From Nocardioides mesophilus (lineage in GTDB: Bacteria > Actinomycetota > Actinomycetes > Propionibacteriales > Nocardioidaceae), in assembly GCF_014395785.1 (NCBI RefSeq), contig NZ_CP060713.1:2756501-2820500 (forward strand): DNA of 64,000 bases, read 5' to 3'. Below, one piece after another: positions 1-64,000 of the stretch. Position numbers and translations under genes: made by a program. The notes under the pieces are model-generated. The model made no database searches. It was not told where the DNA came from and worked only from the letters and a program-made list of their open reading frames with translations. Position 1 is the stretch's first letter, and the number at the start of each line of letters is the position of its first letter.

Positions 1-489
1 TTCGCGACGGACATGATCGGTCACCACGCCCAGGCCATCGAGATGGCCAACTACACGATCGGCCGCGACGGGCTCGATCCGCGGATCACCGAGCTCGCCG
101 AGGACATCCGGGTCTCGCAGACCGAGGAGATCGACGCGATGTCGGCCTGGCTCGAGGAGTGGGAGGAGCCGGTCCCCGAGACGGGGTTCGCCACAGGCGA
201 CGGTCACTCGCACTCGGAGGGCGGCCACGACGACGGGGGCGACGGGACGACCGGCATGCCCGGGATGATGGGGGAGGCCGAGATGGAGCGCCTGGCGCAG
301 GCCCCGGACCGGGTCTTCGAGGACCTCTGGCTGCAGATGATGATCGCCCACCACGAGGGGGCGGTCGAGATGGCCGGACGGGTCCTGGAGCAGGGCGAGA
401 GCGAGGACGTCGCCACGCTGGCGAGCGACGTGCGCACCGCCCAGGCCGAGGAGATCGAGGCCATGCGCGGGTGGCGGACGGCCGGCTGA
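1..489 (+). CDS. DUF305 family protein, 5' end outside window
   Basis: The reading frame is open from the first base, so the start and any signal peptide lie upstream of the window. About 162 residues are visible. Two DUF305-type halves are seen: an MIGHHAQAIEMA segment at the window start and an MIAHHEGAVEMA segment about 100 residues later, each followed by a helix that ends in an EEIDAM or EEIEAM pattern. The linker between them is rich in Gly, Asp and His. DUF305 proteins are usually exported four-helix, ferritin-like proteins, and the paired His and Met residues suggest metal binding, often copper; that part is family knowledge, not shown here. The family assignment is secure and the substrate is unknown. 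Confidence 0.85.
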   Translation, partial: FATDMIGHHAQAIEMANYTIGRDGLDPRITELAEDIRVSQTEEIDAMSAWLEEWEEPVPETGFATGDGHSHSEGGHDDGGDGTTGMPGMMGEAEMERLAQAPDRVFEDLWLQMMIAHHEGAVEMAGRVLEQGESEDVATLASDVRTAQAEEIEAMRGWRTAG

Positions 490-666
490 GCCCGGCGGCG
501 ATTTCCCCCGACCCGTCCGATCTTGGCATCATGGGCGTTGGTTGCCCTGGCTTGGGTTGCGGTGTCACCCGATCGAAGCGCGGTGGTGTTTGCGGCTTAC
601 TGGGTACTCTGAGAGTCAGCCCACACCGTCGTGGGAGCCCGCTCATGTCGTCGACGCAGGACTGCC

Positions 667-1851
667 ATGTCTGTCATTCACCCGCGCCACCGGCACCATC
701 CGCCGGGGAAGCACCGGGTCGTTCGAGCTCTGATGATCTCGTTGGCCGCGGTGCTGGTCGTCGCGCTCACCGGCGGGTTCTTCGTCTACCGGCACCTCGA
801 GGGCAACATCACCGCGGTCGACGTCACGTCGGCGCTCGGCACCGACCGTCCGAGCGAGGTCGTGCCGCCCGACGTCGAGCACACGCCGATGAACGTGCTG
901 CTGCTCGGCTCCGACACCCGTGAGGGCGTCGGCAACGGCATCGGCGGCGAGACCCCCGGACTGAGCGACACCACGATCCTGCTGCACCTCTCCGCGAACC
1001 GCGACCGGGCGTACGGCGTCAGCATCCCCCGCGACACGATGGTCGACCGGCCGGAGTGCGAGCGCAAGGACGGGCAGGGCACCGACCCCGGCGGGCTGAG
1101 CATGTTCAACGCCGCCTATGCCGTCGGCGGCCCCGCCTGCACGATCAAGACCGTCGAGTCGATCACCGACATCCGGATCAACCACTTCGTGGTCGTCGAC
1201 TTCAACGGGTTCAAGACCATGGTGGACGCGCTCGGCGGCGTCCCGGTGTGCATCCCCCAGGAGGTGCACGACGACATCGGCAACATCGACCTGCCGGCCG
1301 GCTCATACGACATCGAGGGCCAGCAGGCGCTGAACTACGTCCGGCTGCGGCACGTGCTCTCCGAGAACGGCGACATCGGCCGGATGAAGCGCCAGCAGGC
1401 GTTCCTGGCGGCGATGGCGAACAAGGCGATCTCCGCGGGCACGCTGGCCAACCCGGTGCGCCTCTACAACTTCCTCGACGCGGCCACCAAGTCGCTCACC
1501 ACCGACCCCGAGCTGGCGAGCCTGCAGAAGCTGGCCGGCCTGGCCAAGCAGCTCAAGGACATCGGGCTGGAGCAGATCCAGTTCCTGACGGTCCCGTTCG
1601 AGACCTACGAACCCGACCCGAACCGGTTGCAGCTGGCCCCGGAGGCGGAGCGGCTGTGGAAGCGGCTGCGCAACGACGAGCCGCTCGGCGAGCAGCTCGC
1701 CAAGACCGTGACCACTGCCGCGGACAAGCCGGGTGGCGCGTCCAAGGGTCCGCGTCCCAGCGGCGGCGCCAGCCCCTCTCCGAGCACGGGATCCTCCAAG
1801 AGCGCCGAGGCCAGGGCGGAGCAAGCGGCCGAGTACGGCCTCTGCGCCTGA
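667..1851 (+). CDS. LCP (LytR-CpsA-Psr) family cell-wall glycopolymer ligase
   Basis: A 394-residue membrane-anchored LCP protein. The N-terminus is basic and His-rich, followed by one membrane segment at about residues 19-42 and then an extracytoplasmic LCP domain. The core is visible as MNVLLLGSDTR, SDTTILLHLSANRDRAYGVSIPRD and FNGFKTMVDALGGVPVCI, which carry the Arg and Asp residues that bind polyprenyl pyrophosphate in the family. The C-terminal tail is a Ser/Pro/Gly-rich low-complexity linker. Known LCP enzymes transfer polyprenyl-linked glycopolymers such as teichoic acid or arabinogalactan to peptidoglycan. I chose the ATG behind a GCAGGA ribosome site; a GTG 36 nt upstream is less likely. 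A possible -10 box (TACTCT, 605-610) lies upstream. Confidence 0.92.
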   Translation: MSVIHPRHRHHPPGKHRVVRALMISLAAVLVVALTGGFFVYRHLEGNITAVDVTSALGTDRPSEVVPPDVEHTPMNVLLLGSDTREGVGNGIGGETPGLSDTTILLHLSANRDRAYGVSIPRDTMVDRPECERKDGQGTDPGGLSMFNAAYAVGGPACTIKTVESITDIRINHFVVVDFNGFKTMVDALGGVPVCIPQEVHDDIGNIDLPAGSYDIEGQQALNYVRLRHVLSENGDIGRMKRQQAFLAAMANKAISAGTLANPVRLYNFLDAATKSLTTDPELASLQKLAGLAKQLKDIGLEQIQFLTVPFETYEPDPNRLQLAPEAERLWKRLRNDEPLGEQLAKTVTTAADKPGGASKGPRPSGGASPSPSTGSSKSAEARAEQAAEYGLCA

Positions 1852-1917
1852 CGGAAGACGTCCGTTCACCGGACGGTGGAACCGCAGATTTGTCGGTGTT
1901 TCGCGACGTTGGGCTTG

Positions 1918-1937
1918 CCGTTACCGATCCGTTACCG
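1918..1937. promoter_or_regulatory. tandem CCGTTACCG direct repeat upstream of epimerase gene
   Basis: Two identical 9-nt copies of CCGTTACCG start exactly 11 nt apart (1918-1926 and 1929-1937), one helical turn, about 85 nt before the next gene. Tandem direct repeats with this period are typical of OmpR/PhoB-type response regulator sites. The GTTACC core resembles sites described for MtrA-like regulators in actinobacteria, but the assignment to a specific regulator is inference. Confidence 0.4.
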
Positions 1938-2019
1938 GACACTGGGGCGGGGTCCCACGCTGAGGCGTGCGCGGGCCCGTGCGTTCTCGGGGGGAGTCCG
2001 AGAGGGAAGAAGGCCACCT

Positions 2020-2946
2020 GTGAGGGTCGCAGTAACCGGTGCCACCGGGGTGTTGGGCACGTCCGCGGTGACCGCGCTGGTCGCCGCGGGGCACGACGTG
2101 GTGGGGATGGCGCGCACCGCTGAGAAGGCGGTGGCGCTCGAGCGGCGGGGTGTCAGCGCGGTGCAGACGGGTCTCGCCGACCACCGTGGTCTGGTCCGCT
2201 TGTTCGAGGGCACCGACGCGGTCTGCAACCTCGCCACCCACATCCCGGTCGGCCTGGCCGGGGTCCTGCCCCGCGCCTGGCGCGCAAACGACCGGCTCCG
2301 CACCGACGGGGTCCGGCGGATCGTGGCGGCGGCCCGGGAGGCCGGCGTACGCCGGATCGTCCAGGAGAGCGTCTCGTTCCTCTACGCCGACCACGGCGAC
2401 GAGTGGGTCACCGAGTCGGCCAGCCTCGACATCACCCGGGCCACGGAGCCGGCCTCGGTGGCGGAGTCGCAGGTGCAGGAGTACCTCTGTGGCTCGCGCG
2501 CCGGCGTGGTCCTCCGGTTCGGCCTGGTCACCGGCGACGACCCGATGACCCGCTGGCAGCTGCGGGCGGTCCGTCAGGGCCGGCCGGTCGGCCTGGGGCG
2601 GCCCGAGGGCTGGCTGCACCCGGTGCACCCCGACGACGTCGGCACCGCCGTCGTCGCCGCCCTCACCGCCCCCAGCGGGCTCTACAACGTGGGAGCCGAG
2701 CCGGTCCGCCGCGCCGACTACGTGCAGACCTTCGCCGAGGTGGCGGGTCGTGACCGCGGCGCCTTCCTCAGCCCGATGATGAGCCGGATCGCCGGCAGCC
2801 GGGCCGAGCCGCTCGCGCGGTCGCTGCGCGTGAGCTCGGCGCACTTCACCTCCTCCACCGGCTGGATGCCGGCCCGCGCCCGCTTCGGCGCCGACTGGCT
2901 GCAGGACCTCGGCCGGCCCCTCCCTGCCACCGGGGCGGCCCGATGA
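2020..2946 (+). CDS. NAD(P)-dependent epimerase/dehydratase family protein (SDR)
   Basis: A 308-residue extended short-chain dehydrogenase/reductase. The N-terminal Rossmann motif VTGATGVLGTSAV is clear and the expected NAD-binding fold follows. The usual Tyr-x3-Lys catalytic pair is not obvious: the segment FLYADHGDEW stands where YxxxK would be expected, so this may be an atypical member acting as a reductase or binding protein. The GTG start at 2020 follows an AGAGGGAAGAAGG ribosome site. The stop overlaps the start of the next small gene (ATGA), so the two are probably translationally coupled. The substrate cannot be read from the sequence. Confidence 0.8.
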   Translation: MRVAVTGATGVLGTSAVTALVAAGHDVVGMARTAEKAVALERRGVSAVQTGLADHRGLVRLFEGTDAVCNLATHIPVGLAGVLPRAWRANDRLRTDGVRRIVAAAREAGVRRIVQESVSFLYADHGDEWVTESASLDITRATEPASVAESQVQEYLCGSRAGVVLRFGLVTGDDPMTRWQLRAVRQGRPVGLGRPEGWLHPVHPDDVGTAVVAALTAPSGLYNVGAEPVRRADYVQTFAEVAGRDRGAFLSPMMSRIAGSRAEPLARSLRVSSAHFTSSTGWMPARARFGADWLQDLGRPLPATGAAR

Positions 2947-3158
2947 GCGAGGAGCCGTCCTCCGTCCCGGAGGGCCCGGCTGCGGCGCCCGGCGCCGACC
3001 CGGCGCACGAGGCCGCCCGCCGCAAGCGCCTGGCCCAGGTCTTCGGCGACGTGCTGCCCGAGGGGACCTCCGACGAGCGGGGCGACTGGGGCGAGAGCGC
3101 GGCGCCGGCCAGCTCGGAGGAGTGGCTGCGCCGGCAGGTGCCGCCGCACCACGGCTGA
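2943..3158 (+). CDS. small acidic hypothetical protein
   Basis: A 71-residue protein I do not recognise. The first third is rich in Pro, Ala, Glu and Ser. A central basic/hydrophobic stretch (ARRKRLAQVFGDVLPEGTSD) is followed by an acidic, Trp-containing tail (SSEEWLRRQVPPHHG). There is no signal peptide or membrane segment. The start overlaps the stop of the epimerase-like gene (ATGA), which supports it being a real, coupled cistron. It ends 16 nt before the convergent mscL stop, with an inverted repeat in between. The tail resembles short uncharacterised actinobacterial proteins ending in an EEWLRxxxPPHH-like segment, but I cannot name a family. Confidence 0.6.
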   Translation: MSEEPSSVPEGPAAAPGADPAHEAARRKRLAQVFGDVLPEGTSDERGDWGESAAPASSEEWLRRQVPPHHG

Positions 3159-3194
3159 GCAGCGGCGGGACCGCTCAGGTCAGGCCGCCGCTGC
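3159..3194. terminator. inverted repeat between convergent genes (candidate bidirectional terminator)
   Basis: GCAGCGGCGG (3159-3168) and CCGCCGCTGC (3185-3194) form a perfect 10-bp stem with a 16-nt loop at the junction between the small coding sequence on plus and mscL on minus. There is no U-tract on either side, so termination is inferred from position and stem strength only. Confidence 0.5.
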
Positions 3195-3606
3195 CCTGGA
3201 CGCCGGCGGCCGCGTCCTCGCTGCGCACGCTCGGGGTGCCCGGCGCCTTCGCCAGGAGGTCGCGGATCTCGGTGAGCAGGGCCACGTCCGGCGACGGCGG
3301 CGCGGGCTCCTCGCCCCGGGCCATCCGCTTCTGCAGGGTGTTGTAGGGCGTCACCACGAAGAAGTAGACGACGAAGGCCAGGATCAGGAACGAGATGGTC
3401 GCGGTCAGGAACGGCCCGACCGGGAGCTTGCCCGGATTGAAGTCGTCCATGTTCGGGGTCTTGGAGCCGAACACCTTCGCGATCGCGGCCAGGACCAGGT
3501 CGGTGAAGGACGTCACCACCAGGGCGAAGGCGCCGCCGATGATGAAGGCCACAGCCAGCTCGACCAGGTTGCCGCGCATGATGAACTGCTTGAAGCCGTT
3601 GAGCAC
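3175..3606 (-). CDS. mscL: large-conductance mechanosensitive channel MscL
   Basis: A 143-residue MscL. The N-terminus (MLNGFKQFIMRGNLVELAVAF) is the family's amphipathic helix plus the start of TM1. TM1 follows with IIGGAFALVVTSF, then a periplasmic loop, TM2 (FLILAFVVYFFVV) and a cytoplasmic tail starting NTLQKRMARGEE. MscL is a homopentameric pore that opens under membrane tension in hypo-osmotic shock. Length and order match the family; the tail is slightly extended and rich in Ser/Ala/Gly. It is followed downstream, on the other strand, by the small hypothetical gene. Confidence 0.96.
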   Translation of the reverse strand: MLNGFKQFIMRGNLVELAVAFIIGGAFALVVTSFTDLVLAAIAKVFGSKTPNMDDFNPGKLPVGPFLTATISFLILAFVVYFFVVTPYNTLQKRMARGEEPAPPSPDVALLTEIRDLLAKAPGTPSVRSEDAAAGVQGSGGLT

Positions 3607-3666
3607 GTGAGTCTCCTGCCGGGGTGCGAGACGCTCCGGTCGTGCGGGCGTCGGGTCGCGGGCACG

Positions 3667-4305
3667 TTAACGGACCAGCACCACCGAGAGGAACTGGGAG
3701 ACCCCGAGGCCGGCCAGCCTGGCCGCGACGTCCCGGGGCACCGCGAGGACGACCAGCGCCCCCGACTGCAGCCCCGCGTCGACGGAGCGGGCCGCCGGCA
3801 GGGCGACCACGGGTGCCCGCGACGCCACGGTGACCGCTGCCTCGCGGGCCTGCGGGTCGGCGGCGAGCACGTCGACGTGGTCCCCGACGTGCAGCAGCGA
3901 GACAGCGTCCCGGTCCCCGATCCGCACCGGGACGGCGACTGCACCGGGGTGCCGGTCCAGCAGCCCGCTGGCGAGCAGCCGGGCGTCGGTGATCGGCTCG
4001 CCCTCGCGCACCGGCCCCACCGCCGTACGACCCACCGCCGCGGCCGCCCGGGTGAGCGCTCCGGCGGGAACCCGCTCCGGCGGGAACGGCACGGTCGCGA
4101 GATCGGCCGCGCGCAGCGGTACGCCGCCGCCGAGGTCATGCGCCGCGACGAGGACCTGCACCCGCTCCGGGGGCGGGCTCGCCTGGGCCTGGACGGCCAC
4201 CAGGACGGCCAGCCCGGCGCAGACCGCGGCGAGACCGCGGCGGCGGGCGAGCAGGGCCCGGCGGAGCCGGCGCAGGCGGGGGAGCGGTCGCGGGGTGAGG
4301 GTCAT
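3667..4305 (-). CDS. SAF domain protein (CpaB/FlgA-like)
   Basis: A 212-residue protein with a basic N-terminus and one membrane or signal segment (about residues 24-42, ending VAVQAQA), followed by a SAF domain (VQVLVAAHDLGGGVPLRAADL) and a RcpC/CpaB-like second half with the VGDHVDVLA motif. Such proteins occur in Flp/Tad pilus loci and as solitary actinobacterial genes; no other pilus gene is nearby, so the role is open. A -10-like TAGCCT (minus strand, 4312-4317) ends 6 nt before the ATG and no Shine-Dalgarno is seen, so the mRNA is probably leaderless. Confidence 0.8.
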   Translation of the reverse strand: MTLTPRPLPRLRRLRRALLARRRGLAAVCAGLAVLVAVQAQASPPPERVQVLVAAHDLGGGVPLRAADLATVPFPPERVPAGALTRAAAAVGRTAVGPVREGEPITDARLLASGLLDRHPGAVAVPVRIGDRDAVSLLHVGDHVDVLAADPQAREAAVTVASRAPVVALPAARSVDAGLQSGALVVLAVPRDVAARLAGLGVSQFLSVVLVR

Positions 4306-4326
4306 CCCTCGAGGCTAGGAAGTTTC

Positions 4327-4366
4327 GGTCCGGGACGTCGGGCGTCGTCCACAGCCTCCCCGGACC
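4327..4366. terminator. 8-bp inverted repeat between fmdB and the SAF gene
   Basis: GGTCCGGG (4327-4334) pairs with CCCGGACC (4359-4366), enclosing 24 nt that contain a smaller stem. It lies in the 80-nt gap between two minus-strand genes and could terminate fmdB transcription. There is no U-tract. Confidence 0.3.
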
Positions 4367-4385
4367 CCCGGCGAGGCAGGTGTTC

Positions 4386-4733
4386 TCAGGCCGCCGAGCC
4401 GCTGGTCCCGGAGGTCGGGCTGCCCGACGTGCTGGGCTTGGAGTCGGACTTGGTGCCGGGCTTGGAGTCCGAGGTCGAGGGGGTGCTGGTCGAGGTGCCG
4501 TCGCCCGAGCCGCCCGAGCCGGCCGGCGTGCCGGTCGTGGAGGCGGTCTTCGCCTCGGCCCGGTTGTCGGTGCGGTAGAAGCCGGAGCCCTTGAACACGA
4601 CCCCGACCGCGTTGAACACCTTGCGGAGCCGTCCCTGGCAGACCGGGCAGACCGTGAGCGAGTCCTCGCTGAAGCTCTGGAACTGCTCGAAGGTGTGCTC
4701 GCACTCGGTGCAGGCGTACTGGTAGGTCGGCAC
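4386..4733 (-). CDS. FmdB family zinc-ribbon protein
   Basis: A 115-residue protein with an N-terminal FmdB zinc ribbon: PTYQYACTECEHTFEQFQS, then TVCPVCQGRLRKVF, giving the CxxC...CxxC zinc ligands, then GVVFKGSGFYRTD. The C-terminal half is a Gly/Ser/Thr low-complexity tail. FmdB proteins are small putative regulators of unknown target. I chose the GTG at 4733 over the one 12 nt upstream because the sequence between them (GGAGGAAG) is the ribosome site. The gene has its own sigma-70-type promoter upstream. Confidence 0.88.
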   Translation of the reverse strand: MPTYQYACTECEHTFEQFQSFSEDSLTVCPVCQGRLRKVFNAVGVVFKGSGFYRTDNRAEAKTASTTGTPAGSGGSGDGTSTSTPSTSDSKPGTKSDSKPSTSGSPTSGTSGSAA

Positions 4734-4804
4734 GGCTTCCTCCACGACTCGGACGAGACTCCCCGGTCACCAGCGTGTCTGGCACTCGGAGGGTCTGACT
4801 GCTA

Positions 4805-4832
4805 ATTATCGCAACAGTGCGGGGATTCGCAA
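4805..4832 (-). promoter_or_regulatory. sigma-70-type promoter for fmdB
   Basis: On the minus strand TTGCGA (-35) is followed after 16 nt by GATAAT (-10), about 70 nt before the fmdB start codon. It lies in one of the few AT-rich patches of this region. Confidence 0.55.
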
Positions 4833-4919
4833 ACTTCCCGTCCGGCCCCAGACGGGTCGAACCACGCCGCGGGCCCCGTGGGCGAGGCCCGTCGCCCGGG
4901 GTCCGGCACAATGGCGGCC

Positions 4920-7550
4920 GTGTCCGACGCCGCCGCCAGCCCGAGCTCTCCGGAACCCTCCGGCAGCCCCTCCCGGCGGGCCCGGTTCCGGGCCTGGCCC
5001 CGGTCGCTGCGCTGGACGACGTACGGCGCCGCGGTGCTGTGCCTGGTGCTGGTCGCCGCCCTGATCGGCGGGGTGCTGGCGATCCGGCACTCGTTCCCGC
5101 AGACCGACGGGGAGATCGCGGTGCCCGGCCTCGACGACCGGGTCACGGTGCTCCGCGACGGCAACGGCGTTCCGCAGGTCTACGCCGACACCTCGCACGA
5201 CCTGTTCTACGCCCAGGGCTTCGTGCAGGCGCAGGACCGGTTCTACGAGATGGACGTCCGCCGGCACATCACCGCGGGCCGGCTCGCGGAGCTGCTCGGC
5301 GAGGACGCCCTCGAGACCGACAAGTACATCCGCACCATGGGCTGGCGCCGGGTCGCCGAGCAGGAGCTGTCGCTGCTGAGCCCGCAGACCATCGACTACC
5401 TCGAGGCCTACAGCGACGGCGTCAACGCCTACATCGACGCGCACTCGCCCTCGGAGATGTCGCTGGAGTACACCCTGCTCGCGCTCAACGGGTTGGACTA
5501 CACTGTCGAGGAGTGGACCCCGGCCGACTCTGTCGCCTGGCTGAAGGCGATGGCCTGGGACCTGCGCGGCAACATGGAAGACGAGATCACCCGCGGGCTG
5601 ATGGCGGGCTCGCACTCCGAGGCCGACATCGCCGAGCTCTTCCCCTCCTACCCCTACCGCCGGCACCGCCCGATCGTCACCCAGGGCGCGGTCGTGGACG
5701 GCGTCTACGAGGCCCGGGCGCAGCGGGGCGGCACCCGCAAGCCCGCCCGGCCGGCGTACGGCGGCGAGGTCGCCGCCGCGCTGGGGGACCTGCGGTCCGG
5801 GCTGGACGCGATCCCCGAGCTGCTCGGCCACGGCAGCGGCCTCGGCAGCAACTCCTGGGTGGTCGGCGGGGACCGGTCCACGACCGGCAAGCCGCTGCTG
5901 GCCAACGACCCGCACCTGGGCGTCTCGGTGCCGGGCATCTGGTACCAGATGGGGCTGCACTGCACCACGCTCAGCGAGGCGTGCCCGTTCGACGTCACCG
6001 GGTTCACCTTCGCCGGCCTGCCCGGGGTGGTGATCGGCCACAACCAGCAGATCGCCTGGGGCTTCACCAACCTCGGTCCCGACGTGGTCGACCTCTACCT
6101 CGAGAAGGTGCAGGGCAAGGACTACGTCTACGACGGCGGCCTCAAGCCGCTGGGGACGCGGGAGGAGTCCATCGAGGTGCTCGGCCGCGACGAGCCGTTC
6201 ACCTTCACCGTCCGCTCGACCCGGCACGGGCCGCTGCTCTCCGACGTGTCCGCCCAGCTCAGCACCGTCGGCGCCAACTCGCCGACCGGCGCCGACGCCC
6301 CGGACCGGGGCAACGGCTACGGGGTGGCGATCTCGTGGACGGCGCTGCAGCCGAGCCGGACCGCCGACGCGATCTTCGAGATCGACGCGGCCACCGGCTG
6401 GGACGAGTTCCGCAGCGCCGCCTCGGACTTCGCGGCGCCTTCGCAGAACCTGGTGTACGCCGACCGCGACGGCCACATCGGCTACCAGGCCCCGGGCCTG
6501 ATCCCGATCCGCAAGTCCGGCAACACCGGCGACTACCCGGCCGAGGGCTGGCTCGCATCCGACGACTGGACCGGCAAGTACGTCCCCTTCGAGGCGCTGC
6601 CGAGCGTGCTCGACCCCGACGACGGCTTCGTGGTCACCGCGAACCAGGCGGTCGTCGGCCGGAGCTACCCCTACTACCTCGGCGATTCGTGGGCGCCCGG
6701 CTACCGCTCCGACCGGATCCTGGAGCTGATCCAGGCGAAGGCGAAGCTCGACGTCGACGACATGGCCCGGATCCAGCTCGACACCCGCAACGGCTTCGCG
6801 CCGACGCTGGTGCCCTACCTGCTCGACATCCTGATGCCCTCGGAGTACCTCGGCGCCGGTCAGCGGCTGCTGCAGAGCTGGAACTTCGACCAGGACCCGG
6901 ACTCGGCGGCCGCGGCGTACTTCAACGCGGTCTACGACCAGGTGCTCGCGCTGACGTTCCACGACGACCTGCGCGAGAACGTCTGGCCGGACGGGTCGGG
7001 CCGCTGGTTCGAGGTGCTGCGCACGCTGCTCGCGCAGCCGGAGAGCCACTGGTGGGACGACGTCGACACCGAGACCGTGGTGGAGCACCGCGACGACATC
7101 CTGCAGGAGGCGATGGCGCGGGCCCGCGACGACCTCGTGGTCCGCCAGGCCCGCCGGGCGGTCGACTGGACCTGGGGCCACCAGCACCGGCTCGACCTGG
7201 AGAACCAGACGCTCGGCCAGTCCGACGTCGGGGTGGTGAGGTGGCTGCTCAACCGCGGCGGCTACCAGGTCGGCGGCGGCGGTGAGATCGTCGACGCCAC
7301 CAAGTGGGACGCCGCCAGCGACAGCTACGCCGTCACGGCCGCGCCGTCGATGCGGATGGTCGTCTCGCTCGCCGACTTCGACGACTCCCGGTGGATCAAC
7401 CTCACCGGGGTCAGCGGGCACGCCTTCAACGCCCACTACGTCGACCAGACCGACCTGTGGGTGGAGGGCCGCACGCTGCCCTGGGCCTACACCCGCGACG
7501 CCGTCGAGGACGCCGGCAAGGACACCCTCACCCTCGTCCCAGCCGGATGA
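4920..7550 (+). CDS. penicillin acylase family (Ntn) hydrolase
   Basis: An approximately 876-residue single-chain precursor of the penicillin/AHL acylase family. After a short cytoplasmic tail there is a membrane or signal segment (about residues 36-56), then the alpha chain, then the autocleavage site. There G is followed by SNSWVVGG, whose Ser (about residue 310) should be the beta-chain nucleophile. Further family segments are NDPHLGVSVPGIWYQ, GVVIGHNQQIAWGFTN and TANQAVVG. The enzyme would hydrolyse amides such as beta-lactam side chains or acyl-homoserine lactones outside the cell; the substrate is not readable. A CACAAT -10 box ends 7 nt before the GTG at 4920, suggesting a leaderless mRNA; an in-frame ATG at 4911 lies inside that box and a GTG at 4878 is another option. 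The 3' end overlaps the convergent cyclo-ligase gene by 23 nt. Confidence 0.9.
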   Translation: MSDAAASPSSPEPSGSPSRRARFRAWPRSLRWTTYGAAVLCLVLVAALIGGVLAIRHSFPQTDGEIAVPGLDDRVTVLRDGNGVPQVYADTSHDLFYAQGFVQAQDRFYEMDVRRHITAGRLAELLGEDALETDKYIRTMGWRRVAEQELSLLSPQTIDYLEAYSDGVNAYIDAHSPSEMSLEYTLLALNGLDYTVEEWTPADSVAWLKAMAWDLRGNMEDEITRGLMAGSHSEADIAELFPSYPYRRHRPIVTQGAVVDGVYEARAQRGGTRKPARPAYGGEVAAALGDLRSGLDAIPELLGHGSGLGSNSWVVGGDRSTTGKPLLANDPHLGVSVPGIWYQMGLHCTTLSEACPFDVTGFTFAGLPGVVIGHNQQIAWGFTNLGPDVVDLYLEKVQGKDYVYDGGLKPLGTREESIEVLGRDEPFTFTVRSTRHGPLLSDVSAQLSTVGANSPTGADAPDRGNGYGVAISWTALQPSRTADAIFEIDAATGWDEFRSAASDFAAPSQNLVYADRDGHIGYQAPGLIPIRKSGNTGDYPAEGWLASDDWTGKYVPFEALPSVLDPDDGFVVTANQAVVGRSYPYYLGDSWAPGYRSDRILELIQAKAKLDVDDMARIQLDTRNGFAPTLVPYLLDILMPSEYLGAGQRLLQSWNFDQDPDSAAAAYFNAVYDQVLALTFHDDLRENVWPDGSGRWFEVLRTLLAQPESHWWDDVDTETVVEHRDDILQEAMARARDDLVVRQARRAVDWTWGHQHRLDLENQTLGQSDVGVVRWLLNRGGYQVGGGGEIVDATKWDAASDSYAVTAAPSMRMVVSLADFDDSRWINLTGVSGHAFNAHYVDQTDLWVEGRTLPWAYTRDAVEDAGKDTLTLVPAG

Positions 7551-8115
7551 CGCCGGCCGCCGGCAGGACCACCGCGGTGACCCGCCGGTCGTGCGGGTCG
7601 TGGGGCACGTCGTCGAGCAGCTCCCCGTCGTGGAGGAGCGCGCACACGAACGTGCCCACGGGGACGCGGGCCAGCGCGCGGTCGTAGGAGCCGCCGCCCC
7701 GGCCGAGCCGCATCCCGCTCCGGTCCACCGCGAGTGCCGGCACCAGCACCGCGTCGGGGGTGGCGACCGAGTCGGGGCCGAGCCGTCTGCCGGCCGGCTC
7801 CAGCAGCCCGCGGGGCGCCGGCAGCAGCGAGTCGGGCCCGTCGTACGCCGCCCAGTCCAGGTCGCCGTCGGGCAGCAGCACCGGCAGCACCACCCGTTTC
7901 CCGGCCGCGACCAGCCCGTCGAGCAGCGGCCCGGTGAGCGGCTCGCGACCCACGCCGACGTACGCCGCCACGGTCGCCGCGCGGCGCACCTCGGGCGCGG
8001 CCAGCAGGTGCCCGGCGATCTCCCGGGCCGCCTGCGCCTGCTCCAGCACCGAACGCCGCGAGCGGTCGGTGACCAGCTGGTCCCGCAGAGCGGTCTTCTG
8101 CGCCTCGGCCGTCAC
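7528..8115 (-). CDS. 5-formyltetrahydrofolate cyclo-ligase
   Basis: A 195-residue 5-FTHF cyclo-ligase (methenyl-THF synthetase), which converts 5-formyl-THF with ATP to 5,10-methenyl-THF in one-carbon metabolism. Family features include the N-terminal basic helix with ALRDQLVTDRSRRS, the phosphate-binding region VVLPVLLPDGDLDW and the C-terminal MRLGRGGGSYDRALAR loop. The GTG at 8115 is chosen because a TAGCGT -10 box lies exactly 7 nt upstream (leaderless). The coding sequence is divergent from the UDP-glucose pyrophosphorylase gene with only 31 nt between starts. Confidence 0.93.
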   Translation of the reverse strand: MTAEAQKTALRDQLVTDRSRRSVLEQAQAAREIAGHLLAAPEVRRAATVAAYVGVGREPLTGPLLDGLVAAGKRVVLPVLLPDGDLDWAAYDGPDSLLPAPRGLLEPAGRRLGPDSVATPDAVLVPALAVDRSGMRLGRGGGSYDRALARVPVGTFVCALLHDGELLDDVPHDPHDRRVTAVVLPAAGVIRLGRG

Positions 8116-8146
8116 GCCGACGACGCTACCGGCTAGATTCGGCGCC
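8116..8146. promoter_or_regulatory. divergent leaderless promoter pair
   Basis: This 31-nt gap between two divergent start codons holds TAGCGT for the minus strand (plus positions 8123-8128, spacer 7 nt to GTG 8115) and TAGATT for the plus strand (8134-8139, spacer 7 nt to ATG 8147). Neither gene has room for a Shine-Dalgarno. The -35 region of each promoter must lie within the coding sequence of the other gene. Confidence 0.6.
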
Positions 8147-9538
8147 ATGAGCGACGAGGGACTGAAGCTGGCCCGGGAGAAGATGACGGCAGCGGGTGTC
8201 GACCCGGTCGCGATCGACGTGTTCGCCTACTACTACCGGCTCGTCGAGCGCGGCGAGACCGGCATGGTCCCGGAGTCGACGATCGAGCCGCTGGACATGC
8301 CCGCGCTGGCCGACGTCACCGTCGGCGACGAGGCCGCCAGCGAGGCGCTCGGGCGCACCGCGGTCGTGAAGCTGAACGGCGGGCTCGGCACCTCGATGGG
8401 GATGGCGCGGGCCAAGTCGCTGCTCGAGGTGCGCGACGGCCTCACCTTCCTCGACATCATCGTGCGTCAGGTGCTGGCGCTGCGCCGCCGGCACGGCGCC
8501 GCCCTGCCGCTGATCTTCATGAACAGCTTCCGCACCTCCGCGGACACCCTCGAGGTGCTGGGCCGCTACCGCGACCTCGCGGTCGACGGCCTGCCGCTGG
8601 AGTTCCTGCAGAACAAGGAGCCCAAGCTCCGCGCCGACGACCTGACCCCGGTGGAGTGGCCGGCCGACCCGACGCTCGAGTGGTGCCCGCCGGGGCACGG
8701 TGACATCTACACCGCAATGCAGGGGACCGGGCTGCTCGACCAGCTGGTCGACGCCGGCTTCACGCAGGTCTTCGTCTCCAACTCCGACAACCTCGGGGCG
8801 GTGCCCGACGCCCGGGTGGCCGGCTGGTTCGCCGGGTCCGGCGCGCCGTTCGCGATCGAGGCGGTCCGCCGTACTCCCTCCGACCGCAAGGGCGGCCACT
8901 TCGCCACCCGCAAGGCCGACGGCCGGATCGTGCTGCGGGAGACCGCGCAGACCCTCGAGGAGGACCAGGACGCGCTCGGCGACCTGAGCCGGCACCGGTT
9001 CACCTCCACCAACAACCTGTGGTTCGACCTGCGGGCGATGAAGGCCGAGCTGGACGCGCGCGACGGCATCCTCGGCCTGGCGCTGATCAAGAACACCAAG
9101 ACGGTGGACCCCGCGGACCCGAGCACCCCCGAGGTGATCCAGATCGAGACCGCGATGGGAGCGGCGATCGAGGTCTTCGACGGCGCCACCACCATCGAGG
9201 TGGGCCGGGACCGGTTCGTGCCCGTGAAGACCACCAACGACCTGCTGGTGCTGCGCTCCGACTGCTACTCCCTCACCGACGAGTACGTGCTCCGGGTCGC
9301 CGAGCAGCTCGACGGGAAGGTTCCCTTCGTCGACCTGGACTCCTCGCACTACAAGCTGGTCGACGACTTCGACCAGCGGTTCCCCGACGGGACGCCCTCG
9401 CTGTGCCGCGCGACCAGCCTGGTCGTCAACGGCGACTGGCGCTTCGGAGCCGAGGTGCGGGTGGTCGGGGATGGCCGGCTCGAGGACGCGGGGGAGCCCG
9501 CCGTCGTCGAGTCCGGGACGGTGCTCGGAGAGGGTTAG
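8147..9538 (+). CDS. UTP--glucose-1-phosphate uridylyltransferase (UDPGP type)
   Basis: A 463-residue enzyme of the eukaryote-like UDPGP family rather than bacterial GalU. It makes UDP-glucose from UTP and glucose-1-phosphate for cell-wall and glycan synthesis. Diagnostic segments are [20 protein letters not shown] (nucleotide loop), [34 protein letters not shown] (metal/uridine site), [11 protein letters not shown] and the [12 protein letters not shown] loop. It has its own leaderless promoter. Its stop codon overlaps the -10 box of the following glp/moeA gene. Full length for the family. Confidence 0.93.
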
Positions 9539-9547
9539 GGTTCCGGC

Positions 9548-10798
9548 ATGCCCTCCTCCCCGATGCCCACCGACCGGCTGAGCACGGTCGACGAGCACGT
9601 CGAACGGATCCTGGACGCGCTGGTCCCGCTGCCGCCCTACGACCAGCCGCTGCTGGAGTCGCTCGGGCTGCCGGTGTGCGAGGACGTGTCCGCGCCGATG
9701 GACCTGCCGTCCTTCGACAACTCCGCGATGGACGGCTACGCCGTCTACTTCGACGACGTGGCCTCGGCCTCGACCGACCACCCGGTGCACCTGCCGGTGG
9801 TGGGGGAGATGGCGGCCGGCCAGACCCGGATGCTGGCGCTCTCCCCGGGTACGACGGTGCGGATCATGACCGGGGCGCCGGTGCCGCAGGGCGCCGACTC
9901 GGTGGTACCGGTGGAGTGGACCGACGGCGGGGTCGCCAACGTCCGGATCACCCGGGCGCCGACCCGGGGCCAGCACGTGCGCTACCGCGGCGAGGACGTC
10001 CGCACCGGCGACGTCCTGCTGGAGGACGGCACGATCCTCGGCCCGCGCCAGCTGGGGCTGCTGGCCTCGGTGGGCCGTGCCCAGGTCGCCGCCCGGCCGC
10101 GACCGCGGGTGGTGATCATGTCGACCGGCTCCGAGCTGCGCGAGCCGGGCACCGGGCTCGGCCACGACTCGATCTACGACGCCAACTCCTACATGCTCGC
10201 CGCCGCGGCCCGCTCCGCCGGCGCGATCGCCTACCGGGTCGGCATCGTCTCCGACGACCCGCAGGAGTTCTCCGACGCGCTGAGCGACCAGCTGGTGCGC
10301 GCCGACCTGGTGGTGACCAGCGGCGGCGTCAGCAAGGGTCAGTACGACGTGGTCAAGGAGGTGCTCACCGAGCTCGGCACCGTCTCCTTCGGCGAGGTGG
10401 CCATGCAGCCGGGCAAGCCGCAGGGCTTCGGCTTCGTCGGCGAGGACGACACCCCGATCCTCACGCTGCCGGGGAACCCGGTCTCCTCCTACGTCTCCTT
10501 CGAGGTGTTCGTGGTGCCGGCGATCCGGCGGATGATGGGCCGGCTGCCCTACCGGCGACCACTGGTCCGGGCGCTGCTCGGCCAGGGGCTCTCCTCGGCC
10601 CCGGGGCGGCGGCAGTTCGTCCGGGCCCGGTTCGGCATCGACGGCAAGGGCGCCCACGTGCAGCCGGTCGGCGGCCACGGGTCGCACCTGGTCGGAGACC
10701 TGTCGGACGCAAACGCGCTGATCGAGGTGCCCGAGGACGTCACCAGCCTGTCCCCGGGCGACCAGGTGCAGGTGCTCGTGCTGGACCGGGACTTCTGA
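9548..10798 (+). CDS. glp: MoeA/gephyrin-like molybdotransferase, probable divisome protein Glp
   Basis: A 416-residue MoeA-family protein: N-terminal DYDQPL-like region, [11 protein letters not shown], the MPT-binding core [10 protein letters not shown] and [36 protein letters not shown] and a C-terminal beta domain. MoeA inserts molybdate into molybdopterin. In Corynebacterium a MoeA paralogue, Glp, works in cell division with a membrane receptor GlpR (the SepX family). Here the gene sits in a run that ends in sepX, so I favour the Glp assignment, although moaC and a MogA-like gene follow directly. TAGGGT 6 nt before the ATG suggests leaderless transcription, and the stop overlaps moaC (TGATG). 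Confidence 0.85.
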
Positions 10799-11277
10799 TG
10801 TCCGACGTGCCCAGGCTCACCCACGTCGACGAGTCGGGAGCCGCCCGGATGGTCGACGTCTCCGCCAAGGAGGTCACCGCCCGGGTGGCGGTCGCCACCG
10901 GCAGGGTCCGGGTCTCCGCCGAGGTGATCGGCCTGCTCCGGGGAGAGGGCGTGCCGAAGGGTGACGCTCTCGGGGTCGCCCGGGTGGCCGGGATCATGGC
11001 CGCCAAGCGCACCCCGGACCTGGTCCCGCTGTGCCACCCGCTGGCGATCTCGGGCGTCACGGTCGACCTCGTGGTGGCCGACGACGCGGTGGAGATCACC
11101 GCCACCGTGCGCACGACGGACCGCACCGGTGTGGAGATGGAGGCGCTGACGGCGGTCTCGGTGGCGGCACTCACGGTCGTCGACATGGTCAAGGCGGTCG
11201 ACAAGGCCGCGGTGATCGACGACGTACGCGTGCAGTCGAAGTCCGGCGGCAAGAGCGGCGACTGGAAGCGGCCGTGA
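10798..11277 (+). CDS. moaC: cyclic pyranopterin monophosphate synthase MoaC
   Basis: A 159-residue MoaC, the second step in molybdenum cofactor synthesis, converting 3',8-cyclo-7,8-dihydro-GTP to cyclic pyranopterin monophosphate. The family core is clear: [70 protein letters not shown], and the C-terminal KSGGKSGDW. The catalytic Lys and Asp sit in the expected MVKAVDK region. The start overlaps the glp stop and the stop overlaps the next GTG start (GTGA), indicating an operon with coupled translation. Confidence 0.96.
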
Positions 11278-11744
11278 AGGCGACCGTGGTGGCGGCCTCC
11301 AACCGAGCGGCGGCCGGCGTCTACGAGGACACCACCGGTCCGCTGATCGTGGCGGCGCTCGAGGAGCTCGGCTTCGAGGTCACCGGGCCGGTCGTGGTGC
11401 CCGACGGCGAGCCGGTGGCCGGGGCGATCCGCGCGGCGATCGAGGCCGGCGCCCGGGCGGTCGTCACCACCGGAGGCACCGGGCTCACGCCCACCGACCT
11501 CACGCCCGAGGTGACCAGGCCGCTGCTGGACCGCGAGGTGCCCGGCATCGCCGAGGCGATCCGCGCCTACGGCGTCGCGAACGGCGTGCCCACCGCGGCG
11601 CTCTCCCGGGGCCTGGCCGGAGTCAGCGGCCAGGCGCTCGTGGTGAACCTGCCCGGCTCCCGCGGCGGCGTGAAGGACGGCCTGGCCGTGCTGGCGCCCC
11701 TCCTCCGCCACGCGGTGGAGCAGATCGTGGGGAGCGACCACTGA
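11274..11744 (+). CDS. MogA/MoaB family molybdenum cofactor biosynthesis protein
   Basis: A 156-residue MogA/MoaB-type protein. Such enzymes adenylylate molybdopterin before metal insertion. The signature is the [17 protein letters not shown] segment plus the C-terminal [16 protein letters not shown] loop. The N-terminus ([22 protein letters not shown]) also fits. The GTG start overlaps the moaC stop by 4 nt. The stop TGA in turn is embedded in CTGA, where a CTG would put the following GNAT gene in the same overlap style. Confidence 0.93.
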
Positions 11745-12340
11745 CCAGCCCGTGGCGTGCCGAGCTGCGAGCCGGGTCGGTGGGGCTGCGGCCGCTCTCG
11801 CGTCACGACGCCCGGGACTGGCACGAGGTGCGCCGGCGCAATGCGGCGTGGCTGGCGCCCTGGGAGGCCACGGTGCCGCCGGGCGACCGCACCGCGCCGC
11901 GCAACTTCCAGGAGCTGGTCCGTGACCTGCACCGCCAGGCCCGCGAGCACCGCACCCTGCCGTTCGCGCTCACCGTCGACGACGCCTTCGCCGGCCAGCT
12001 GACGGTCACCAACATCACCGGCGGCTCGGCGCGCTGGGGCCAGGTGGGCTACTGGATCGACCAGCGGCACGCCGGCCGCGGCGTCGTGCCGACCGCGGTC
12101 GCGCTGGCGGTCGACCACTGCTTCTTCGAGCTGGGGCTGCACCGCATCGAGGTCGCGATCCGGCCGGAGAACGCCGCCAGCCTGCGGGTGGTGGAGAAGC
12201 TCGGGTTCATCGAGATCGGCTACGCGCCGCGTTACCTGCACATCGACGGCGACTGGCGCGACCACCGGCTCTTCGCGCTCACCGTGGAGGACTGCCAGGG
12301 GGGCCTGCTGCGGCGGTTCCGGCAGCAGACCGGCTCCTGA
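11741..12340 (+). CDS. GNAT family N-acetyltransferase, RimJ-like
   Basis: A GNAT acetyltransferase of the RimJ/RimL type: VGLRPLSRHDARDWHEVR, WLAPWE, then ARWGQVGYWIDQRHAGRGVVPTAV with the acetyl-CoA loop, HRIEVAIRPENAASLRVVEKLGF and YLHIDGDWRDHRLFAL. It probably acetylates an N-terminal amine or an amino sugar. The first ATG/GTG in frame (GTG 11780) would cut off the start of beta-strand 1. Thirteen codons upstream a CTG at 11741 overlaps the previous stop as CTGA and would add [12 protein letters not shown], which looks like a RimJ N-terminus, so I list that start (tentative). If CTG is not used, the coding sequence is 11780-12340. Confidence 0.88.
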   Translation: MTSPWRAELRAGSVGLRPLSRHDARDWHEVRRRNAAWLAPWEATVPPGDRTAPRNFQELVRDLHRQAREHRTLPFALTVDDAFAGQLTVTNITGGSARWGQVGYWIDQRHAGRGVVPTAVALAVDHCFFELGLHRIEVAIRPENAASLRVVEKLGFIEIGYAPRYLHIDGDWRDHRLFALTVEDCQGGLLRRFRQQTGS

Positions 12341-12431
12341 GCACAGAATTCACAGCAGTCACAGGAGTTGCCTGGCGACACACCGCTGCGCCTGCGGGGC
12401 GGGGCGGCGCCGCGCTCCTATCGTCTCTCCC

Positions 12432-13367
12432 GTGGACCTGTCTGGAATCATCTTCGTTGTGCTCGCCGTCGCGTGGGCCGTGTACCTGATTCCCAAGGCG
12501 CTCAAGCACCACGACGAGGTGGCCCGGACCCGGTCGATCGACCGGTTCTCGACCGCCATGCGGGTGCTGGCCCGGCGGGAGCCGGTGGGCTCGGGCGACG
12601 CCCGGCTCGTCGTCACCCGGGCTCGCGCCGCCGACAACCCCCAGGTGGTGGTGCCGGCGACCCGGCCCGTGGCGGGTGCCCGGCCCCGGCCCCGGCCCGC
12701 TGCGCAGCGCGCCGCGGCCCGGACGGCTGCGCGTCGTCGCCGTCGCGTCCTCACCGTGCTGCTGCTGAGCACCGCGGTCGTCGTCGTGCTCGCCGCCTTC
12801 GCGGTGCTGCCGTGGTGGTCGGTGACGGTCCCCTCCGGCCTGGTCGTGCTCTTCCTGCTCGTGTGCCGCACCCAGGTCCGCCGGATGCGCAGCGCCGGCT
12901 GGACCGCGGACCTCGAGCAGGCGCTCGCGGACGAGTCGCCGGTCGTGATCGACCCGGTCGCCGGCCAGGTCCGGCGCGCGGCCCGCGTCGAGGCGCCGTA
13001 CGGCACTCCGGTCGCGCCGGCCGCCCGCAACGCGCAGGGCTTCGTCGAGGTCGACCCCGACGACGACACCATGTCGATCCCGGCCGTCGTCGACGCGGTG
13101 GTCATGGCCACCGTCGACGGGGGTTCGCTGTGGGACCCGCTGCCGGTCACGCTGCCGACCTACGTCACCAAGCCCAAGGCCCGTCGCACCGTCCGCACCA
13201 TCGACCTCGGCGAGCCGGGCACCTGGACGTCCGGGCGCACCGCCGAGGACGCCGGGATCGCCGCGGAGGCGGCGGCCGCCGAGGGTGCGGCGGCCACGGC
13301 CTCCGAGGGTGCGGCGGCCACGGCCTCCGAGGAGCTCGACGAGGCTCCCCGCGCCGTCGGGTCCTGA
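12432..13367 (+). CDS. sepX: divisome membrane protein SepX/GlpR
   Basis: A 311-residue membrane protein. An N-terminal membrane helix (about residues 4-22) is followed directly by the conserved HHDEVARTRSIDRFSTAMRVLARRE segment. Two more membrane helices follow an Arg-rich linker at about residues 106-145, and then a long hydrophilic tail. This matches SepX of Streptomyces and GlpR of Corynebacterium, which act in septation; GlpR is the receptor for the MoeA-like Glp, encoded here about 1.6 kb upstream in the same direction. TATCGT 7 nt before the GTG suggests a leaderless mRNA. The tail contains a perfect 24-bp tandem duplication (EGAAATAS twice). Confidence 0.88.
   Translation: MDLSGIIFVVLAVAWAVYLIPKALKHHDEVARTRSIDRFSTAMRVLARREPVGSGDARLVVTRARAADNPQVVVPATRPVAGARPRPRPAAQRAAARTAARRRRRVLTVLLLSTAVVVVLAAFAVLPWWSVTVPSGLVVLFLLVCRTQVRRMRSAGWTADLEQALADESPVVIDPVAGQVRRAARVEAPYGTPVAPAARNAQGFVEVDPDDDTMSIPAVVDAVVMATVDGGSLWDPLPVTLPTYVTKPKARRTVRTIDLGEPGTWTSGRTAEDAGIAAEAAAAEGAAATASEGAAATASEELDEAPRAVGS
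13281..13328 (+). repeat. 24-bp perfect tandem duplication in sepX
   Basis: Two identical 24-nt units (13281-13304 and 13305-13328) encode EGAAATAS twice in the disordered C-terminal tail of SepX. The copies are identical at DNA level, so the duplication is recent or is maintained by slippage. Confidence 0.9.
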
Positions 13368-13368
13368 G

Positions 13369-13398
13369 TTAGGAACCGCCCGGCACGGGTGATATCTT
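13369..13398 (+). promoter_or_regulatory. candidate tRNA-Ala promoter
   Basis: TTAGGA (13369-13374) and TATCTT (13393-13398) are 18 nt apart, 30 nt before the mature tRNA, in a locally AT-rich patch directly after sepX. Confidence 0.45.
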
Positions 13399-13428
13399 TT
13401 CTCTTCGCGCCGGTTCGCCCGGCGCACC

Positions 13429-13504
<76 letters not shown>

Positions 13505-13590
13505 CACCTGTAGGTCAGGGCCGACGCCCGTCATCCCGAACCAGGGAGATGGACCGGGGCGTAGCGCTCGACTTGCTCCGCACGACGAGA

Positions 13591-13632
13591 CGGCGGCATC
13601 CGGCACTCGCACAAGAGTGTCGGATACCGCCG
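13591..13632. terminator. strong hairpin between tRNA-Ala and ABC permease
   Basis: CGGCGGCATCCGGCACTC (13591-13608) faces GAGTGTCGGATACCGCCG (13615-13632) across a 6-nt loop. Sixteen of 18 positions are Watson-Crick pairs; the other two are a G-U wobble and a mismatch in either direction. It lies between the convergent tRNA and ABC permease genes and probably terminates both. Confidence 0.65.
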
Positions 13633-13645
13633 ACCGTGCGTCCGA

Positions 13646-14458
13646 CTACTTGACCTCGGAGCGGCGCAGGAAGAGCAGTCCGATGACGAGCGGAAGCGCG
13701 ATCCAGATGGCGGTGGTCGAGGCCAGCATCGCCCACTCCCTCGCCGTGTCCGTGTCGTTCTCGAACAGTGCGACCTGCGTGTAGTTCCAGTCGATCCACG
13801 GCTGCAGGTCGGCGAACCACGAACGCACCTGGGCGAGAAGGGCCAGGATGCCCGGCAGGACCAGGGAGACGACGAAGTAGCCCACGATCGCTGCCGCGGA
13901 GCTGCGCAGCACGACACCGAGCGTGAAGCCGATGGCCATGCCGACCAGGTTCCCCAGGAGGATCTGCGCCGCGGCTGCCAGGGAGACGTCCCAGACCGTG
14001 TCGAGGCTCATGATCGTGGACCCGAGCAGGTTGCCGACGGCACCGACGGCGAACGCGACGGCCATCGAGACGACCCCGACCACGAAGGTCGCGAACGCCT
14101 TGGCCCCGATGACGCGGCCGCGGCTCGGCACCAGCGTGAACGTCGTGAGCCCGCTGCGCTGGCTCCACTCGCTGGTGACGCCCAGGATCGCGATCATCGG
14201 CAGGATCACCGACATCGGGAAGCCGATCGCCGCGGCGAAGTTCTCGTAGGTGATCTCGCTGTCCGGGGCGAAGATGAGGACCGCCCCGGTCGCCATGACC
14301 GACAGGACACCGATGCTGACGAGCATCCAGAATCCCGAGCGGGTGTTGAACATCTTGCGGAGCTCGATCGTGACCAGCCGGGTGGTCGGGATTGGACGGA
14401 CGATCCGTCGGGCAGGCGCGGCCTCGTTGGTGTCGGGAGAGATGGTCGTGGCGGTCAT
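13646..14458 (-). CDS. ABC-2 type transporter permease
   Basis: A 270-residue membrane protein with about six hydrophobic segments typical of an ABC-2 exporter permease. The N-terminal cytoplasmic part contains RLVTIELRKMFNTRSGFWML, the usual lead-in to TM1. It ends in a final helix followed by LFLRRSEVK. The start overlaps the stop of the ATPase gene (ATGA), so the two form one transporter. With the divergent two-component system next door the likely role is export of a drug, peptide or lipid, sensed by that system; the substrate is unknown. Confidence 0.88.
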   Translation of the reverse strand: MTATTISPDTNEAAPARRIVRPIPTTRLVTIELRKMFNTRSGFWMLVSIGVLSVMATGAVLIFAPDSEITYENFAAAIGFPMSVILPMIAILGVTSEWSQRSGLTTFTLVPSRGRVIGAKAFATFVVGVVSMAVAFAVGAVGNLLGSTIMSLDTVWDVSLAAAAQILLGNLVGMAIGFTLGVVLRSSAAAIVGYFVVSLVLPGILALLAQVRSWFADLQPWIDWNYTQVALFENDTDTAREWAMLASTTAIWIALPLVIGLLFLRRSEVK

Positions 14459-15354
14459 GCCGCAACTCCTTCGCGTTGGGTGTCGGCAGTGAGCGACAGG
14501 AACATGTCCTCGAGCCCGGCGCCCTCGGCGGATCGGAGCTCGGTGAGGGCGATGCCCGCTGTCAGGGCCACGGCCCCGACCCGGGCGGGGTCGGCGTCCG
14601 TGCGGACCGAGCCGTCCCCTGCGAGCGTGCTGGGGATCCCGGCCTGCTCGAGGGCTTGCATGAGGTCGCGCGGTGACGTCGATCGGACGAGCGTCCCCGC
14701 TGCGGCCAGCAGCTCTTCCTTGCTGCCGGACGCGACGATCTTGCCGTTCCCGATCACGACCAGGTCGTCGGCGATGACCTCGATCTCGTGCAGCAGGTGC
14801 GAGGACAACAGGACGGTTCCGCCCTGGCCGGCGAAGCCCGTCAGCAGGTCGCGCATCCACCGGATCCCGGCGGGGTCGAGCCCGTTGGCCGGTTCGTCGA
14901 GGATCAGCACCCGGGGGTCCCCGAGCAGTGCGGTGCCGATGCCCAGTCGCTGACGCATGCCGAGGGAGTAGTTGCGCACGCGGCGCCTGGCCTCCGATGA
15001 TGTCAGGCTGACGAGCTCGAGCATCTCGTCGACGCGGCGGCGGGGCAGACCCATGGTGTCGGCGGCGATCGTGAGGATCTCGCGTCCGGTGCGGCCGGCG
15101 TGCTGGGCGGAGGCGTCGAGGAGGACGCCCACCTCGAGGCCGGGGTTGGGGAGGTCGGCGAACCGTTCTCCGTTGATGGTCGCGGTGCCGGACGTCGGCA
15201 CGGTCAGGCCGACCATCACGCGCATCGTGGTGGACTTCCCGGCGCCGTTCGGGCCGAGGAAGCCGGTGACGCGACCGGGCAGGGCGGTGAAGGAGACGTT
15301 GTCGACGGCGGTGAAGCCGGCGTACCTCCGGGTCAGCGAGTCAACAGTGATCAT
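14455..15354 (-). CDS. ABC transporter ATP-binding protein
   Basis: A 299-residue ATPase of the drug/bacitracin-exporter type. Walker A is GPNGAGKST, the signature is YSLGMRQRLG, Walker B is VLILDEPANGLDP and the H-loop lies in SSHLLHEIE. A C-terminal extension of about 80 residues is usual for this subfamily. The ATG at 15354 follows a GAGGG ribosome site; an upstream in-frame start would add residues without similarity. Together with the permease encoded immediately downstream it forms an exporter. Confidence 0.93.
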   Translation of the reverse strand: MITVDSLTRRYAGFTAVDNVSFTALPGRVTGFLGPNGAGKSTTMRVMVGLTVPTSGTATINGERFADLPNPGLEVGVLLDASAQHAGRTGREILTIAADTMGLPRRRVDEMLELVSLTSSEARRRVRNYSLGMRQRLGIGTALLGDPRVLILDEPANGLDPAGIRWMRDLLTGFAGQGGTVLLSSHLLHEIEVIADDLVVIGNGKIVASGSKEELLAAAGTLVRSTSPRDLMQALEQAGIPSTLAGDGSVRTDADPARVGAVALTAGIALTELRSAEGAGLEDMFLSLTADTQREGVAA

Positions 15355-15403
15355 GTGACAACCCTCGCCGCCTCCCGGCGTACGCACATCGACGTCGAGG
15401 CCG

Positions 15404-15435
15404 GACCCTCCTCCGCCGTGGGGAGGAGCGGGGTC
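15404..15435. promoter_or_regulatory. inverted repeat in the ABC exporter / kinase divergent promoter region
   Basis: GACCCTCCTCC at 15404-15414 faces GGAGGAGCGGGGTC at 15422-15435, giving two paired blocks, CCTCC/GGAGG and GACCC/GGGTC. It sits in the 131-nt gap between the exporter operon and the two-component operon and is a good candidate operator for the neighbouring response regulator; that assignment is inference. Confidence 0.4.
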
Positions 15436-15485
15436 TCGTTCTTTCGGTCGGTCCCCGAGGCCTCGGCGGTCCCTAGGCTGGGCGG

Positions 15486-16627
15486 GTGATCACCAACGCC
15501 CTGCGCTCGCTGTGGGCGGAGCCCCGCGCTGCCGCCGTTCCCGAACGGCTGTCGCGCGACTGGGTGCTGGTCGGCGCGGTGATGGTGACGGCGCTGCTCG
15601 AGGGATTCCTTCGGGACGACGTCGCCTGGCGGCCGTTCGCGACGATCGTGGCGGTGGTACTCGCGCCGGTGCTGCTCTGGCGGCGTACCCGGCCGCTGGC
15701 CTGTGTCGTGGTGGCCTTCGGCACCGCGATGGTGTTGGGGCTGGCGACCCTGGCGGGCGGGGCCCCAGCGTCGGCCTCGACACGCTGATCTTCGTCCTGG
15801 TCCTCGTCTACGCGCTGGTCCGCTGGGGCTCAGGGCGCGAGATCGTGATCGGGCTGGCGGTGGTGGCGGTCGCTGCGGTCATCGGCACGGTCGCCGACTA
15901 CACCGGGCCTGCCGCCGTCATCGGCGGGTTCGGCGTCCTGGCGGCGTCAGCGGCGGGCGGAGCGGCGTTCCGCTACCGCTCCGAGAGCTGGCGCCGGGCG
16001 TCGGACCAGATCCGCAGCCAGGAGCGGGTCGACCTCGCCCGCGAGCTGCACGACACGGTCGCCCACCACGTCTCGGCGATCGCTGTGCAGGCGCAGGCGG
16101 GCCGGGCGATGGCCGGGCAGCGACCCGAAGCGGCCTTCGAGGCGCTGGCGGTCATCGAAGGGGAAGCGTCGCGGACGCTGGCGGAGATGCGGGCGATGGT
16201 CCGGGTGCTGCGTGACGGAGCGCCGGCGGAGTACGCCCCCCAGCGCGGCGTTGCCGACCTGGCGTTCCTCGCCCGGCGCGGCCCGGTGCCGGTGGTGGAC
16301 GTGGAGGTGCCGGATGACCTGGACGAACTTCCGCTCCAGGTCGACGTGGCGGTCTACCGGCTGGCGCAAGAGGCGCTGACCAACGCGCTGCGGCACGCCC
16401 GCAACGCCTCCCGCGTGGAGATCCGGGTCTTCGAGGGTGGAGGAAGGCTGCGGCTACGCGTGACCGACGACGGACAGATCGACCCGGTGCGGCCGGCGAG
16501 CCACGGTTTCGGGCTGCTGGGGATGACCGAGCGCGTGCAGCTGCTCGGCGGCACGCTGCGTGCCGGGCCGGCGCCTGGGGGTGGGTGGGCGGTCGACGCC
16601 GAGCTGCCGACGGAGGTACGCCGATGA
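15486..16627 (+). pseudogene. two-component sensor histidine kinase (HisKA_3), frameshifted
   Basis: The N-terminal membrane region starts at GTG 15486 (behind a TAGGCT -10 box at 6 nt, so leaderless) and has membrane segments such as VLVGAVMVTALLEGFL. Reading must shift by one base at the G/C run around 15755-15766 to continue into VGLDTLIFVLVLVYALVRWG and the kinase core. The core has HisKA_3 dimerisation with the phospho-acceptor His in LARELHDTVAHHVS and the HATPase with YRLAQEALTNALRHA and GFGLLGMTERV. One missing base explains the break; with it the protein is about 380 residues. Without a shift the product has no kinase domain. It could be a true mutation or a homopolymer sequencing error. 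The stop overlaps the response regulator start (ATGA). Confidence 0.8.
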
Positions 16628-17280
16628 CGGTGCGAGTGCTGGTGGCCGACGACCAGGACCTGGTGCGTACCGGCCTGTCCATGATCCTTGACGCGCAGCC
16701 TGGCATCGAGGTCGCCGGCCAGGCCGCCGACGGCCACGCCGCTGTCGAGCTGGCGCGTCGACTCCGCCCCGACGTGTGCCTGGTCGATATCCGCATGCCC
16801 GGGCTCGACGGCATCGGGGTGACCGAGCTCCTGGCAGGGCGGGAAGTCCCGGACCCGATGGCGGTGGTGGTGATCACGACCTTCGATCTGGACGAGTACG
16901 TCCACGGCGCGCTCCGGGCCGGCGCCCGGGGTTTTCTCCTCAAGGACGCCGGGCCGGAGCTGCTCGTCCAGGCCGTGCATGCCGCAGCCGTCGGCGATGC
17001 CCTGATCGCGCCGAACATCACCCGGCGGCTGCTCTCCACCCTGGCCGCCAGGGAACCGTCGAAACGACGTACCCAGCCGATCGAGCCGCTCACCGACCGC
17101 GAGGAGGAGGTGCTGGCGCTGGTCGCCCGTGGCCGCACGAACGCCGAGATCGCCGCCGATCTCTTCATCGGCCTGACGACCGCCAAGACCCACGTCGCCA
17201 GCCTGCTGACCAAGATCGGCGCCCGGAACAGGGTCGAGATCGCGATGTGGGCCTACGACACCGGCCGGGTGGGGGACTGA
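16624..17280 (+). CDS. NarL/FixJ family response regulator
   Basis: A 218-residue response regulator. The receiver domain carries the acidic pair at VADDQD, the phosphorylation Asp55 in VCLVDIRMPG, Thr in VVITTFD and Lys in GFLLKDAG. A linker leads to a LuxR-type helix-turn-helix (LTDREEEVLALVARGRTNAEIAADLFI, then TAKTHVASLLTKIGARNRVE). It is the partner of the frameshifted kinase encoded immediately upstream and probably controls the divergent ABC exporter operon. The ATG at 16624 overlaps the kinase stop. Confidence 0.93.
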   Translation: MTVRVLVADDQDLVRTGLSMILDAQPGIEVAGQAADGHAAVELARRLRPDVCLVDIRMPGLDGIGVTELLAGREVPDPMAVVVITTFDLDEYVHGALRAGARGFLLKDAGPELLVQAVHAAAVGDALIAPNITRRLLSTLAAREPSKRRTQPIEPLTDREEEVLALVARGRTNAEIAADLFIGLTTAKTHVASLLTKIGARNRVEIAMWAYDTGRVGD

Positions 17281-17293
17281 ACCCGTCGTGCAA

Positions 17294-17311
17294 GGTTCGA
17301 GTCCCCTCAGC
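17294..17311. repeat. copy of the tRNA-Ala 3' end (att-like)
   Basis: An 18-nt segment, GGTTCGAGTCCCCTCAGC, matches the T-arm/acceptor part of tRNA-Ala (13480-13497) at 17 of 18 positions. No other part of a tRNA is present. It overlaps the stop codon of the following minus-strand protease gene. A duplicated tRNA 3' end is the classical footprint of site-specific integration, but no integrase gene lies between the two copies. Confidence 0.6.
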
Positions 17312-19688
17312 CCACGTCGAAGGCGTCGATGTCGAGGCTGCTGGAGGTCAGCCCGTGGGCGGTTCCGTCGAAGTAGACCGACCAGGTGCCCGCACCGGAG
17401 CCGACCACGTCCTCGTCCTGCACGGTGCCTAGTCCCGGGATCGTCACGTCGGTGGCGAAGGAGGCGTAGAAGTGCGTCGCGTCCACCCGGACGAACCCGT
17501 CCACGTTAGCGGCGCTCGGCAGCTTCGCGACCGAGGCGTCCCAGACCCGGGCGAAGGTGCTCCCGTCCCAGGAGTAGATGTCCGCGTCGTCGGCCGTCCC
17601 GCCCACCCCGGGGACCTTCACCGAGCCGACCGTCGAGAAGGACAACGTGCCGCCGTCGACCGAGATCGCGTCCAGGTCCTGCCCGCTCGAGGTCAGGCCC
17701 CGAGCCGTCCCGTCGAAGTACACCGACCAGGTGCCCGCGCTGAAGCTGAGCACGTCCTCGTCCTGCACCGTGCCGAGCCCCGGGACCGTCACGTCGCCGG
17801 AGAAGGAGACGAAGAAGTGGGTCGGGTCGACCAGGTCGAGCCCGTCCACGTTCGCTGCGCCGGGCAGCTTCGCGAGCGAGGCGTCGAAGGTGCGGGCGTA
17901 CGACGAGCCGTCCCAGCGGTAGAGGTCCGCGTCGTCGGCGGTCCCACCCGCCCCGGGCGGGTTCGCGTTGCCCAGGGTCGAGAACGTGAGCCCCGGCGGC
18001 GGTGGTGGCGGCGGCGGCGCGGTCACCTGGAGGGTGCCGTCGGCGGTGCGGGTGAGCCCGCCGCCGGTGGCGGTCACGGTGAACCCGTAGGTCCCCGCGG
18101 TGGCTGCTGCGGTCGGGACGAGGGTGAGGGTGCTGGTGCCGCTGCCCCCGGTGAGCAGGCGGGGGGTCAGGGTCACGGTGGCCACCGAGGTGGCCGGTCC
18201 GGTGACGCTCAGGTCGACGTCGGCGGTGAAGCCGTTGGCGCCGGTGGTCTGCACCTGCCAGGAGGCGGTGGCGCCGGGGTCGGCCGATCCGGTGACCGTG
18301 GTGAGCGTGAGGCCGAGGTCCGCCGCCGGCGTTGGCGGCGGGGGAGGCGGCGCCAGCCCGGCGGCGTAGGCCGCGGCGGCGTCCAGCATGCCGTGACCGT
18401 AGACCTCGTCCACGCCGGCGACGCCGCGGTCGGCCGCGGTCCCGGTGATCAGCGCCTGCTGCTGGTCCGCGGAGAGGGCCGGCGACTCCGCCAGCAGCAG
18501 GGCGAGGACCCCGGCCGCGTGGGGCGCGGCGACCGAGGTCCCGGACAGGTACTGGTACAGGCCGTAGCGGTCGGCGGTCAGCACGTTGCCTCCCGGCGCG
18601 ACCAGGTCGGGGAAGGCACGAGTCCGGCCGCCGCAGGTGGACGGGCCGCGGCTGCTCGACGACATCACGAGACCGGTGGCGGAGACCGCCCCGACCGAGA
18701 GCGACTCGGGGTAGTTGGCCGGGCTGACGCTGCTCGAGGTGGTCGAGCCGAAGTTGCCCGCCGGGAAGACCGGTAGGATGCCGGCGCTGCGCAACGCCTG
18801 GACGTCGGGTTGGAAGGTCAGGTCGCAGCCGGGGCCGGTCCCCAGCGACCAGGAGGCGTCCACCACGCGCGGTGCGTCCGCGGTGTTCGGGTCGGCGTCG
18901 GGGTCCAGCAGCCACTGGAAGGCGCGGTGGACGGCGCTGACCGTGGACCTCCCGGCGTCGTCGAAGACCCGCGCCGCTATCCAGGTCGCTCCGGGGGCGG
19001 TCCCGATCGCGGTCCCGCTGGTGCTGCCGCCGACCATGACCCCGGTGACCCCGGTGCCGTGGCCCATCAGGTCGGTCGGGGTCGTGGGGTGCTGGGCGTA
19101 GGGGTCGAACCAGCTGTTCGTGCCGCCACGCCAGGAGCCGGCGAGGTCGGGGTGGGTGACGTCGACGCCGCTGTCGAGGGTGGCCACCACGATCCCCGCG
19201 CCCGTGTCGCCGGAGGACCAGACCTCGGGGGAGCGGATGCTGACCTGGTTGGCCGAGGCAGTCTCGGCGGGAGTCAGCGTGACCGCGTCCGGCACGACGG
19301 AGGCGACCTCCGGTCGGGCGGCGACCTGGGCGACGACGTCGGCGGTGGCGGTCAGCACGAGGCTGTTGGAGATCCACAGGCGGTCGCGGACCTCGGCCTC
19401 CCCTCGGGCGGTGGCGGCGGACAGGGACCGGATCAGCGGGGCCTGGTCGCGGTCGGCGGTCTGCCGGAGCCTCTCCACCACCGCGCGCAGTCGATTCTTG
19501 CGCGGGCCGCTGACGGTGCTGAGGTCCGCACCGTGGGCGAGGGTGACCACCACGGTGCTGGTGACCGGCGAGCGGCCCGGCGCACGGGCCGGTGCCGCCG
19601 ACGCCGAGCCGACGGTGGCCAGGGCGGCGGGGCAGACGACCGCCAGGGCGACGGCCGCCCCGGCGAGCCGGCGGATGCACATCCTCAT
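17307..19688 (-). CDS. S8 subtilisin-like secreted serine protease with Ig-like and two C-terminal repeat modules
   Basis: A 793-residue exported protease. After the signal peptide (about 1-32) comes an inhibitor-like propeptide, then the S8 domain with catalytic Asp172 (ATLDSGVDVTHPDL), His210 (GHGTGVTG), oxyanion Asn312 (PAGNFG) and Ser385 (SGTSVAAPHAAG), so it should be active. A Pro-rich linker, an Ig-like domain of about 100 residues, a second Pro linker and two copies of the repeat module shared with two other proteins of this operon follow. The module has GTADDADIY, NVDG, VDATHFY, TVQDEDV and GTWSVYFDGT. It is the last gene of the copper-oxidase train. Its ATG overlaps the CopC-CopD stop (ATGA) and follows a GAGGAGAG site. 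It may mature or turn over the neighbouring surface proteins (inference). Confidence 0.9.
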   Translation of the reverse strand: MRMCIRRLAGAAVALAVVCPAALATVGSASAAPARAPGRSPVTSTVVVTLAHGADLSTVSGPRKNRLRAVVERLRQTADRDQAPLIRSLSAATARGEAEVRDRLWISNSLVLTATADVVAQVAARPEVASVVPDAVTLTPAETASANQVSIRSPEVWSSGDTGAGIVVATLDSGVDVTHPDLAGSWRGGTNSWFDPYAQHPTTPTDLMGHGTGVTGVMVGGSTSGTAIGTAPGATWIAARVFDDAGRSTVSAVHRAFQWLLDPDADPNTADAPRVVDASWSLGTGPGCDLTFQPDVQALRSAGILPVFPAGNFGSTTSSSVSPANYPESLSVGAVSATGLVMSSSSRGPSTCGGRTRAFPDLVAPGGNVLTADRYGLYQYLSGTSVAAPHAAGVLALLLAESPALSADQQQALITGTAADRGVAGVDEVYGHGMLDAAAAYAAGLAPPPPPPTPAADLGLTLTTVTGSADPGATASWQVQTTGANGFTADVDLSVTGPATSVATVTLTPRLLTGGSGTSTLTLVPTAAATAGTYGFTVTATGGGLTRTADGTLQVTAPPPPPPPPGLTFSTLGNANPPGAGGTADDADLYRWDGSSYARTFDASLAKLPGAANVDGLDLVDPTHFFVSFSGDVTVPGLGTVQDEDVLSFSAGTWSVYFDGTARGLTSSGQDLDAISVDGGTLSFSTVGSVKVPGVGGTADDADIYSWDGSTFARVWDASVAKLPSAANVDGFVRVDATHFYASFATDVTIPGLGTVQDEDVVGSGAGTWSVYFDGTAHGLTSSSLDIDAFDVG
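17310..17990 (-). repeat. two tandem ~110-residue repeat modules, S8 protease C-terminus
   Basis: Two consecutive copies of the shared module make up the protease C-terminus. Each begins with an L-x-FST-x-G strand, has GTADDADIY or GTADDADLY, then WDGSS/WDGST, NVDG, a PTHFF/ATHFY strand, GLGTVQDEDV, GTWSVYFDGT and ends DLDAIS or DIDAFD. The ending DAIS marks the first and DAFD the second copy of a pair. Confidence 0.85.
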
Positions 19689-21574
19689 AGCAGGCTCTCC
19701 TCTCGCGGTGCCGGTTCGGGCAGCGTGACGGGCGTACGGTCGAGTGCCGCGGCGGCTGCAGCGGCTGCGGTGGGTCGGCTCCTCCGGCGCAGCACGAGCA
19801 AGGTCAGGGCCAGCAGCGCGAGCAGCAGCGCGGCCAACGCCGAGCTGACCACCTCGAAGGGTCCGCCGTGGGCGGCTGCCCGCGGCTCCACGGTCCACGA
19901 GCTCGAGGTGACGGTGTCGGAGGCGTTGGTGCGGTGCATGTGCACGGTGGCGGTCCAGGTGCCCGCTCCGGGCTCCGCCACGGTCCCCTCGTAGCGGTCC
20001 GGACCGGTCAGGGCCAGCGGGACCAGCACGTGACCGGTCGGCCCGCTGAGGTCGACGTCGACCGCGGTCACCGGAGCGGGGTCGGGCCGGACGATGGCGC
20101 GGAGCCTCACGATGAGCCGGCCGGTGCCCGGACCGCCGGGCACCTCCTCGAAGGTGACGAAGAGCCCGTCCGCGCGCTCGACGTGCACCGTCGTCGGGCG
20201 ACGGGCGTCCAGGTCCTCCCGGGAGGTCGCGGTCGAGGTGACCACGGCGGCCAGCGCCACGGCCAGGCCGAGCAGCGCGGCCTCCGCGGTCACCGTCCAG
20301 GCGAAGCGTCGGGGGGAACCGAGACCGAGGCGTCGCACGGCGGCGTACGGCAGGCGACCGCCCACCCGGGCGGCGAGACCCGGGTGGACGACCGCGGTGT
20401 TGATCCCGGCGAGTCCGAACGCCACCACCATCAGCACCGTCTTGGCGGCGATGCCGGCGCCGTACACGGTCGTGGTGACCGCGCCGAGGTCGGGCAGGTG
20501 GTGACCGGCTTCGACCAGGCCGGTGGCCAGCAGGACCACCGTGGAGACCGCCGCCAGCGGGCTGTACGCGCGCCAGACCGGGCCGAGCAGACGACCGCGC
20601 TCGCCCGGGGCGTGGCGCAGCGCCGGGACCAGGCACCAGGCGAGGACGCCCAGCCCGCCTGCCCACACTCCGGCCGCCCACAGGTGGGCCACGGCGGCGA
20701 CGCCCACCAGGGTGGCGCCGCTCGCCAGGGTCGCGGCGTGCCCGGCCCACGCCTCGCACCCGGCCACGACGGTCAGTGCGAGCAGTGCCACGACGGCCGA
20801 CCGCCGCGGTCGGGAGAGCCTCCTGCGCCAGACGACCACGGCCACCACGGCCACGGTCAGCGCGACCTGCCGGGCCAGCCAGAAGCGGCCCGCCGGAGTC
20901 TCGGTCAGGACCAGCCAGGTCTGGTTCCACCACAGGCCAAGCCCCAGCGTCGCGTCGAAGGTGCGCACCAGAGACGTGAGCACCCCGGCGTACCACGCGG
21001 CGAGCACCGCGAGCAGGGCGATCGTGCGAGCCCGGCGGCGCACCCGGTCGCCGAGCGTACGGAGGACCCGGTCGCCCACGGTCAGTGCGCCGATGGCGGC
21101 CAGCAGGGCGGTCAGGTCCACCCACCTCACGAGGACGAGCGCAGTGGGGGGGATCTGCGGGCCGCGTGAGGTGGGTGGAGCAGGGCGGAGACCAGCACCG
21201 AAGAGCAGGGTCCCGCTGGTGGTGTGGCCGTCGTCGAGGGAGAAGACCCGCCAGTCGAGCTGGTAGGTGTTGCGCTCGAGGGGGGCGGTCTCGATCTCGA
21301 TGACGGTGGTGGCCCCTTGACCCGACACGGTGGTCGGCACGAGGGAGCCGTCCTGGGTGCGGAGCACGAAGGAGCTGGAGGCAGCGGCGACGGACTCGCC
21401 GAACCACAGGGTCAGCGTGGTGCGTCCCACCGGGACGACGGCCCCGTCGAGCGGGTCGGAGCGTTGCAGCTCGCTGTGCGCCTGGGCGGCGGAGGGCACC
21501 AGAAGGGCCAGCAGGAGCGCGACCAGGAGCACCGCTGCCCCCCGCAGCGCCCCCTTGCCGCGCCCGTGGGTCAT
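19685..21574 (-). CDS. CopC-CopD fusion, copper resistance/transport membrane protein
   Basis: A 629-residue fusion. A signal peptide is followed by a CopC domain whose mature N-terminus reads AHSELQRSDPLDGAVV, giving the N-terminal His copper ligand, with a second candidate ligand in SLDDGHTTSGTLLFG. A CopD-type membrane domain of about eight helices follows, then an extracytoplasmic domain of about 130 residues (containing TATVHMHRTNASD) and a last membrane helix near residue 590. CopC binds copper outside the membrane and CopD moves it inward. In this operon it plausibly supplies or recovers copper for the oxidases encoded upstream. Overlaps by ATGA with both neighbours show coupled translation. 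Confidence 0.9.
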   Translation of the reverse strand: MTHGRGKGALRGAAVLLVALLLALLVPSAAQAHSELQRSDPLDGAVVPVGRTTLTLWFGESVAAASSSFVLRTQDGSLVPTTVSGQGATTVIEIETAPLERNTYQLDWRVFSLDDGHTTSGTLLFGAGLRPAPPTSRGPQIPPTALVLVRWVDLTALLAAIGALTVGDRVLRTLGDRVRRRARTIALLAVLAAWYAGVLTSLVRTFDATLGLGLWWNQTWLVLTETPAGRFWLARQVALTVAVVAVVVWRRRLSRPRRSAVVALLALTVVAGCEAWAGHAATLASGATLVGVAAVAHLWAAGVWAGGLGVLAWCLVPALRHAPGERGRLLGPVWRAYSPLAAVSTVVLLATGLVEAGHHLPDLGAVTTTVYGAGIAAKTVLMVVAFGLAGINTAVVHPGLAARVGGRLPYAAVRRLGLGSPRRFAWTVTAEAALLGLAVALAAVVTSTATSREDLDARRPTTVHVERADGLFVTFEEVPGGPGTGRLIVRLRAIVRPDPAPVTAVDVDLSGPTGHVLVPLALTGPDRYEGTVAEPGAGTWTATVHMHRTNASDTVTSSSWTVEPRAAAHGGPFEVVSSALAALLLALLALTLLVLRRRSRPTAAAAAAAALDRTPVTLPEPAPREESLL

Positions 21575-22086
21575 CCCTGCATCTCCAGGTGCTCCAGGCG
21601 TGCGTCTCCGATGATCAGGGTGACCTCGTCGCCCTTGTGCAGCGCGGTCTCGGCGTTGGCCATGAGGAAGAAGTACGTGCCGCCCAGCTGCAGCTCGGTG
21701 CCGTGGTGGTGGGGCGGCGTCGACATGACCAGGGTCCGTCCGGTCTCCTCCGACACCAGCGCGGGGGACAGGTCCGGGTCGTGGACCAGTGGTGCGGCCT
21801 TGTCCGGGTCGACGACCTGGTAGCGCAGCTCGACGAGCCCGCCGGCGGCGGTGATCGCCAGGAGGTCGATGTCGATGCCGTAGCGCGCCGCCATCCCGTC
21901 GGCGGTCACCAGCGTGGTGCCGTTGCGGACGTCGGAGGCGCGGTGCACCCGCCAGGCCTGGATGCCGCAGCCGACCGCGACCAGGCTCAGCACGGCGGCC
22001 AGGACGACCAGCCGGCGCCGGATGCGTCGGCCGGCCTTGGCGGGAGGTGGTGCGGGGGCCTCGGGGGCCAGGGTGTCAGTGGTCAT
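21571..22086 (-). CDS. membrane-anchored His-rich hypothetical protein
   Basis: A 171-residue protein I cannot assign to a named family. A Pro/Ala-rich cytoplasmic tail and a basic patch (AGRRIRRR) precede one membrane segment (about 27-46, ending VGCGIQA; the Cys is in a weak lipobox). The rest is an extracytoplasmic domain with alternating strands, a HHH motif (TPPHHHGTELQLGG) and further His near the end. The His cluster and position between a multicopper-oxidase gene and CopC-CopD suggest a copper-binding or assembly role, by inference. The ATG follows a GAGGAAG site 68 nt after the oxidase stop; its own stop overlaps the copC-copD start. Confidence 0.75.
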   Translation of the reverse strand: MTTDTLAPEAPAPPPAKAGRRIRRRLVVLAAVLSLVAVGCGIQAWRVHRASDVRNGTTLVTADGMAARYGIDIDLLAITAAGGLVELRYQVVDPDKAAPLVHDPDLSPALVSEETGRTLVMSTPPHHHGTELQLGGTYFFLMANAETALHKGDEVTLIIGDARLEHLEMQG

Positions 22087-22154
22087 GGTTGCTTCCTCGT
22101 CAGAGTCCGGACCGGACCGGGCCGTGAGCCGGCCCGGTCCCGTCCGGGGATGGT

Positions 22155-24951
22155 TCAGGGCAGGTCGAACGCGTCGATGTCGCTGTTGTTGTCCGTCAAG
22201 CCCTTGCCGGTGCCGTCGAAGTAGACCGACCAGGTGCCGGCGTTGTAGGCGACCACGTCCTCGTCCTGCACGTTCCCCAGTCCGGCCAGCGTGCCGGTGG
22301 TGGTCGGGCTGAACGAGAGGTAGAAGTGCGTGGCGTCGATGAACACGAGCCCGTCGACGTCGGAGTTGGGCATGCTGTACGGCGCCTGCGAGGCGTCGAC
22401 CACCCGCGTGGAGCTCCCGGTGACACCCGTTCCGTCGAACCGGTAGATGTCGTTGGCGGCTCCTCCCGCCCCGGTCACGCCGGTCGGGCGCGTCGTACCG
22501 TTCACCGAGTAGTAGAGCTTGCCACCGGCCACGCTGATCGCGTCGACGTCGACGCTTCCGCCGAGCCCGTTGGTGGACCCGTCGAAGACCATCGTGTAGG
22601 TGCCGGTCGCGGGGTTGAACGACACGACGTCCTCGTCCTGGACCGTGAGGCCGCCACCCAGGTTGGTGGAGGTGTTGCTGAAGGAGAGGTAGACGTGGGT
22701 GGCATCCACGACTGCGTAGCCGTCCACGTTGGCCGGCCCCGAGAACACCGTGCCGACCATCGACGAGCCGTTCCACCGGTAGACGTTGTTGGCGTTCCGT
22801 CCGGAGGCGTCGTTGCCCAGCGTGGAGAAGGAGAGCGGCGCGGTCACCGTGACGGTGGCGTTGACGGTCGCACTCCAGTTGCCGGCCGCGTCCTTGACCC
22901 GGACCTTGACCGTGGTGCTGCCCTCGGGGAGCACCGAGGTGTCGAGCGTGCCCGTCACCGTCCACGGGCCCGACCCGCTGACCGTCATCGCCGTGCCCTT
23001 GCCGGCACCGGGGTCGGCGCCGCGGAAGAACTCACCGGCGACGACGGAGGTGCCGTCGGTGCCGGTGGCGGTGATGGTCGCCGTCCGGGCGCCCTGGGTG
23101 GGCGACGGGACGGCCGCCGCGTTGCTCACCGTGGGGTTGACCTTGTCGACGACCAGGGTGGTGGTCGACAGGGCTCCCCAGTTGCCGGCCGCGTCCTTGG
23201 CCCGCACCGAGATGGTGTGGTTGCCGTTGCTCAGGGCGCGGACGGTGGCCAGCGGGATGTCCGCGTACCCACCCTCGACCGGGTCGCTGAAGGAGCCGTC
23301 GACGGCCCGCAGCGGAACGCCGGTGCCGGCGGCGCCGACGTTGTCGATGAACATCTCCGCACCCGCGATCGGGCTCTGGACGAAGTTGGACTCCGGGTCG
23401 CTGAGCTGCGTGGCGTTGAGACGGATCGAGCTGGTGCCGTTGCTGTACGGCACGTTGCCGTTGCTCGGGTTGGGGCTCACCGCCAGGGCGTCGCCGTCGG
23501 TGACCACGGGACCGGTGGTGTCGACCGCCAGGGTCGCGGTGACCGCCGCGCCCCAGTTGCCCTCGGCATCCTGGGTGTGGATGTACACCGAGTGGCCGCC
23601 TTCGGCGAGGGCGTTGACCTCGGTCTGCCCGAGGGTGCCGTCCACGGCGGCCACCGGAGCGGCCTGGGAAACGGTCATCGCCACGCCCGCGCCGTCGGCG
23701 CCCAGCGTGTCGACGAAGTACTCGCCCGCGACGATGTTCGTGTTCCCCGAGGCGGAGTCGTCGCCGGTGGCGCTGACGTGGACCGCACCGCCGTCGTGCC
23801 TGACCAGCTGCGGGGTCAGCATCGGCCCCGAGGTGGTCGGACCACCGGCGTCGGCGCCGGTGACCAGCACCGAGCTGAGCGGTCCCCAGTTCCCGGCTGC
23901 GTCCTGGGCGCGGACGTAGAGCACGTGCTGTCCGTCCGGGACGTTGTACGCCGCGGTCGCGTCCTCGGTGGGGGAGGCTCCGGCGACCATCGGGAGGCCG
24001 GTGCCACCGACGTCGTCGAGGTAGTACTCGACCGCCGCGATGCCGCTCCCGCCGCGCTCGCTGTCGTCCACGTGGGCCGACAGGGTCCCGCCGAGGAAGG
24101 CGACCTGGCTGGTCACCGGTCCGGTGCTGTCACCGGTGACCCCCGAGCCCGGCACGTCGACCGTGGTGAGCATGCCGCCCACGCGGGCCGCGGTGCGGTT
24201 GGTCAGTCCCAGGCTCGCCTCGTAGACGCTCAGGCTGGTGTCCTGGGCTGCGGCAGCCGGAACCTTGACCAGGGCGTCGGCGGACTCGCCGGGGCCCGAA
24301 CGTCTGCGCGACGTAGGTGCGGGGGAAGTCCAGCTTGTTGCCATCCGTCCCGACCACCGTCTGCGAGGCTCCGAGGACCCCCATCGAGTGGTAGTTGACG
24401 CCGGCGTTCACGTAGCGCAGGAGGACGGTGTGCCCACCAGCACTCGGGATCGCGGTGGTGTCGGGGTAGGCCTTGCCGTTGATCAGGGAGTAGCGCGGGA
24501 CGTACCTGCGCATGTCGAACGTCGCCGGGGAGGCCTTGGTGTTCAGCGCCGGGTCGATCTCGCTGAGCACGAGGACCGCCTCGTCGTCGTACGCCGAGCC
24601 GGCGTCGTAGGCCTGGCCGGGCGCGGGCCGGACCACGAGCGCTCCGTGCAGGCCCATCGCGGTCTGGTACTGCGTGCCCGTGCCGGCGGTGTCGGCCGGG
24701 CCGGACTTCAGGACCGGTCCAGCCTCGTAGAGGAAGGTGCCGGGGTGCGAGGCGGTGAAGGTGTACGTCCGGGTGCCGGTGCTCGCGTCGGCCCCGGTGC
24801 GGTCCAGGGGCAGCTGCTGCCCCTGGAAGAACAGCGCGGTCTTGACGCCGAGCGTGTTGTGCAGCGTCACGGTCACCGTGTCGCCCTGGTCCACCTCGAT
24901 CGTCGGGCCACCGGGGGCGGTGACGTTGCCGCCGTTTGGTTCTCCCGCCCT
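22155..24951 (-). pseudogene. multicopper-oxidase-like protein 3 with Ig-like repeats and two C-terminal modules (frameshift, no start codon)
   Basis: The N-terminal ~220 residues are two cupredoxin domains closely similar to oxidase 2 (TVTVTLHNTLG, GTFLYEAG, LVLSEIDPALNTK, YSLINGKAYPDT) but lacking the HxH copper motifs. Reading must drop one base at the run around 24289-24297 to pass from VAQTFGP into ESADALVKVPAA. About four Ig-like/OmpL47-type repeats follow, each with a YxxD and QDAAGNWG or KDAAGNWG motif, then two of the shared modules. No plausible start or signal peptide exists: the frame opens directly after the in-frame TGA that ends oxidase 2, and the first GTG is at 24894. Corrected length is about 930 residues. 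It may be the C-terminal part of a fusion with oxidase 2, read through or broken. Confidence 0.75.
22158..22834 (-). repeat. two tandem ~110-residue repeat modules, oxidase-3 C-terminus
   Basis: Copies three and four of the shared module: FSTLGND with NNVYRWNGSS, NVDGYAVVDATHVYLSF, TVQDEDVVSF, DVDAISV, then a second copy with NDIYRFDGT, DVDGLVFIDATHFYLSF, NVQDEDVVAY, GTWSVYFDGT and DIDAFDLP at the very C-terminus. Confidence 0.85.
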
Positions 24952-26256
24952 TCACTTGCAGTCGTAGTGGCCGGGCGGATCGATCCGCATGTACGTGATC
25001 GGGCCGGTCATGTTGGCGCCCCACGAGGTGATCTGGAAGAGGGCGTGGTTGTGGCTGATGATGTAGTACTCACCGCACTGGTTGAGGGTGGGCGTTCCGG
25101 TCGGGAGCGTCTCCTGGCGGCCCAGGTAGGGGCTGCCGCTGTAGAAGGTCCCGATGAACGAGTTCGCCAGGTTGGGCGTCGTGACGGGCACCGGGTTGGC
25201 GGCGCTGTAGTCCTCCGCGTCGTGCCAGGAGAACCGCACGTCCCAGGTCTGGCCGGGGCCGATGTTGATGTCGAACTTCTCCATCGACAGGTCCTCGCCG
25301 GTCGGGCCGGTGAGCGGGTGCCCGTCGCGACCGATCACGAGACCGTTGTTGCCGTGCGGGTGGAACGGGTAGTCCTCGGTGCCGACGTTGAGGTAGCGCG
25401 CCAGCGACGGCTCGTTCGGCATGATCTCCGCCAGCGCCCCGTACGGCTGGGACGGGAGCCAGGAGGCACCGTTGTCGGCGATGCTGTCGGGGAAGCCGCG
25501 GCCGTTGATCAACCAGTAGCGCGGGTGGTAGTTGTCGATGTTGAAGGACTGGCCCTGCTCGACCCGCTGGTGCTGGTAGGGGTCGATCTCCGAGAGCAGC
25601 ACCATGAACTCGCGGTCCGGGGTGAAGTCGCTGTTCGCGGAGTCGTAGGCCTGGTGGGGCTGGCCGGCCGGTCGCACGATCAGCGCCCCGAACAGGCCCA
25701 TCCGCACCTGCTTCTCGGGGTTGGTGCCCGACTCGTAGAGGTAGGTGCCCGGGTTCGCGGCGGTGAAGCTGTAGGTCACGGTCCCGGTGCTCGCGGCGGC
25801 CGTGGTGCTCAGCGACGTCACCTTCCCGCTGCTGCGCACGGGAGTCGACGCGATGCCGTCGGCGAGCACGCCCTCCTGCCCGGGGAACACGATCGAGGTC
25901 GGGTCCGGCAGCGTGTTGTGCAGGATGACCGTGACCTCGTCGCCGGCCTCCACGCAGAGGACGGGGCCGGGGTGCTGGAACGCGTCGAAGCCGTGGGAGT
26001 AGCCCCACATGAACGCGGTGTTGCCGTCGGGGAGGCTGATGTAGCCCGTTCGCGTGGTCAGGTTGAAGATCGGCTTCCCGGCGACGCCACCGTCGCTGGG
26101 GGTGCACACGATGCCGACCTTGGGGACGTCGGCGGCGGACGCCGTCGTCTGCGGGGTGAGGGCCGCGGTGGTGACCCCCATGGTGGCGACCGCGAGCAGC
26201 GCGGCTGCGCGTCGGCCTCCGAGTCGTGCCTTCAGTGAGGCGGTGAGCGTGCTCAT
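24952..26256 (-). CDS. multicopper-oxidase-like protein 2 (cupredoxin pair with HPH and HNH motifs)
   Basis: A 434-residue exported protein. The signal region is GGRRAAALLAVATMG. Two cupredoxin-like domains follow. The first lacks copper ligands (SIVFPGQ and GTYLYESG stand where HWHG and YHCH would be). The second carries DYPFHPHGNN and, near the end, CGEYYIISHNHALFQITSWGANM: two HxH motifs able to bind type 2/type 3 copper, but the second reads HNH rather than HCH, so type 1 copper should be absent. It therefore looks like the half-site partner of oxidase 1. The start lies 2 nt after the oxidase 1 stop. Its TGA stop is in frame with oxidase 3. Confidence 0.88.
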   Translation of the reverse strand: MSTLTASLKARLGGRRAAALLAVATMGVTTAALTPQTTASAADVPKVGIVCTPSDGGVAGKPIFNLTTRTGYISLPDGNTAFMWGYSHGFDAFQHPGPVLCVEAGDEVTVILHNTLPDPTSIVFPGQEGVLADGIASTPVRSSGKVTSLSTTAAASTGTVTYSFTAANPGTYLYESGTNPEKQVRMGLFGALIVRPAGQPHQAYDSANSDFTPDREFMVLLSEIDPYQHQRVEQGQSFNIDNYHPRYWLINGRGFPDSIADNGASWLPSQPYGALAEIMPNEPSLARYLNVGTEDYPFHPHGNNGLVIGRDGHPLTGPTGEDLSMEKFDINIGPGQTWDVRFSWHDAEDYSAANPVPVTTPNLANSFIGTFYSGSPYLGRQETLPTGTPTLNQCGEYYIISHNHALFQITSWGANMTGPITYMRIDPPGHYDCK

Positions 26257-26258
26257 GG

Positions 26259-27614
26259 TCAGACCCCCAAGTCGTTCGGGTAGGCCTGGGCGTGGACCGT
26301 GCCGGTCGGGTAGACCCGGACCTCGGTGGCCTGTCCGCCGAACCCGCCTGGCGCCAGGTTGTTGGACCGCAGCAAGTTGCGGTTGTAGAGCATGTAGGTG
26401 TCGTACGGCGTGCCGCCGGCGTGCGCCGGGGCTGTGAAGAGCACGTCGTAGCTCTCGCCGGGGCCCATGTTGAGGGTCTCGGTCTCGTACGACGTGTCCG
26501 TCCCGTCGCGACCCCGCATCGGCGTCGCGTCCCGGCCGACCACCCGCATCGGGATCCCCGAGAGGGTCATCGCCGACTCCCGGAAGCCGAGGTTGGCGAA
26601 CCGCAGTGCCACCCGGTCGCCCGCGTTGCAGGTGACCAGGGACGAGTGCGGCTGGTACTTCAGGTCCGGTCGCCCCGCCGGGGCGATCAGGTCGCCGTCC
26701 GGCGCGACCACCTGGTGGAACGGGTCGATCGACCCGTTCGGCGCGAGGGTGTCGGGGTAGACCCGACCGTTGAGCAGCGCGAAGTCCGCGTGGTAGTCGC
26801 TCCACTCCGGCAGCTGGATGTGGGCGTCGGCCCAGTGCGCCTCGGCCCACACCTCCGAGCAGAACATCGCGAACTCCCGGTCGAACTGCGTGGAACGCTC
26901 GGGCGGTGTGCCGGCCGGGTCGTTGTAGAGGTAGTTGTCGCCCTTGAGCGGCCGGACGAAGACGAGCCCGGTCATGCCCATGTGCACGTGCTCCACGTCC
27001 TCGACGTGGCAGTGGTACATGTAGGTCCCTGGGTCCCGGGGGCGGTAGACGTAGGTCATCGACCGCCCGGCGGGCACGGACACCGACCCGCTCGGCTCGC
27101 CGTCGAAGAACGGGATCACGTTGCGGAAGCCGTGCCAGTGCAGGGTGTGGGCGTCGAACAGGTCCGGGCGCAGCTGGAGGCCGAGGTTGGTCAGCTGGAC
27201 CTTGAAGTCGACCGGCTGGGCGGGGTCGAACTGCCTGGCCCAGAACAGCGGCGCCGAGTGCTGGGCGTGGTACTTCTGGGCCTGGGCCTGGATGTCGGTG
27301 AGGCCGGTCAGGTTGCGGAACCCGAAGATGTACGTCGTCAGGCCCGGAGGAGCCAGCGGATCCGGGTGGAACGGTGCGATCGCCGGGGTGGGCGGCAGGT
27401 GGATCCAGCCGTCGGTCCCACCGAGGTAGAGGTCCGGCGCCCCGAGCGCGGCCTCGGCCGGCTCGGGGAACAGGCTCTTGCCTGCCCAGGCGACGGAGCC
27501 GAGTGCCGCGGCCCCCCCGGTCAGCCGCAGGAACCTGCGGCGGTCCAGTCGGATCTGTTCCATGCTCTTTCCCCCTGCCGTCCGGATCTGGCCGGTCGTC
27601 TCTTCGTTGGTCAT
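26259..27614 (-). CDS. multicopper-oxidase protein 1, Tat-exported, with type 1 and half of the trinuclear ligands
   Basis: A 451-residue protein with a twin-arginine signal (RLDRRRFLRLTGGAAALGS), as expected for folded copper enzymes. The first cupredoxin domain has LHWHGFRNV and YMYHCHVEDVEHVHMGM, that is HxH, HCH and the Cys, His and Met of a type 1 blue copper site, reminiscent of ceruloplasmin-like domains. The second domain (AMTLSGIPMRVVGRD) has lost the His ligands. Only two of the four HxH motifs needed for a trinuclear centre are here; the other two are in the next protein. The ATG follows AGGTGAGAG, 35 nt after the giant gene. Possible substrates are Mn(II), Fe(II), Cu(I) or phenols; none can be chosen from sequence. 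Confidence 0.9.
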   Translation of the reverse strand: MTNEETTGQIRTAGGKSMEQIRLDRRRFLRLTGGAAALGSVAWAGKSLFPEPAEAALGAPDLYLGGTDGWIHLPPTPAIAPFHPDPLAPPGLTTYIFGFRNLTGLTDIQAQAQKYHAQHSAPLFWARQFDPAQPVDFKVQLTNLGLQLRPDLFDAHTLHWHGFRNVIPFFDGEPSGSVSVPAGRSMTYVYRPRDPGTYMYHCHVEDVEHVHMGMTGLVFVRPLKGDNYLYNDPAGTPPERSTQFDREFAMFCSEVWAEAHWADAHIQLPEWSDYHADFALLNGRVYPDTLAPNGSIDPFHQVVAPDGDLIAPAGRPDLKYQPHSSLVTCNAGDRVALRFANLGFRESAMTLSGIPMRVVGRDATPMRGRDGTDTSYETETLNMGPGESYDVLFTAPAHAGGTPYDTYMLYNRNLLRSNNLAPGGFGGQATEVRVYPTGTVHAQAYPNDLGV

Positions 27615-27649
27615 TGCTCTCACCTGGTTCTTCTGGACCGAGCGGGGTC

Positions 27650-30600
27650 TCACGGGATGTCGAACGCGTCGACGTCGGCTCCGGCGGCGGTCAGCCCGTG
27701 GGCTGTGCCGTCGAAGTAGCTGGACCAGGTGCCGCCGTTGTTGAGCACGACGTCCTCGTCCTGGACCGCTCCCAGGCCGGGCAGGGTGGTGTCCGGCCGG
27801 AAGGAGAGGTAGAAGTGCGTTGCGTCGACCCGGACGTAGCCGTCCACGTTGGCCGCGCTGGGCACCCCGTTCGCCGTCGCGTCCCACACCCGGGTGAAGA
27901 CCGCGGTGTCGGCGGGGGCGGTGACGTCGACCGAGTAGATGTCGGCGTCGTCGGCAGTGCCGGTGACCCGCCGCGGGTTGGTGTTCCCTGCGGTGGAGAA
28001 GTACAGCGTGTTGCCGGAGACACTGATCGCGTCGATGTCCTGGGCAGCTGCGGTGAGGCCTCGGCTCGTGGCGTCGAACCACACCGACCAGGTCCCGTTG
28101 TCGTAGAGGATGACGTCCTCGTCCTGCACCGTCCCGAGGCCGGGCACCGACGTGTTGCCCGCGAACGAGGCGTAGAAGTGCGTCGCGTCGATCCGGTCGT
28201 AGCCGTCCAGGTTGGCACCGGCCGGGAGCCGGCTGGCCACGGGCAGGGCGGTCACGTCCAGCTCACGGGTCGTGGTGGTCCCGTCGAAGGAGTACAGGTC
28301 GGCGTCGTCGGCGGTCCCCGTGACCCCGTCCGGGTTGACGTCGCCCAGGGTGGAGAAGACCACGCGCCCCTTGCCGTCGCCGGTCGGGCCCGGCGGCGGG
28401 TCGACCGGGGGCGGGGTGACCGCCGCTCCGGGCAGCGAGAACGCGTCGATGTCCTGGTTGTTGCTGGTCAGGCCGGCGGCGGTGCCGTCGAACCAGACCG
28501 ACCAGGTGTCCGCGGCGAGCTCCACGATGTCCTCGTCCTGGACTGACCCGGCGCCGGTGAGCGTCGTGTCGACCGAGAAGGAGGCGAGGAGGTGCGTGGC
28601 GTCGGTGTAGACGAGCGAGTCGAGGTTCGCCGTGCCCGCCACCGTGACCACCCGGGCGACGGTGTTGGCGCCGGTCCAGGCGTAGACGTCGTTGACGTCA
28701 CCGCTCAGGTTGGTGCGCAACGCGGTCGTGGAGTTGACGGAGAAGTACAGGCTGCCGTTGACCACGCTGATCGCGTCGAGGTCGATGCCGGTGCTGAGGC
28801 CGCGGGCGCTGGCGTCGAAGAACATCGACCAGGTTCCGTTGTCGAACTCCGCCACGTCCTCGTCGGCCACGGCCAGGTCGGGCCCGGGCCGCGCGATCGT
28901 GATGTTGGCGTCGAAGGACACGTAGAAGTGGTTGTCGTTCACCATGCTCAGGCCGTCGATGTTGACCCCGAAGAGCGGCAGTCCCAGGTCGGCCACCTGA
29001 GCCTTGTGGCGGCTGAATGAGCCGTTGTAGCGCAGGACGTCTCCAGGAAGCGCAGGGATGGGGGCGAAGCTGAGCCCGGCCGTCGAGAAGAAGAAGTCCT
29101 TCGCCGGTGGGGGCGGGGGCGGGGTGCCCCCCTTGGTGGAGCCGAACTCGTCCGAGCCGGCGTCGATGCCGCCGAGCGCAGGGCGCACCTCGTCGTCGAT
29201 GTCGGTGGCGGGCGCGTTCACCAGGGTGGCTCCTGCACCCGTGCTGGCGACGCCCAGGTTGCAGGCCGGCGACGTGCACGTGGTCCCGGTGCCTGCGAGG
29301 TGGTAGTCACCGAGCTGGTTGGCAGGAACCTCCGCGGCCACCAGGGTGGCGTCGACGAAGGCGGGGTTCTGACGCCAGGTCGCGAAGGCCACCGAGGTGT
29401 CGTAGGTCGACACGACCCCGGGGTTCGTCGTGCTGTTGCTGGCATCCGTGGCGTACGCGTGCTGGGCGGCGTCCTGCTGGATCACCGAGCTGAGGGGGCT
29501 CAGCAAGGCGGTCCCGTCGGCCAGCCCGACGTCCCAGTGGTCCACGGCGCTGCTGTCCCCGGCCAGCCCGATACCGGTCACGGTGGTGCCGGCGCGGGTG
29601 CCGGCGCGGTTGTCCCAGAGGATGTTGTTGAACATCACCGGGTCGCTGTAGGGCTTCGCGCCGGCTGGCAGGGTGCCCTGCAGCTGGTCGCTGTTGAGCG
29701 AGGTGGAGACACCAGCGGGTGCCGGGGCACCGTTCGAGGTCACCGCCGTCGCGGTCGTGGTGTTCTTCATGATCGTGTTGTTGACCAGGCGCACGTTCGG
29801 TGCGTCGTTGATGGCCACGCCTGCGCCCTCGTGGGTCGAGACGTTGTTCACGATCGTGTTGTCGACGACGTTCATGGTCGAGGCGCCGGACATCAGGAAC
29901 CGGATGCCACCGCCGTCGTCGTTGGACAGGTTGCCCTGGATCAGGTTGTGCGTGATGTCCACCGCACCGGTGCCGGGAGACAGCACGGTCGGGTCGGCGG
30001 GGAGCGCTCCGGCGATCATGATGCCGGCGCCCTCGTCGTTGGAGTTGTTGAAGTAGATCCGGTTGTGGTGGATCTTCCCGCCGGGGCTGAGGCCGTAGAC
30101 GCTCACTCCGGCGCCGTACTCCAGGGAGAAGTTGCCGCAGATGTCGTTGCCGGAGACCTCGTAGCCGTCGCTGCCGCCGAAGAGGCCGACTGCGCCCGCC
30201 AGGTTGGTGCCGGCGTTGGAGATGATCCGGTTGTCGGCGATCCGCACGCCCTCGTTGTGCTGGTTGGCGTCGACGCCGGCAAGGTCGGGGGTGCCGATCC
30301 GGATGGTGCCGTAGCCACCGCCGTTGTTCTCCACCACGTTGTTGGTGATCTGGAGGTTCTTGACGTAGGCGTTGGCGAAGACGGCGCCGCCCTGGGTGAC
30401 GATGTTCGGCGGGAGTCCGGAAGGCTGACCGGTCAGCTCGTTGATGTTGCCCGGGAAGCCCTGCTGGTCACCGCCCCGGATGTCGAACCCGTCGATGGCG
30501 GCGTGGAAGGCGCCGCCGAACGAGCGGGCCCGGCCGGGCTGGTCGCCGTTCCCCGACGAGGCGAGGAGATAGATCGCCTCACCGTCGCTGACGGTCTGGT

Positions 30601-33600
30601 TGCCGTCCCAGGTGAGCCCGCCGACCTTGGCGTACCACGCGGTCGCCAGGTCGGTGTCCCCACCGAACGCACCGGCGTCCAGCACGGTGCCTGCCACGTA
30701 GGTGTTGCCCTGGAAGCCACCCGAGCCGACGCCCTGGAGCTTGACCGGGGAGGCCATGACGAGGTTCTCGTAGTAGGCGCCCCGCGGGTTGGCGGCGGTG
30801 GCGTTGTTCGGGTAGACCACGACCAGGTTCCCGGCCGAGCCGTTGTTGGCGTAGGCGGCGTCGAGCGCCGCCTGGATGGTGGCGTACTGGTTGGCTCCGG
30901 TCCTGCCGGGTCCGACCTCGCGGACGGTGGGGCTGTAGCCCGCACCGAGCACGTGGAAGGTCAGGCCGTTCACGGTCTCCTCACCGTTGTCGGCGGTGAC
31001 CTTGAGCGTGTGGGCTCCCGGGACCGTGCCGGCGGGGACGGTGACCTGGAGGGTGGTGCTGCTCCAGGCGGTGGTGGGCAGAGCGGTCCCGTCGAGCGTG
31101 ACCTCACCGGTGCCCTTGGCCGAACCGAATCCCGTGCCCTCGATGGTGAACGAACCGGAGCCGTCCACGTAGGGCTTGGAGACCGCGAACAGCTGCGGGA
31201 CGACCGGATCGACCGGGCAGGAGACGGCCATGCCGAGGCCGGTGGTGGGGCTGGTCAGGATCGCACCCACCTGGGTCGGGGCCAGGTCGGTGGGGATCGT
31301 CACTCCGGGCATCGCCTCGAACTCGGTGGCGATGGTGCGGTAGCGCGGGTTGTAGTTGGCGTTCAGGGCCCCGGGGACTCCCGGGTCGTTGCCCACGAAC
31401 CGGTACATCCCGGTGCACACACCCGAGGGCGTGGGGCAGCTGATGTGGTCGGTCGACGGCAGCAGGGTCTCGTAGTAGCCGTTGAAGTCGGACTCCACGG
31501 TCTGCACCAGGCGGTTGTTGAAGTCGTAGATACCGACCGGGGCGAACGGGATGCCCGGCTTCTCGCCGTACAGCGTGCTGCGCGGGTCGGTGCCGTAGTT
31601 GATGTCGTCCACGATGAGACCGAACAGGCGCGACGGGATCGGCACGTCGGTGAACAGGTTGAACATCGGCACGATGGACTTGCCGTTGTTGAGCGAGACC
31701 AGCTTGGTGTCGCACAGCGGCTTGACCTGGCCCTCGTACGGCGAGCCGCCGATGTCGACGAAGGTCGGGTTGTCGACCGGGGTCGAGGCGGGCACGGTCA
31801 CGCCGACCGGCAGATCGTTGCTGACGCCGCCGTCGCCGATCACCTGGGGATAGCCGTCCTCGACGGCTCCGCCCGCGAGCTGGGCCGCGGCAACCTCGGT
31901 GACGATCCCCGTGCCGTCGGACGCACCGGTGTCGGCGACCGAGAGGAGTCCCGATGCGCTGGCATCGGCCAGGACCGCAGACCTGACGTCGCCGGCCGTG
32001 GACGTGACCGCGCCGCTGCTGTCCGTCGCGAGGCCGACCACGACGTCGTTGCCCGTGACCGTGACGCTGAGGGGCGTGTCGGCCCCGGCGGCGACGAGCG
32101 CGACCGTGACGTCGTTGCCGGTCGGTCCGGCGGATGCGGCGGTCCAGGTCAGCGCGTTGTTGTCCGCCACGGTGCCGGTCTTCAGGGACGCCGCGGTGGG
32201 CGCTCCGCCGGCGACGTCGACGGTGTGCAGCGCACCCGCGCAGGCCGGCGGTGGGACCTGCGGGACGATCTGGTCGCCGTGCGCGATGTTGATGTCCTCC
32301 TCGCCGGTCACGTTGTACATCGGGTGGCCGGTCAGGTCGTCGGGGATGTCCACGGAGACCAGGTAGTCACCCGAACCGAGAGCGTCGAAGGGCACGGCGT
32401 TGCCGTTGGCGTCGTTGCAGGTGGGGTTGGCCGGGTCGGTGGCGTCGAGGGTGCCCTTGAAGCAGCCGTCGCCGAAGCCGTAGTTGCCGTCGACCGCTGC
32501 ACCGAAGTTGGCGTCCGGGGTGCCCTGGTCGGTGGCGTAGGGGCCGTACTGAACGCTCTGCAGGATCGCCGAGATGCACTCGCCGTCGGTCTCCTGGTTG
32601 GGCGCCAGCACGTCCTCGTCGAAGTTGGCGGGGTCGTCGGCCCGGTGGACCAGGGGCTTGCCGTCCACGTCCCGCGCGGTGCAGCCGGTGGGCCGGCTCC
32701 AGTGCTCCGAGACGTAGGTGTTGAGCAGCTTGCCCTTGGCGTAGGAGCCGTCGGACGCCAGCTCGTAGTAGCCGTCGGCGTCACAGGGCGCGTCGGCGTG
32801 CGTGCCGCAGTCGACCGGCGCGTGCAGCTCGACCGGGAGGTCGGAGATGCCGGGCTGCCAGTCCTCCGCGGCGGCGTAGCGCGGGTCGAGCTCGTTGCGG
32901 GTCGTGTCGTAGCTCAGCGAGCCGACGATGCCGCCGTTGCGCGGGTCGATGCCGTTGGTGCCGGTGGCGTCGTACGCGTGCACGCCCCAGTCCATCGTCC
33001 CGCTCAGACCGATCATGTTCAGCGTGCTGACGTCCACCCCGGCCCCTTCACGGTGGTCGGGGTCTTCTGGTTGTCGGCCTGGTAGGTCACGCCGGTGGTG
33101 TAGAAGGAGTCGTTGTAGGCCTCCATCACCGTCCACGCGGCGAGCGGGTAGGCGCCCTCGAAGGAGTAGTAGCCGGTGGCGTCGGTGGTCGCCGTGGTCG
33201 AGCCACGGTCCATCAGCGAGTTGTCCTGCTTGCGGAGCGTCAGGGTGAAGTTCGGGATGCCCTTCTCGCCGGAGTCCTTCGTGCCGTTGCGGTTGGCGTC
33301 GTTGAAGACGTAGCCGTCGAGCTTGGTCCACCAGCCCATCAGGGGGAGCTGGCCCATCTTGACCGCCTCACCGTTCCTCACGGTGACGTTGACCAGGTTG
33401 AGGATGTAGTTCTGCGGCTCGTCCCACCAGGTCAGCGAGTAGTCGCCGTCCGGAACGTTGGGGATGGTGAAGCTGCCGTCGGCGTTGCCGCGGCCGACCC
33501 ACTTGGCCCGGTCCCCGTCGTTGAGGTCGGCGAGCGAGAGCACGGGGTGGGGGATGGGCTTGTCGGTCTTGGAGCCGGTCATCCCGTTGAAGAAGTTGAT

Positions 33601-34740
33601 GTCGCCGCCCTTGGGGGGCGTGTACTGCTTCACGCCGACCACGACGCCGCTGATCGAGCCCGAGCCGCTGCCGAGAGCGTTCTTGGGCTTGACGAAGCCG
33701 AACTGCGGGGTGGGCACCGGCTCGCCGGCCAGCGTGAACTCGGTGTCGTAGCCGGTGGCGCCCTCCATCATCCAGGTGTCGAAGTCGTGGTTGCCCTCGA
33801 GCGTGGTGGTCTGGATCCAGTCCTGACCGTCCGGCGGCTGGGCGGTGGTGGTGTAGCGGTTCGAGCCGAGGTGCGGGATGGTCAGCATGCCGGTGCTGTC
33901 GCTGAAGCACTTGCCGCCGACGGTCTTGACGACCGGCGCGCCGTCGGCGTCCAGGGAGCCGGCGGGGATGACGTGGGTGTCGGGGTCCTCGCCCTCGTAG
34001 ACCGTGCAGAGCGGGTTGCCGTAGACGTCGGTGGTGACCTCGCCGAGGGTGTCGTTGATGTGCCCCTGGAAGCCGGCGAGACCGTCCTCGCTGTTGTCGA
34101 TGGCGCTGTTGGTGGTCGCCTCGTCCTGGAAGACGAAGGCCCGGAGGGTGGCGTCGGGCAGCGGGTCCGGCTGGACCTCGACGACGACCGGGTCGGTGGT
34201 CGTGAACGGCACTGTGAAGTGCGCGCCGTCCAGCTTGTAGCCGTCGGCCAGCACCGAGATGAGGTACTTGCCGTCGGGCAGGTCGAGACCGTCGGCCAGG
34301 TCGGCCTCCGTGCCCTGGGCGATGATCGGGGCGGTGGTGTGCGGCAGCTCCCGGATCGAGGGCCACTTGCAGTCGGCCGGGTAGCCGGGGGTCGAGGCGG
34401 AGCAGGCGCCGGACGGGGCGCGCTGCGCCGTGGAGCCGGTGTTGTCCGCGTTGATCAGGAACTTGTACGCCGTCACCGGGTCGCCCTCGCGGACACCGGT
34501 GCCGCCCAGTGCGCGCGGCTCCGTCCGGGCGCTCTGGACCTGCACGCGCAGGGTGCTGCTGGGCGCCGCGCTCGCCTGGGGCGGCGGCAGCATCACCAGC
34601 AGGGCGGCGGCGAGGGCGAGGACCACGGCACTCGCCGTCACACGCCGCTGCGTGTCCGGCGGCGCTGCGGCCGCCGTCCCCCGTCCCCCCGGGCCACCCT
34701 CGGTGGCCACCCTCGACGCATCGATCCACTGTCCGCGCAT
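27650..34740 (-). pseudogene. ~2,360-residue secreted multidomain surface protein (SdrD/Cna-B-like, IPT/TIG, beta-helix, four repeat modules), frameshifted
   Basis: First gene of the copper-oxidase train. The ATG at 34740 follows a GAGGAGTGAGG site. A signal peptide at about 34-58 is followed by about 400 residues of beta-rich carboxypeptidase-regulatory-like sequence. Then come an SdrD/Cna-B-like domain at about 470-555 (GYVFNDANRNGTKDSGEKG), a Cys-rich region with VDCGTHADAPCDADG, an IPT/TIG domain at about 1180-1265, a right-handed parallel beta-helix at about 1270-1880 (many NNxI and NxI steps) and four copies of the shared module at the end. A single base is missing in a C run at 33037-33040: KGPG should continue as VDVSTLNMIGL, but as written it terminates at TSAR. 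No LPxTG or other sorting signal is seen. Probably an extracellular scaffold or adhesin. Confidence 0.82.
27653..29097 (-). repeat. four tandem ~110-residue repeat modules, giant protein C-terminus
   Basis: Four copies as two DAIS/DAF pairs. Copy 1 is divergent (FSTAGLS, VADEDVAEF, DLDAISV); copy 2 has VNDVYAWTG, SVQDEDIVEL and DIDAFSLP; copy 3 has GTADDADLYSFDG, TVQDEDVILY, DIDAISV; copy 4 has GTADDADIYSVD, AVQDEDVVLN, DVDAFDIP as the last residues. With the protease and oxidase 3 this makes eight copies in one operon. Confidence 0.85.
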
Positions 34741-35037
34741 GTGCCTCACTCCTCGCCGATCGGGCACTGTCGGGACAAGAGTCGGCCTGGTGGGACGCCG
34801 AAGCCGTTGTATGACGGACTGGTCATCTGGCCGTCATGGAAGCCACCCCGACGTCGGGGGCCCGTGACGCAGCGGGGTGCCATGATGGAGCGAGGGCTTC
34901 CCTCGCCCGGGCGGTCCGGCGGAGCAGAGGACGCGCCGGCGGCGGTGGCCAGGGTAGGCTGGGGGCCCGACATGGCCCTCCGACTCCTCCACGGAGCGGG
35001 GGGCGGTTGTCTGTAATCCCTACGAGGCGGTGGACCG
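34741..35037. other. divergent intergenic region upstream of the copper-oxidase train
   Basis: A 297-nt gap between the giant gene (minus) and the PP2C phosphatase gene (plus). It holds an ATGACGG/CCGTCAT inverted repeat (34811-34837), a 7-bp hairpin GCGAGGG-CTT-CCCTCGC (34890-34906) and, for the plus strand, a TAGGCT -10-like box (34955-34960). A 14-codon open frame from ATG 34972 (MALRLLHGAGGGCL, stop at 35016) follows; it could be a leader peptide but has no other support. No convincing -35/-10 pair is seen for the minus-strand train. Confidence 0.5.
34811..34837. promoter_or_regulatory. ATGACGG inverted repeat upstream of the copper-oxidase train
   Basis: ATGACGG (34811-34817) and CCGTCAT (34831-34837) are a perfect 7-bp inverted repeat with a 13-nt spacer, 71 nt upstream of the first gene of the 17-kb train. 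Arm spacing of about two helical turns centre to centre suits a dimeric regulator. Confidence 0.4.
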
Positions 35038-37344
35038 GTGGACGAGAGCGCGACTGCTCGGGACCGGGTGGTGGTCGTCCCCCGGACGGAACCCCTGGTC
35101 ATCGACCTCGGCGACCCCGGCCGGCTCGCGGCGGTCACCCGGTTGCTCCCGGCCACCGCCGGCAACGCCACCCTGGACCGGCTCTGCGCGCTTGCCGCGC
35201 GGCTGCTCGGCACCGGCTCCGCACAGGTGTCGCTGCTCTCGGACGCGCAGCTGGTCGCGGCCGGCGCCGGTCTCGGCAGGCCGGTACCCGGTCAGCTGCC
35301 CTCACCCCTAGGCCAGTCGCTGTGCACCGTGACCGCGGCCTCCGGCCGGCCGCTGGTGGTGGACCGGGCCGATGCCGACGCGCGCGTGTGCCTGCTGGAG
35401 CCGGTGACCTCCGGCTCCGTCGGTGCCTATCTCGGGGTGCCGCTGCGAGACGACGAGGACCGGGTGATCGGCGCACTCTGCGTGTTCGACCCGGAGCCCC
35501 GTGCGTGGCTGGAGGACCAGGTCGCGGTGCTGGAGGAGCTCGCGCCCGCGGTGGTGGCGGAGCTCGAGCGCGCCGCGGCAGTGGCCGAGCGCGACCGGGC
35601 GCAGTTCCGGCTCGGGGTGGCCATCTCGGCCGGCGGGATCGGCAGCTGGGAGTGGCAGCTGGGCCCCGGCGAGCTGCACGCCGACGAGCGCACCATGTCG
35701 ATGTTCGGGCTGCCGGTCGGCCCGCAGGTGCTCGGGCTCGAGGAGCTCGAGCGTCGGGTCCACCCGCTGGACCGGGGGCTCTTCGTGCCGTCGATGTACG
35801 CCGCCGTCGAGGCCCGCGAGGACTACGCCGCGGAGCTCCGCCTGCTCGGGGCCGACGGGGTCACCCGCTGGGTGGTCGTGCGGGGCCGGACGCTGGCGGA
35901 CCTGGCCGGCTCCCCGGTCGGCCTGGTCGGGGCGATGTACGAGACGACCGAGCAGCACGAGGCGGCCGAGAGTGCCACCGCCTCGGCCGACCTGGTCAAC
36001 CTGCTGGCCGCCGCCAGCGACCTGCTGTCCGGCTCGTTGGAGCCCGAGGACGCGGTGCGCAGCCTCACCCGGGTGGTCGTGCCGCGGCTCGCGGACTGGT
36101 CGATGGTCTCGCTGGTCGGTGCCGACGGACGGCTCGAGGACGTCGAGTGCTGGCACCACGACCCGGAGCTGCGCGAGGTGACCGAGCGCTTCACCGAGCG
36201 CCGCCTGGTCGGCCGTGCCGACCCGGACGGGTCGCTGTCCGCCTTCGACTCCGGACGCCCGTTCGTGCTCGAGTCCGGCGCCGTCGACTTCGCGCACAAG
36301 ACCCTCCGTGACCCCGAGGCCCGCCGGCTGCTCGACCAGCTCGACCTGGAGTCGGTGGCGGCGTTGCCGTTGCTCAACGGCGGCACGGTCATCGGCACGA
36401 TCACGCTGTGCCGCGGCGCCGGCCGGCCGCCGATGTCGCCGGCCGAGCTGGCCACCGCGGTCGACGTCGGCCGGCGCGCCAGCACCACGTTGAGCCTGGC
36501 CCAGACCTACGGCCTGGAGCGGCAGATGTCGGAGGGTCTGCAGCGGAGCCTGCTGACCGAGCCGGTGCAGCCCGACCACGTCGAGGTGGTGGTCCGCTAC
36601 GTGCCCGCCTCGAGCGCCGCCCAGGTCGGCGGTGACTGGTACGACGCGTTCATGCAGCCCGACGGCGCCACGCTGTTCGTGGTGGGGGACGTCGTGGGCC
36701 ACGACTTCGCGGCCGCCGCGGCCATGGGCCAGCTGCGCAACCTGCTCCGCGGCATCGCGGTGGCCAGCGGCGACTCCCCGGCCAGCGTGCTGGACCAGGT
36801 CGACCACGCGATCGAGACGTTGCGCCTCGACACCACCGCGACCGCGGTGGTGGCGCGGCTCGAGCAGTCCAAGGAGGACCTGGCCGCGGGGATCACCCGG
36901 CTGCGCTGGTCGAACGCCGGGCACCCGCCGGCCGTCATCGTGGACGCGCAGGGCGGCACCCGGCTGCTGGCCGACCACGACCTGCTCCTCGGGGTGCTCA
37001 CGGGCACCGAGCGCCGGGAGAGCGAGCTGCTGCTCGAGCGCGGCGCCACCCTCTTGATGTACACCGACGGCCTGGTGGAGCGCCGCTTCGAGGAGCTCCA
37101 CCTCGGGATCGAGCGGCTCGAGCGCACGGTCGCGGAGCTGCGCGAGCTGCCGCTGCAGGAGATGGCCGACGAGCTCGTACGCCGGCTGGTGCCCGACGCG
37201 CCGGAGGACGACATCGCGCTGCTGGCGATCCGCCTGCACCCCCAGGACCGGCCCCGGCCGGCCGAGGCGGGACCGGTCGTGCTGCCGGACAACATCCCGG
37301 AGGACCCGGCGACCCGCCCGGACCAGGACGGCCCGTCGGCCTGA
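35038..37344 (+). CDS. GAF/PAS sensor SpoIIE-type PP2C phosphatase
   Basis: A 768-residue cytoplasmic signalling protein. An N-terminal GAF domain (about 40-190, with LVVDRADADARVC and GAYLGVPLRDDEDRVIGALCVFD) is followed by a PAS domain (about 195-300), a second GAF (about 325-480) and a C-terminal SpoIIE/RsbU-type PP2C phosphatase. The phosphatase is marked by GGDWYDAF, VVGDVVGHDFAAAAAMGQLR, LMYTDGLVERR and PEDDIALLAIRL, whose Asp residues bind Mn/Mg. Such phosphatases dephosphorylate anti-anti-sigma factors and switch on alternative sigma factors. The GTG start at 35038 is preceded by GAGGCGGTGG. No cognate STAS or anti-sigma gene is adjacent. Confidence 0.9.
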   Translation: MDESATARDRVVVVPRTEPLVIDLGDPGRLAAVTRLLPATAGNATLDRLCALAARLLGTGSAQVSLLSDAQLVAAGAGLGRPVPGQLPSPLGQSLCTVTAASGRPLVVDRADADARVCLLEPVTSGSVGAYLGVPLRDDEDRVIGALCVFDPEPRAWLEDQVAVLEELAPAVVAELERAAAVAERDRAQFRLGVAISAGGIGSWEWQLGPGELHADERTMSMFGLPVGPQVLGLEELERRVHPLDRGLFVPSMYAAVEAREDYAAELRLLGADGVTRWVVVRGRTLADLAGSPVGLVGAMYETTEQHEAAESATASADLVNLLAAASDLLSGSLEPEDAVRSLTRVVVPRLADWSMVSLVGADGRLEDVECWHHDPELREVTERFTERRLVGRADPDGSLSAFDSGRPFVLESGAVDFAHKTLRDPEARRLLDQLDLESVAALPLLNGGTVIGTITLCRGAGRPPMSPAELATAVDVGRRASTTLSLAQTYGLERQMSEGLQRSLLTEPVQPDHVEVVVRYVPASSAAQVGGDWYDAFMQPDGATLFVVGDVVGHDFAAAAAMGQLRNLLRGIAVASGDSPASVLDQVDHAIETLRLDTTATAVVARLEQSKEDLAAGITRLRWSNAGHPPAVIVDAQGGTRLLADHDLLLGVLTGTERRESELLLERGATLLMYTDGLVERRFEELHLGIERLERTVAELRELPLQEMADELVRRLVPDAPEDDIALLAIRLHPQDRPRPAEAGPVVLPDNIPEDPATRPDQDGPSA

Positions 37345-37378
37345 CGCCCGGCTGTCCCGGGTGGTCCGGCCGCGACGT

Positions 37379-38236
37379 TCAGACCTGCGTGCTCACCGGA
37401 AGGAACGGCGCCCACGCCTGCAGCATCTTGGGCACCATCTCGCGCGTGGTGGGCCGGGCGAAGTAGTAGCCCTGCGCGAAGTCGCAGCCGAGCTCGACCA
37501 TCCGGGAGTGCTGGGTGGCGTTCTCGACGCCCTCGGCGCAGACCTTGAGATCGAAGGCGCGTCCGAGGCCGATGATCGCCCGGATGATCTCCTCGCCGCC
37601 GGCCTCCTGCTCGAGGAAGGACCGGTCGATCTTCAGCATGTCGATGACGGGGTAGCGCTGCAGGTGGCTCAGCGAGCTGTCACCGGTGCCGAAGTCGTCG
37701 AGCATCAACGAGATGCCGGCGAGCCGGAGCCGGCCCAGCGTCTCGGCCGCCTCGCTGCTCTCCTCGAGGAGCACCGACTCGGTGACCTCGAGCCCGAGCA
37801 GGGCGGGGTCGAGCCCGACCTTGTCGATGGTGCGCATGGTGTCGCTGTAGAACGACCGGGTCCGGAGCTCGTGCGCGCTGACGTTGACGCGGACGCCGGT
37901 GGGGGCGATGGACTGCCAGGTCGCGGCGTCCCGCACCGCCATGGTGAGGATCTGCGCACCGAGCTCGCCGATCAGACCGGACTCCTCGGCCATCGGGATG
38001 AACACGTCGGGGGAGACCGCTGCGCCCGACGGCGTGGTCCACCGCGCCAGCGCCTCCATCGCGACGATCCTGCCGGTGCGCAGGTTGATGATCGGCTGGT
38101 AGGCGATGTTCAGCCCCCGCGAGCGCAGCGCGGACCGCAGCTCCCCCGCGGTGTTCGAGCGGCCGGTCACGTCGCCGCGCACCGCTTCGTCGACGGCGTC
38201 GTACGAGCCGGGGCGACCCTGTCTGGCGCGAAACAT
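37379..38236 (-). CDS. EAL domain c-di-GMP phosphodiesterase
   Basis: A 285-residue stand-alone EAL protein that would hydrolyse cyclic di-GMP to pGpG. All catalytic positions are present: the EAL loop as MEALARW, Asn in RVNVSAHEL, Glu in EVTESVL, Asp pair in LDDFGTGDSSL, Lys in LKIDRSF, Glu in CAEGVEN and Gln in QGYYFARP. It is therefore likely active. A short N-terminal helix precedes the domain, and there is no sensor or membrane segment. The ATG at 38236 follows AGGAATTGCG. A perfect 11-bp hairpin lies in the upstream region. Confidence 0.92.
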   Translation of the reverse strand: MFRARQGRPGSYDAVDEAVRGDVTGRSNTAGELRSALRSRGLNIAYQPIINLRTGRIVAMEALARWTTPSGAAVSPDVFIPMAEESGLIGELGAQILTMAVRDAATWQSIAPTGVRVNVSAHELRTRSFYSDTMRTIDKVGLDPALLGLEVTESVLLEESSEAAETLGRLRLAGISLMLDDFGTGDSSLSHLQRYPVIDMLKIDRSFLEQEAGGEEIIRAIIGLGRAFDLKVCAEGVENATQHSRMVELGCDFAQGYYFARPTTREMVPKMLQAWAPFLPVSTQV

Positions 38237-38536
38237 CGCAATTCCTGCCTCTCCCACGTTTTCGTCAGCTCTTCCTGCCCCGCGGTGGTCACAGCTCCCA
38301 CCACCGCGGGCCTCCCACAGGGAGACGTGCGGACCCTGCACCCATGACGCGTTCCGGCGGAGGCTTTACCTGAGCGGAGCGGCACGGTCACGGGGACAGG
38401 GCCACCGCTCCAGCGTGCGGCAACCGGGCCGCACGTGCACACGGTTCGCCAGTTTTGCCCCTTTCGCCGGCGAGGCTGGGACTGGGACACACCGGGCGAA
38501 CTTGGCGCACACCTGCGACCGGGGTAGAAACCCGTC
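38237..38536. other. divergent intergenic region between EAL gene and methyltransferase gene
   Basis: A 300-nt gap without a coding sequence I can support. It contains the perfect 11-bp hairpin described separately and, at its right edge, the TAGAAA -10 box (38525-38530) that serves the methyltransferase gene without a leader. Nothing else recognisable. Confidence 0.5.
38279..38310. promoter_or_regulatory. perfect 11-bp inverted repeat upstream of EAL gene
   Basis: CCCGCGGTGGT (38279-38289) and ACCACCGCGGG (38300-38310) pair perfectly across a 10-nt loop, 43 nt before the EAL start codon. It could be an operator or a 5'-UTR hairpin. There is no U-tract, so an intrinsic terminator is less likely. 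Confidence 0.5.
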
Positions 38537-39256
38537 ATGCCTGACTCGGTGAGCAAGCCCGCTGCCCCTGTCGCCGACTACGACAGCTTCGCGGCCGCGT
38601 ACTCGGCCAGCAACGAGAGCAACCTCTTCAACGCCTACTACGCGCGTCCGGAGATGCTTCGTCTCGCTGGTGACGTCGCGGGCCTGGAGATCCTCGACGC
38701 CGGATGCGGGTCAGGTCCCTTGATGGAGGCTCTGCGCGCCCAGGAAGCGGTCGTGCGCGGCTTCGACCTCAGCCCGTCCATGGTCGAGCTGGCCCGCCGA
38801 AGGCTGGGTGAGGACGCAGACGTGAGAGTCGCAGACCTGGGTGCGCCCCTGCCCTACGCCGACGACGCGTTCGACCTCGTCATGGCGTCACTGTCCCTGC
38901 ACTACGTCGAGGACTGGGCCTCGACACTGGCCGAGCTGCGGCGCGTGCTCAAACCCGGCGGCCGGCTCATCGGCTCGATCATCCACCCCACGGTCTACGC
39001 GATCGTGTACCCCGAGGCCGACTACTTCGCCCTCACCCAGTACTCCGAGGACTACGACTTCGGCGAGGGAACCGTCTGGATGACCTACTGGCACCGGCCC
39101 CTTCAGGACGTCGTCAACGCGTTCATCGACGCGGGGTTCCGGATCAGGACGGTCACCGAGCCGCCGCCCGCGGCAGACACTCCGGCGGAGCTCCTGCCCA
39201 ACGCGGACGGCCGCTCCTTCATCTGCTTCCTGTTCTTCGAGCTCGAGGCGCACTGA
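38537..39256 (+). CDS. class I SAM-dependent methyltransferase
   Basis: A 239-residue methyltransferase. Motif I is LEILDAGCGSGPLMEAL, motif II FDLSPSMVELARRRL, then ADLGAPLPYADDAFDLVMASLSLHYVEDW and LKPGGRLIGSIIHP. The acceptor substrate is unknown. A TAGAAA box 6 nt before the ATG and the lack of a ribosome site suggest leaderless expression. It is a single-gene unit followed by an independent GNAT gene with its own -10 box. Confidence 0.9.
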   Translation: MPDSVSKPAAPVADYDSFAAAYSASNESNLFNAYYARPEMLRLAGDVAGLEILDAGCGSGPLMEALRAQEAVVRGFDLSPSMVELARRRLGEDADVRVADLGAPLPYADDAFDLVMASLSLHYVEDWASTLAELRRVLKPGGRLIGSIIHPTVYAIVYPEADYFALTQYSEDYDFGEGTVWMTYWHRPLQDVVNAFIDAGFRIRTVTEPPPAADTPAELLPNADGRSFICFLFFELEAH

Positions 39257-39320
39257 GCAGCTGCCCTGGACAGTCCCGGAACCGATCCGCGCAGGTCGCC
39301 GGCCCGGTACGGTCGGCGTC

Positions 39321-39926
39321 ATGGCGACCCAGGACCCCGGTCCCACGACGATCAAGTCGTTGACCGCGGACACGTGGGACCTCTTCGCTGCGCTGGTGGA
39401 GCGGCACAACGGCATCTTCGGCGGGTGCTGGTGCGTCAAGTTCCATGCCGAGCGAGACGACCACGTCTCCGGTTACGACGGCAACCGCGCGTTCAAGAAG
39501 TGCCTGGTCGAGGAGGGCATCGCCCATGCGGCGTTGGTGGTCCGCGAGGGCGAGGACGGCGAGGAGGCGATCGCCTGGGCGGAGTACGGATCCCCGGCGG
39601 AGCTGCCCGACATCCACCACGGCAAGCAGTACCTCGCCGAGCAGGACCTCGAGCCCGACTACCGGATCACCTGCATCTTCGTCGACAAGCGGTTCCGCCA
39701 GCAGGGTCTGGTGACCGTGGCCCTGGAGGGTGCGCTCGCGCTGATCGCTCAGGCGGGCGGCGGCATCGTCGAGGGCTACCCGCACATTCCGGGTGAGCGG
39801 CGGTTGTCCTCGTCGTTCCTCTACAACGGCACGAAGGCCGTCTACGAGCGCGCCGGCTTCGACTTCATCCGGCCCAAGGGACTGAAGAACACGGTGATGC
39901 GTCGCAGCGTGGCCCCGTCGCGCTAG
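39321..39926 (+). CDS. GNAT family N-acetyltransferase
   Basis: A 201-residue GNAT-fold protein. The acetyl-CoA region is seen as ITCIFVDKRFRQQGLVTVALEGAL, followed by GGGIVEGYPH and the C-terminal TKAVYERAGFDFIR. The N-terminal part has GGCWCVKFHAE, a feature of a subgroup of GNAT proteins found beside methyltransferases. The substrate is unknown. TACGGT 7 nt before the ATG indicates a leaderless mRNA. It ends 16 nt before the convergent pmt stop. Confidence 0.85.
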   Translation: MATQDPGPTTIKSLTADTWDLFAALVERHNGIFGGCWCVKFHAERDDHVSGYDGNRAFKKCLVEEGIAHAALVVREGEDGEEAIAWAEYGSPAELPDIHHGKQYLAEQDLEPDYRITCIFVDKRFRQQGLVTVALEGALALIAQAGGGIVEGYPHIPGERRLSSSFLYNGTKAVYERAGFDFIRPKGLKNTVMRRSVAPSR

Positions 39927-39942
39927 TCACCGACGCATCCCG

Positions 39943-41631
39943 TCAGATCCACTGCCGGAACCAGATGCGGTCCAGCCAGTCCGGGGTGGTGATCAGCTGG
40001 CCGGTCCAGATCGGCCAGAAGAACGCGAAGTTGAGCACCACCAGCACCACGAACGCCCCGGCCGCCGCCGTGCCCCACAGCCGCCGCGACGACGAGGCGC
40101 GGGCACTGCCCATCACGACCCCGAGCAGCAGCGTGATCGCGATGACCGTGAACGGCAGCATCAGGATCGAGTAGTAGGAGAAGATCGGGCGCTCGTCGTC
40201 GCGGACCCACGGCAGCCAGGTGCTGACGAAGCCGACCAGGGCCAGGCCGAAGCGCCAGTCGCGCCGGCACACCCACGCGTAGACCGCGTAGAACAGCGCC
40301 AGCACGCCGCCCCACCACAGCGCCGGGGTGCCGAGCAGCAGGATCTGCCGCAGGCAGGTGCTGTCCGCGGGCGCGTCGCAGCCGTCGACCCCGGGCTTGA
40401 TCCCGAGCTCGGCCTGCATCCCGACCGGACGGTTGAGGATCGGCCACCACTGCGGCTTGGACTGGTAGGTGTGCTTGGCGTCGTTGAGGAAGTCGCGGTG
40501 GAACGTGTAGACGTCCTGGTGGTAGTTCCACAGCGAGCGCAGCGACTGGATCGCCTCGCCGAAGAAGCCCTTCGCGTCGGTCTTCAGATAGTTGCCCCAG
40601 TAGGCGCCGTACTGGGTGTTGGACAGCGTCCGTTCGTACTCTCCGGCGTGCAGCAGCCAGCCGGTCCAGGTGAGCACGTAGACCACCAGCGCGACGATCA
40701 CCAGGTAGCCGAAGGCCGGAAGCGCGTCGGCCACGAAGGAGCGCAGCCGGGGGAGGCGTACGCCGATCGAGCGGCGCGCCCCGGCGTCCCACATCCACAC
40801 CAGCAGGCCGAAGGCCGCCAGCGGGTAGACCGCCGACCACTTCGTGCCACAGGCGAGGCCGAAGAAGATCCCGGCGCCGAGCCGCCACGGACGCCACAGC
40901 ATCGACCGCACCGGCCCCCAGTCGTCGGCGCCGGTGCGGTGGCCCGCCGGCACCAGCCGGGCCAGCCGCAGCCGGCCCCAGTCACGGTCGGCGACCAGGC
41001 AGGCGACCGCGCAGAGCATGAAGAACGCCTCGAAGATGTCGAGCAGCGCCGAGCGGGAGAGCACCAGCTGCATGCCGTCGAAGCAGAGCAGCAACCCGGC
41101 GACCCCGCCGAGCAGGGTGGAACCGGTGAGCCGCCGGACCAGCCGGATCATCACCAGGACCATCAGGGTGCCGACGACCGCGGAGGCCACCCGCCAGCCC
41201 AGCGAGTTCATCCCGAAGAAGTGCTCGCCCAGGGCGATCAACCACTTGCCGACCTCCGGGTGCACGATCATCGACGGCGAGTCGGTGAACAGCCCGGTGG
41301 TGTGCCCGGCCACGATCTTCTCGTCGGCCTTGTCGACGTAGCCGGTGACGAACCCGTGGTGCAGCAGCGACCAGGCGTCCTTGGCGTAGTAGGTCTCGTC
41401 GAAGAGGAACTGGTTGGGGCGCCGCAGGTGCCACAGCCGCAGGAAGCCGGCGAGCATCGTGATGGCGATCGTGACCGCCCAGCCGGCGAACCGGTCGTCG
41501 TTGCGCAGCAGCGGCACCAGCCGTCGTCGGGCGCTCGGGACGGGGCGGTGGTCGGCGGTGCTCGACAGGCCGACGGTGCGCCGGGGCGCCGCCTCGGCAG
41601 CCGGCGTCTCGGGGACCTGGGTCGTGGGCAC
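39943..41631 (-). CDS. pmt: polyprenol-phosphate-mannose--protein O-mannosyltransferase (GT39)
   Basis: A 562-residue multi-spanning membrane enzyme of the actinobacterial Pmt family, which transfers mannose from polyprenyl-phosphate to Ser/Thr of exported proteins. The catalytic first loop has FLFDETYYAKDAWS with the Asp-Glu pair and HPEVGKWLIALGEHFFG. Central FDGMQLVLSRSALLD and GTKWSAVYPLAAF and about ten helices follow. The substrates may include the secreted Ser/Thr/Pro-rich proteins encoded here (inference). The GTG at 41631 is preceded by TACAGT at 6 nt (leaderless) and is divergent from rsmI. Confidence 0.93.
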   Translation of the reverse strand: MPTTQVPETPAAEAAPRRTVGLSSTADHRPVPSARRRLVPLLRNDDRFAGWAVTIAITMLAGFLRLWHLRRPNQFLFDETYYAKDAWSLLHHGFVTGYVDKADEKIVAGHTTGLFTDSPSMIVHPEVGKWLIALGEHFFGMNSLGWRVASAVVGTLMVLVMIRLVRRLTGSTLLGGVAGLLLCFDGMQLVLSRSALLDIFEAFFMLCAVACLVADRDWGRLRLARLVPAGHRTGADDWGPVRSMLWRPWRLGAGIFFGLACGTKWSAVYPLAAFGLLVWMWDAGARRSIGVRLPRLRSFVADALPAFGYLVIVALVVYVLTWTGWLLHAGEYERTLSNTQYGAYWGNYLKTDAKGFFGEAIQSLRSLWNYHQDVYTFHRDFLNDAKHTYQSKPQWWPILNRPVGMQAELGIKPGVDGCDAPADSTCLRQILLLGTPALWWGGVLALFYAVYAWVCRRDWRFGLALVGFVSTWLPWVRDDERPIFSYYSILMLPFTVIAITLLLGVVMGSARASSSRRLWGTAAAGAFVVLVVLNFAFFWPIWTGQLITTPDWLDRIWFRQWI

Positions 41632-41668
41632 AGGGCAACTGTACGAAAGGGACTGAGAGGATCGCCCC
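41632..41668. promoter_or_regulatory. divergent leaderless promoter pair pmt / rsmI
   Basis: A 37-nt gap between two GTG starts. For pmt (minus) TACAGT lies at plus 41638-41643, 6 nt before the start. For rsmI (plus) GAGGAT lies at 41657-41662, 6 nt before the start. Neither side has room for a ribosome-binding leader. Confidence 0.5.
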
Positions 41669-42556
41669 GTGAACACCCGCACCGGTCAGCTCGTGCTCGC
41701 CGCCACCCCGATCGGCCGGGTCGCCGACGCGTCGCCGCGGCTGGCCGAGGAGCTCGCCACCGCCGACGTGGTCGCCGCCGAGGACACCCGCCGGCTCAAG
41801 CGGCTGGCCGCGGACCTCGGCGTGGTGGTGCGTGGCCGGGTGGTCTCCTACTTCGAGGGCAACGAGGCGGCGCGGACCGGGTCGCTGGTCGAGGCCCTTG
41901 AGGCCGGCGACCGGGTCCTGCTGGTCACCGACGCCGGGATGCCGTCGGTCTCCGACCCGGGCTACCGGCTGGTGGCGGCCGCCGTCGAGCGCGACCTCCC
42001 GGTGACCGCGGTGCCCGGGCCGTCCGCGGTGCTGACCGCGCTGGCGGTGAGCGGGCTGCCGGTGGACCGGTTCTGCTTCGAGGGGTTCCTGCCTCGCAAG
42101 GCCGGCGAGCGGTCCCGGCGGCTGGCCGGGCTCGGCGACGAGCCGCGGACCATGGTGTTCTTCGAGGCGCCGCACCGGACCGCCGCCGCGCTGGAGGCGA
42201 TGGCGGCCGCGTTCGGTGACGACCGGGCCGCGGCGGTGTGCCGCGAGCTGACCAAGACGCACGAGGAGGTCCGCCGCGGCCGGCTGGCCGACCTGGTCGA
42301 CTGGGCCGCCCAGGGGATACGCGGTGAGGTGACGATCGTGGTGTCCGGGGCGCCGTCGGGCACCGACCTGCCGACCGACCCCGTCTCGCTGGCCGCCCTG
42401 GTGGCGGAGGAGGAGGCGGAGGGCGCGACCCGCAAGGAGGCGATCCTGGACGTCGCCCGGCGCGCCGGGCTGCCCAAGCGGCAGGTCTACGACGCCGTGC
42501 ACAAGCCGCCCGGTGGCGGCCCCACCCCGCCCCCGGCGACCGGGCCGCTGCCGTGA
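41669..42556 (+). CDS. rsmI: 16S rRNA (cytidine(1402)-2'-O)-methyltransferase RsmI
   Basis: A 295-residue RsmI, which 2'-O-methylates C1402 of 16S rRNA. Family motifs are LVLAATPIGRVADASPR, VVAAEDTRRL, LLVTDAGMPSVSDPGYRLV, VPGPSAVLTALAVSGL, FEGFLPRK, MVFFEAPHR, CRELTKTHEE and GEVTIVVSGA. The GTG start has a -10-like GAGGAT 6 nt upstream. Its stop overlaps the tatD GTG (GTGA). Confidence 0.95.
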   Translation: MNTRTGQLVLAATPIGRVADASPRLAEELATADVVAAEDTRRLKRLAADLGVVVRGRVVSYFEGNEAARTGSLVEALEAGDRVLLVTDAGMPSVSDPGYRLVAAAVERDLPVTAVPGPSAVLTALAVSGLPVDRFCFEGFLPRKAGERSRRLAGLGDEPRTMVFFEAPHRTAAALEAMAAAFGDDRAAAVCRELTKTHEEVRRGRLADLVDWAAQGIRGEVTIVVSGAPSGTDLPTDPVSLAALVAEEEAEGATRKEAILDVARRAGLPKRQVYDAVHKPPGGGPTPPPATGPLP

Positions 42557-43425
42557 GCGCCGAGCGGGACCGGAGCCTGCCGCCGGCTCCCGAGCCGCTG
42601 CCGCACCCGGTGGCCGACAACCACTGCCACCTCGACATCGCCCGCGACCAGGCCGGTCCCGGCCCCCGGGTGGACACCGAGGAGGCGCTGGCGTCCGCGG
42701 CGCAGGTCGGGGTCACCCGGATCGTGCAGATCGGCTGCGACCTGCCGGGGGCCCGCTGGGCGGTGCGGACCGCGACGACGTACGACGCGGTGGTGGCCGG
42801 CGTCGCGCTGCACCCCAACGAGGCACCGCGGTTGTACGCCGAGGGCGGCGAGGCGCTGCTCGAGGAGGCGCTGGCCGAGATCGAGTCGCTCGCCGCCTCC
42901 GACGACCGGGTCCGGGCCGTCGGCGAGACCGGCCTCGACCGCTTCCGCACCGGGGAGGAGGGCCGGGCAGTGCAGGAGCACTCGTTCCGCCGCCACATCG
43001 ACCTGGCCAAGCGGCTGGACCGCACGCTGGTGATCCACGACCGGGACGCCCACGACGACGTGCTGCGGGTGCTCGACGAGGAGGGCGTGCCGGACCGGGT
43101 GGTGATGCACTGCTTCTCCGGGGACGCCGCCTTCGCCCGCGCCTGCCTGGACCGCGGCGCCTGGCTCTCCTTCGCCGGCACCGTGACGTTCAAGAACGCC
43201 GAGCCGGTGCGCGAGGCGCTCCGGGTGACGCCCTCGGACCGGGTGCTCGTCGAGACCGATGCGCCGTACCTGACCCCGACGCCGTACCGTGGTCGGCCGA
43301 ACGCCTCCTACCTGGTGCCGCTCACGATGCGGGCGATGGCGCAGGTGCGCGGAGCGGATCTCGAGGGGCTGTGCCGGGCGGTGGATGCGAACACCTCGGC
43401 GGCCTTCGGTGGCCATTGGGGCTAG
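42553..43425 (+). CDS. TatD family metal-dependent hydrolase (DNase)
   Basis: A 290-residue TatD-type amidohydrolase-fold enzyme. Metal ligands are seen in VADNHCHLDIA, Glu in AVGETGLDRFRT, His in LVIHDRDAHDD, His in VMHCFSGDAAF and Asp in LVETDAPYLTP. TatD enzymes are Mg-dependent 3'-5' exonucleases and D-aminoacyl-tRNA or DNA-repair related hydrolases. It is coupled to rsmI by a 4-nt overlap and precedes rpfB as in mycobacteria. Confidence 0.94.
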   Translation: MSAERDRSLPPAPEPLPHPVADNHCHLDIARDQAGPGPRVDTEEALASAAQVGVTRIVQIGCDLPGARWAVRTATTYDAVVAGVALHPNEAPRLYAEGGEALLEEALAEIESLAASDDRVRAVGETGLDRFRTGEEGRAVQEHSFRRHIDLAKRLDRTLVIHDRDAHDDVLRVLDEEGVPDRVVMHCFSGDAAFARACLDRGAWLSFAGTVTFKNAEPVREALRVTPSDRVLVETDAPYLTPTPYRGRPNASYLVPLTMRAMAQVRGADLEGLCRAVDANTSAAFGGHWG

Positions 43426-43479
43426 ACAGATCGCGCGAATACGTGAGTTGGGACACCCCAAAACCGGATATACCCGACG

Positions 43480-43523
43480 TATAGGTCACGTTTTTTTGGC
43501 CCCGGGAGAGCCGGCCGTTATGG
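43480..43523 (+). promoter_or_regulatory. rpfB promoter with upstream ATAGGTCAC motif
   Basis: TTGGCC (43495-43500) and TATGGT (43518-43523) are exactly 17 nt apart, a good sigma-70-type promoter. Just upstream lies ATAGGTCAC (43480-43488), also present upstream of the ssgA-like gene, followed by seven T residues. Transcription would start near 43530 and give a leader of about 185 nt. Confidence 0.6.
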
Positions 43524-43574
43524 TCTTGTAACTGTTGGCCGGGAGCGGGGAAGTTCTCGGACGACACCTTGGAA

Positions 43575-43633
43575 GCCCCGCGGCGACCGCTCGAGATCCC
43601 ACGAACGACCGGGATCGAGGTTGCCGGCGGGGC
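43575..43633 (+). promoter_or_regulatory. structured 5' leader of rpfB
   Basis: GCCCCGCGGCGACC (from 43575) pairs with GGTTGCCGGCGGGGC (to 43633) apart from one bulged G and a G-U pair, and an inner GATCCC/GGGATC stem continues it. The result is a long, nearly continuous hairpin in the rpfB leader. The conserved core of the c-di-AMP (ydaO) riboswitch, known upstream of some rpf genes, is not visible. An RNA switch has been reported for the M. tuberculosis rpfB-ksgA mRNA; homology to it is not claimed here. Confidence 0.5.
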
Positions 43634-43713
43634 GCTGCGTTGGGGGGACCGGTCCGCCGGCCGCGCGGTGGGTGTCGTTCCCGCGGCCCGGGGATTACCA
43701 CCATGGGAGAGAT

Positions 43714-44895
43714 GTGCGGAGTCGCATCGCACTGCTGACCAGAAGCAAGAAGGCCCTCGCCGTACTCGTCGCCGCTGTGGCGATGGCGGTCGTGGCCACC
43801 GGCGCCGGATACGCGGCAATGAGCAAGAACGTGACCCTCACGGTCGACGGGCAGCAGCGGGACGTCACCGTCCTGGGCAGCACCGTCGGCGACGTCCTCG
43901 CCAGCGAAGGCATCGAGGTGGGCGACCGTGACGTGGTCGTGCCGGGTGTGGACACCCCTGTCAACGACGGAACCTCCGTCAGCGTCAAGTACGCCCGCCC
44001 CCTCGACGTGACGCTCGACGGGGACGAGACCCGCTACTGGGTCACCGCCACCGACGTCACCTCGGCGCTGGACCAGCTGGGACTGGACTACCGCAACGCG
44101 GACCTGTCCACCAGCCGCGGCGCTGACATCGACCGCTCGGGCATGGCGCTCGAGGTCGTGACCCCCAAGAAGCTCACCGTGCAGATCGCCGGCAAGAAGC
44201 CGCGCACGGAGAACGTCACCGCCCTCACCGTCGGTGAGGCGCTCATCGAGCTCGGCGTGAAGGTCGACAAGCTCGACCAGGTCAAGCCCGGCGTGGACGC
44301 CACCCTCGAGGACGGCGACCGCATCGTGTTCACCGACATCCGCAAGGTCAAGCGGACCGCGCGGGAGAGCATCGGCTTCGACAGCGTCACCAAGAGCGAC
44401 GCCTCGATGTACGACGGGCAGTCCGAGACCGTGCGCTCCGGCCACGCCGGCCTGCGTCGCGTGCTGTACCGCGTCACGCTGCGCAACGGTGAGGTCGCCG
44501 ACCGCAAGGCCCTCAAGGTGGTCGTGCTGCGGAAGCCGGTCGACGCGCTGACCAAGGTCGGCACCAAGGACCGCCCGGCCCCCAAGCCGGCCCCGGCTCC
44601 CGAGCCGGCCCCGGCTCCGGCCGCGGCGCCCGCCGCGAACTACGCCAGCGGCGGCACCGTCTGGGACCAGCTCGCGAAGTGCGAGTCCGGCGGCAACTGG
44701 GCCATCAACACCGGCAACGGCTACTACGGCGGGCTGCAGTTCAACCTGTCCACGTGGCGGGCGTACGGCGGCTCCGGGTACCCGCACCAGAACAGCCGCG
44801 AGACCCAGATCGCCATCGCCACCAAGGTCCGTGACGCCAACGGCGGCTACGGCTCCTGGCCGGCCTGCTCGCAGTCCCTGGGGCTGCCGCAGTAG
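43714..44895 (+). CDS. rpfB: resuscitation-promoting factor RpfB
   Basis: A 393-residue cell-wall hydrolase. A membrane or signal segment (about 11-30) is followed by three DUF348 domains ([60 protein letters not shown]), a G5 domain, an Ala/Pro-rich linker and a C-terminal Rpf transglycosylase domain. The Rpf domain has [15 protein letters not shown] containing the catalytic Glu, [15 protein letters not shown] and [13 protein letters not shown]. It cleaves peptidoglycan during regrowth. The GTG at 43714 follows GGGAGAGAT. Gene order tatD-rpfB-ksgA-ispE matches M. tuberculosis. A long structured leader precedes it. Confidence 0.95.
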
Positions 44896-44924
44896 GTGCT
44901 GCGACCCCGTCTAGGCTCACCCGG

Positions 44925-45797
44925 GTGAGCGACGACATGACATCCGCCGGTCCGAGGCTTCTCGGGCCGGCGGATGTGCGTTCCCTCGCGGCCGCGCTGG
45001 ACCTGCGCCCCACCAAGCAGCGGGGGCAGAACTTCGTGATCGACGCCAACACCGTGCGCCGGATCGTGCGTGCCTCCGGCGTCGGCCCCGACGACGTCGT
45101 GCTCGAGGTGGGCCCCGGGCTCGGCTCGCTCACCCTGGCCCTGCTCGAGACGGTCAGGCACGTGGTCGCGGTCGAGGTCGACCCGGTGCTGGCGGCGGCG
45201 CTGCCGGGCACGGTGGCGACCTACGCCCCCGACCAGGCCGACCGGCTCGAGGTGGTCACCGCGGACGCGCTGCGGATCACCGGGCTGCCCGGGCCGCCGC
45301 CGACCGCGCTGGTGGCGAACCTGCCCTACAACGTCTCGGTCCCGGTGCTGCTGCACCTGATGGCGCTGCTGCCCTCGCTGCGCCACGGCCTGGTGATGGT
45401 GCAGTCCGAGGTCGCCGACCGGCTCGCCGCGGCACCCGGCTCGCGCACCTACGGGGTGCCGTCGGTCAAGGCCGCCTGGTACGCCGAGGTACGCCGTGCC
45501 GGCGCGGTCGGACGCACCGTGTTCTGGCCGGCCCCCAACGTCGACTCCGGCCTCGTGGCCTGGACCCACCGCGACCCGCCCGCGGTCTCGGTGACCCGCC
45601 AGGAGGTCTTCGCGGTGGTGGACGCCGCGTTCGCCCACCGCCGCAAGACGCTCCGCTCCACGCTGAAGCTGCTGGCCGGCTCCGCCGAGGCCGCCGAGGC
45701 GGCGCTGGCCCGGGCCGGGGTGGACCCGCAGGCCCGGGGCGAGCAGCTCGCGGTCGAGGACTTCGCCCGGATCGCCGAAGGGCTGGCCGCGTCGTGA
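44925..45797 (+). CDS. rsmA: 16S rRNA dimethyladenosine transferase KsgA/RsmA
   Basis: A 290-residue KsgA that dimethylates A1518 and A1519 of 16S rRNA. Motifs are [84 protein letters not shown] and the C-terminal [14 protein letters not shown]. The GTG at 44925 lies 7 nt after TAGGCT, so the gene has its own leaderless promoter in addition to readthrough from rpfB. Codons 6-18 form an extraordinary 17-bp hairpin (44940-44977). The stop overlaps ispE (GTGA). Confidence 0.95.
44940..44977 (+). other. 17-bp stem-loop inside the 5' end of ksgA
   Basis: ACATCCGCCGGTCCGAG (44940-44956) pairs with CTCGGGCCGGCGGATGT (44961-44977) at all 17 positions (one G-U) across a GCTT loop. It starts 15 nt after the first base of the start codon. 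No U-tract follows. It may attenuate rpfB-ksgA readthrough or limit leaderless initiation; the function is inferred. Confidence 0.75.
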
Positions 45798-46728
45798 GCG
45801 CGACCACCGGTCCCGGCTGGGTCACCGCGTCCGCCCCGGCCAAGATCAACCTGCACCTGGGCGTCGGCCGGGTGCGGGCCGACGGGTTCCACCCGCTCGC
45901 CACCGTCTACCAGGCGATCGGCCTGCGCGACGAGGTCACGGTCCGTCCGGCCCCGTCGTACGTCGTCACGGTGGACGGCGACGAGCGGCTGCCGCTGGAC
46001 CAGGTGCCGGCCGACGAGTCGAACCTCGCGGTGCGGGCGGCGCAGCTGCTCGCCCGGCGGCACGGTGTCGACGAGGCGGTGGCGGTGCACATCTCCAAGA
46101 ACATCCCGGTCGCCGGCGGACTGGCCGGCGGCAGCGCCGACGCCGCCGCCGCGCTGGTCGCCTGCGACGCGCTGTGGGAGCTGCGGCTCGCCCGTGAGGA
46201 GCTGGTCGGGCTGGCCGCGCAGCTGGGCAGCGACGTGCCGTTCGCGCTCCTGGGCGGCACCGCCGTGGGCACCGGGCGCGGCGAGGTCGTGGTCCCGGCG
46301 ATGGCACCCGGGGAATACTGGTGGGTGGTGCTCGGCGCGGACTTCGGGCTGGCCACGCCCGAGGTGTACCGGCAGTTCGACGCGCTGCACGCCTCGGACC
46401 AGGTCGCCGAGCCGGCGATCCCCGAGCCGTTGATGGAGGCGCTGCGCAGCCACGACGTGCTCCGGCTGGGCCACACCTTGCGCAACGACCTCGAGACGCC
46501 GGCGGTCACGCTGCACCCCGAGATCGAGGAGATGCTGGGGGCCGGGCTGGCCGGCACCGCGGTGGCCGCGCTGCTCTCCGGCTCCGGCCCCAGCTGCCTG
46601 TTCCTCTGCGACGGCTCCGGCCACGCGCACTACGTCGCCGGCGAGCTCGCGGAGAGGGGCTACGGCCCCGTGGTCGTCACCTCGGGGCCGGTCCCCGGTG
46701 CCCGCGTCGAACGGATCGGAGGACCGCG

Positions 46729-46732
<4 letters not shown>
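45794..46732 (+). CDS. ispE: 4-diphosphocytidyl-2-C-methyl-D-erythritol kinase IspE
   Basis: A 312-residue GHMP kinase of the MEP isoprenoid pathway, which phosphorylates CDP-methylerythritol. [14 protein letters not shown] starts the domain, the ATP loop is [18 protein letters not shown], followed by [21 protein letters not shown] and C-terminal [18 protein letters not shown]. It is coupled to ksgA upstream and to the ABC-F gene downstream by 4-nt overlaps. Confidence 0.95.
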
Positions 46733-48531
<1,799 letters not shown>

Positions 48532-48553
48532 CCGGGGACGCCGGGGTCAGCGG

Positions 48554-49267
48554 TCAGCGGCGGACGGCCAGCAGCGCGGCCGCGGCCTGGCCCTGGGTGA
48601 TGCCGGCCCGGGCGGCCGCGCCGTTGAGCAGGTGCCGCGCCGCCGCCGTACCGACCCCGTGGACCGTCGACAGGTAGCCCACGGCCTGGTTGATGGTGTC
48701 CAGGTCGCGCAGCCGCGCCGTGGTGGCGCCCGCCTCGCGCCGGGTCTCGAAGGAGAGGTCCGCGTTCGTGATCGCGGTGCTCGCGCTGGCACCGAGCGCG
48801 TCGGCGAGGACCTGGTGGTCCCCGGCGAAGGCGTCGCTGCTGGAGGCGTAGAGGTTCACGGTGCCGATCACCTCCTCACCGGTCAGGATCGGCAGCGAGA
48901 GCGTGCTGCAGACGCCGTGCGCGGCCTGTGCCTGGGCGTCGGCGAGCCAGCGGGCCTCGGAGAACACGTCGTCGGGGCGGCCTTCGGGGCACTGGGCGGC
49001 GCCCTCGGCGGTGACCGTGGTGGCCGCTGCGTCGCGGCAGGGCGCCTCGCCGACCCGCAGCACCGCGTCCGGGGCGGCCACCTCGGGGTCGGTGGAGACC
49101 AGCGTGAACGTGAGCCCGTCCTGCACCAGGGCCAGGCTGAGCCCGACCAGGCCGGGGACCAGTCGCTCCGCGGCCTCGCCCATGCGGGTGAGCTCGTCGA
49201 CGAGCTCCTCACCGCCGTAGCGGCGCAGCTCGCCGATCGACTCGCGGGTCTCCGGGATGGGCTCCAA
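48554..49267 (-). CDS. GAF domain regulator with ANTAR-like C-terminus
   Basis: A 237-residue cytoplasmic protein. A GAF domain (about 25-165) contains LSLALVQDGLTFTLVSTD, CSTLSLPILTGEEVIGTVNLYA and ADALGASASTAITNADL. The C-terminal ~60 residues (LRDLDTINQAVGYLSTVHGVGTAAAR then AARAGITQGQAAAALL) have the three-helix spacing of ANTAR RNA-binding domains, which act by transcription antitermination. The TTG at 49267 is the best start because it lies 7 nt after a strong AGAAGGAGG site; an upstream GTG frame has no such site. Target unknown. Confidence 0.82.
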   Translation of the reverse strand: MEPIPETRESIGELRRYGGEELVDELTRMGEAAERLVPGLVGLSLALVQDGLTFTLVSTDPEVAAPDAVLRVGEAPCRDAAATTVTAEGAAQCPEGRPDDVFSEARWLADAQAQAAHGVCSTLSLPILTGEEVIGTVNLYASSSDAFAGDHQVLADALGASASTAITNADLSFETRREAGATTARLRDLDTINQAVGYLSTVHGVGTAAARHLLNGAAARAGITQGQAAAALLAVRR

Positions 49268-49461
49268 CTCGGTTCCTCCTTCTCGTCCGGACCGGTCCCG
49301 TACCCGGCGATCCGCAAATGAGGCCCCCACCGCCGGTGTCGTCCGCCACGCCGGGTGCCCGGGTTCGCCCCGGTCGGGTGAAAAGGGCTGGCCCGCGGGG
49401 AGCCCGGCGGCTCCCCGGTCGGCCCATTGACCACGATGCCGCGGTGTCGGAGTCTCGTGGC

Positions 49462-49656
49462 ATGCAGCAGTGGGAGTACCTCCTCGTGCCCCTGGAGGAC
49501 GCGGCCGGGGTCAAGAAGCAGTCCGAGGGCGTGGTGCCGGAGCGGCTCAACGTGCTCGGCTCGCAGGGCTGGGAGGCTGTCGGGCTGACCCTGAAGAAGG
49601 GAGACCTCGTCGCCTGGCCGGTCGTCCTGCTCAAGCGGGCCGTCGCCCAGCCCTAG
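49462..49656 (+). CDS. DUF4177-like small protein
   Basis: A 64-residue protein. The pattern WEYLLVPLED, LNVLGSQGWEAVGLTLKKGD and VVLLKR is that of the DUF4177 family, small alpha/beta proteins of unknown role. It is isolated between two minus-strand genes. A GAGTCT box 6 nt before the ATG and the lack of a ribosome site fit leaderless expression. Confidence 0.7.
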   Translation: MQQWEYLLVPLEDAAGVKKQSEGVVPERLNVLGSQGWEAVGLTLKKGDLVAWPVVLLKRAVAQP

Positions 49657-49668
49657 CGGGAGCCGGCG

Positions 49669-50160
49669 TCAGGAAGTCTCGAACGGGGCGACCAGGGTCC
49701 GCAGCAGCGAGGCCAGCCGCTTCTGCTCCGCCGGCGCCAGCCCGGACAGCAGGTCCCGCTCGCGGGCGAGCAGCCCTGCGAGGGCGCCGTCGACGGTGTC
49801 GCGACCCTCCTGGGTGAGGCGGACCAGGACCCCGCGCCGGTCGCGGGGGTCGGGCAGCCGCTCGACCAGACCCCGGGCGGCGAGCCGGTCCACCCGGTTG
49901 GTCATCGTGCCGCTGGTCACCAGCGTCTCCTTGAGCAGCCGGCCGGGGGAGAGCTCGTAGGGCGCTCCGGCGCGACGCAGGGCGGCGAGCACGTCGAACT
50001 CCCAGGACTCGATCGAGTGCTCGGTGAACGCCTGCCGGCGCGCCCGGTCGAGGTGGTGGCTGAGCCGGCTGACCCGGCTGAGCACCTCCATCGGCCCGAG
50101 GTCCAGGTCGGCGCGCTCGCGCGCCCACGCCTCGACCAGTCGGTCCACCTCGTCCTGCAT
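49669..50160 (-). CDS. MarR family transcriptional regulator
   Basis: A 163-residue MarR-type repressor. The dimerisation helix (VLSRVSRLSHHLDRARRQAF) is followed by the winged helix-turn-helix with SPGRLLKETLVTSGTMTNRVDRLAARGLVERL, wing PDPRDRRGVLVRLT and a C-terminal coiled helix. It is divergent from a methyltransferase/VOC operon with two palindromic sites between them, so it very probably represses both directions. TACGAT lies 6 nt before the ATG (leaderless). Confidence 0.94.
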   Translation of the reverse strand: MQDEVDRLVEAWARERADLDLGPMEVLSRVSRLSHHLDRARRQAFTEHSIESWEFDVLAALRRAGAPYELSPGRLLKETLVTSGTMTNRVDRLAARGLVERLPDPRDRRGVLVRLTQEGRDTVDGALAGLLARERDLLSGLAPAEQKRLASLLRTLVAPFETS

Positions 50161-50183
50161 GAGGCCATCGTACTCATCGAGAT

Positions 50184-50197
50184 TCTTGATATCGAGA
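50184..50197. promoter_or_regulatory. MarR operator-like palindrome 1
   Basis: TCTTGATATCGAGA is a 14-bp palindrome with one mismatched pair, 24 nt before the marR start codon, next to its TACGAT -10 box. The arms match those of the perfect palindrome at 50227-50240. Confidence 0.6.
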
Positions 50198-50226
50198 CAT
50201 ATGACAGCACCGGCCCCGGCAAGGTA

Positions 50227-50240
50227 TCTTGACGTCAAGA
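50227..50240. promoter_or_regulatory. MarR operator-like palindrome 2
   Basis: TCTTGACGTCAAGA is a perfect 14-bp palindrome 17 nt before the GTG of the methyltransferase gene, overlapping its promoter region. It has the TTGAyrTCAA core common to MarR-family sites. Confidence 0.7.
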
Positions 50241-50256
50241 GAGTGGGGGGTGGATC

Positions 50257-51057
50257 GTGCCGCAGGACCGTTGGGACCCGGAGCGTTACCTGGCCTACGC
50301 CGGCGAGCGGGGGCGACCGTTCGTCGAGCTGCTGGCCCGGGTCGCCGCCGACTCGCCGCGGACGGTGGTCGATCTGGGCTGCGGTCCGGGCAACCTCACC
50401 CGGCTGCTCGCGCGGCGCTGGCCGGAGGCGTCGGTGCTCGGCGTCGACTCCTCGCCGGAGATGGTCGCCGCGGCGCGGCGCGACGACCCGGGCAGCGGCG
50501 TGGCCTTCCAGGTCGGCGACGTGCGGAGCTGGACGCCCTCCGGCGGTCCCGTCGACGTGCTCGTCTCCAACGCCACGCTGCAGTGGGTCCCCGGCCACCT
50601 CGAGCTGCTGGGCGGCCTGGTCGGGCACGTGGCGCCGGACGGCTGGCTGGCCCTCCAGGTGCCCGGCAACTTCGACGAGCCGAGCCACGTGATCCGGCGC
50701 GAGCTCGCGGCCGAGGAGCCGTACGCCGCTCACACGGCCGGTGTCGCGGTCCCCGACGCGTTCGGGCCGGAGGTCTACCTCGAGGCGCTGACCGGTCTCG
50801 GCTGCGAGGTCGACGCCTGGGAGACGACGTACCTGCACGTGCTCACCGGGGAGGACCCGGTGTTCACCTGGGTCTCCGGCACCGGTGCCCGCCCGACCCT
50901 GTCCGCCCTGCCCGAGCACCTGCGGCCCCGCTTCGAGGCCGAGCTCAAACGCCGGCTGCGCGAGGCCTACCCGGCCCGACCGTACGGCGTGGTGCTGCCG
51001 TTCCGGCGGGTGTTCGCAGTGGCCCAGATGAAGCCCCGACACGGAGGTCGTCCATGA
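50257..51057 (+). CDS. trans-aconitate 2-methyltransferase-like protein
   Basis: A 266-residue SAM-dependent methyltransferase with the N-terminus (PQDRWDPERYLAYAGERGRPF) and internal segments (VVDLGCGPGNLTRLLARRWP, VLGVDSSPEMVAAARR, NATLQWVPGHLELL, LALQVPGNFDEPSHVIRREL) typical of trans-aconitate methyltransferase (Tam). Tam esterifies trans-aconitate, an aconitase inhibitor. It is first in a two-gene operon under the divergent MarR regulator. Confidence 0.88.
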   Translation: MPQDRWDPERYLAYAGERGRPFVELLARVAADSPRTVVDLGCGPGNLTRLLARRWPEASVLGVDSSPEMVAAARRDDPGSGVAFQVGDVRSWTPSGGPVDVLVSNATLQWVPGHLELLGGLVGHVAPDGWLALQVPGNFDEPSHVIRRELAAEEPYAAHTAGVAVPDAFGPEVYLEALTGLGCEVDAWETTYLHVLTGEDPVFTWVSGTGARPTLSALPEHLRPRFEAELKRRLREAYPARPYGVVLPFRRVFAVAQMKPRHGGRP

Positions 51058-51422
51058 AGATGAAGCTGCACCACGTCCAGGTCTCCTGCCCCGTCGGCGG
51101 GGAGGACGCGGCCCGCCGGTTCTACGGCGAGGCGCTCGGGCTGCCCGAGGTCGAGAAGCCGCCGGTGCTCGCCGCGCGCGGGGGCTGCTGGTTCCGGGGG
51201 CCCGACCTCGAGGTCCACGTCGGTGTGGAGCAACGGTTCACGCCGGCGGCCAAGGCGCATCCGGGCCTGCTGGTCGACGACGTCGAGGCACTGCAGGCGC
51301 TGGCCACCCGGGTGGCGGCCGCCGGCTTCCCGGTCACCTGGGACGACGACTTCCCCGGCTACCGCCGCTTCTACACCGCCGACGGCAACGGGAACCGGGT
51401 CGAGGTGCTGGCCCCGGCGTGA
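51054..51422 (+). CDS. VOC family protein (glyoxalase/bleomycin-resistance fold)
   Basis: A 122-residue VOC-fold protein: LHHVQVSCPVGGEDAARRFYGEALGLPEV, GGCWFRGPDLEVHVGVEQ, HPGLLVDDVEAL and the C-terminal YRRFYTADGNGNRVEVLAP. His and Glu in the expected positions could bind a metal. It starts within the methyltransferase stop (ATGA), so it shares MarR control. Function may be glyoxalase- or dioxygenase-like, or drug binding. Confidence 0.9.
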   Translation: MKMKLHHVQVSCPVGGEDAARRFYGEALGLPEVEKPPVLAARGGCWFRGPDLEVHVGVEQRFTPAAKAHPGLLVDDVEALQALATRVAAAGFPVTWDDDFPGYRRFYTADGNGNRVEVLAPA

Positions 51423-51499
51423 GCCAGGGTCGCGTTCCGCTTCCCCGGTCGTTACGGTGGCAAGGGCGGGTTCATCCGGGGCCTGCGGAGGGAGACGCC

Positions 51500-52435
51500 A
51501 TGAGCGCGACCATGACCCAGACCCAGCTGCTGCTCGAGCTCGAGCAGGTGGTGGAGGAGAACCTCAACCGGCACCTGAAGGTGGCCAAGGACTGGTTCCC
51601 GCACGAGTACGTCCCGTGGAGCGACGGCCGCAACTTCGACGGTCCGCTCAACGGCGACCCGTGGTCGCCCGAGGACTCGCCGATGTCCGACGTGGCCCGG
51701 TCCGCCCTGGTGGTCAACCTGCTGACCGAGGACAACCTGCCCAGCTACCACCACGAGATCGCGCTGCTGTTCGGTCGCGACGCCGCGTGGGGCGACTGGG
51801 TGCACCGCTGGACCGCCGAGGAGGGCCGGCACGGCATCGCGATCCGCGACTACCTGCTGACCTCGCGGGCCGTCGACCCGACCGAGCTGGAGCAGCTGCG
51901 CATGCAGCACATGTCCACCGGCTACGAGTCCGCGCACAGCCAGGACCTGGTGCGGTCGCTGGCCTACGTCTCCTTCCAGGAGCTGGCCACGCGGGTCTCG
52001 CACCGCAACACCGGAAAGCTCACCGACGACCCGGTCGCCGACGCGCTCCTCGCCCGGGTCGCCGCCGACGAGAACCTGCACATGATCTTCTACCGCAACC
52101 TGCTGCAGGGGGCGCTCGAGCTCGCGCCGAACCAGACGATGCGGGCGATCACCGACGTGGTCAAGACGTTCGCGATGCCCGGCACCGACATCGAGGGCTT
52201 CCAGCGCAAGGCGGTGCAGATGGCGGTCGCCGGCGTCTACGACCTGCGTCAGCACCGCGACGACGTGGTCGCGCCGGTGCTGCGGTTCTGGAACGTCTTC
52301 GACATCGAGGGCCTGGACGCCGAGGGCGAGCAGGCCCGCACCGAGCTGGCCGAGTTCATGGAGGAGCTCGAGAAGCAGGCGCTGCGATTCGAGGACAAGC
52401 GTGACGTCCTCAGGGCACGGATGGCCGCTCGCTGA
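51500..52435 (+). CDS. acyl-[acyl-carrier-protein] desaturase
   Basis: A 311-residue soluble di-iron desaturase of the DesA/plant stearoyl-ACP type. The helical core has NLLTEDNLPSYHHEIALLFG with Glu and His ligands, WTAEEGRHGIAIRDYLL with the first ExxH, FQELATRVSHRN, and VAADENLHMIFYRNLL with the second ExxH. It introduces a double bond into ACP-bound fatty acids. The ATG follows GGAGGGAGA. A TACGGT box is at 51453-51458. Confidence 0.93.
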   Translation: MSATMTQTQLLLELEQVVEENLNRHLKVAKDWFPHEYVPWSDGRNFDGPLNGDPWSPEDSPMSDVARSALVVNLLTEDNLPSYHHEIALLFGRDAAWGDWVHRWTAEEGRHGIAIRDYLLTSRAVDPTELEQLRMQHMSTGYESAHSQDLVRSLAYVSFQELATRVSHRNTGKLTDDPVADALLARVAADENLHMIFYRNLLQGALELAPNQTMRAITDVVKTFAMPGTDIEGFQRKAVQMAVAGVYDLRQHRDDVVAPVLRFWNVFDIEGLDAEGEQARTELAEFMEELEKQALRFEDKRDVLRARMAAR

Positions 52436-52459
52436 GCGCTGCGTCCGGCCCCGCCGGGC

Positions 52460-52762
52460 TCACTCGCCGAGGAGGCCCCGGAGGGTGGCGCGGTGCCGGT
52501 CGTACGCGCGCCGCCCGAGCCTCGTGGCCCGGTACGCCGTCACGGCGCCCCGACCGCGCCCGCTCTTGGTGACGCTCACGTAGCCGGCTGCCTCCAGGGC
52601 GGCTGCCTGCTTGGAGAGGTCGGAGTCGCTGACGCCCAGGTGCTCTCGCAGGAAGGCGAAGTCCGACGACGTCGACCCGGTCAGCACGGCCATGATGGCC
52701 AGCCTCTTGGGCGCGTTGAGGAGCGGGTCCAGGCCGTCGAGGGCGGAGGGGGGTGGTGTCAC
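52460..52762 (-). CDS. winged-helix transcriptional regulator (HTH_34/MarR-like)
   Basis: A 100-residue single-domain DNA-binding protein: LDPLLNAPKRLAIMAVLTGS, FAFLREHLGVSDSDLSKQAAALEAAGYVSV, a wing with SGRGRGAVTAYRATRLGRRAY and a final helix. This is the small winged helix usually paired with a membrane protein of the type encoded just upstream. Its GTG overlaps the stop of that gene (GTGA). The palindromes around the start of the membrane-protein gene are its likely autoregulatory sites. Confidence 0.9.
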   Translation of the reverse strand: MTPPPSALDGLDPLLNAPKRLAIMAVLTGSTSSDFAFLREHLGVSDSDLSKQAAALEAAGYVSVTKSGRGRGAVTAYRATRLGRRAYDRHRATLRGLLGE

Positions 52763-53220
52763 AGCAGCCGCTCACGAAGGCGCGCCGCGATGGCGGCGTA
52801 CTCATGCTCGTACCACGCGACGACGACCCCCGCGCCGACGCCCGCGGTCGCGGCAGCCCACCACGTGCCGACCTGCTCACCGATCAGCCAGGCCGCGCCG
52901 GCGACGGCGGCGGCTCCGAGCGCCATCGTGAGGATCGCCCGGCGGAAGTCACGGGGCGGGAGGCCGCTGGGATACGTCCCGCGCCGACGCCGGTCCCACG
53001 CGATCGCCGCGAACATGGCCAGGATCAGGCCCAGCTGGGCGAGCGACTGCACGAACCCGTCGAGAAGGCCGACCACCAGCGCGAACGCCGCGGCCCACAG
53101 CCCGAACCCCACCGTCCACCAGACCGGGGTGGGGGGATAGACCACCCACGAGACCAGCTCCCCGCGCTCGATCTCGCGGAGCTGCTCCCGCAGGGAGTCG
53201 CGATCGCCATTGCTTTCCAT
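52759..53220 (-). CDS. membrane protein paired with winged-helix regulator
   Basis: A 153-residue protein. An acidic N-terminal stretch (NGDRDSLREQLREIERGELVSWVVYPPTPVWW) precedes about four hydrophobic segments, arranged as two hairpins around the cytoplasmic loop WDRRRRGTYPSGLPPRDFRRAI, and a final amphipathic helix. Function unknown. It may sense a membrane condition for the downstream-encoded regulator; inferred from tight coupling. The ATG at 53220 lies inside a perfect 15-bp palindrome. Confidence 0.75.
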   Translation of the reverse strand: MESNGDRDSLREQLREIERGELVSWVVYPPTPVWWTVGFGLWAAAFALVVGLLDGFVQSLAQLGLILAMFAAIAWDRRRRGTYPSGLPPRDFRRAILTMALGAAAVAGAAWLIGEQVGTWWAAATAGVGAGVVVAWYEHEYAAIAARLRERLL

Positions 53221-53249
53221 GATGGAAACAATATGACTCACTTTCCATC
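53214..53249. promoter_or_regulatory. TTTCCATgATGGAAA palindromes over the start of the membrane-protein gene
   Basis: TTTCCATGATGGAAA (53214-53228) is a perfect 15-nt palindrome that contains the start codon. The right half GATGGAAA (53221-53228) also pairs with TTTCCATC (53242-53249), forming a second perfect dyad with a 13-nt spacer. Three half-sites therefore cover the transcription and translation start. They are likely bound by the winged-helix protein of the same operon. Confidence 0.65.
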
Positions 53250-53594
53250 TTGGCAAGTGGCGATGGGTGCGCCTGTCCGGCGTGGCTGCAGCGAGGGGCC
53301 GCGGTCCGGAGGAGGACCCGCCGCTCCGGTTACTGGTCAGTTCGGGTGGTCGGAGATGGCCCGACATGACTAGGCCAGTTCCTCTGGGGGGTCACGGATA
53401 GGTCACATGGGTGGGGGTCTTTCTACGCATGACGGGCGGATCAGGCAGACCGCACTGGCGCTCCGCCGAGCCAGTTGAGAACATCGACCACGGCGCGGTC
53501 CGAAATCCTTCGGTCACCAAGATGCGCCCTCCCCAGAACGGCACATTTCTCGTCCGGCCCTCGGGTCGGACGTGAGGATCCACGGAGCCCCCGA
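53250..53594. other. 345-nt region upstream of ssgA-like gene
   Basis: No coding sequence I can support. It contains two GTCAC half-sites 11 nt apart (53391-53395 and 53402-53406) in GGTCACGGATAGGTCAC, whose right part matches the ATAGGTCAC motif upstream of rpfB, and small stems CCGAA/TTCGG and CGTCCG/CGGACG nearer the gene. No clear -35/-10 pair was identified. Confidence 0.45.
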
Positions 53595-54014
53595 ATGAAC
53601 ACCGCCCCCCACGTCGTCGTCCAACCCCTTGCCCTGGAGCTGCTCGGCTCCCAGCCCCCGGCCGTCGCCGAGGCCGAGCTCCGCTACGACCGGGACGACC
53701 CGTACGCCGTCACGCTGGTGTTCCTCGAGGCCGGGAACGACGTGGTCTGGCTGTTCGGCCGGGACCTGCTGCTCCAGGGGGTGTCCGAGCCCGCGGGCGA
53801 GGGTGACGTGCACGTGTTCCCGTCGGTGGACGCCGAGGGCAGGGCCGTGATCATGCTGTCCCTCTCCTCGCCCGACGGTCAGGCGCTCATGAAGGCACCG
53901 GCCGCCGACGTCCTGGACTTCCTGGCCCGCGCCACCCACGAGGTGTGGCCCGGCACCGAGCACCACCTGGTGAGCACCGATGCCGTGATCGCGGCGCTGC
54001 TCGTCGACGACTGA
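53595..54014 (+). CDS. SsgA-like (SALP) sporulation/cell division regulator
   Basis: A 139-residue SsgA/SsgB-family protein: VVVQPLALELLGS, AELRYDRDDPYAVTLVFLEAG, VVWLFGRDLLLQGVSEPAGEGDVHVFPS, IMLSLSSPDGQALMKAPAADVLDFLARA and a C-terminal helix. In Streptomyces SALPs position FtsZ and control septum-site selection and spore morphogenesis; non-sporulating actinobacteria keep one or a few with presumed division roles. The ATG is preceded by GGAG at 8 nt. It is a single-gene unit with a long upstream region. Confidence 0.9.
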   Translation: MNTAPHVVVQPLALELLGSQPPAVAEAELRYDRDDPYAVTLVFLEAGNDVVWLFGRDLLLQGVSEPAGEGDVHVFPSVDAEGRAVIMLSLSSPDGQALMKAPAADVLDFLARATHEVWPGTEHHLVSTDAVIAALLVDD

Positions 54015-54132
54015 CCCGCCGGTTCCCCGCACGTCCCTGTCGGACCTCGTCGGGCCGCGCCGCCACCGGTACGCCGCCCGCGCCGGTCGATGCGTAGTCT
54101 GGTGCCCCTGTTTCGGGCTCGGCCCGGAACGT

Positions 54133-54211
54133 TCCCCGGTTGGTCTGCCGGCAGGGCCCGCCTGACTTTGAATCAGGACTAGCGACGTAGGTTCGACTCC
54201 TACCCGGGGAG
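54133..54211 (+). tRNA. tRNA-Gln (anticodon TTG)
   Basis: The acceptor stem TCCCCGG pairs with CCGGGGA, followed by G73; CCA is not encoded. The anticodon stem is CCTGA/TCAGG with loop CTTTGAA, giving TTG for codon CAA. The T arm is GTAGG-TTCGACT-CCTAC. The D stem is short, and the region between anticodon and T stems is 9 nt (ACTAGCGAC), longer than the usual 4-5, so the total is 79 nt. It lies immediately before glmU, as in related genomes. Confidence 0.85.
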
Positions 54212-54273
54212 CGAGGCGCCAGGCTGCGCACGACGCGAGCAGCCGACGCCGGGACCAGGACCGAGGAGAGCGT

Positions 54274-55830
54274 GTGACGCAGACGGTGGACCGTCCGACA
54301 GCGGTGATCGTGCTGGCGGCCGGCAACGGCACCCGGATGAAGTCGAAGCTGAGCAAGGTGCTGCACCCGGTGTGCGGGCGCAGCATGATCGGCCACGTCC
54401 TGACGGCCGCCCTCACCGTCGACCCGGAGTACGTCGTCGCGGTGGTCGGTCACGGCCGGGACGAGGTCGGCCCGCACGTCCGGCAGACCGCGCCGGGCGC
54501 ACTGCTGGCCGTCCAGGAGAGCCAGGACGGCACCGGTCACGCGGTCCGGGTCGGCCTGGACGCGTTGTCCGCCGTCGCCGGCTCGCCCGAGGGCACCGTC
54601 GTGGTGATGGCCGGGGACACCCCGCTCATGGAGGGATCGACGATCGCGGCGCTGGTCGCCGAGCACGGCAGCGCCGGGCGCGCGGTCACCGTGCTCACCG
54701 GCGAGGTGCCCGACCCGCACGGCTACGGCCGGATCATCCGCGACGAGCACGACGGCGTCGCCGCGATCGTCGAGGAGAAGGACGCCGACCCGCAGCAGGC
54801 CGCCGTGCGCGAGATCAACTCCGGGGTGTTCGCCTTCGACGGCGCCTTCCTCGCCGACGCGCTGACCCGGATCACCAACGACAACGCCAAGGGCGAGTAC
54901 TACCTCACCGACGTGGTCGGTCTGGCCCGCGCCGGGGGACGCCCGGTCGGGGCCTTCCGGATCGACGACGTGATGCAGACCGAGGGGGCCAACGACCGGG
55001 CCCAGCTCGCCGGTCTCGGAGCCGAGCTGAACCGACGGATCCTCACCCGCTGGATGCGCGAGGGCGTGACGATCACCGACCCGGCGACCACCTGGGTGGA
55101 CGCCGACGTGGTGCTCGCACCGGACGTCACCCTGCTGCCCGGCGTGCAGCTGCTGGGCGCGACGGTGGTGGCCGAGGACGCGGTCATCGGGCCGGACTGC
55201 ACCTTGAAGGACGTCGAGGTGGGCGCCGGCGCACGGGTGGTCCGCACCCACGGCGAGCTCGCGGTGATCGGCGAGCGGGCCAACGTCGGCCCGTTCTCCT
55301 ACCTGCGGCCCGGCACCTACCTGGGAGCCGACGGCAAGATCGGCACCTTCGTGGAGACCAAGAACGCCCGCATCGCGGACCGGGCCAAGGTGCCGCACCT
55401 CTCCTACGTCGGCGACGCCGAGATCGGCGAGGGCAGCAACATCGGCGCCGGCACGATCTTCGCCAACTACGACGGCGTGGCCAAGCACCGCACCACCGTC
55501 GGCCGGGAGGCGCGCACCGGGTCGAACAACACGTTCGTCGCTCCGGTGCGCATCGGCGACGGGGCGGTGACCGGCGGCGGCACCGTCGTACGCCGCGACG
55601 TTCCGCCCGGCGCGCTCGCCGTCTCGGCGGGCCAGCAGCGCCACCTCGAGGAGTGGGTGCTGCGCAAGCGGCCCGGGAGCGCCGCCGCGGAGGCGGCCGC
55701 GGCGGCCCTCGCCACGGGCGACGGCGAGCCGGCGCCCGCGGGTGGCACGTCTCACCCCGCCGCACCCGAGGTCGCTTCCGAGACCCACTCTGAGCGACAA
55801 TCAGGTGAACCCCAGCCTCCAATCGCATGA
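54274..55830 (+). CDS. glmU: bifunctional GlmU (N-acetylglucosamine-1-P uridylyltransferase / glucosamine-1-P acetyltransferase)
   Basis: A 518-residue GlmU making UDP-GlcNAc for peptidoglycan. The N-terminal nucleotidyltransferase has VIVLAAGNGTRMKSKLSKVLH, QDGTGHAV and VVMAGDTPLM, then NSGVFAFDG. From about residue 255 a left-handed beta-helix carries the acetyltransferase, with RPGTYLGADGKIGTFVETKN, LSYVGDAEIGEGSNIGAGTIFANYDG and TGSNNTFVAPVRIGDGAVTGGGT. The last ~50 residues are an Ala/Pro-rich extension. The GTG follows GAGGAGAGC. Encoded upstream of prs. Confidence 0.96.
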   Translation: MTQTVDRPTAVIVLAAGNGTRMKSKLSKVLHPVCGRSMIGHVLTAALTVDPEYVVAVVGHGRDEVGPHVRQTAPGALLAVQESQDGTGHAVRVGLDALSAVAGSPEGTVVVMAGDTPLMEGSTIAALVAEHGSAGRAVTVLTGEVPDPHGYGRIIRDEHDGVAAIVEEKDADPQQAAVREINSGVFAFDGAFLADALTRITNDNAKGEYYLTDVVGLARAGGRPVGAFRIDDVMQTEGANDRAQLAGLGAELNRRILTRWMREGVTITDPATTWVDADVVLAPDVTLLPGVQLLGATVVAEDAVIGPDCTLKDVEVGAGARVVRTHGELAVIGERANVGPFSYLRPGTYLGADGKIGTFVETKNARIADRAKVPHLSYVGDAEIGEGSNIGAGTIFANYDGVAKHRTTVGREARTGSNNTFVAPVRIGDGAVTGGGTVVRRDVPPGALAVSAGQQRHLEEWVLRKRPGSAAAEAAAAALATGDGEPAPAGGTSHPAAPEVASETHSERQSGEPQPPIA

Positions 55831-55855
55831 ACCCCCAGCCTCGAGGAGATGCGGC

Positions 55856-56836
55856 GTGAGTGGTCTGAAGCGCACGACAGAGAAGAACCTGATGGTCTTC
55901 AGCGGACGCGCCCACCCCGAGCTCTCCGAGGAGGTGGCCGAGCTCCTCGGGTCCGGCCTGGTGCCGACGGCGGCCTACGACTTCGCGAACAGCGAGATCT
56001 ACGTGCGCTTCGAGGAGTCGGTCCGCGGGTGCGACGCCTTCGTGATCCAGAGCCACACCGCTCCGGTGAACGAGTGGATCATGGAGCACCTGATCATGGT
56101 CGACGCGCTCAAGCGGGCCTCGGCCAAGCGGATCACCGTGGTGATGCCGTTCTACGGCTACGCCCGCCAGGACAAGAAGCACCGCGGCCGCGAGCCGATC
56201 TCGGCGCGGCTCATGGCCGACCTGTTCAAGACCGCGGGCGCGGACCGGCTGATCGCCGTCGACCTGCACACCGCGCAGATCCAGGGGTTCTTCGACGGCC
56301 CGGTCGACCACCTGATGGCGCTGCCGATCCTCTCCGAGTACGTCGCGTCGAAGTACGGCGGCGAGCAGCTCGCCGTGGTCTCCCCGGACGCCGGACGGAT
56401 CAAGGTGGCCGAGCAGTGGTCGAGCCGGCTGGGCGGTGCCCCGCTGGCCTTCATCCACAAGACCCGCGACATCCACCGGCCCAACGAGTCCGTCGCCAAC
56501 CGGGTGGTCGGCCAGGTCGAGGGCCGGATCTGCGTGCTGGTCGACGACATGATCGACACCGGCGGCACCATCGTGAAGGCCGCCGACGCGCTGATGAACG
56601 ACGGGGCCGCGGGGGTGGTGATCGCGGCGACGCACGCGATCCTCTCCGACCCTGCCGTCGACCGGCTCAAGAACTGCCCCGCGACCGAGGTCGTGGTCAC
56701 CAACACGCTGCCGATCCCGGCCGACCGGCACTTCGACAAGCTCACCGTGCTCTCGATCGCACCGCTGATCAGCCGCGCGATCCGCGAGGTGTTCGAGGAC
56801 GGCTCGGTCACCAGCCTCTTCGACGGCCAGGCCTGA
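55856..56836 (+). CDS. prs: ribose-phosphate diphosphokinase (PRPP synthetase)
   Basis: A 326-residue class I PRPP synthetase converting ribose-5-phosphate and ATP to PRPP. Motifs: MVFSGRAHPELSEEVAELLG, FANSEIYVRFEESVRG, VMPFYGYARQDKKHRGREPISA, DLHTAQIQGFFDGPVDHL, VVSPDAGR and the PRPP loop VLVDDMIDTGGT. The GTG at 55856 follows CGAGGAGATG, 26 nt after the glmU stop, so both are probably one operon. Confidence 0.96.
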   Translation: MSGLKRTTEKNLMVFSGRAHPELSEEVAELLGSGLVPTAAYDFANSEIYVRFEESVRGCDAFVIQSHTAPVNEWIMEHLIMVDALKRASAKRITVVMPFYGYARQDKKHRGREPISARLMADLFKTAGADRLIAVDLHTAQIQGFFDGPVDHLMALPILSEYVASKYGGEQLAVVSPDAGRIKVAEQWSSRLGGAPLAFIHKTRDIHRPNESVANRVVGQVEGRICVLVDDMIDTGGTIVKAADALMNDGAAGVVIAATHAILSDPAVDRLKNCPATEVVVTNTLPIPADRHFDKLTVLSIAPLISRAIREVFEDGSVTSLFDGQA

Positions 56837-56882
56837 GCGAAGCCCCCGCGGACACGATTCGCCTCCGGTCCCGGGGCTCCGC

Positions 56883-56888
56883 TAGGAT
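56883..56888 (+). promoter_or_regulatory. candidate -10 box for rplY
   Basis: TAGGAT lies 177 nt before the rplY start codon, in the 229-nt gap after prs. No strong -35 match at the right spacing. The implied leader of about 170 nt is long and GC-rich; I could not recognise a known leader family in it. Confidence 0.35.
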
Positions 56889-57065
56889 CGGGAAGTTGCC
56901 TCGGCGAGGGAGACCTAGGACTCGCTCCGTGATCGACGTGGTGGCTCGGCTGGCTTGTCGCCTTCCGTGCGACCCGCCGCGCGCCCGTACTCCGGAGCGC
57001 CTCCCTCACCGGTGTGACCACCACGCAGCACGACCATGCACGAAGCCTTAGTTGAGGAGTTCCCC

Positions 57066-57743
57066 ATGTCGGAGAGCAACATCCACGCCGAGACCCGCAC
57101 CGAGTTCGGCAAGGGCGCCGCGCGCCGCATCCGGCGCGCCGCCAAGGTGCCCGCGGTGCTCTACGGACACGGCACCGACCCGGTGCACATCAGCCTGCCG
57201 GGCCACGACACCATGCTCGCGCTCAAGCACGGCGGCGCGAACGCGCTGCTGACGCTGACCATCGAGGGCAAGGAGCACCTGGCGCTGCCCAAGCAGATCC
57301 AGCGTGACCCGATCAAGGGCTTCCTGGAGCACCTCGACCTGGTCCTGGTCCGCAAGGGCGAGAAGGTCACCGTCGACATCCCGGTCCACGTGATCGGCGA
57401 GCCGGGCCCCGACGGCATGGTCGTCACCGAGCAGTCCACCGTCTCGGTCGAGGCCGAGGCGACCCACATCCCCGAGTTCATCGAGGTCTCGGTGGAGGGT
57501 GCCGAGGTCGGCGTGCAGATCTTCGCCAAGGACCTGCAGCTGCCGAAGGGCTCCACCGTGCTGGCCGACGACGACGCGCTGATCGTGCACGTCACCCACG
57601 CGCCGACCGCCGACGAGGTGGAGGCCGAGCTGGAGAGCGCCGAGGCCGAGGCCGGCATCGAGCGCGAGGAGCCCGAGGCCGAGAGCGGCGAGGCGGCCGC
57701 GGCTGCCGAGGGCGGCTCGGGGGAGTCCTCCACCGAGGAGTGA
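57066..57743 (+). CDS. rplY: 50S ribosomal protein L25/general stress protein Ctc
   Basis: A 225-residue Ctc-type L25 that binds 5S rRNA. The N-terminal L25 domain reads AETRTEFGKGAARRIRRAAKVPAVLYGHG, then LPKQIQRDPIKGFLEHLDLVLV. The C-terminal TL5/Ctc beta domain has GPDGMVVTEQSTVSVEA and FAKDLQLPKGSTVLADDDALIVHV, and an acidic Glu/Ala tail follows. The ATG follows GTTGAGGAG. Encoded directly before pth, a conserved pairing. Confidence 0.96.
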   Translation: MSESNIHAETRTEFGKGAARRIRRAAKVPAVLYGHGTDPVHISLPGHDTMLALKHGGANALLTLTIEGKEHLALPKQIQRDPIKGFLEHLDLVLVRKGEKVTVDIPVHVIGEPGPDGMVVTEQSTVSVEAEATHIPEFIEVSVEGAEVGVQIFAKDLQLPKGSTVLADDDALIVHVTHAPTADEVEAELESAEAEAGIEREEPEAESGEAAAAAEGGSGESSTEE

Positions 57744-57762
57744 CCCCGTTACGCTCGCTGCC

Positions 57763-58428
57763 GTGTGGGGCGAGCGTGTGAGAGCGATCTTCAACAGGAA
57801 GGCCGGGGATCCCGTGAACGACGCGTCGACCGGCTCCGAGAGCGGAGCATGGTTGGTGGTCGGGCTCGGGAACCCCGGCCCTTCCTATGCCGGTCACCGG
57901 CACAACGTGGGCTACCGGGTGGCCGACGAGCTCGCCTCCCGGCTGGGCAGCGGGTTCCGTCCGCACAAGTCCGGCCGGGCCGACGTCGTCGAGGGACGGC
58001 TCGGTGGCCCCGGCGGGATCGGCGGCGAGCGCGTCGTCCTCGCGCGACCCCGCTGCTACATGAACGAGACCGGCGGCCCGGTGTCGACGTTGGCGAAGTT
58101 CTACAAGATCCCGGTCGAGCGGATCATCGCCGTGCACGACGAGCTCGACATCGCCTTCGACACGCTGCGCGTCAAGCGCGGCGGCGGCGACAACGGCCAC
58201 AACGGCCTGCGGTCGATGCGGCGGTCGCTGGACTCCGGCGAGTTCTACCGGGTCCGGGTCGGCATCGGCCGGCCGCCCGGCCGTCAGGACCCGGCGTCGT
58301 TCGTGCTCTCCGACTACTCGTCCGCCGAGCGGAAGGCGCTGCCCTTCCAGGTGGACCGTGCCGCCGACGCCGTCGAGTCGCTGCTCACCGAGGGCCTCGA
58401 GGCCACCCAGAGCCGCTTCAACAGCTGA
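57763..58428 (+). CDS. pth: peptidyl-tRNA hydrolase
   Basis: A 221-residue Pth that releases peptides from peptidyl-tRNA. The catalytic set is present: Asn in VVGLGNPGPSYAGHRHNVG together with the catalytic His, Asn in CYMNETGGPV, Asp in VHDELDIAFDTLRVKRGGGDNGHNGLRS. TACGCT lies 7 nt before the GTG at 57763, so this leaderless start is preferred; the first 28 residues are then an extension before the usual N-terminus and a later GTG (codon 18) is an alternative. Confidence 0.95.
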   Translation: MWGERVRAIFNRKAGDPVNDASTGSESGAWLVVGLGNPGPSYAGHRHNVGYRVADELASRLGSGFRPHKSGRADVVEGRLGGPGGIGGERVVLARPRCYMNETGGPVSTLAKFYKIPVERIIAVHDELDIAFDTLRVKRGGGDNGHNGLRSMRRSLDSGEFYRVRVGIGRPPGRQDPASFVLSDYSSAERKALPFQVDRAADAVESLLTEGLEATQSRFNS

Positions 58429-58432
58429 CCGG

Positions 58433-58482
58433 CTGCCCGCGAACCCGACCTGCCCGCGAACCTGACCTGCCCGCGAACCGAC
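58433..58482 (+). repeat. three tandem 17-bp repeats between pth and cysQ
   Basis: CTGCCCGCGAACCCGAC, CTGCCCGCGAACCTGAC and a 16-nt third copy CTGCCCGCGAACCGAC follow each other without gaps in the pth-cysQ spacer. They are non-coding and probably arose by slippage. Confidence 0.85.
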
Positions 58483-58492
58483 AGGAGTCACC

Positions 58493-59296
58493 GTGACCGA
58501 CCTCCCCACCCCTCCCGAGGGCGTCCTCGAGGACGACCACCGCTTCGCCGCCTGGGCGGCCACCGTCGCCGGCGAGCTGCTGACCGAGGTCCGCGGCCGC
58601 GGGCTGGAAGGCAAGGCGCTCAAGGACGCCGGTGACGAGTCGGCGCACGACCTGCTCATGCAGCTGTGCGCGGCCTACCGTCCCGAGGACTCCGTGCTCT
58701 CCGAGGAGAGCAAGGAGACCCACGAGGACACCCGCCGGCTGAGCGCCGACCGGGTCTGGATCATCGACCCCCTCGACGGCACCCGGGAGTTCTCCGAGCC
58801 GCCGCGCGAGGACTGGGCCGTCCACGTGGCGCTGTGGGCCCGCGCCGCCGACGGCCAGGGCGGGGACCTGGTCGCCGGTGCGGTCGCCCAGCCCGGTCTC
58901 GGCACCACCTTCCACACCGGCGAGCCCCCGGTGCTGCCGCCGCGCACCTCCCAGCGGCCCCGGATCGCGGTCTCTCGCACCCGGCCGCCGGCGTTCGTGC
59001 AGGCGCTCGCGGACGAGATCGACGCCGAGCTGGTGCCGATGGGCTCCGCCGGCGCCAAGGTGATCTCGGTGGTCCGCGACGTCACCGACGCCTACGTGCA
59101 CGCCGGCGGCCAGTACGAGTGGGACTCCGCCGCACCGGTCGCCGTCGCCCGCGCGGCCGGGCTGTTCACCTCCCGCGTGGACGGCAGCCCGCTGGTCTAC
59201 AACCAGGCGGACGTGCTGCTGCCGGACCTGATCGTGTGCCGGCCCGAGCTGTCCGAGGCGATCGTCGACTTCGTCCGCCGCAACGGGACCGAGTGA
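58493..59296 (+). CDS. CysQ-like 3'(2'),5'-bisphosphate nucleotidase (inositol monophosphatase family)
   Basis: A 267-residue Li-sensitive phosphatase-fold enzyme. Metal motifs are DAGDESAHDLLM, VLSEESKE, VWIIDPLDGTREF and the C-terminal YEWDSAAPVAVARAAG. It would remove the 3' phosphate from PAP/PAPS or act on a sugar or inositol phosphate. The GTG start follows CAGGAG. The stop overlaps the HAD gene start (GTGA). Confidence 0.9.
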   Translation: MTDLPTPPEGVLEDDHRFAAWAATVAGELLTEVRGRGLEGKALKDAGDESAHDLLMQLCAAYRPEDSVLSEESKETHEDTRRLSADRVWIIDPLDGTREFSEPPREDWAVHVALWARAADGQGGDLVAGAVAQPGLGTTFHTGEPPVLPPRTSQRPRIAVSRTRPPAFVQALADEIDAELVPMGSAGAKVISVVRDVTDAYVHAGGQYEWDSAAPVAVARAAGLFTSRVDGSPLVYNQADVLLPDLIVCRPELSEAIVDFVRRNGTE

Positions 59297-59922
59297 ACGC
59301 GGCCGACCCTGCGGTGCGGACGGTCCTCTGGGATGCCGACGGGGTGCTCCAGCACCTGCCGGCCGGCTGGGAGGCCTCGATGCGCCCGGTCGTCGGGCAC
59401 CTGGTCGACGACGTACAGGGGTTCCTCGACGAGGCCTTCGCGGCCGAGCGCCCGGCCCTGACCGGGGAGGCCCGCTGGGTCGAGGTGCTGCCGCGGCTGC
59501 TGGAGCGTTGGGGGCTGGCGGACTCCTACGACGAGGCGATGCGGGTCTGGCTGACGATGGAGCCCGTGCTGGAGACCCGGGAGCTGGTCGGGGCGCTGCG
59601 CGACGCGGGCGTCCGCTGCTGCCTGGCCACCAACCAGGACGAGCACCGCGGCCGGCACATGCACGCGACGCTCGGGTACGGCGACCTGTTCGACGACACC
59701 TTCTACTCCTACGAGCTCGGGGTCGCGAAGCCCGACCCGGCGTACTTCCGGCGGATCCTGCAGCGGCTGGACCTGCCGGCCGACCGCGTGCTGTTCGTGG
59801 ACGACAACGCCGCCAACGTGCAGAGCGCCCGCGGCGTCGGCCTGCGTGCGGAGCAGTGGCACGTCGACGACGGGCTGCAGACGCTGCACCGGCAGCTGCG
59901 GGCCCACGGGCTCCCGGTCTGA
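59293..59922 (+). CDS. HAD family hydrolase
   Basis: A 209-residue HAD phosphatase with helical cap. Motif I is VLWDADGVLQ, where the nucleophile Asp is followed by Ala and Asp. Motif II is CCLATNQDEH, Lys in GVAKPDPAYF and motif III LFVDDNAANVQSARGVGL. Substrate unknown. Coupled to cysQ by a GTGA overlap, so both phosphatases may act in the same pathway. Convergent with the LigD-type gene. Confidence 0.9.
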   Translation: MNAADPAVRTVLWDADGVLQHLPAGWEASMRPVVGHLVDDVQGFLDEAFAAERPALTGEARWVEVLPRLLERWGLADSYDEAMRVWLTMEPVLETRELVGALRDAGVRCCLATNQDEHRGRHMHATLGYGDLFDDTFYSYELGVAKPDPAYFRRILQRLDLPADRVLFVDDNAANVQSARGVGLRAEQWHVDDGLQTLHRQLRAHGLPV

Positions 59923-59935
59923 GCCCGCGCCCGGC

Positions 59936-60907
59936 TCAGGAGTCGTCGTCGGGCAGGTCCGGCACGGGGTTGCCGGCGGCCTCGTCTCGGTCCGCCCACT
60001 CCAGCAGCGGCGCGAGGTCGAACACGTGGTCGTCGATGTCGGCGTGCAGGTCGCCGAGCTCGGCGTAACGCGCCGGGACGGTGGCGATCGTGCAGTCGCC
60101 GGGCTCGACGTCGTCGACCTCGTCCCACCGGATCGGCGTGGAGACGGTCGCCTCCGGGTTGCCCCGCACCGAGTAGGCCGCCGCGATCGTGTGGTCGCGG
60201 GCGTTCTGGTTGTAGTCCACGAACAGCGCCGCCGAGTCCCGGTCCTTGCGCCACCAGGTGGTGGTCACGTCCTGGGGGGAGCGCCGCTCGACCTCGCGGG
60301 CGAAGGCCAGAGCCGCCCGGCGCACGTCGCCGAACCCGTGGTCGGGCCGGATCCGGACGTAGACGTGCAGCCCGTTGCCGCCGGAGGTCTTCGGGAAGCC
60401 GGTGGCGCCGAGCTCGTCGAGCACCTCGTGGGCGACGTGGGCGACCCGACGGACGGTGGCGAAGTCGCACTCCGGCCCGGGGTCGAGGTCGATGCGCCAC
60501 TCGTCGGGCTTCTCGGTGTCGGCGCGCCGGCTGTTCCACGGGTGGAACTCGACGGTCGACATCTGCACCGCCCAGATCACCTGCGCGAGCTCGGTGACGC
60601 AGAGCTCGTCGGCGGTGCGGTTCCAGCGCGGGAAGTGCACCCGCACCGTCTCCATCCACGGCGGCGCCCCGGCCGGCAGCCGCTTCTGGTGCACCTTGTC
60701 GCCGCTCACCCCGGTCGGGAAGCGGTGCAGCATGCACGGGCGCTCGAAGAGCGCGTTGACGATCCCGTCGCCGACGGCGAGGTAGTAGTGGACCAGGTCG
60801 AGCTTGGTCTCGCCGCGGGCCGGGAAGTAGACGCGGTCGGGGTTGGAGATCCGGACGACCTTGTCGTCGACCTCGAGCTCCACCGACGGTGACTTCGACG
60901 ACGCCAT
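59936..60907 (-). CDS. stand-alone LigD-type polymerase/primase domain protein
   Basis: A 323-residue archaeo-eukaryotic primase-like polymerase domain as in LigD: VRISNPDRVYFPARGETKLDLVHYYLAVG, CMLHRFPTGVSGDKVHQKR, WRIDLDPGPECDFATVR with the metal Asp pair, TSGGNGLHVYVRI and DYNQNARDHTIAAAYSVRG. LigD polymerase domains fill in or add ribonucleotides at breaks in non-homologous end joining. Ligase and nuclease domains and Ku are not present in this window. TAGGTT 7 nt before the ATG indicates leaderless expression, divergent from the CHAD gene. Confidence 0.92.
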   Translation of the reverse strand: MASSKSPSVELEVDDKVVRISNPDRVYFPARGETKLDLVHYYLAVGDGIVNALFERPCMLHRFPTGVSGDKVHQKRLPAGAPPWMETVRVHFPRWNRTADELCVTELAQVIWAVQMSTVEFHPWNSRRADTEKPDEWRIDLDPGPECDFATVRRVAHVAHEVLDELGATGFPKTSGGNGLHVYVRIRPDHGFGDVRRAALAFAREVERRSPQDVTTTWWRKDRDSAALFVDYNQNARDHTIAAAYSVRGNPEATVSTPIRWDEVDDVEPGDCTIATVPARYAELGDLHADIDDHVFDLAPLLEWADRDEAAGNPVPDLPDDDS

Positions 60908-60976
60908 GGCAGCCAACCTAGCCGCAGTCCCCGACAAGTCGCTGACACCGCAGCGGTGCGCCGACAGGATGGCGCC

Positions 60977-61015
60977 ATGACCTCCTTCGTCCCGCACACC
61001 ACCGTCGATGTCTGA
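60977..61015 (+). CDS. leaderless 12-codon upstream ORF overlapping the CHAD gene
   Basis: ATG 60977 lies 6 nt after a CAGGAT -10-like box, matching the leaderless pattern of this genome. It encodes MTSFVPHTTVDV and stops at 61015, inside the overlap ATGTCTGA that contains the CHAD start codon (61008). This arrangement would couple CHAD translation to the short peptide. Support is positional only. Confidence 0.45.
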   Translation: MTSFVPHTTVDV

Positions 61016-61895
61016 CCCGGGCGGCACCGAGGTGGACCGGCTCCTGCGGGGCCGGCTCGCCGAGCTGGCCGGGCAGGTGCGCCGTGCTGAGGCGATGGTG
61101 CGGGCGGAGGAGGCCGAGGGCGTCCACGACCTCCGCGTGGCGATGCGACGGGCACGGAGCCTGCTGGTCAGCTTCGAGGACCTGCTGCGGTGGCCCGCCA
61201 CCCAGCGCCTGGTCGAGGACCTCCGCTGGTCCGCCGCCGAGCTCAGCGGGCTGCGCGACGTGGAGGTGGTCCAGGAGCGGTTGGAGGTGCTGCTGGTCGC
61301 CGATCCGGTCGAGCTGCTGCTGGGCCCGGTGTCGGCGCGGGTGGCCGACCACGTGCGGGCGGCCCGGGCCTCGGAGCTGGTCCGGGTGCAGGAGCTGCTG
61401 GCCGACAACCCGCCCCGGCTGCTCGCCGACGAGCTGGAGCGGGTCGTCGCCGAGGCGCCCGGCAGCGCGTCGGTCGACGACGTACGCCGCCGGTTGCGCC
61501 AGGACTGGCGGCGCACCCGGCGCCGGGCCGGCCGGGCTGCTGCGCTGCCGGCCGGTGACCGTGCCCTCGACGCGGCGCTGCACGACGTGCGCAAGGCGGC
61601 CAAGCGGGCCCGCTACGCCGCCGAGACCCTCAAGCCGCTCCTCGGCGAGCGCGCCGAGGAGATGGAGAAGGCGGCCGAGGCCGTGCAGCAGGCGCTCGGG
61701 GACCACCGCGACACGCTGCTGACCCGGGCGGCGCTGCGCCAGATGGGGGTGCAGGCGCACCTCGACCGGCAGAACGGCTTCAGCTTCGGGCGGATGCACG
61801 CCCTGGAGCAGGTGGCGGGCGAGGGCTACCTCGAGGTCTACGCGACCGCCCGGGACCGGCTGGACGCCAAACGGCTCCGTCGCTGGCTGCGCTGA
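61008..61895 (+). CDS. CHAD domain protein
   Basis: A 295-residue all-helical CHAD protein with the conserved His-containing helices: GVHDLRVAMRRARSLLVSF near the N-terminus and HDVRKAAKRARYAAE in the second half, rich in Arg and Lys. CHAD domains bind polyphosphate and associate with polyphosphate granules. No CYTH/triphosphatase domain is fused. The gene lacks a ribosome site and begins within the stop of a 12-codon leaderless upstream ORF. Confidence 0.9.
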   Translation: MSDPGGTEVDRLLRGRLAELAGQVRRAEAMVRAEEAEGVHDLRVAMRRARSLLVSFEDLLRWPATQRLVEDLRWSAAELSGLRDVEVVQERLEVLLVADPVELLLGPVSARVADHVRAARASELVRVQELLADNPPRLLADELERVVAEAPGSASVDDVRRRLRQDWRRTRRRAGRAAALPAGDRALDAALHDVRKAAKRARYAAETLKPLLGERAEEMEKAAEAVQQALGDHRDTLLTRAALRQMGVQAHLDRQNGFSFGRMHALEQVAGEGYLEVYATARDRLDAKRLRRWLR

Positions 61896-62027
61896 CCCGG
61901 CGGCCGCCGTCGGTGACCCCCGTAGACTGGCGGCACCCCCTCGACGTCCCGGCCCACCGCCGGCCGGCAGGGGGCCGTCGTGTTGCCACCGGCAGCCGCG
62001 GACCGCCGAAAACAGGGAGTCGAAGCG
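61896..62027 (+). promoter_or_regulatory. mfd promoter region
   Basis: A 132-nt spacer before mfd. TAGACT at 61923-61928 is the only clear -10-like box and would give a leader of about 90 nt; no -35 stands out. Confidence 0.35.
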
Positions 62028-64000
62028 TTGAGCGTGCAGGGACTGGCCGACCTGGTCCTCGGGGACAAGACCCTGGCCACCGCCGTGGAGGACGCCCGCG
62101 AGGGCGCCGTGGCGGCGTTGGACCTGACCGGGCCGCCGGCGCTGCGGCCGTTCGTGGTCCGCGGGCTCGTCGACGCCGGCCGCACCGTGCTGGCGGTGGC
62201 CGCCACCGCCCGCGAGGCCGAGGACCTGGTCGACCAGCTCGGCTGCCTGATGGACCCCTCGCTGGTCGGCTACTACCCGTCCTGGGAGACGCTGCCGCAC
62301 GAGCGGCTCAGCCCGCGCAGCGACACCGTCGGTCGCCGGCTGGCCGTGCTGCGCCGGCTGGCCCACCCCGGCGACGACCCCAGCAACGGTCCCCTCAAGG
62401 TGGTCGTGGCGCCGATCCGCTCGGTGCTGCAGCCGCAGGTCAAGGGCCTGGCCGACCTCGAGCCGGTCGAGCTGGAGGCGGGTGGCCGGGCCGACCTCGA
62501 GGACGTCGTCCGGCGGCTCTCCGGGGCCGCCTACAGCAGGGTCGACCTGGTGGAGAAGCGCGGTGAGTTCGCGGTCCGTGGCGGCATCGTCGACGTCTTC
62601 CCGCCCACCGAGGAGCACCCGCTCCGCGTCGAGTTCTGGGGCGACGAGGTCGAGGAGATCCGCTCGTTCGCGGTGGCCGACCAGCGCACCCTGGAGCCGG
62701 TGCAGCGGCTCTGGGCGCCGCCCTGCCGCGAGCTCCTGCTCACCGACGAGGTCCGGGCCCGGGCCAAGGCGCTCGGCGAGGCCCACCCCGAGCTCGCCGA
62801 GATCACCGAGAAGCTCGCGGAGGGCGTGGCGGTCGAGGGCATGGAGTCGCTCTCACCGGTGCTCGTCGACGAGATGGAGATGCTGGTCGACCTGATGCCG
62901 GCCGACACCCACGTGCTGGTGCTCGACCCCGAGCGCGCCCGCAGCCGCGCCCACGACCTGGTCGCGACCAGCGAGGAGTTCCTCGGCGCCTCCTGGGCGG
63001 CGGCCGCCGGCGGCGGTCAGGCCCCGATCGACTTGGGCGCCGCGTCCTACCGCAGCATCGCCGACGTCCGCGAGCTCAGCCTCGGCCAGGACAAGCCCTG
63101 GTGGAGCGTCTCCCCGTTCGGCATCGCCGACGAGGACCTCTCCGACCCCCTGCGCGACTCGCTCGGCGAGATCGTCAGCGCCGGCGTCGACTGGCAGAGC
63201 GGCGCGGTGGAGAGCCGGACCGTGGCGGTGCGCCCGGTCGAGGAGTACCGCGGCGACGTCGAGGGTGCGGTCGCCGACGTCCGGACCTGGCTCGGCGAGG
63301 GCCGCCGGGTCGTGCTGATGACCGAGGGGCACGGGCCCGCGCAGCGGATGGTCGAGGTGCTCGGCGAGCACGACGTCGCCGCCCGGTTCGTCGAGACGAT
63401 CGCGACGGCCGACGACGTACCCCGCGACCTGGTGGTCGTCACCACCGCCACGCTCGCGCACGGCCTGGTGTTCGACGAGCTGGTCATCCTCACCGGTGAC
63501 GACGTGTCGGGGCAGCGCTCGTCGACCAAGGACATGCGGAAGATGCCGGCCCGGCGCAAGCGGCAGATCGACCCGCTCGAGCTCAAGGCCGGCGACTACG
63601 TCGTGCACGAGCAGCACGGCGTCGGCCGCTACCTGGAGATGAAGCAGCGGGAGGTGCAGGGCGCCACCCGCGAGTACCTCGTGCTGGAGTACGGCGCCAG
63701 CAAGCGCGGCGCCCCCGCCGACAAGCTCTACGTCCCCACCGACCAGCTCGACCAGGTGACGCGCTACGTCGGCGGCGAGCAGCCGTCGCTGGACCGGCTC
63801 GGCGGCGCCGACTGGGCCAAGCGCAAGGGCCGCGCGCGCAAGGCGGTCAAGCAGATCGCGGCCGAGCTCATCAAGCTCTACGCCGCCCGGCAGGCCACCA
63901 AGGGCCACGCGTTCGGTCCGGACAGCCCGTGGCAGCGCGAGCTCGAGGACGCGTTCCCGTTCACCGAGACCCCGGACCAGCTGTCCACCGTCGACGAGGT
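62028..64000 (+). CDS. mfd: transcription-repair coupling factor Mfd, 3' end outside window
   Basis: The N-terminal ~657 residues of Mfd, the helicase that removes stalled RNA polymerase and recruits UvrA. Visible parts: UvrB-homology region (GYYPSWETLPHERLSPRSDTVGRRLAVLRRL, YSRVDLVEKRGEFAVRGGIVDVFPP, LRVEFWGDEVEEIRSF), then the RNA-polymerase-interacting domain (LKAGDYVVHEQHGVGRYLEM, YLVLEYG, KLYVPTDQLDQVTRYVG) and the start of the translocase (WAKRKGRARKAVKQIAAEL). The TTG at 62028, 8 nt after GGGAG, is preferred over GTG 62034. The frame is open at the window end. Confidence 0.95.
   Translation, partial: MSVQGLADLVLGDKTLATAVEDAREGAVAALDLTGPPALRPFVVRGLVDAGRTVLAVAATAREAEDLVDQLGCLMDPSLVGYYPSWETLPHERLSPRSDTVGRRLAVLRRLAHPGDDPSNGPLKVVVAPIRSVLQPQVKGLADLEPVELEAGGRADLEDVVRRLSGAAYSRVDLVEKRGEFAVRGGIVDVFPPTEEHPLRVEFWGDEVEEIRSFAVADQRTLEPVQRLWAPPCRELLLTDEVRARAKALGEAHPELAEITEKLAEGVAVEGMESLSPVLVDEMEMLVDLMPADTHVLVLDPERARSRAHDLVATSEEFLGASWAAAAGGGQAPIDLGAASYRSIADVRELSLGQDKPWWSVSPFGIADEDLSDPLRDSLGEIVSAGVDWQSGAVESRTVAVRPVEEYRGDVEGAVADVRTWLGEGRRVVLMTEGHGPAQRMVEVLGEHDVAARFVETIATADDVPRDLVVVTTATLAHGLVFDELVILTGDDVSGQRSSTKDMRKMPARRKRQIDPLELKAGDYVVHEQHGVGRYLEMKQREVQGATREYLVLEYGASKRGAPADKLYVPTDQLDQVTRYVGGEQPSLDRLGGADWAKRKGRARKAVKQIAAELIKLYAARQATKGHAFGPDSPWQRELEDAFPFTETPDQLSTVDE

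What the first reader, a model, noticed from the sequence alone, without database searches (positions are those of the whole stretch)
17307..34740. 17.4-kb minus-strand gene train for a candidate extracellular copper-oxidase assembly
Seven consecutive minus-strand genes: giant surface protein, oxidase 1, oxidase 2, oxidase 3, His-rich membrane protein, CopC-CopD and S8 protease. Spacings are 35 nt, 2 nt, one shared TGA, 68 nt and two ATGA overlaps, so one transcript is likely. All products are exported or membrane bound except that oxidase 3 has no visible export signal of its own. The set combines copper supply (CopC-CopD), copper enzymes, a scaffold-like protein and a protease. Multicopper oxidases of this broad type include metal oxidases (MnxG- or ceruloplasmin-like), so Mn(II) or Fe(II) oxidation is a reasonable but unproven hypothesis.
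Basis: partly seen in the sequence, partly recalled or inferred. Interest (0 to 1): 0.82.

Follow-up and report, generated by a model that had tools for sequence, protein, structure and literature searches.

The report
Copper oxidase split across genes
A gene cluster shared by very different bacteria appears to build one exported copper enzyme from three separate proteins, with its oxygen-reacting site divided between two of them, and it may oxidise iron or manganese outside the cell; the copy in this genome has two interrupted genes.

Summary
The seven-gene minus-strand train is real, but two genes are broken here: the giant gene lies in two frames, and 'oxidase 3' lacks a start and signal peptide and is frame-broken. 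Intact copies exist in relatives. The block is conserved across phyla. In 80 named loci fetched with ox1, and counting loci with room, ox2 follows in 76 of 76, giant precedes in 73 of 77 (fused behind ox3 in the other four), ox3 follows in 70 of 71, membrane protein 49 of 51, protease 40 of 51. There are not three oxidases: the type-1 ligands and half the trinuclear site lie in ox1 (78 of 78), the other half in ox2 (74 of 74), and ox3 has none conserved. I infer one heterotrimeric oxidase on a scaffold, derived from two-domain oxidases. AlphaFold2 packs the three chains together (pTM 0.85). The proteobacterial form matches the described Slit_1812-1818 cluster of an iron oxidiser, more abundant on magnetite (PMC12016527, passages), and some relatives carry a MofC-like cytochrome. 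Fe or Mn oxidation is plausible, untested.

The parts
33019..34740 (-). giant surface protein, N-terminal part (signal-like N-terminus, SpaA/SdrD_B domains); frame ends at 33019
   Evidence: ORF and Pfam
27650..33046 (-). giant surface protein, remainder in a second frame (TIG, beta-helix, C-terminal tag domains)
   Evidence: ORF, Pfam, codon-usage path; one frame in relatives
26259..27614 (-). ox1: two cupredoxin domains, twin-arginine-like signal, type-1 copper ligands and half of the trinuclear site
27132..27149 (-). ox1 motif H156..H159-x-H161
   Evidence: ligands 78 of 78; coordinates computed from the ORF
26973..27014 (-). ox1 motif H201-C202-H203...E205xxE208-H209...M214
   Evidence: ligands 78 of 78, axial Met 76 or Leu 2
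24952..26256 (-). ox2: two cupredoxin domains, other half of the trinuclear site, no type-1 Cys
25354..25362 (-). ox2 motif H299-x-H301
   Evidence: 74 of 74
25045..25053 (-). ox2 motif H402-x-H404
   Evidence: 74 of 74
24298..24951 (-). ox3 cupredoxin part; no start codon or signal; frame breaks near 24280-24300
22155..24297 (-). ox3 remainder in a second frame (end of cupredoxin 2, Ig-like repeats, C-terminal tag)
21571..22086 (-). small conserved membrane-anchored protein
   Evidence: alignment and presence in 49 of 51 loci with room
19685..21574 (-). CopC-CopD copper import protein
   Evidence: Pfam/NCBIfam
17307..19688 (-). S8 subtilase
   Evidence: Pfam E 1.2e-47; present in 40 of 51 loci with room
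17310..18002 (-). C-terminal tag domain of the protease
22161..22835 (-). C-terminal tag domain of ox3
27656..28363 (-). last tag domain of the giant
28436..29095 (-). second tag domain of the giant

Best explanation
The cluster encodes one exported heteromeric multicopper oxidase, not three oxidases. Ox1 supplies the type-1 copper (electron entry) and half of the trinuclear copper site; ox2 supplies the other half; ox3 is a copper-free third subunit that closes a ring of six cupredoxin domains (interfaces ox2.D2|ox1.D1, ox1.D2|ox3.D1, ox3.D2|ox2.D1). Ox3's Ig-like extension links the enzyme to the giant adhesin-like scaffold; in some bacteria ox3 and scaffold are one polypeptide. A copper module (CopC-CopD here, SCO1 or NosL elsewhere) supplies copper, the small membrane protein anchors or helps assembly, and the protease processes the exported parts. 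Electrons enter at ox1 and reduce O2 at the ox1-ox2 interface. The likeliest donor is a metal ion or mineral, Fe(II) or Mn(II). Shown: gene conservation, ligand distribution, co-folding in models, natural ox3-scaffold fusion. Inferred: ring order, roles of the accessory proteins, substrate. In this genome the scaffold and ox3 genes are interrupted, so this copy is either decaying or mis-sequenced.
For: Ligands split over ox1 (78 of 78) and ox2 (74 of 74), none conserved in ox3 of 69 loci. Adjacent conservation of ox1-ox2-ox3 with giant. Three-chain model pTM 0.85, two-chain model pTM 0.79. Three-domain laccases superpose at 2.6-3.0 A over 375-382 residues on model residues 440/443-1143, which fits the ring that the ligands require. 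Best PDB relatives of ox1 and ox2 are two-domain oxidases. Ox3-giant fusions. Copper and cytochrome partners. Slit_1812-1818 architecture and magnetite response (PMC12016527 passages; PMC5566968 section 13). Invariant ExxE in ox1.
Against: No coordinates or PAE were available, so copper geometry was not measured; the models used intergenic stretches as linkers, and the two-chain model gave no direct view of the interface. Foldseek TM to six-domain oxidases is only about 0.2. The substrate rests on context alone; many host MAGs have no known metal chemistry. The protease is absent from 11 of 51 loci with room and the shared C-terminal tag is not universal. Two genes are broken in the window.
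Confidence: 0.6

Rival explanations
1. Same split oxidase, but its donor is copper(I) or organic (copper tolerance or laccase-like chemistry), not Fe or Mn.
For: CopC-CopD, SCO1 or NosL neighbours; closest folds are laccases and nitrite reductases; no substrate test exists.
Against: The giant scaffold, MofC-like cytochromes in some relatives and the magnetite response of the look-alike cluster (PMC12016527, passages) point to a mineral or metal donor.
Confidence: 0.22
2. Ox1, ox2 and ox3 are three separate enzymes.
For: Each has Cu-oxidase Pfam hits and its own signal peptide in relatives.
Against: No single product has a full ligand set: ox1 has one half of the trinuclear site, ox2 the other and no type-1 Cys, ox3 none.
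Confidence: 0.05
3. The two frame breaks are programmed frameshifts, so the window genes are functional as they stand.
For: Both breaks lie in G/C-rich stretches and the coding signal continues at once in the new frame.
Against: Near relatives are in one frame at these places, and ox3 has also lost about 200 nt with its start and signal.
Confidence: 0.04
4. The assembly is mainly a surface matrix or adhesin; the oxidase part serves cross-linking or is a structural relic.
For: Giant, Ig-like and tag domains dominate by length; ox3 has no copper ligands.
Against: The eleven Cys/His ligands of ox1 and ox2 are invariant over very divergent loci, which a relic would not keep.
Confidence: 0.09

Closest known systems
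Slit_1812-1818 cupredoxin cluster of Sideroxydans lithotrophicus ES-1 (PMC5566968 section 13; PMC12016527 passages)
   Same: Three tandem extracellular cupredoxin proteins, two with oxidase motifs and a larger motif-free third with adhesin/polysaccharide-lyase-like domains, plus SCO1 and a cytochrome; the same layout as the fused ox3-giant form in L062, L070, L115 and L116.
   Different: Sequences could not be compared here. The window form keeps ox3 and giant apart and adds CopC-CopD and the S8 protease. The papers give no split-site model and name only some Proteobacteria and Anaeromyxobacter as further holders.
Two-domain multicopper oxidases 3g5w (Nitrosomonas) and 2zwn (metagenome laccase)
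   Same: Best PDB profile hits of ox1 and ox2, best VIA matches (Z 28-30).
   Different: I recall these as homotrimers with all sites in one gene (type C); here the sites are divided over two genes and a third paralogue has none.
Six-domain oxidases: ceruloplasmin, MnxG (9bxa)
   Same: Six cupredoxin domains and one trinuclear site; among the best Foldseek E-values.
   Different: Those are single chains. PMC3600357 (introduction and passages) puts the MnxG-type trinuclear site between domains 2 and 3 with type-1 copper in domain 2; here type-1 lies in the first domain of ox1.
OmpB/MofA systems
   Same: Extracellular oxidase with MofC-like cytochrome and SCO1 partners, as in some proteobacterial relatives here.
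   Different: OmpB and MofA are single large oxidases; [quoted passage not shown] Not compared by sequence here.

Membership tests
Multicopper oxidase | Type-1 ligands (2 His, Cys, usually Met) and four HxH pairs of a trinuclear site | tested here: met
   Met only by ox1 and ox2 together: 78 of 78 and 74 of 74; three more ox1 rows show the motifs by eye
Two-domain oxidase of type C | Two cupredoxin domains per chain with type-1 copper in the first | tested here: met
   Ox1 ligand positions 156-214 of 451; Z 28-30 to 2zwn and 3g5w. The type-C label is recalled
Two-domain oxidase of type C | One gene makes a complete homotrimeric enzyme | tested here: not met
   No single gene carries all ligands
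Six-domain oxidase (MnxG, ceruloplasmin) | Six cupredoxin domains in one chain | tested here: not met
   Three genes of two domains each
Mnx complex | MnxE and MnxF partner proteins | not tested
   No comparison of the small membrane protein with MnxE/MnxF was made
OmpB/MofA system | MofC-like protein (cytochrome c plus periplasmic-binding domain) nearby | tested here: inconclusive
   Both domains in L050 and L117, cytochrome part only in L037, no Pfam hit in L081 at 1e-5; related ORFs in 7 of 81 loci; none seen in the window train
OmpB/MofA system | Sequence relation to MofA or OmpB | not testable with these tools
   Those sequences were not at hand
Slit_1816-1818 type cluster | Two motif-bearing cupredoxin proteins followed by a larger motif-free one with adhesin domains | tested here: met
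   By layout in L062, L070, L115, L116; in the window the third protein and scaffold are separate
Slit_1816-1818 type cluster | Sequence homology to Slit_1816-1818 | not testable with these tools

The most novel reading that the evidence does not exclude
A 'ceruloplasmin in pieces': three diverged paralogues of a homotrimeric two-domain oxidase have become an obligate heterotrimer with a single catalytic site at the ox1-ox2 interface, mounted on a shared scaffold (in some lineages through a common C-terminal domain), and spread by horizontal transfer across phyla as a mineral, Fe or Mn oxidase. It would be a living intermediate between homotrimeric oxidases and single-chain six-domain oxidases, reached by its own route.
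Probability: 0.45. Interest if true: 0.85.

Novelty: new variant of a known kind. Interest (0 to 1): 0.68.

Why it matters
It explains why such clusters carry three 'oxidases': one active site is divided over two genes and the third is structural. It links clusters in Actinomycetota, Chloroflexota, Nitrospirota, Myxococcota, Thermodesulfobacteriota and Pseudomonadota to an unexplained iron-oxidiser cluster, and gives a testable candidate for extracellular metal oxidation in culturable bacteria such as Cryobacterium, Intrasporangium and Humibacillus. It also bears on how multi-domain copper oxidases evolved.

Tried and rejected
Programmed frameshift: rejected, since near relatives are in frame at the same places. 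His-rich copper site in the membrane protein: rejected, not conserved. A universal shared C-terminal tag: rejected. Giant-ox3, ox3-S8 and giant-S8 ends are alike within a locus in 17 of 56, 15 of 41 and 8 of 39 pairs (window included), against 385 of 4519, 351 of 2460 and 159 of 3036 between loci: enriched, not universal. CxxCH motifs in the giants of relatives: none printed by the scan. Sand filter plus oxidase literature: nothing held.

Rows dropped: the first read-through alignment (88 rows) misplaced 25 single-gene rows, all 20 ox3 rows and 5 ox1 rows; I left these out, and also the L035 ox2-ox3 row (20% identity in ox3), before modelling with 63 rows. Of 81 loci, the ox1 ligand count leaves out L025 and L082 (a wrong ORF was picked) and L046 (cut by the contig end); all three show the motifs. 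The ox2 count leaves out L012, L014, L025, L029, L045, L046 and L082, which are fragmentary, cut, mis-picked or lacking; L025 and L082 show both motifs. Conservation counts rest on loci fetched with ox1, so ox1 is there by construction, and the fetch kept the best 80 of 147 relatives. The ox2 profile used for genome surveys had 34 of 75 rows held.

Results that did not help: VIA for the ox1-ox2 model shows no three-domain laccase among its 50 rows, so that model gave no direct view of the interface. Foldseek superpositions with six-domain oxidases are poor in TM. In the same-family genome no protease was found within the 19-kb stretch, nor in one of two stretches of G356. Ten paper searches gave no paper on a split or heteromeric oxidase of this kind (open-licence PMC only); PMC9040806 and PMC10732223 were seen as passages.
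Full report
What is there. The window lies in a complete 4.49-Mb single-contig genome. Two genes are not intact. The giant gene changes frame near 33030-33046. The third cupredoxin gene has no start codon or signal peptide, follows the ox2 stop in the same frame, and changes frame again near 24280-24300. Near relatives read these places in one frame, and nine of them have 197-221 nt more between ox2 and the conserved part of ox3, which in those printed codes a start and signal peptide. A genome of the same family also has giant and ox3 whole (L098). Whether the window's breaks are mutations or sequence errors cannot be told here. A few other loci also show split genes (L012, L016, L023, L066, L081).

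Conservation. A search with ox1 in named genomes kept the best 80 of 147 loci, from Actinomycetota, Chloroflexota, Pseudomonadota, Myxococcota, Nitrospirota, Acidobacteriota, Thermodesulfobacteriota and Dormiibacterota (labels). Among loci with enough flanking DNA, ox2 follows ox1 in 76 of 76; giant precedes in 73 of 77, the other four having giant fused behind ox3; ox3 or the fusion follows in 70 of 71; of 51 loci with 9 kb downstream, the membrane protein is found in 49 and the protease in 40. The cluster is rare: 2 of 149 genomes of the window's family and 3 of 396 of its phylum, own genome included in each. In the ox2 tree the window sits with Intrasporangiaceae, while the other member of its family branches far away, on a long branch whose place is unsure. 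Horizontal transfer is therefore likely.

One active site over two genes. Numbered on the window proteins, ox1 has H156, H159, H161, H201, C202, H203 and H209 in 78 of 78 rows, with Met (76) or Leu (2) at 214; ox2 has H299, H301, H402 and H404 in 74 of 74, and no Cys at the type-1 place between the last two (0 of 74). That is a type-1 site plus one half of a trinuclear site in ox1, and the other half in ox2. Ox3, a closer relative of ox2, has no conserved ligand set in 69 loci. Profile searches of solved structures put the two-domain oxidases 3g5w and 2zwn first for ox1 and for ox2, and Thermus laccase first for ox3. I recall 3g5w and 2zwn as type C, with type-1 copper in domain 1. The simplest reading is that a homotrimer became a heterotrimer by complementary loss of sites. 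Vasin et al. (PMC3600357, introduction and passages) describe a parallel history for single-chain six-domain oxidases.

Models. In some loci the three genes share a frame and are parted by single stops. Reading those stops as glycine gave one chain per locus. The L022 chain, with 63 aligned rows, gave pLDDT 83.3 and pTM 0.85; the stretches under 50 are the two linkers and two loops. The Intrasporangium ox1-ox2 chain gave pLDDT 83.7 and pTM 0.79. VIA aligned three-domain laccases to residues 440/443-1143 at 2.6-3.0 A over 375-382 residues. The range begins with ox2 domain 1 and ends with ox3 domain 2, so these two sit like laccase domains 1 and 3. By pseudo-threefold symmetry this is the ring in which ox2 domain 2 faces ox1 domain 1, which is what the ligands demand. 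This is inference: no coordinates were available, and a range gives only its two ends.

Scaffold and tag. In the window, ox3, giant and protease end in the same domain of about 230 aa, which got no Pfam name and was found nowhere else in the genome at E 0.001. Over 81 loci its profile hit only giant, ox3 and protease ORFs, in 26 loci. In L067 and L084 (Nitrospirota) all three products share other end domains not hit by this profile. A common anchoring or assembly signal is a fair guess in these lineages; it is not universal.

Context. Copper modules differ by lineage: CopC-CopD relatives in 13 of 81 loci, SCO1 verified in L034, NosL in L051 and L056. ORFs of a one-haem cytochrome family lie in 7 of 81 loci; cytochrome c plus periplasmic-binding domains were verified in L050 and L117, cytochrome alone in L037, and L081 gave no Pfam hit at 1e-5. 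He et al. [quoted passage not shown] A 2025 paper (PMC12016527, passages) names that region Slit_1812-1818: two cupredoxin proteins have oxidase motifs, the third is larger, motif-free and adhesin/polysaccharide-lyase-like; the proteins were higher in late magnetite than in Fe(II)-citrate cultures; their role is unknown; similar clusters are noted in Paraburkholderia, Ralstonia, Anaeromyxobacter and Steroidobacteraceae. The layout equals the fused form found here, but sequences could not be compared. ORFs with six or more haem motifs lie in 8 of 81 loci. Ox1 has an invariant E-x-x-E (E205, E208; 78 of 78) in the loop that carries the type-1 ligands; He et al. name EXXE as an Fe(III)-binding motif of OmpB. 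This favours a metal or mineral donor; no test has been made.

Verdict. The train is a real, cross-phylum gene set that most likely makes one split multicopper oxidase on a scaffold. The window copy is interrupted in two genes. Three separate oxidases are not supported; Fe or Mn oxidation is plausible but unproven.

Noticed in passing
   Followed up: partly
L012, L016, L023, L066, L081: Cluster genes are split into several frames in these loci too, so decay or sequence error is not unique to the window.
   Followed up: no
L027, L059, L063, L068, L075, L076, L078, L079: ORFs with 6 to 30 haem-binding motifs lie within the fetched stretch near the cluster, a hint of extracellular electron transfer.
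   Followed up: partly
L074, C-termini of giant and ox3: The two ends are 96% identical over 190 residues, as after a recent copy or conversion.
   Followed up: no
window 27480-27614 and ox1 of relatives: Ox1 has a twin-arginine-like N-terminus (motif in 45 of 77 loci), while ox2 (5 of 74) and ox3 (2 of 61) mostly do not, so subunits of one enzyme may use two export routes.
   Followed up: partly
Chloroflexota loci such as L020, L022, L029, L039: LuxR-type response regulators (family in 19 of 81 loci) and histidine kinases (15 of 81) recur near the cluster.
   Followed up: partly
G000:C1:2501400 and 2599131: Two further Cu-oxidase_3 genes elsewhere in the window's genome, unrelated in place to the cluster.
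   Followed up: no
window 13429-13504 and 54133-54212: tRNA-Ala (cgc) and tRNA-Gln (ttg) genes outside the train.
   Followed up: no
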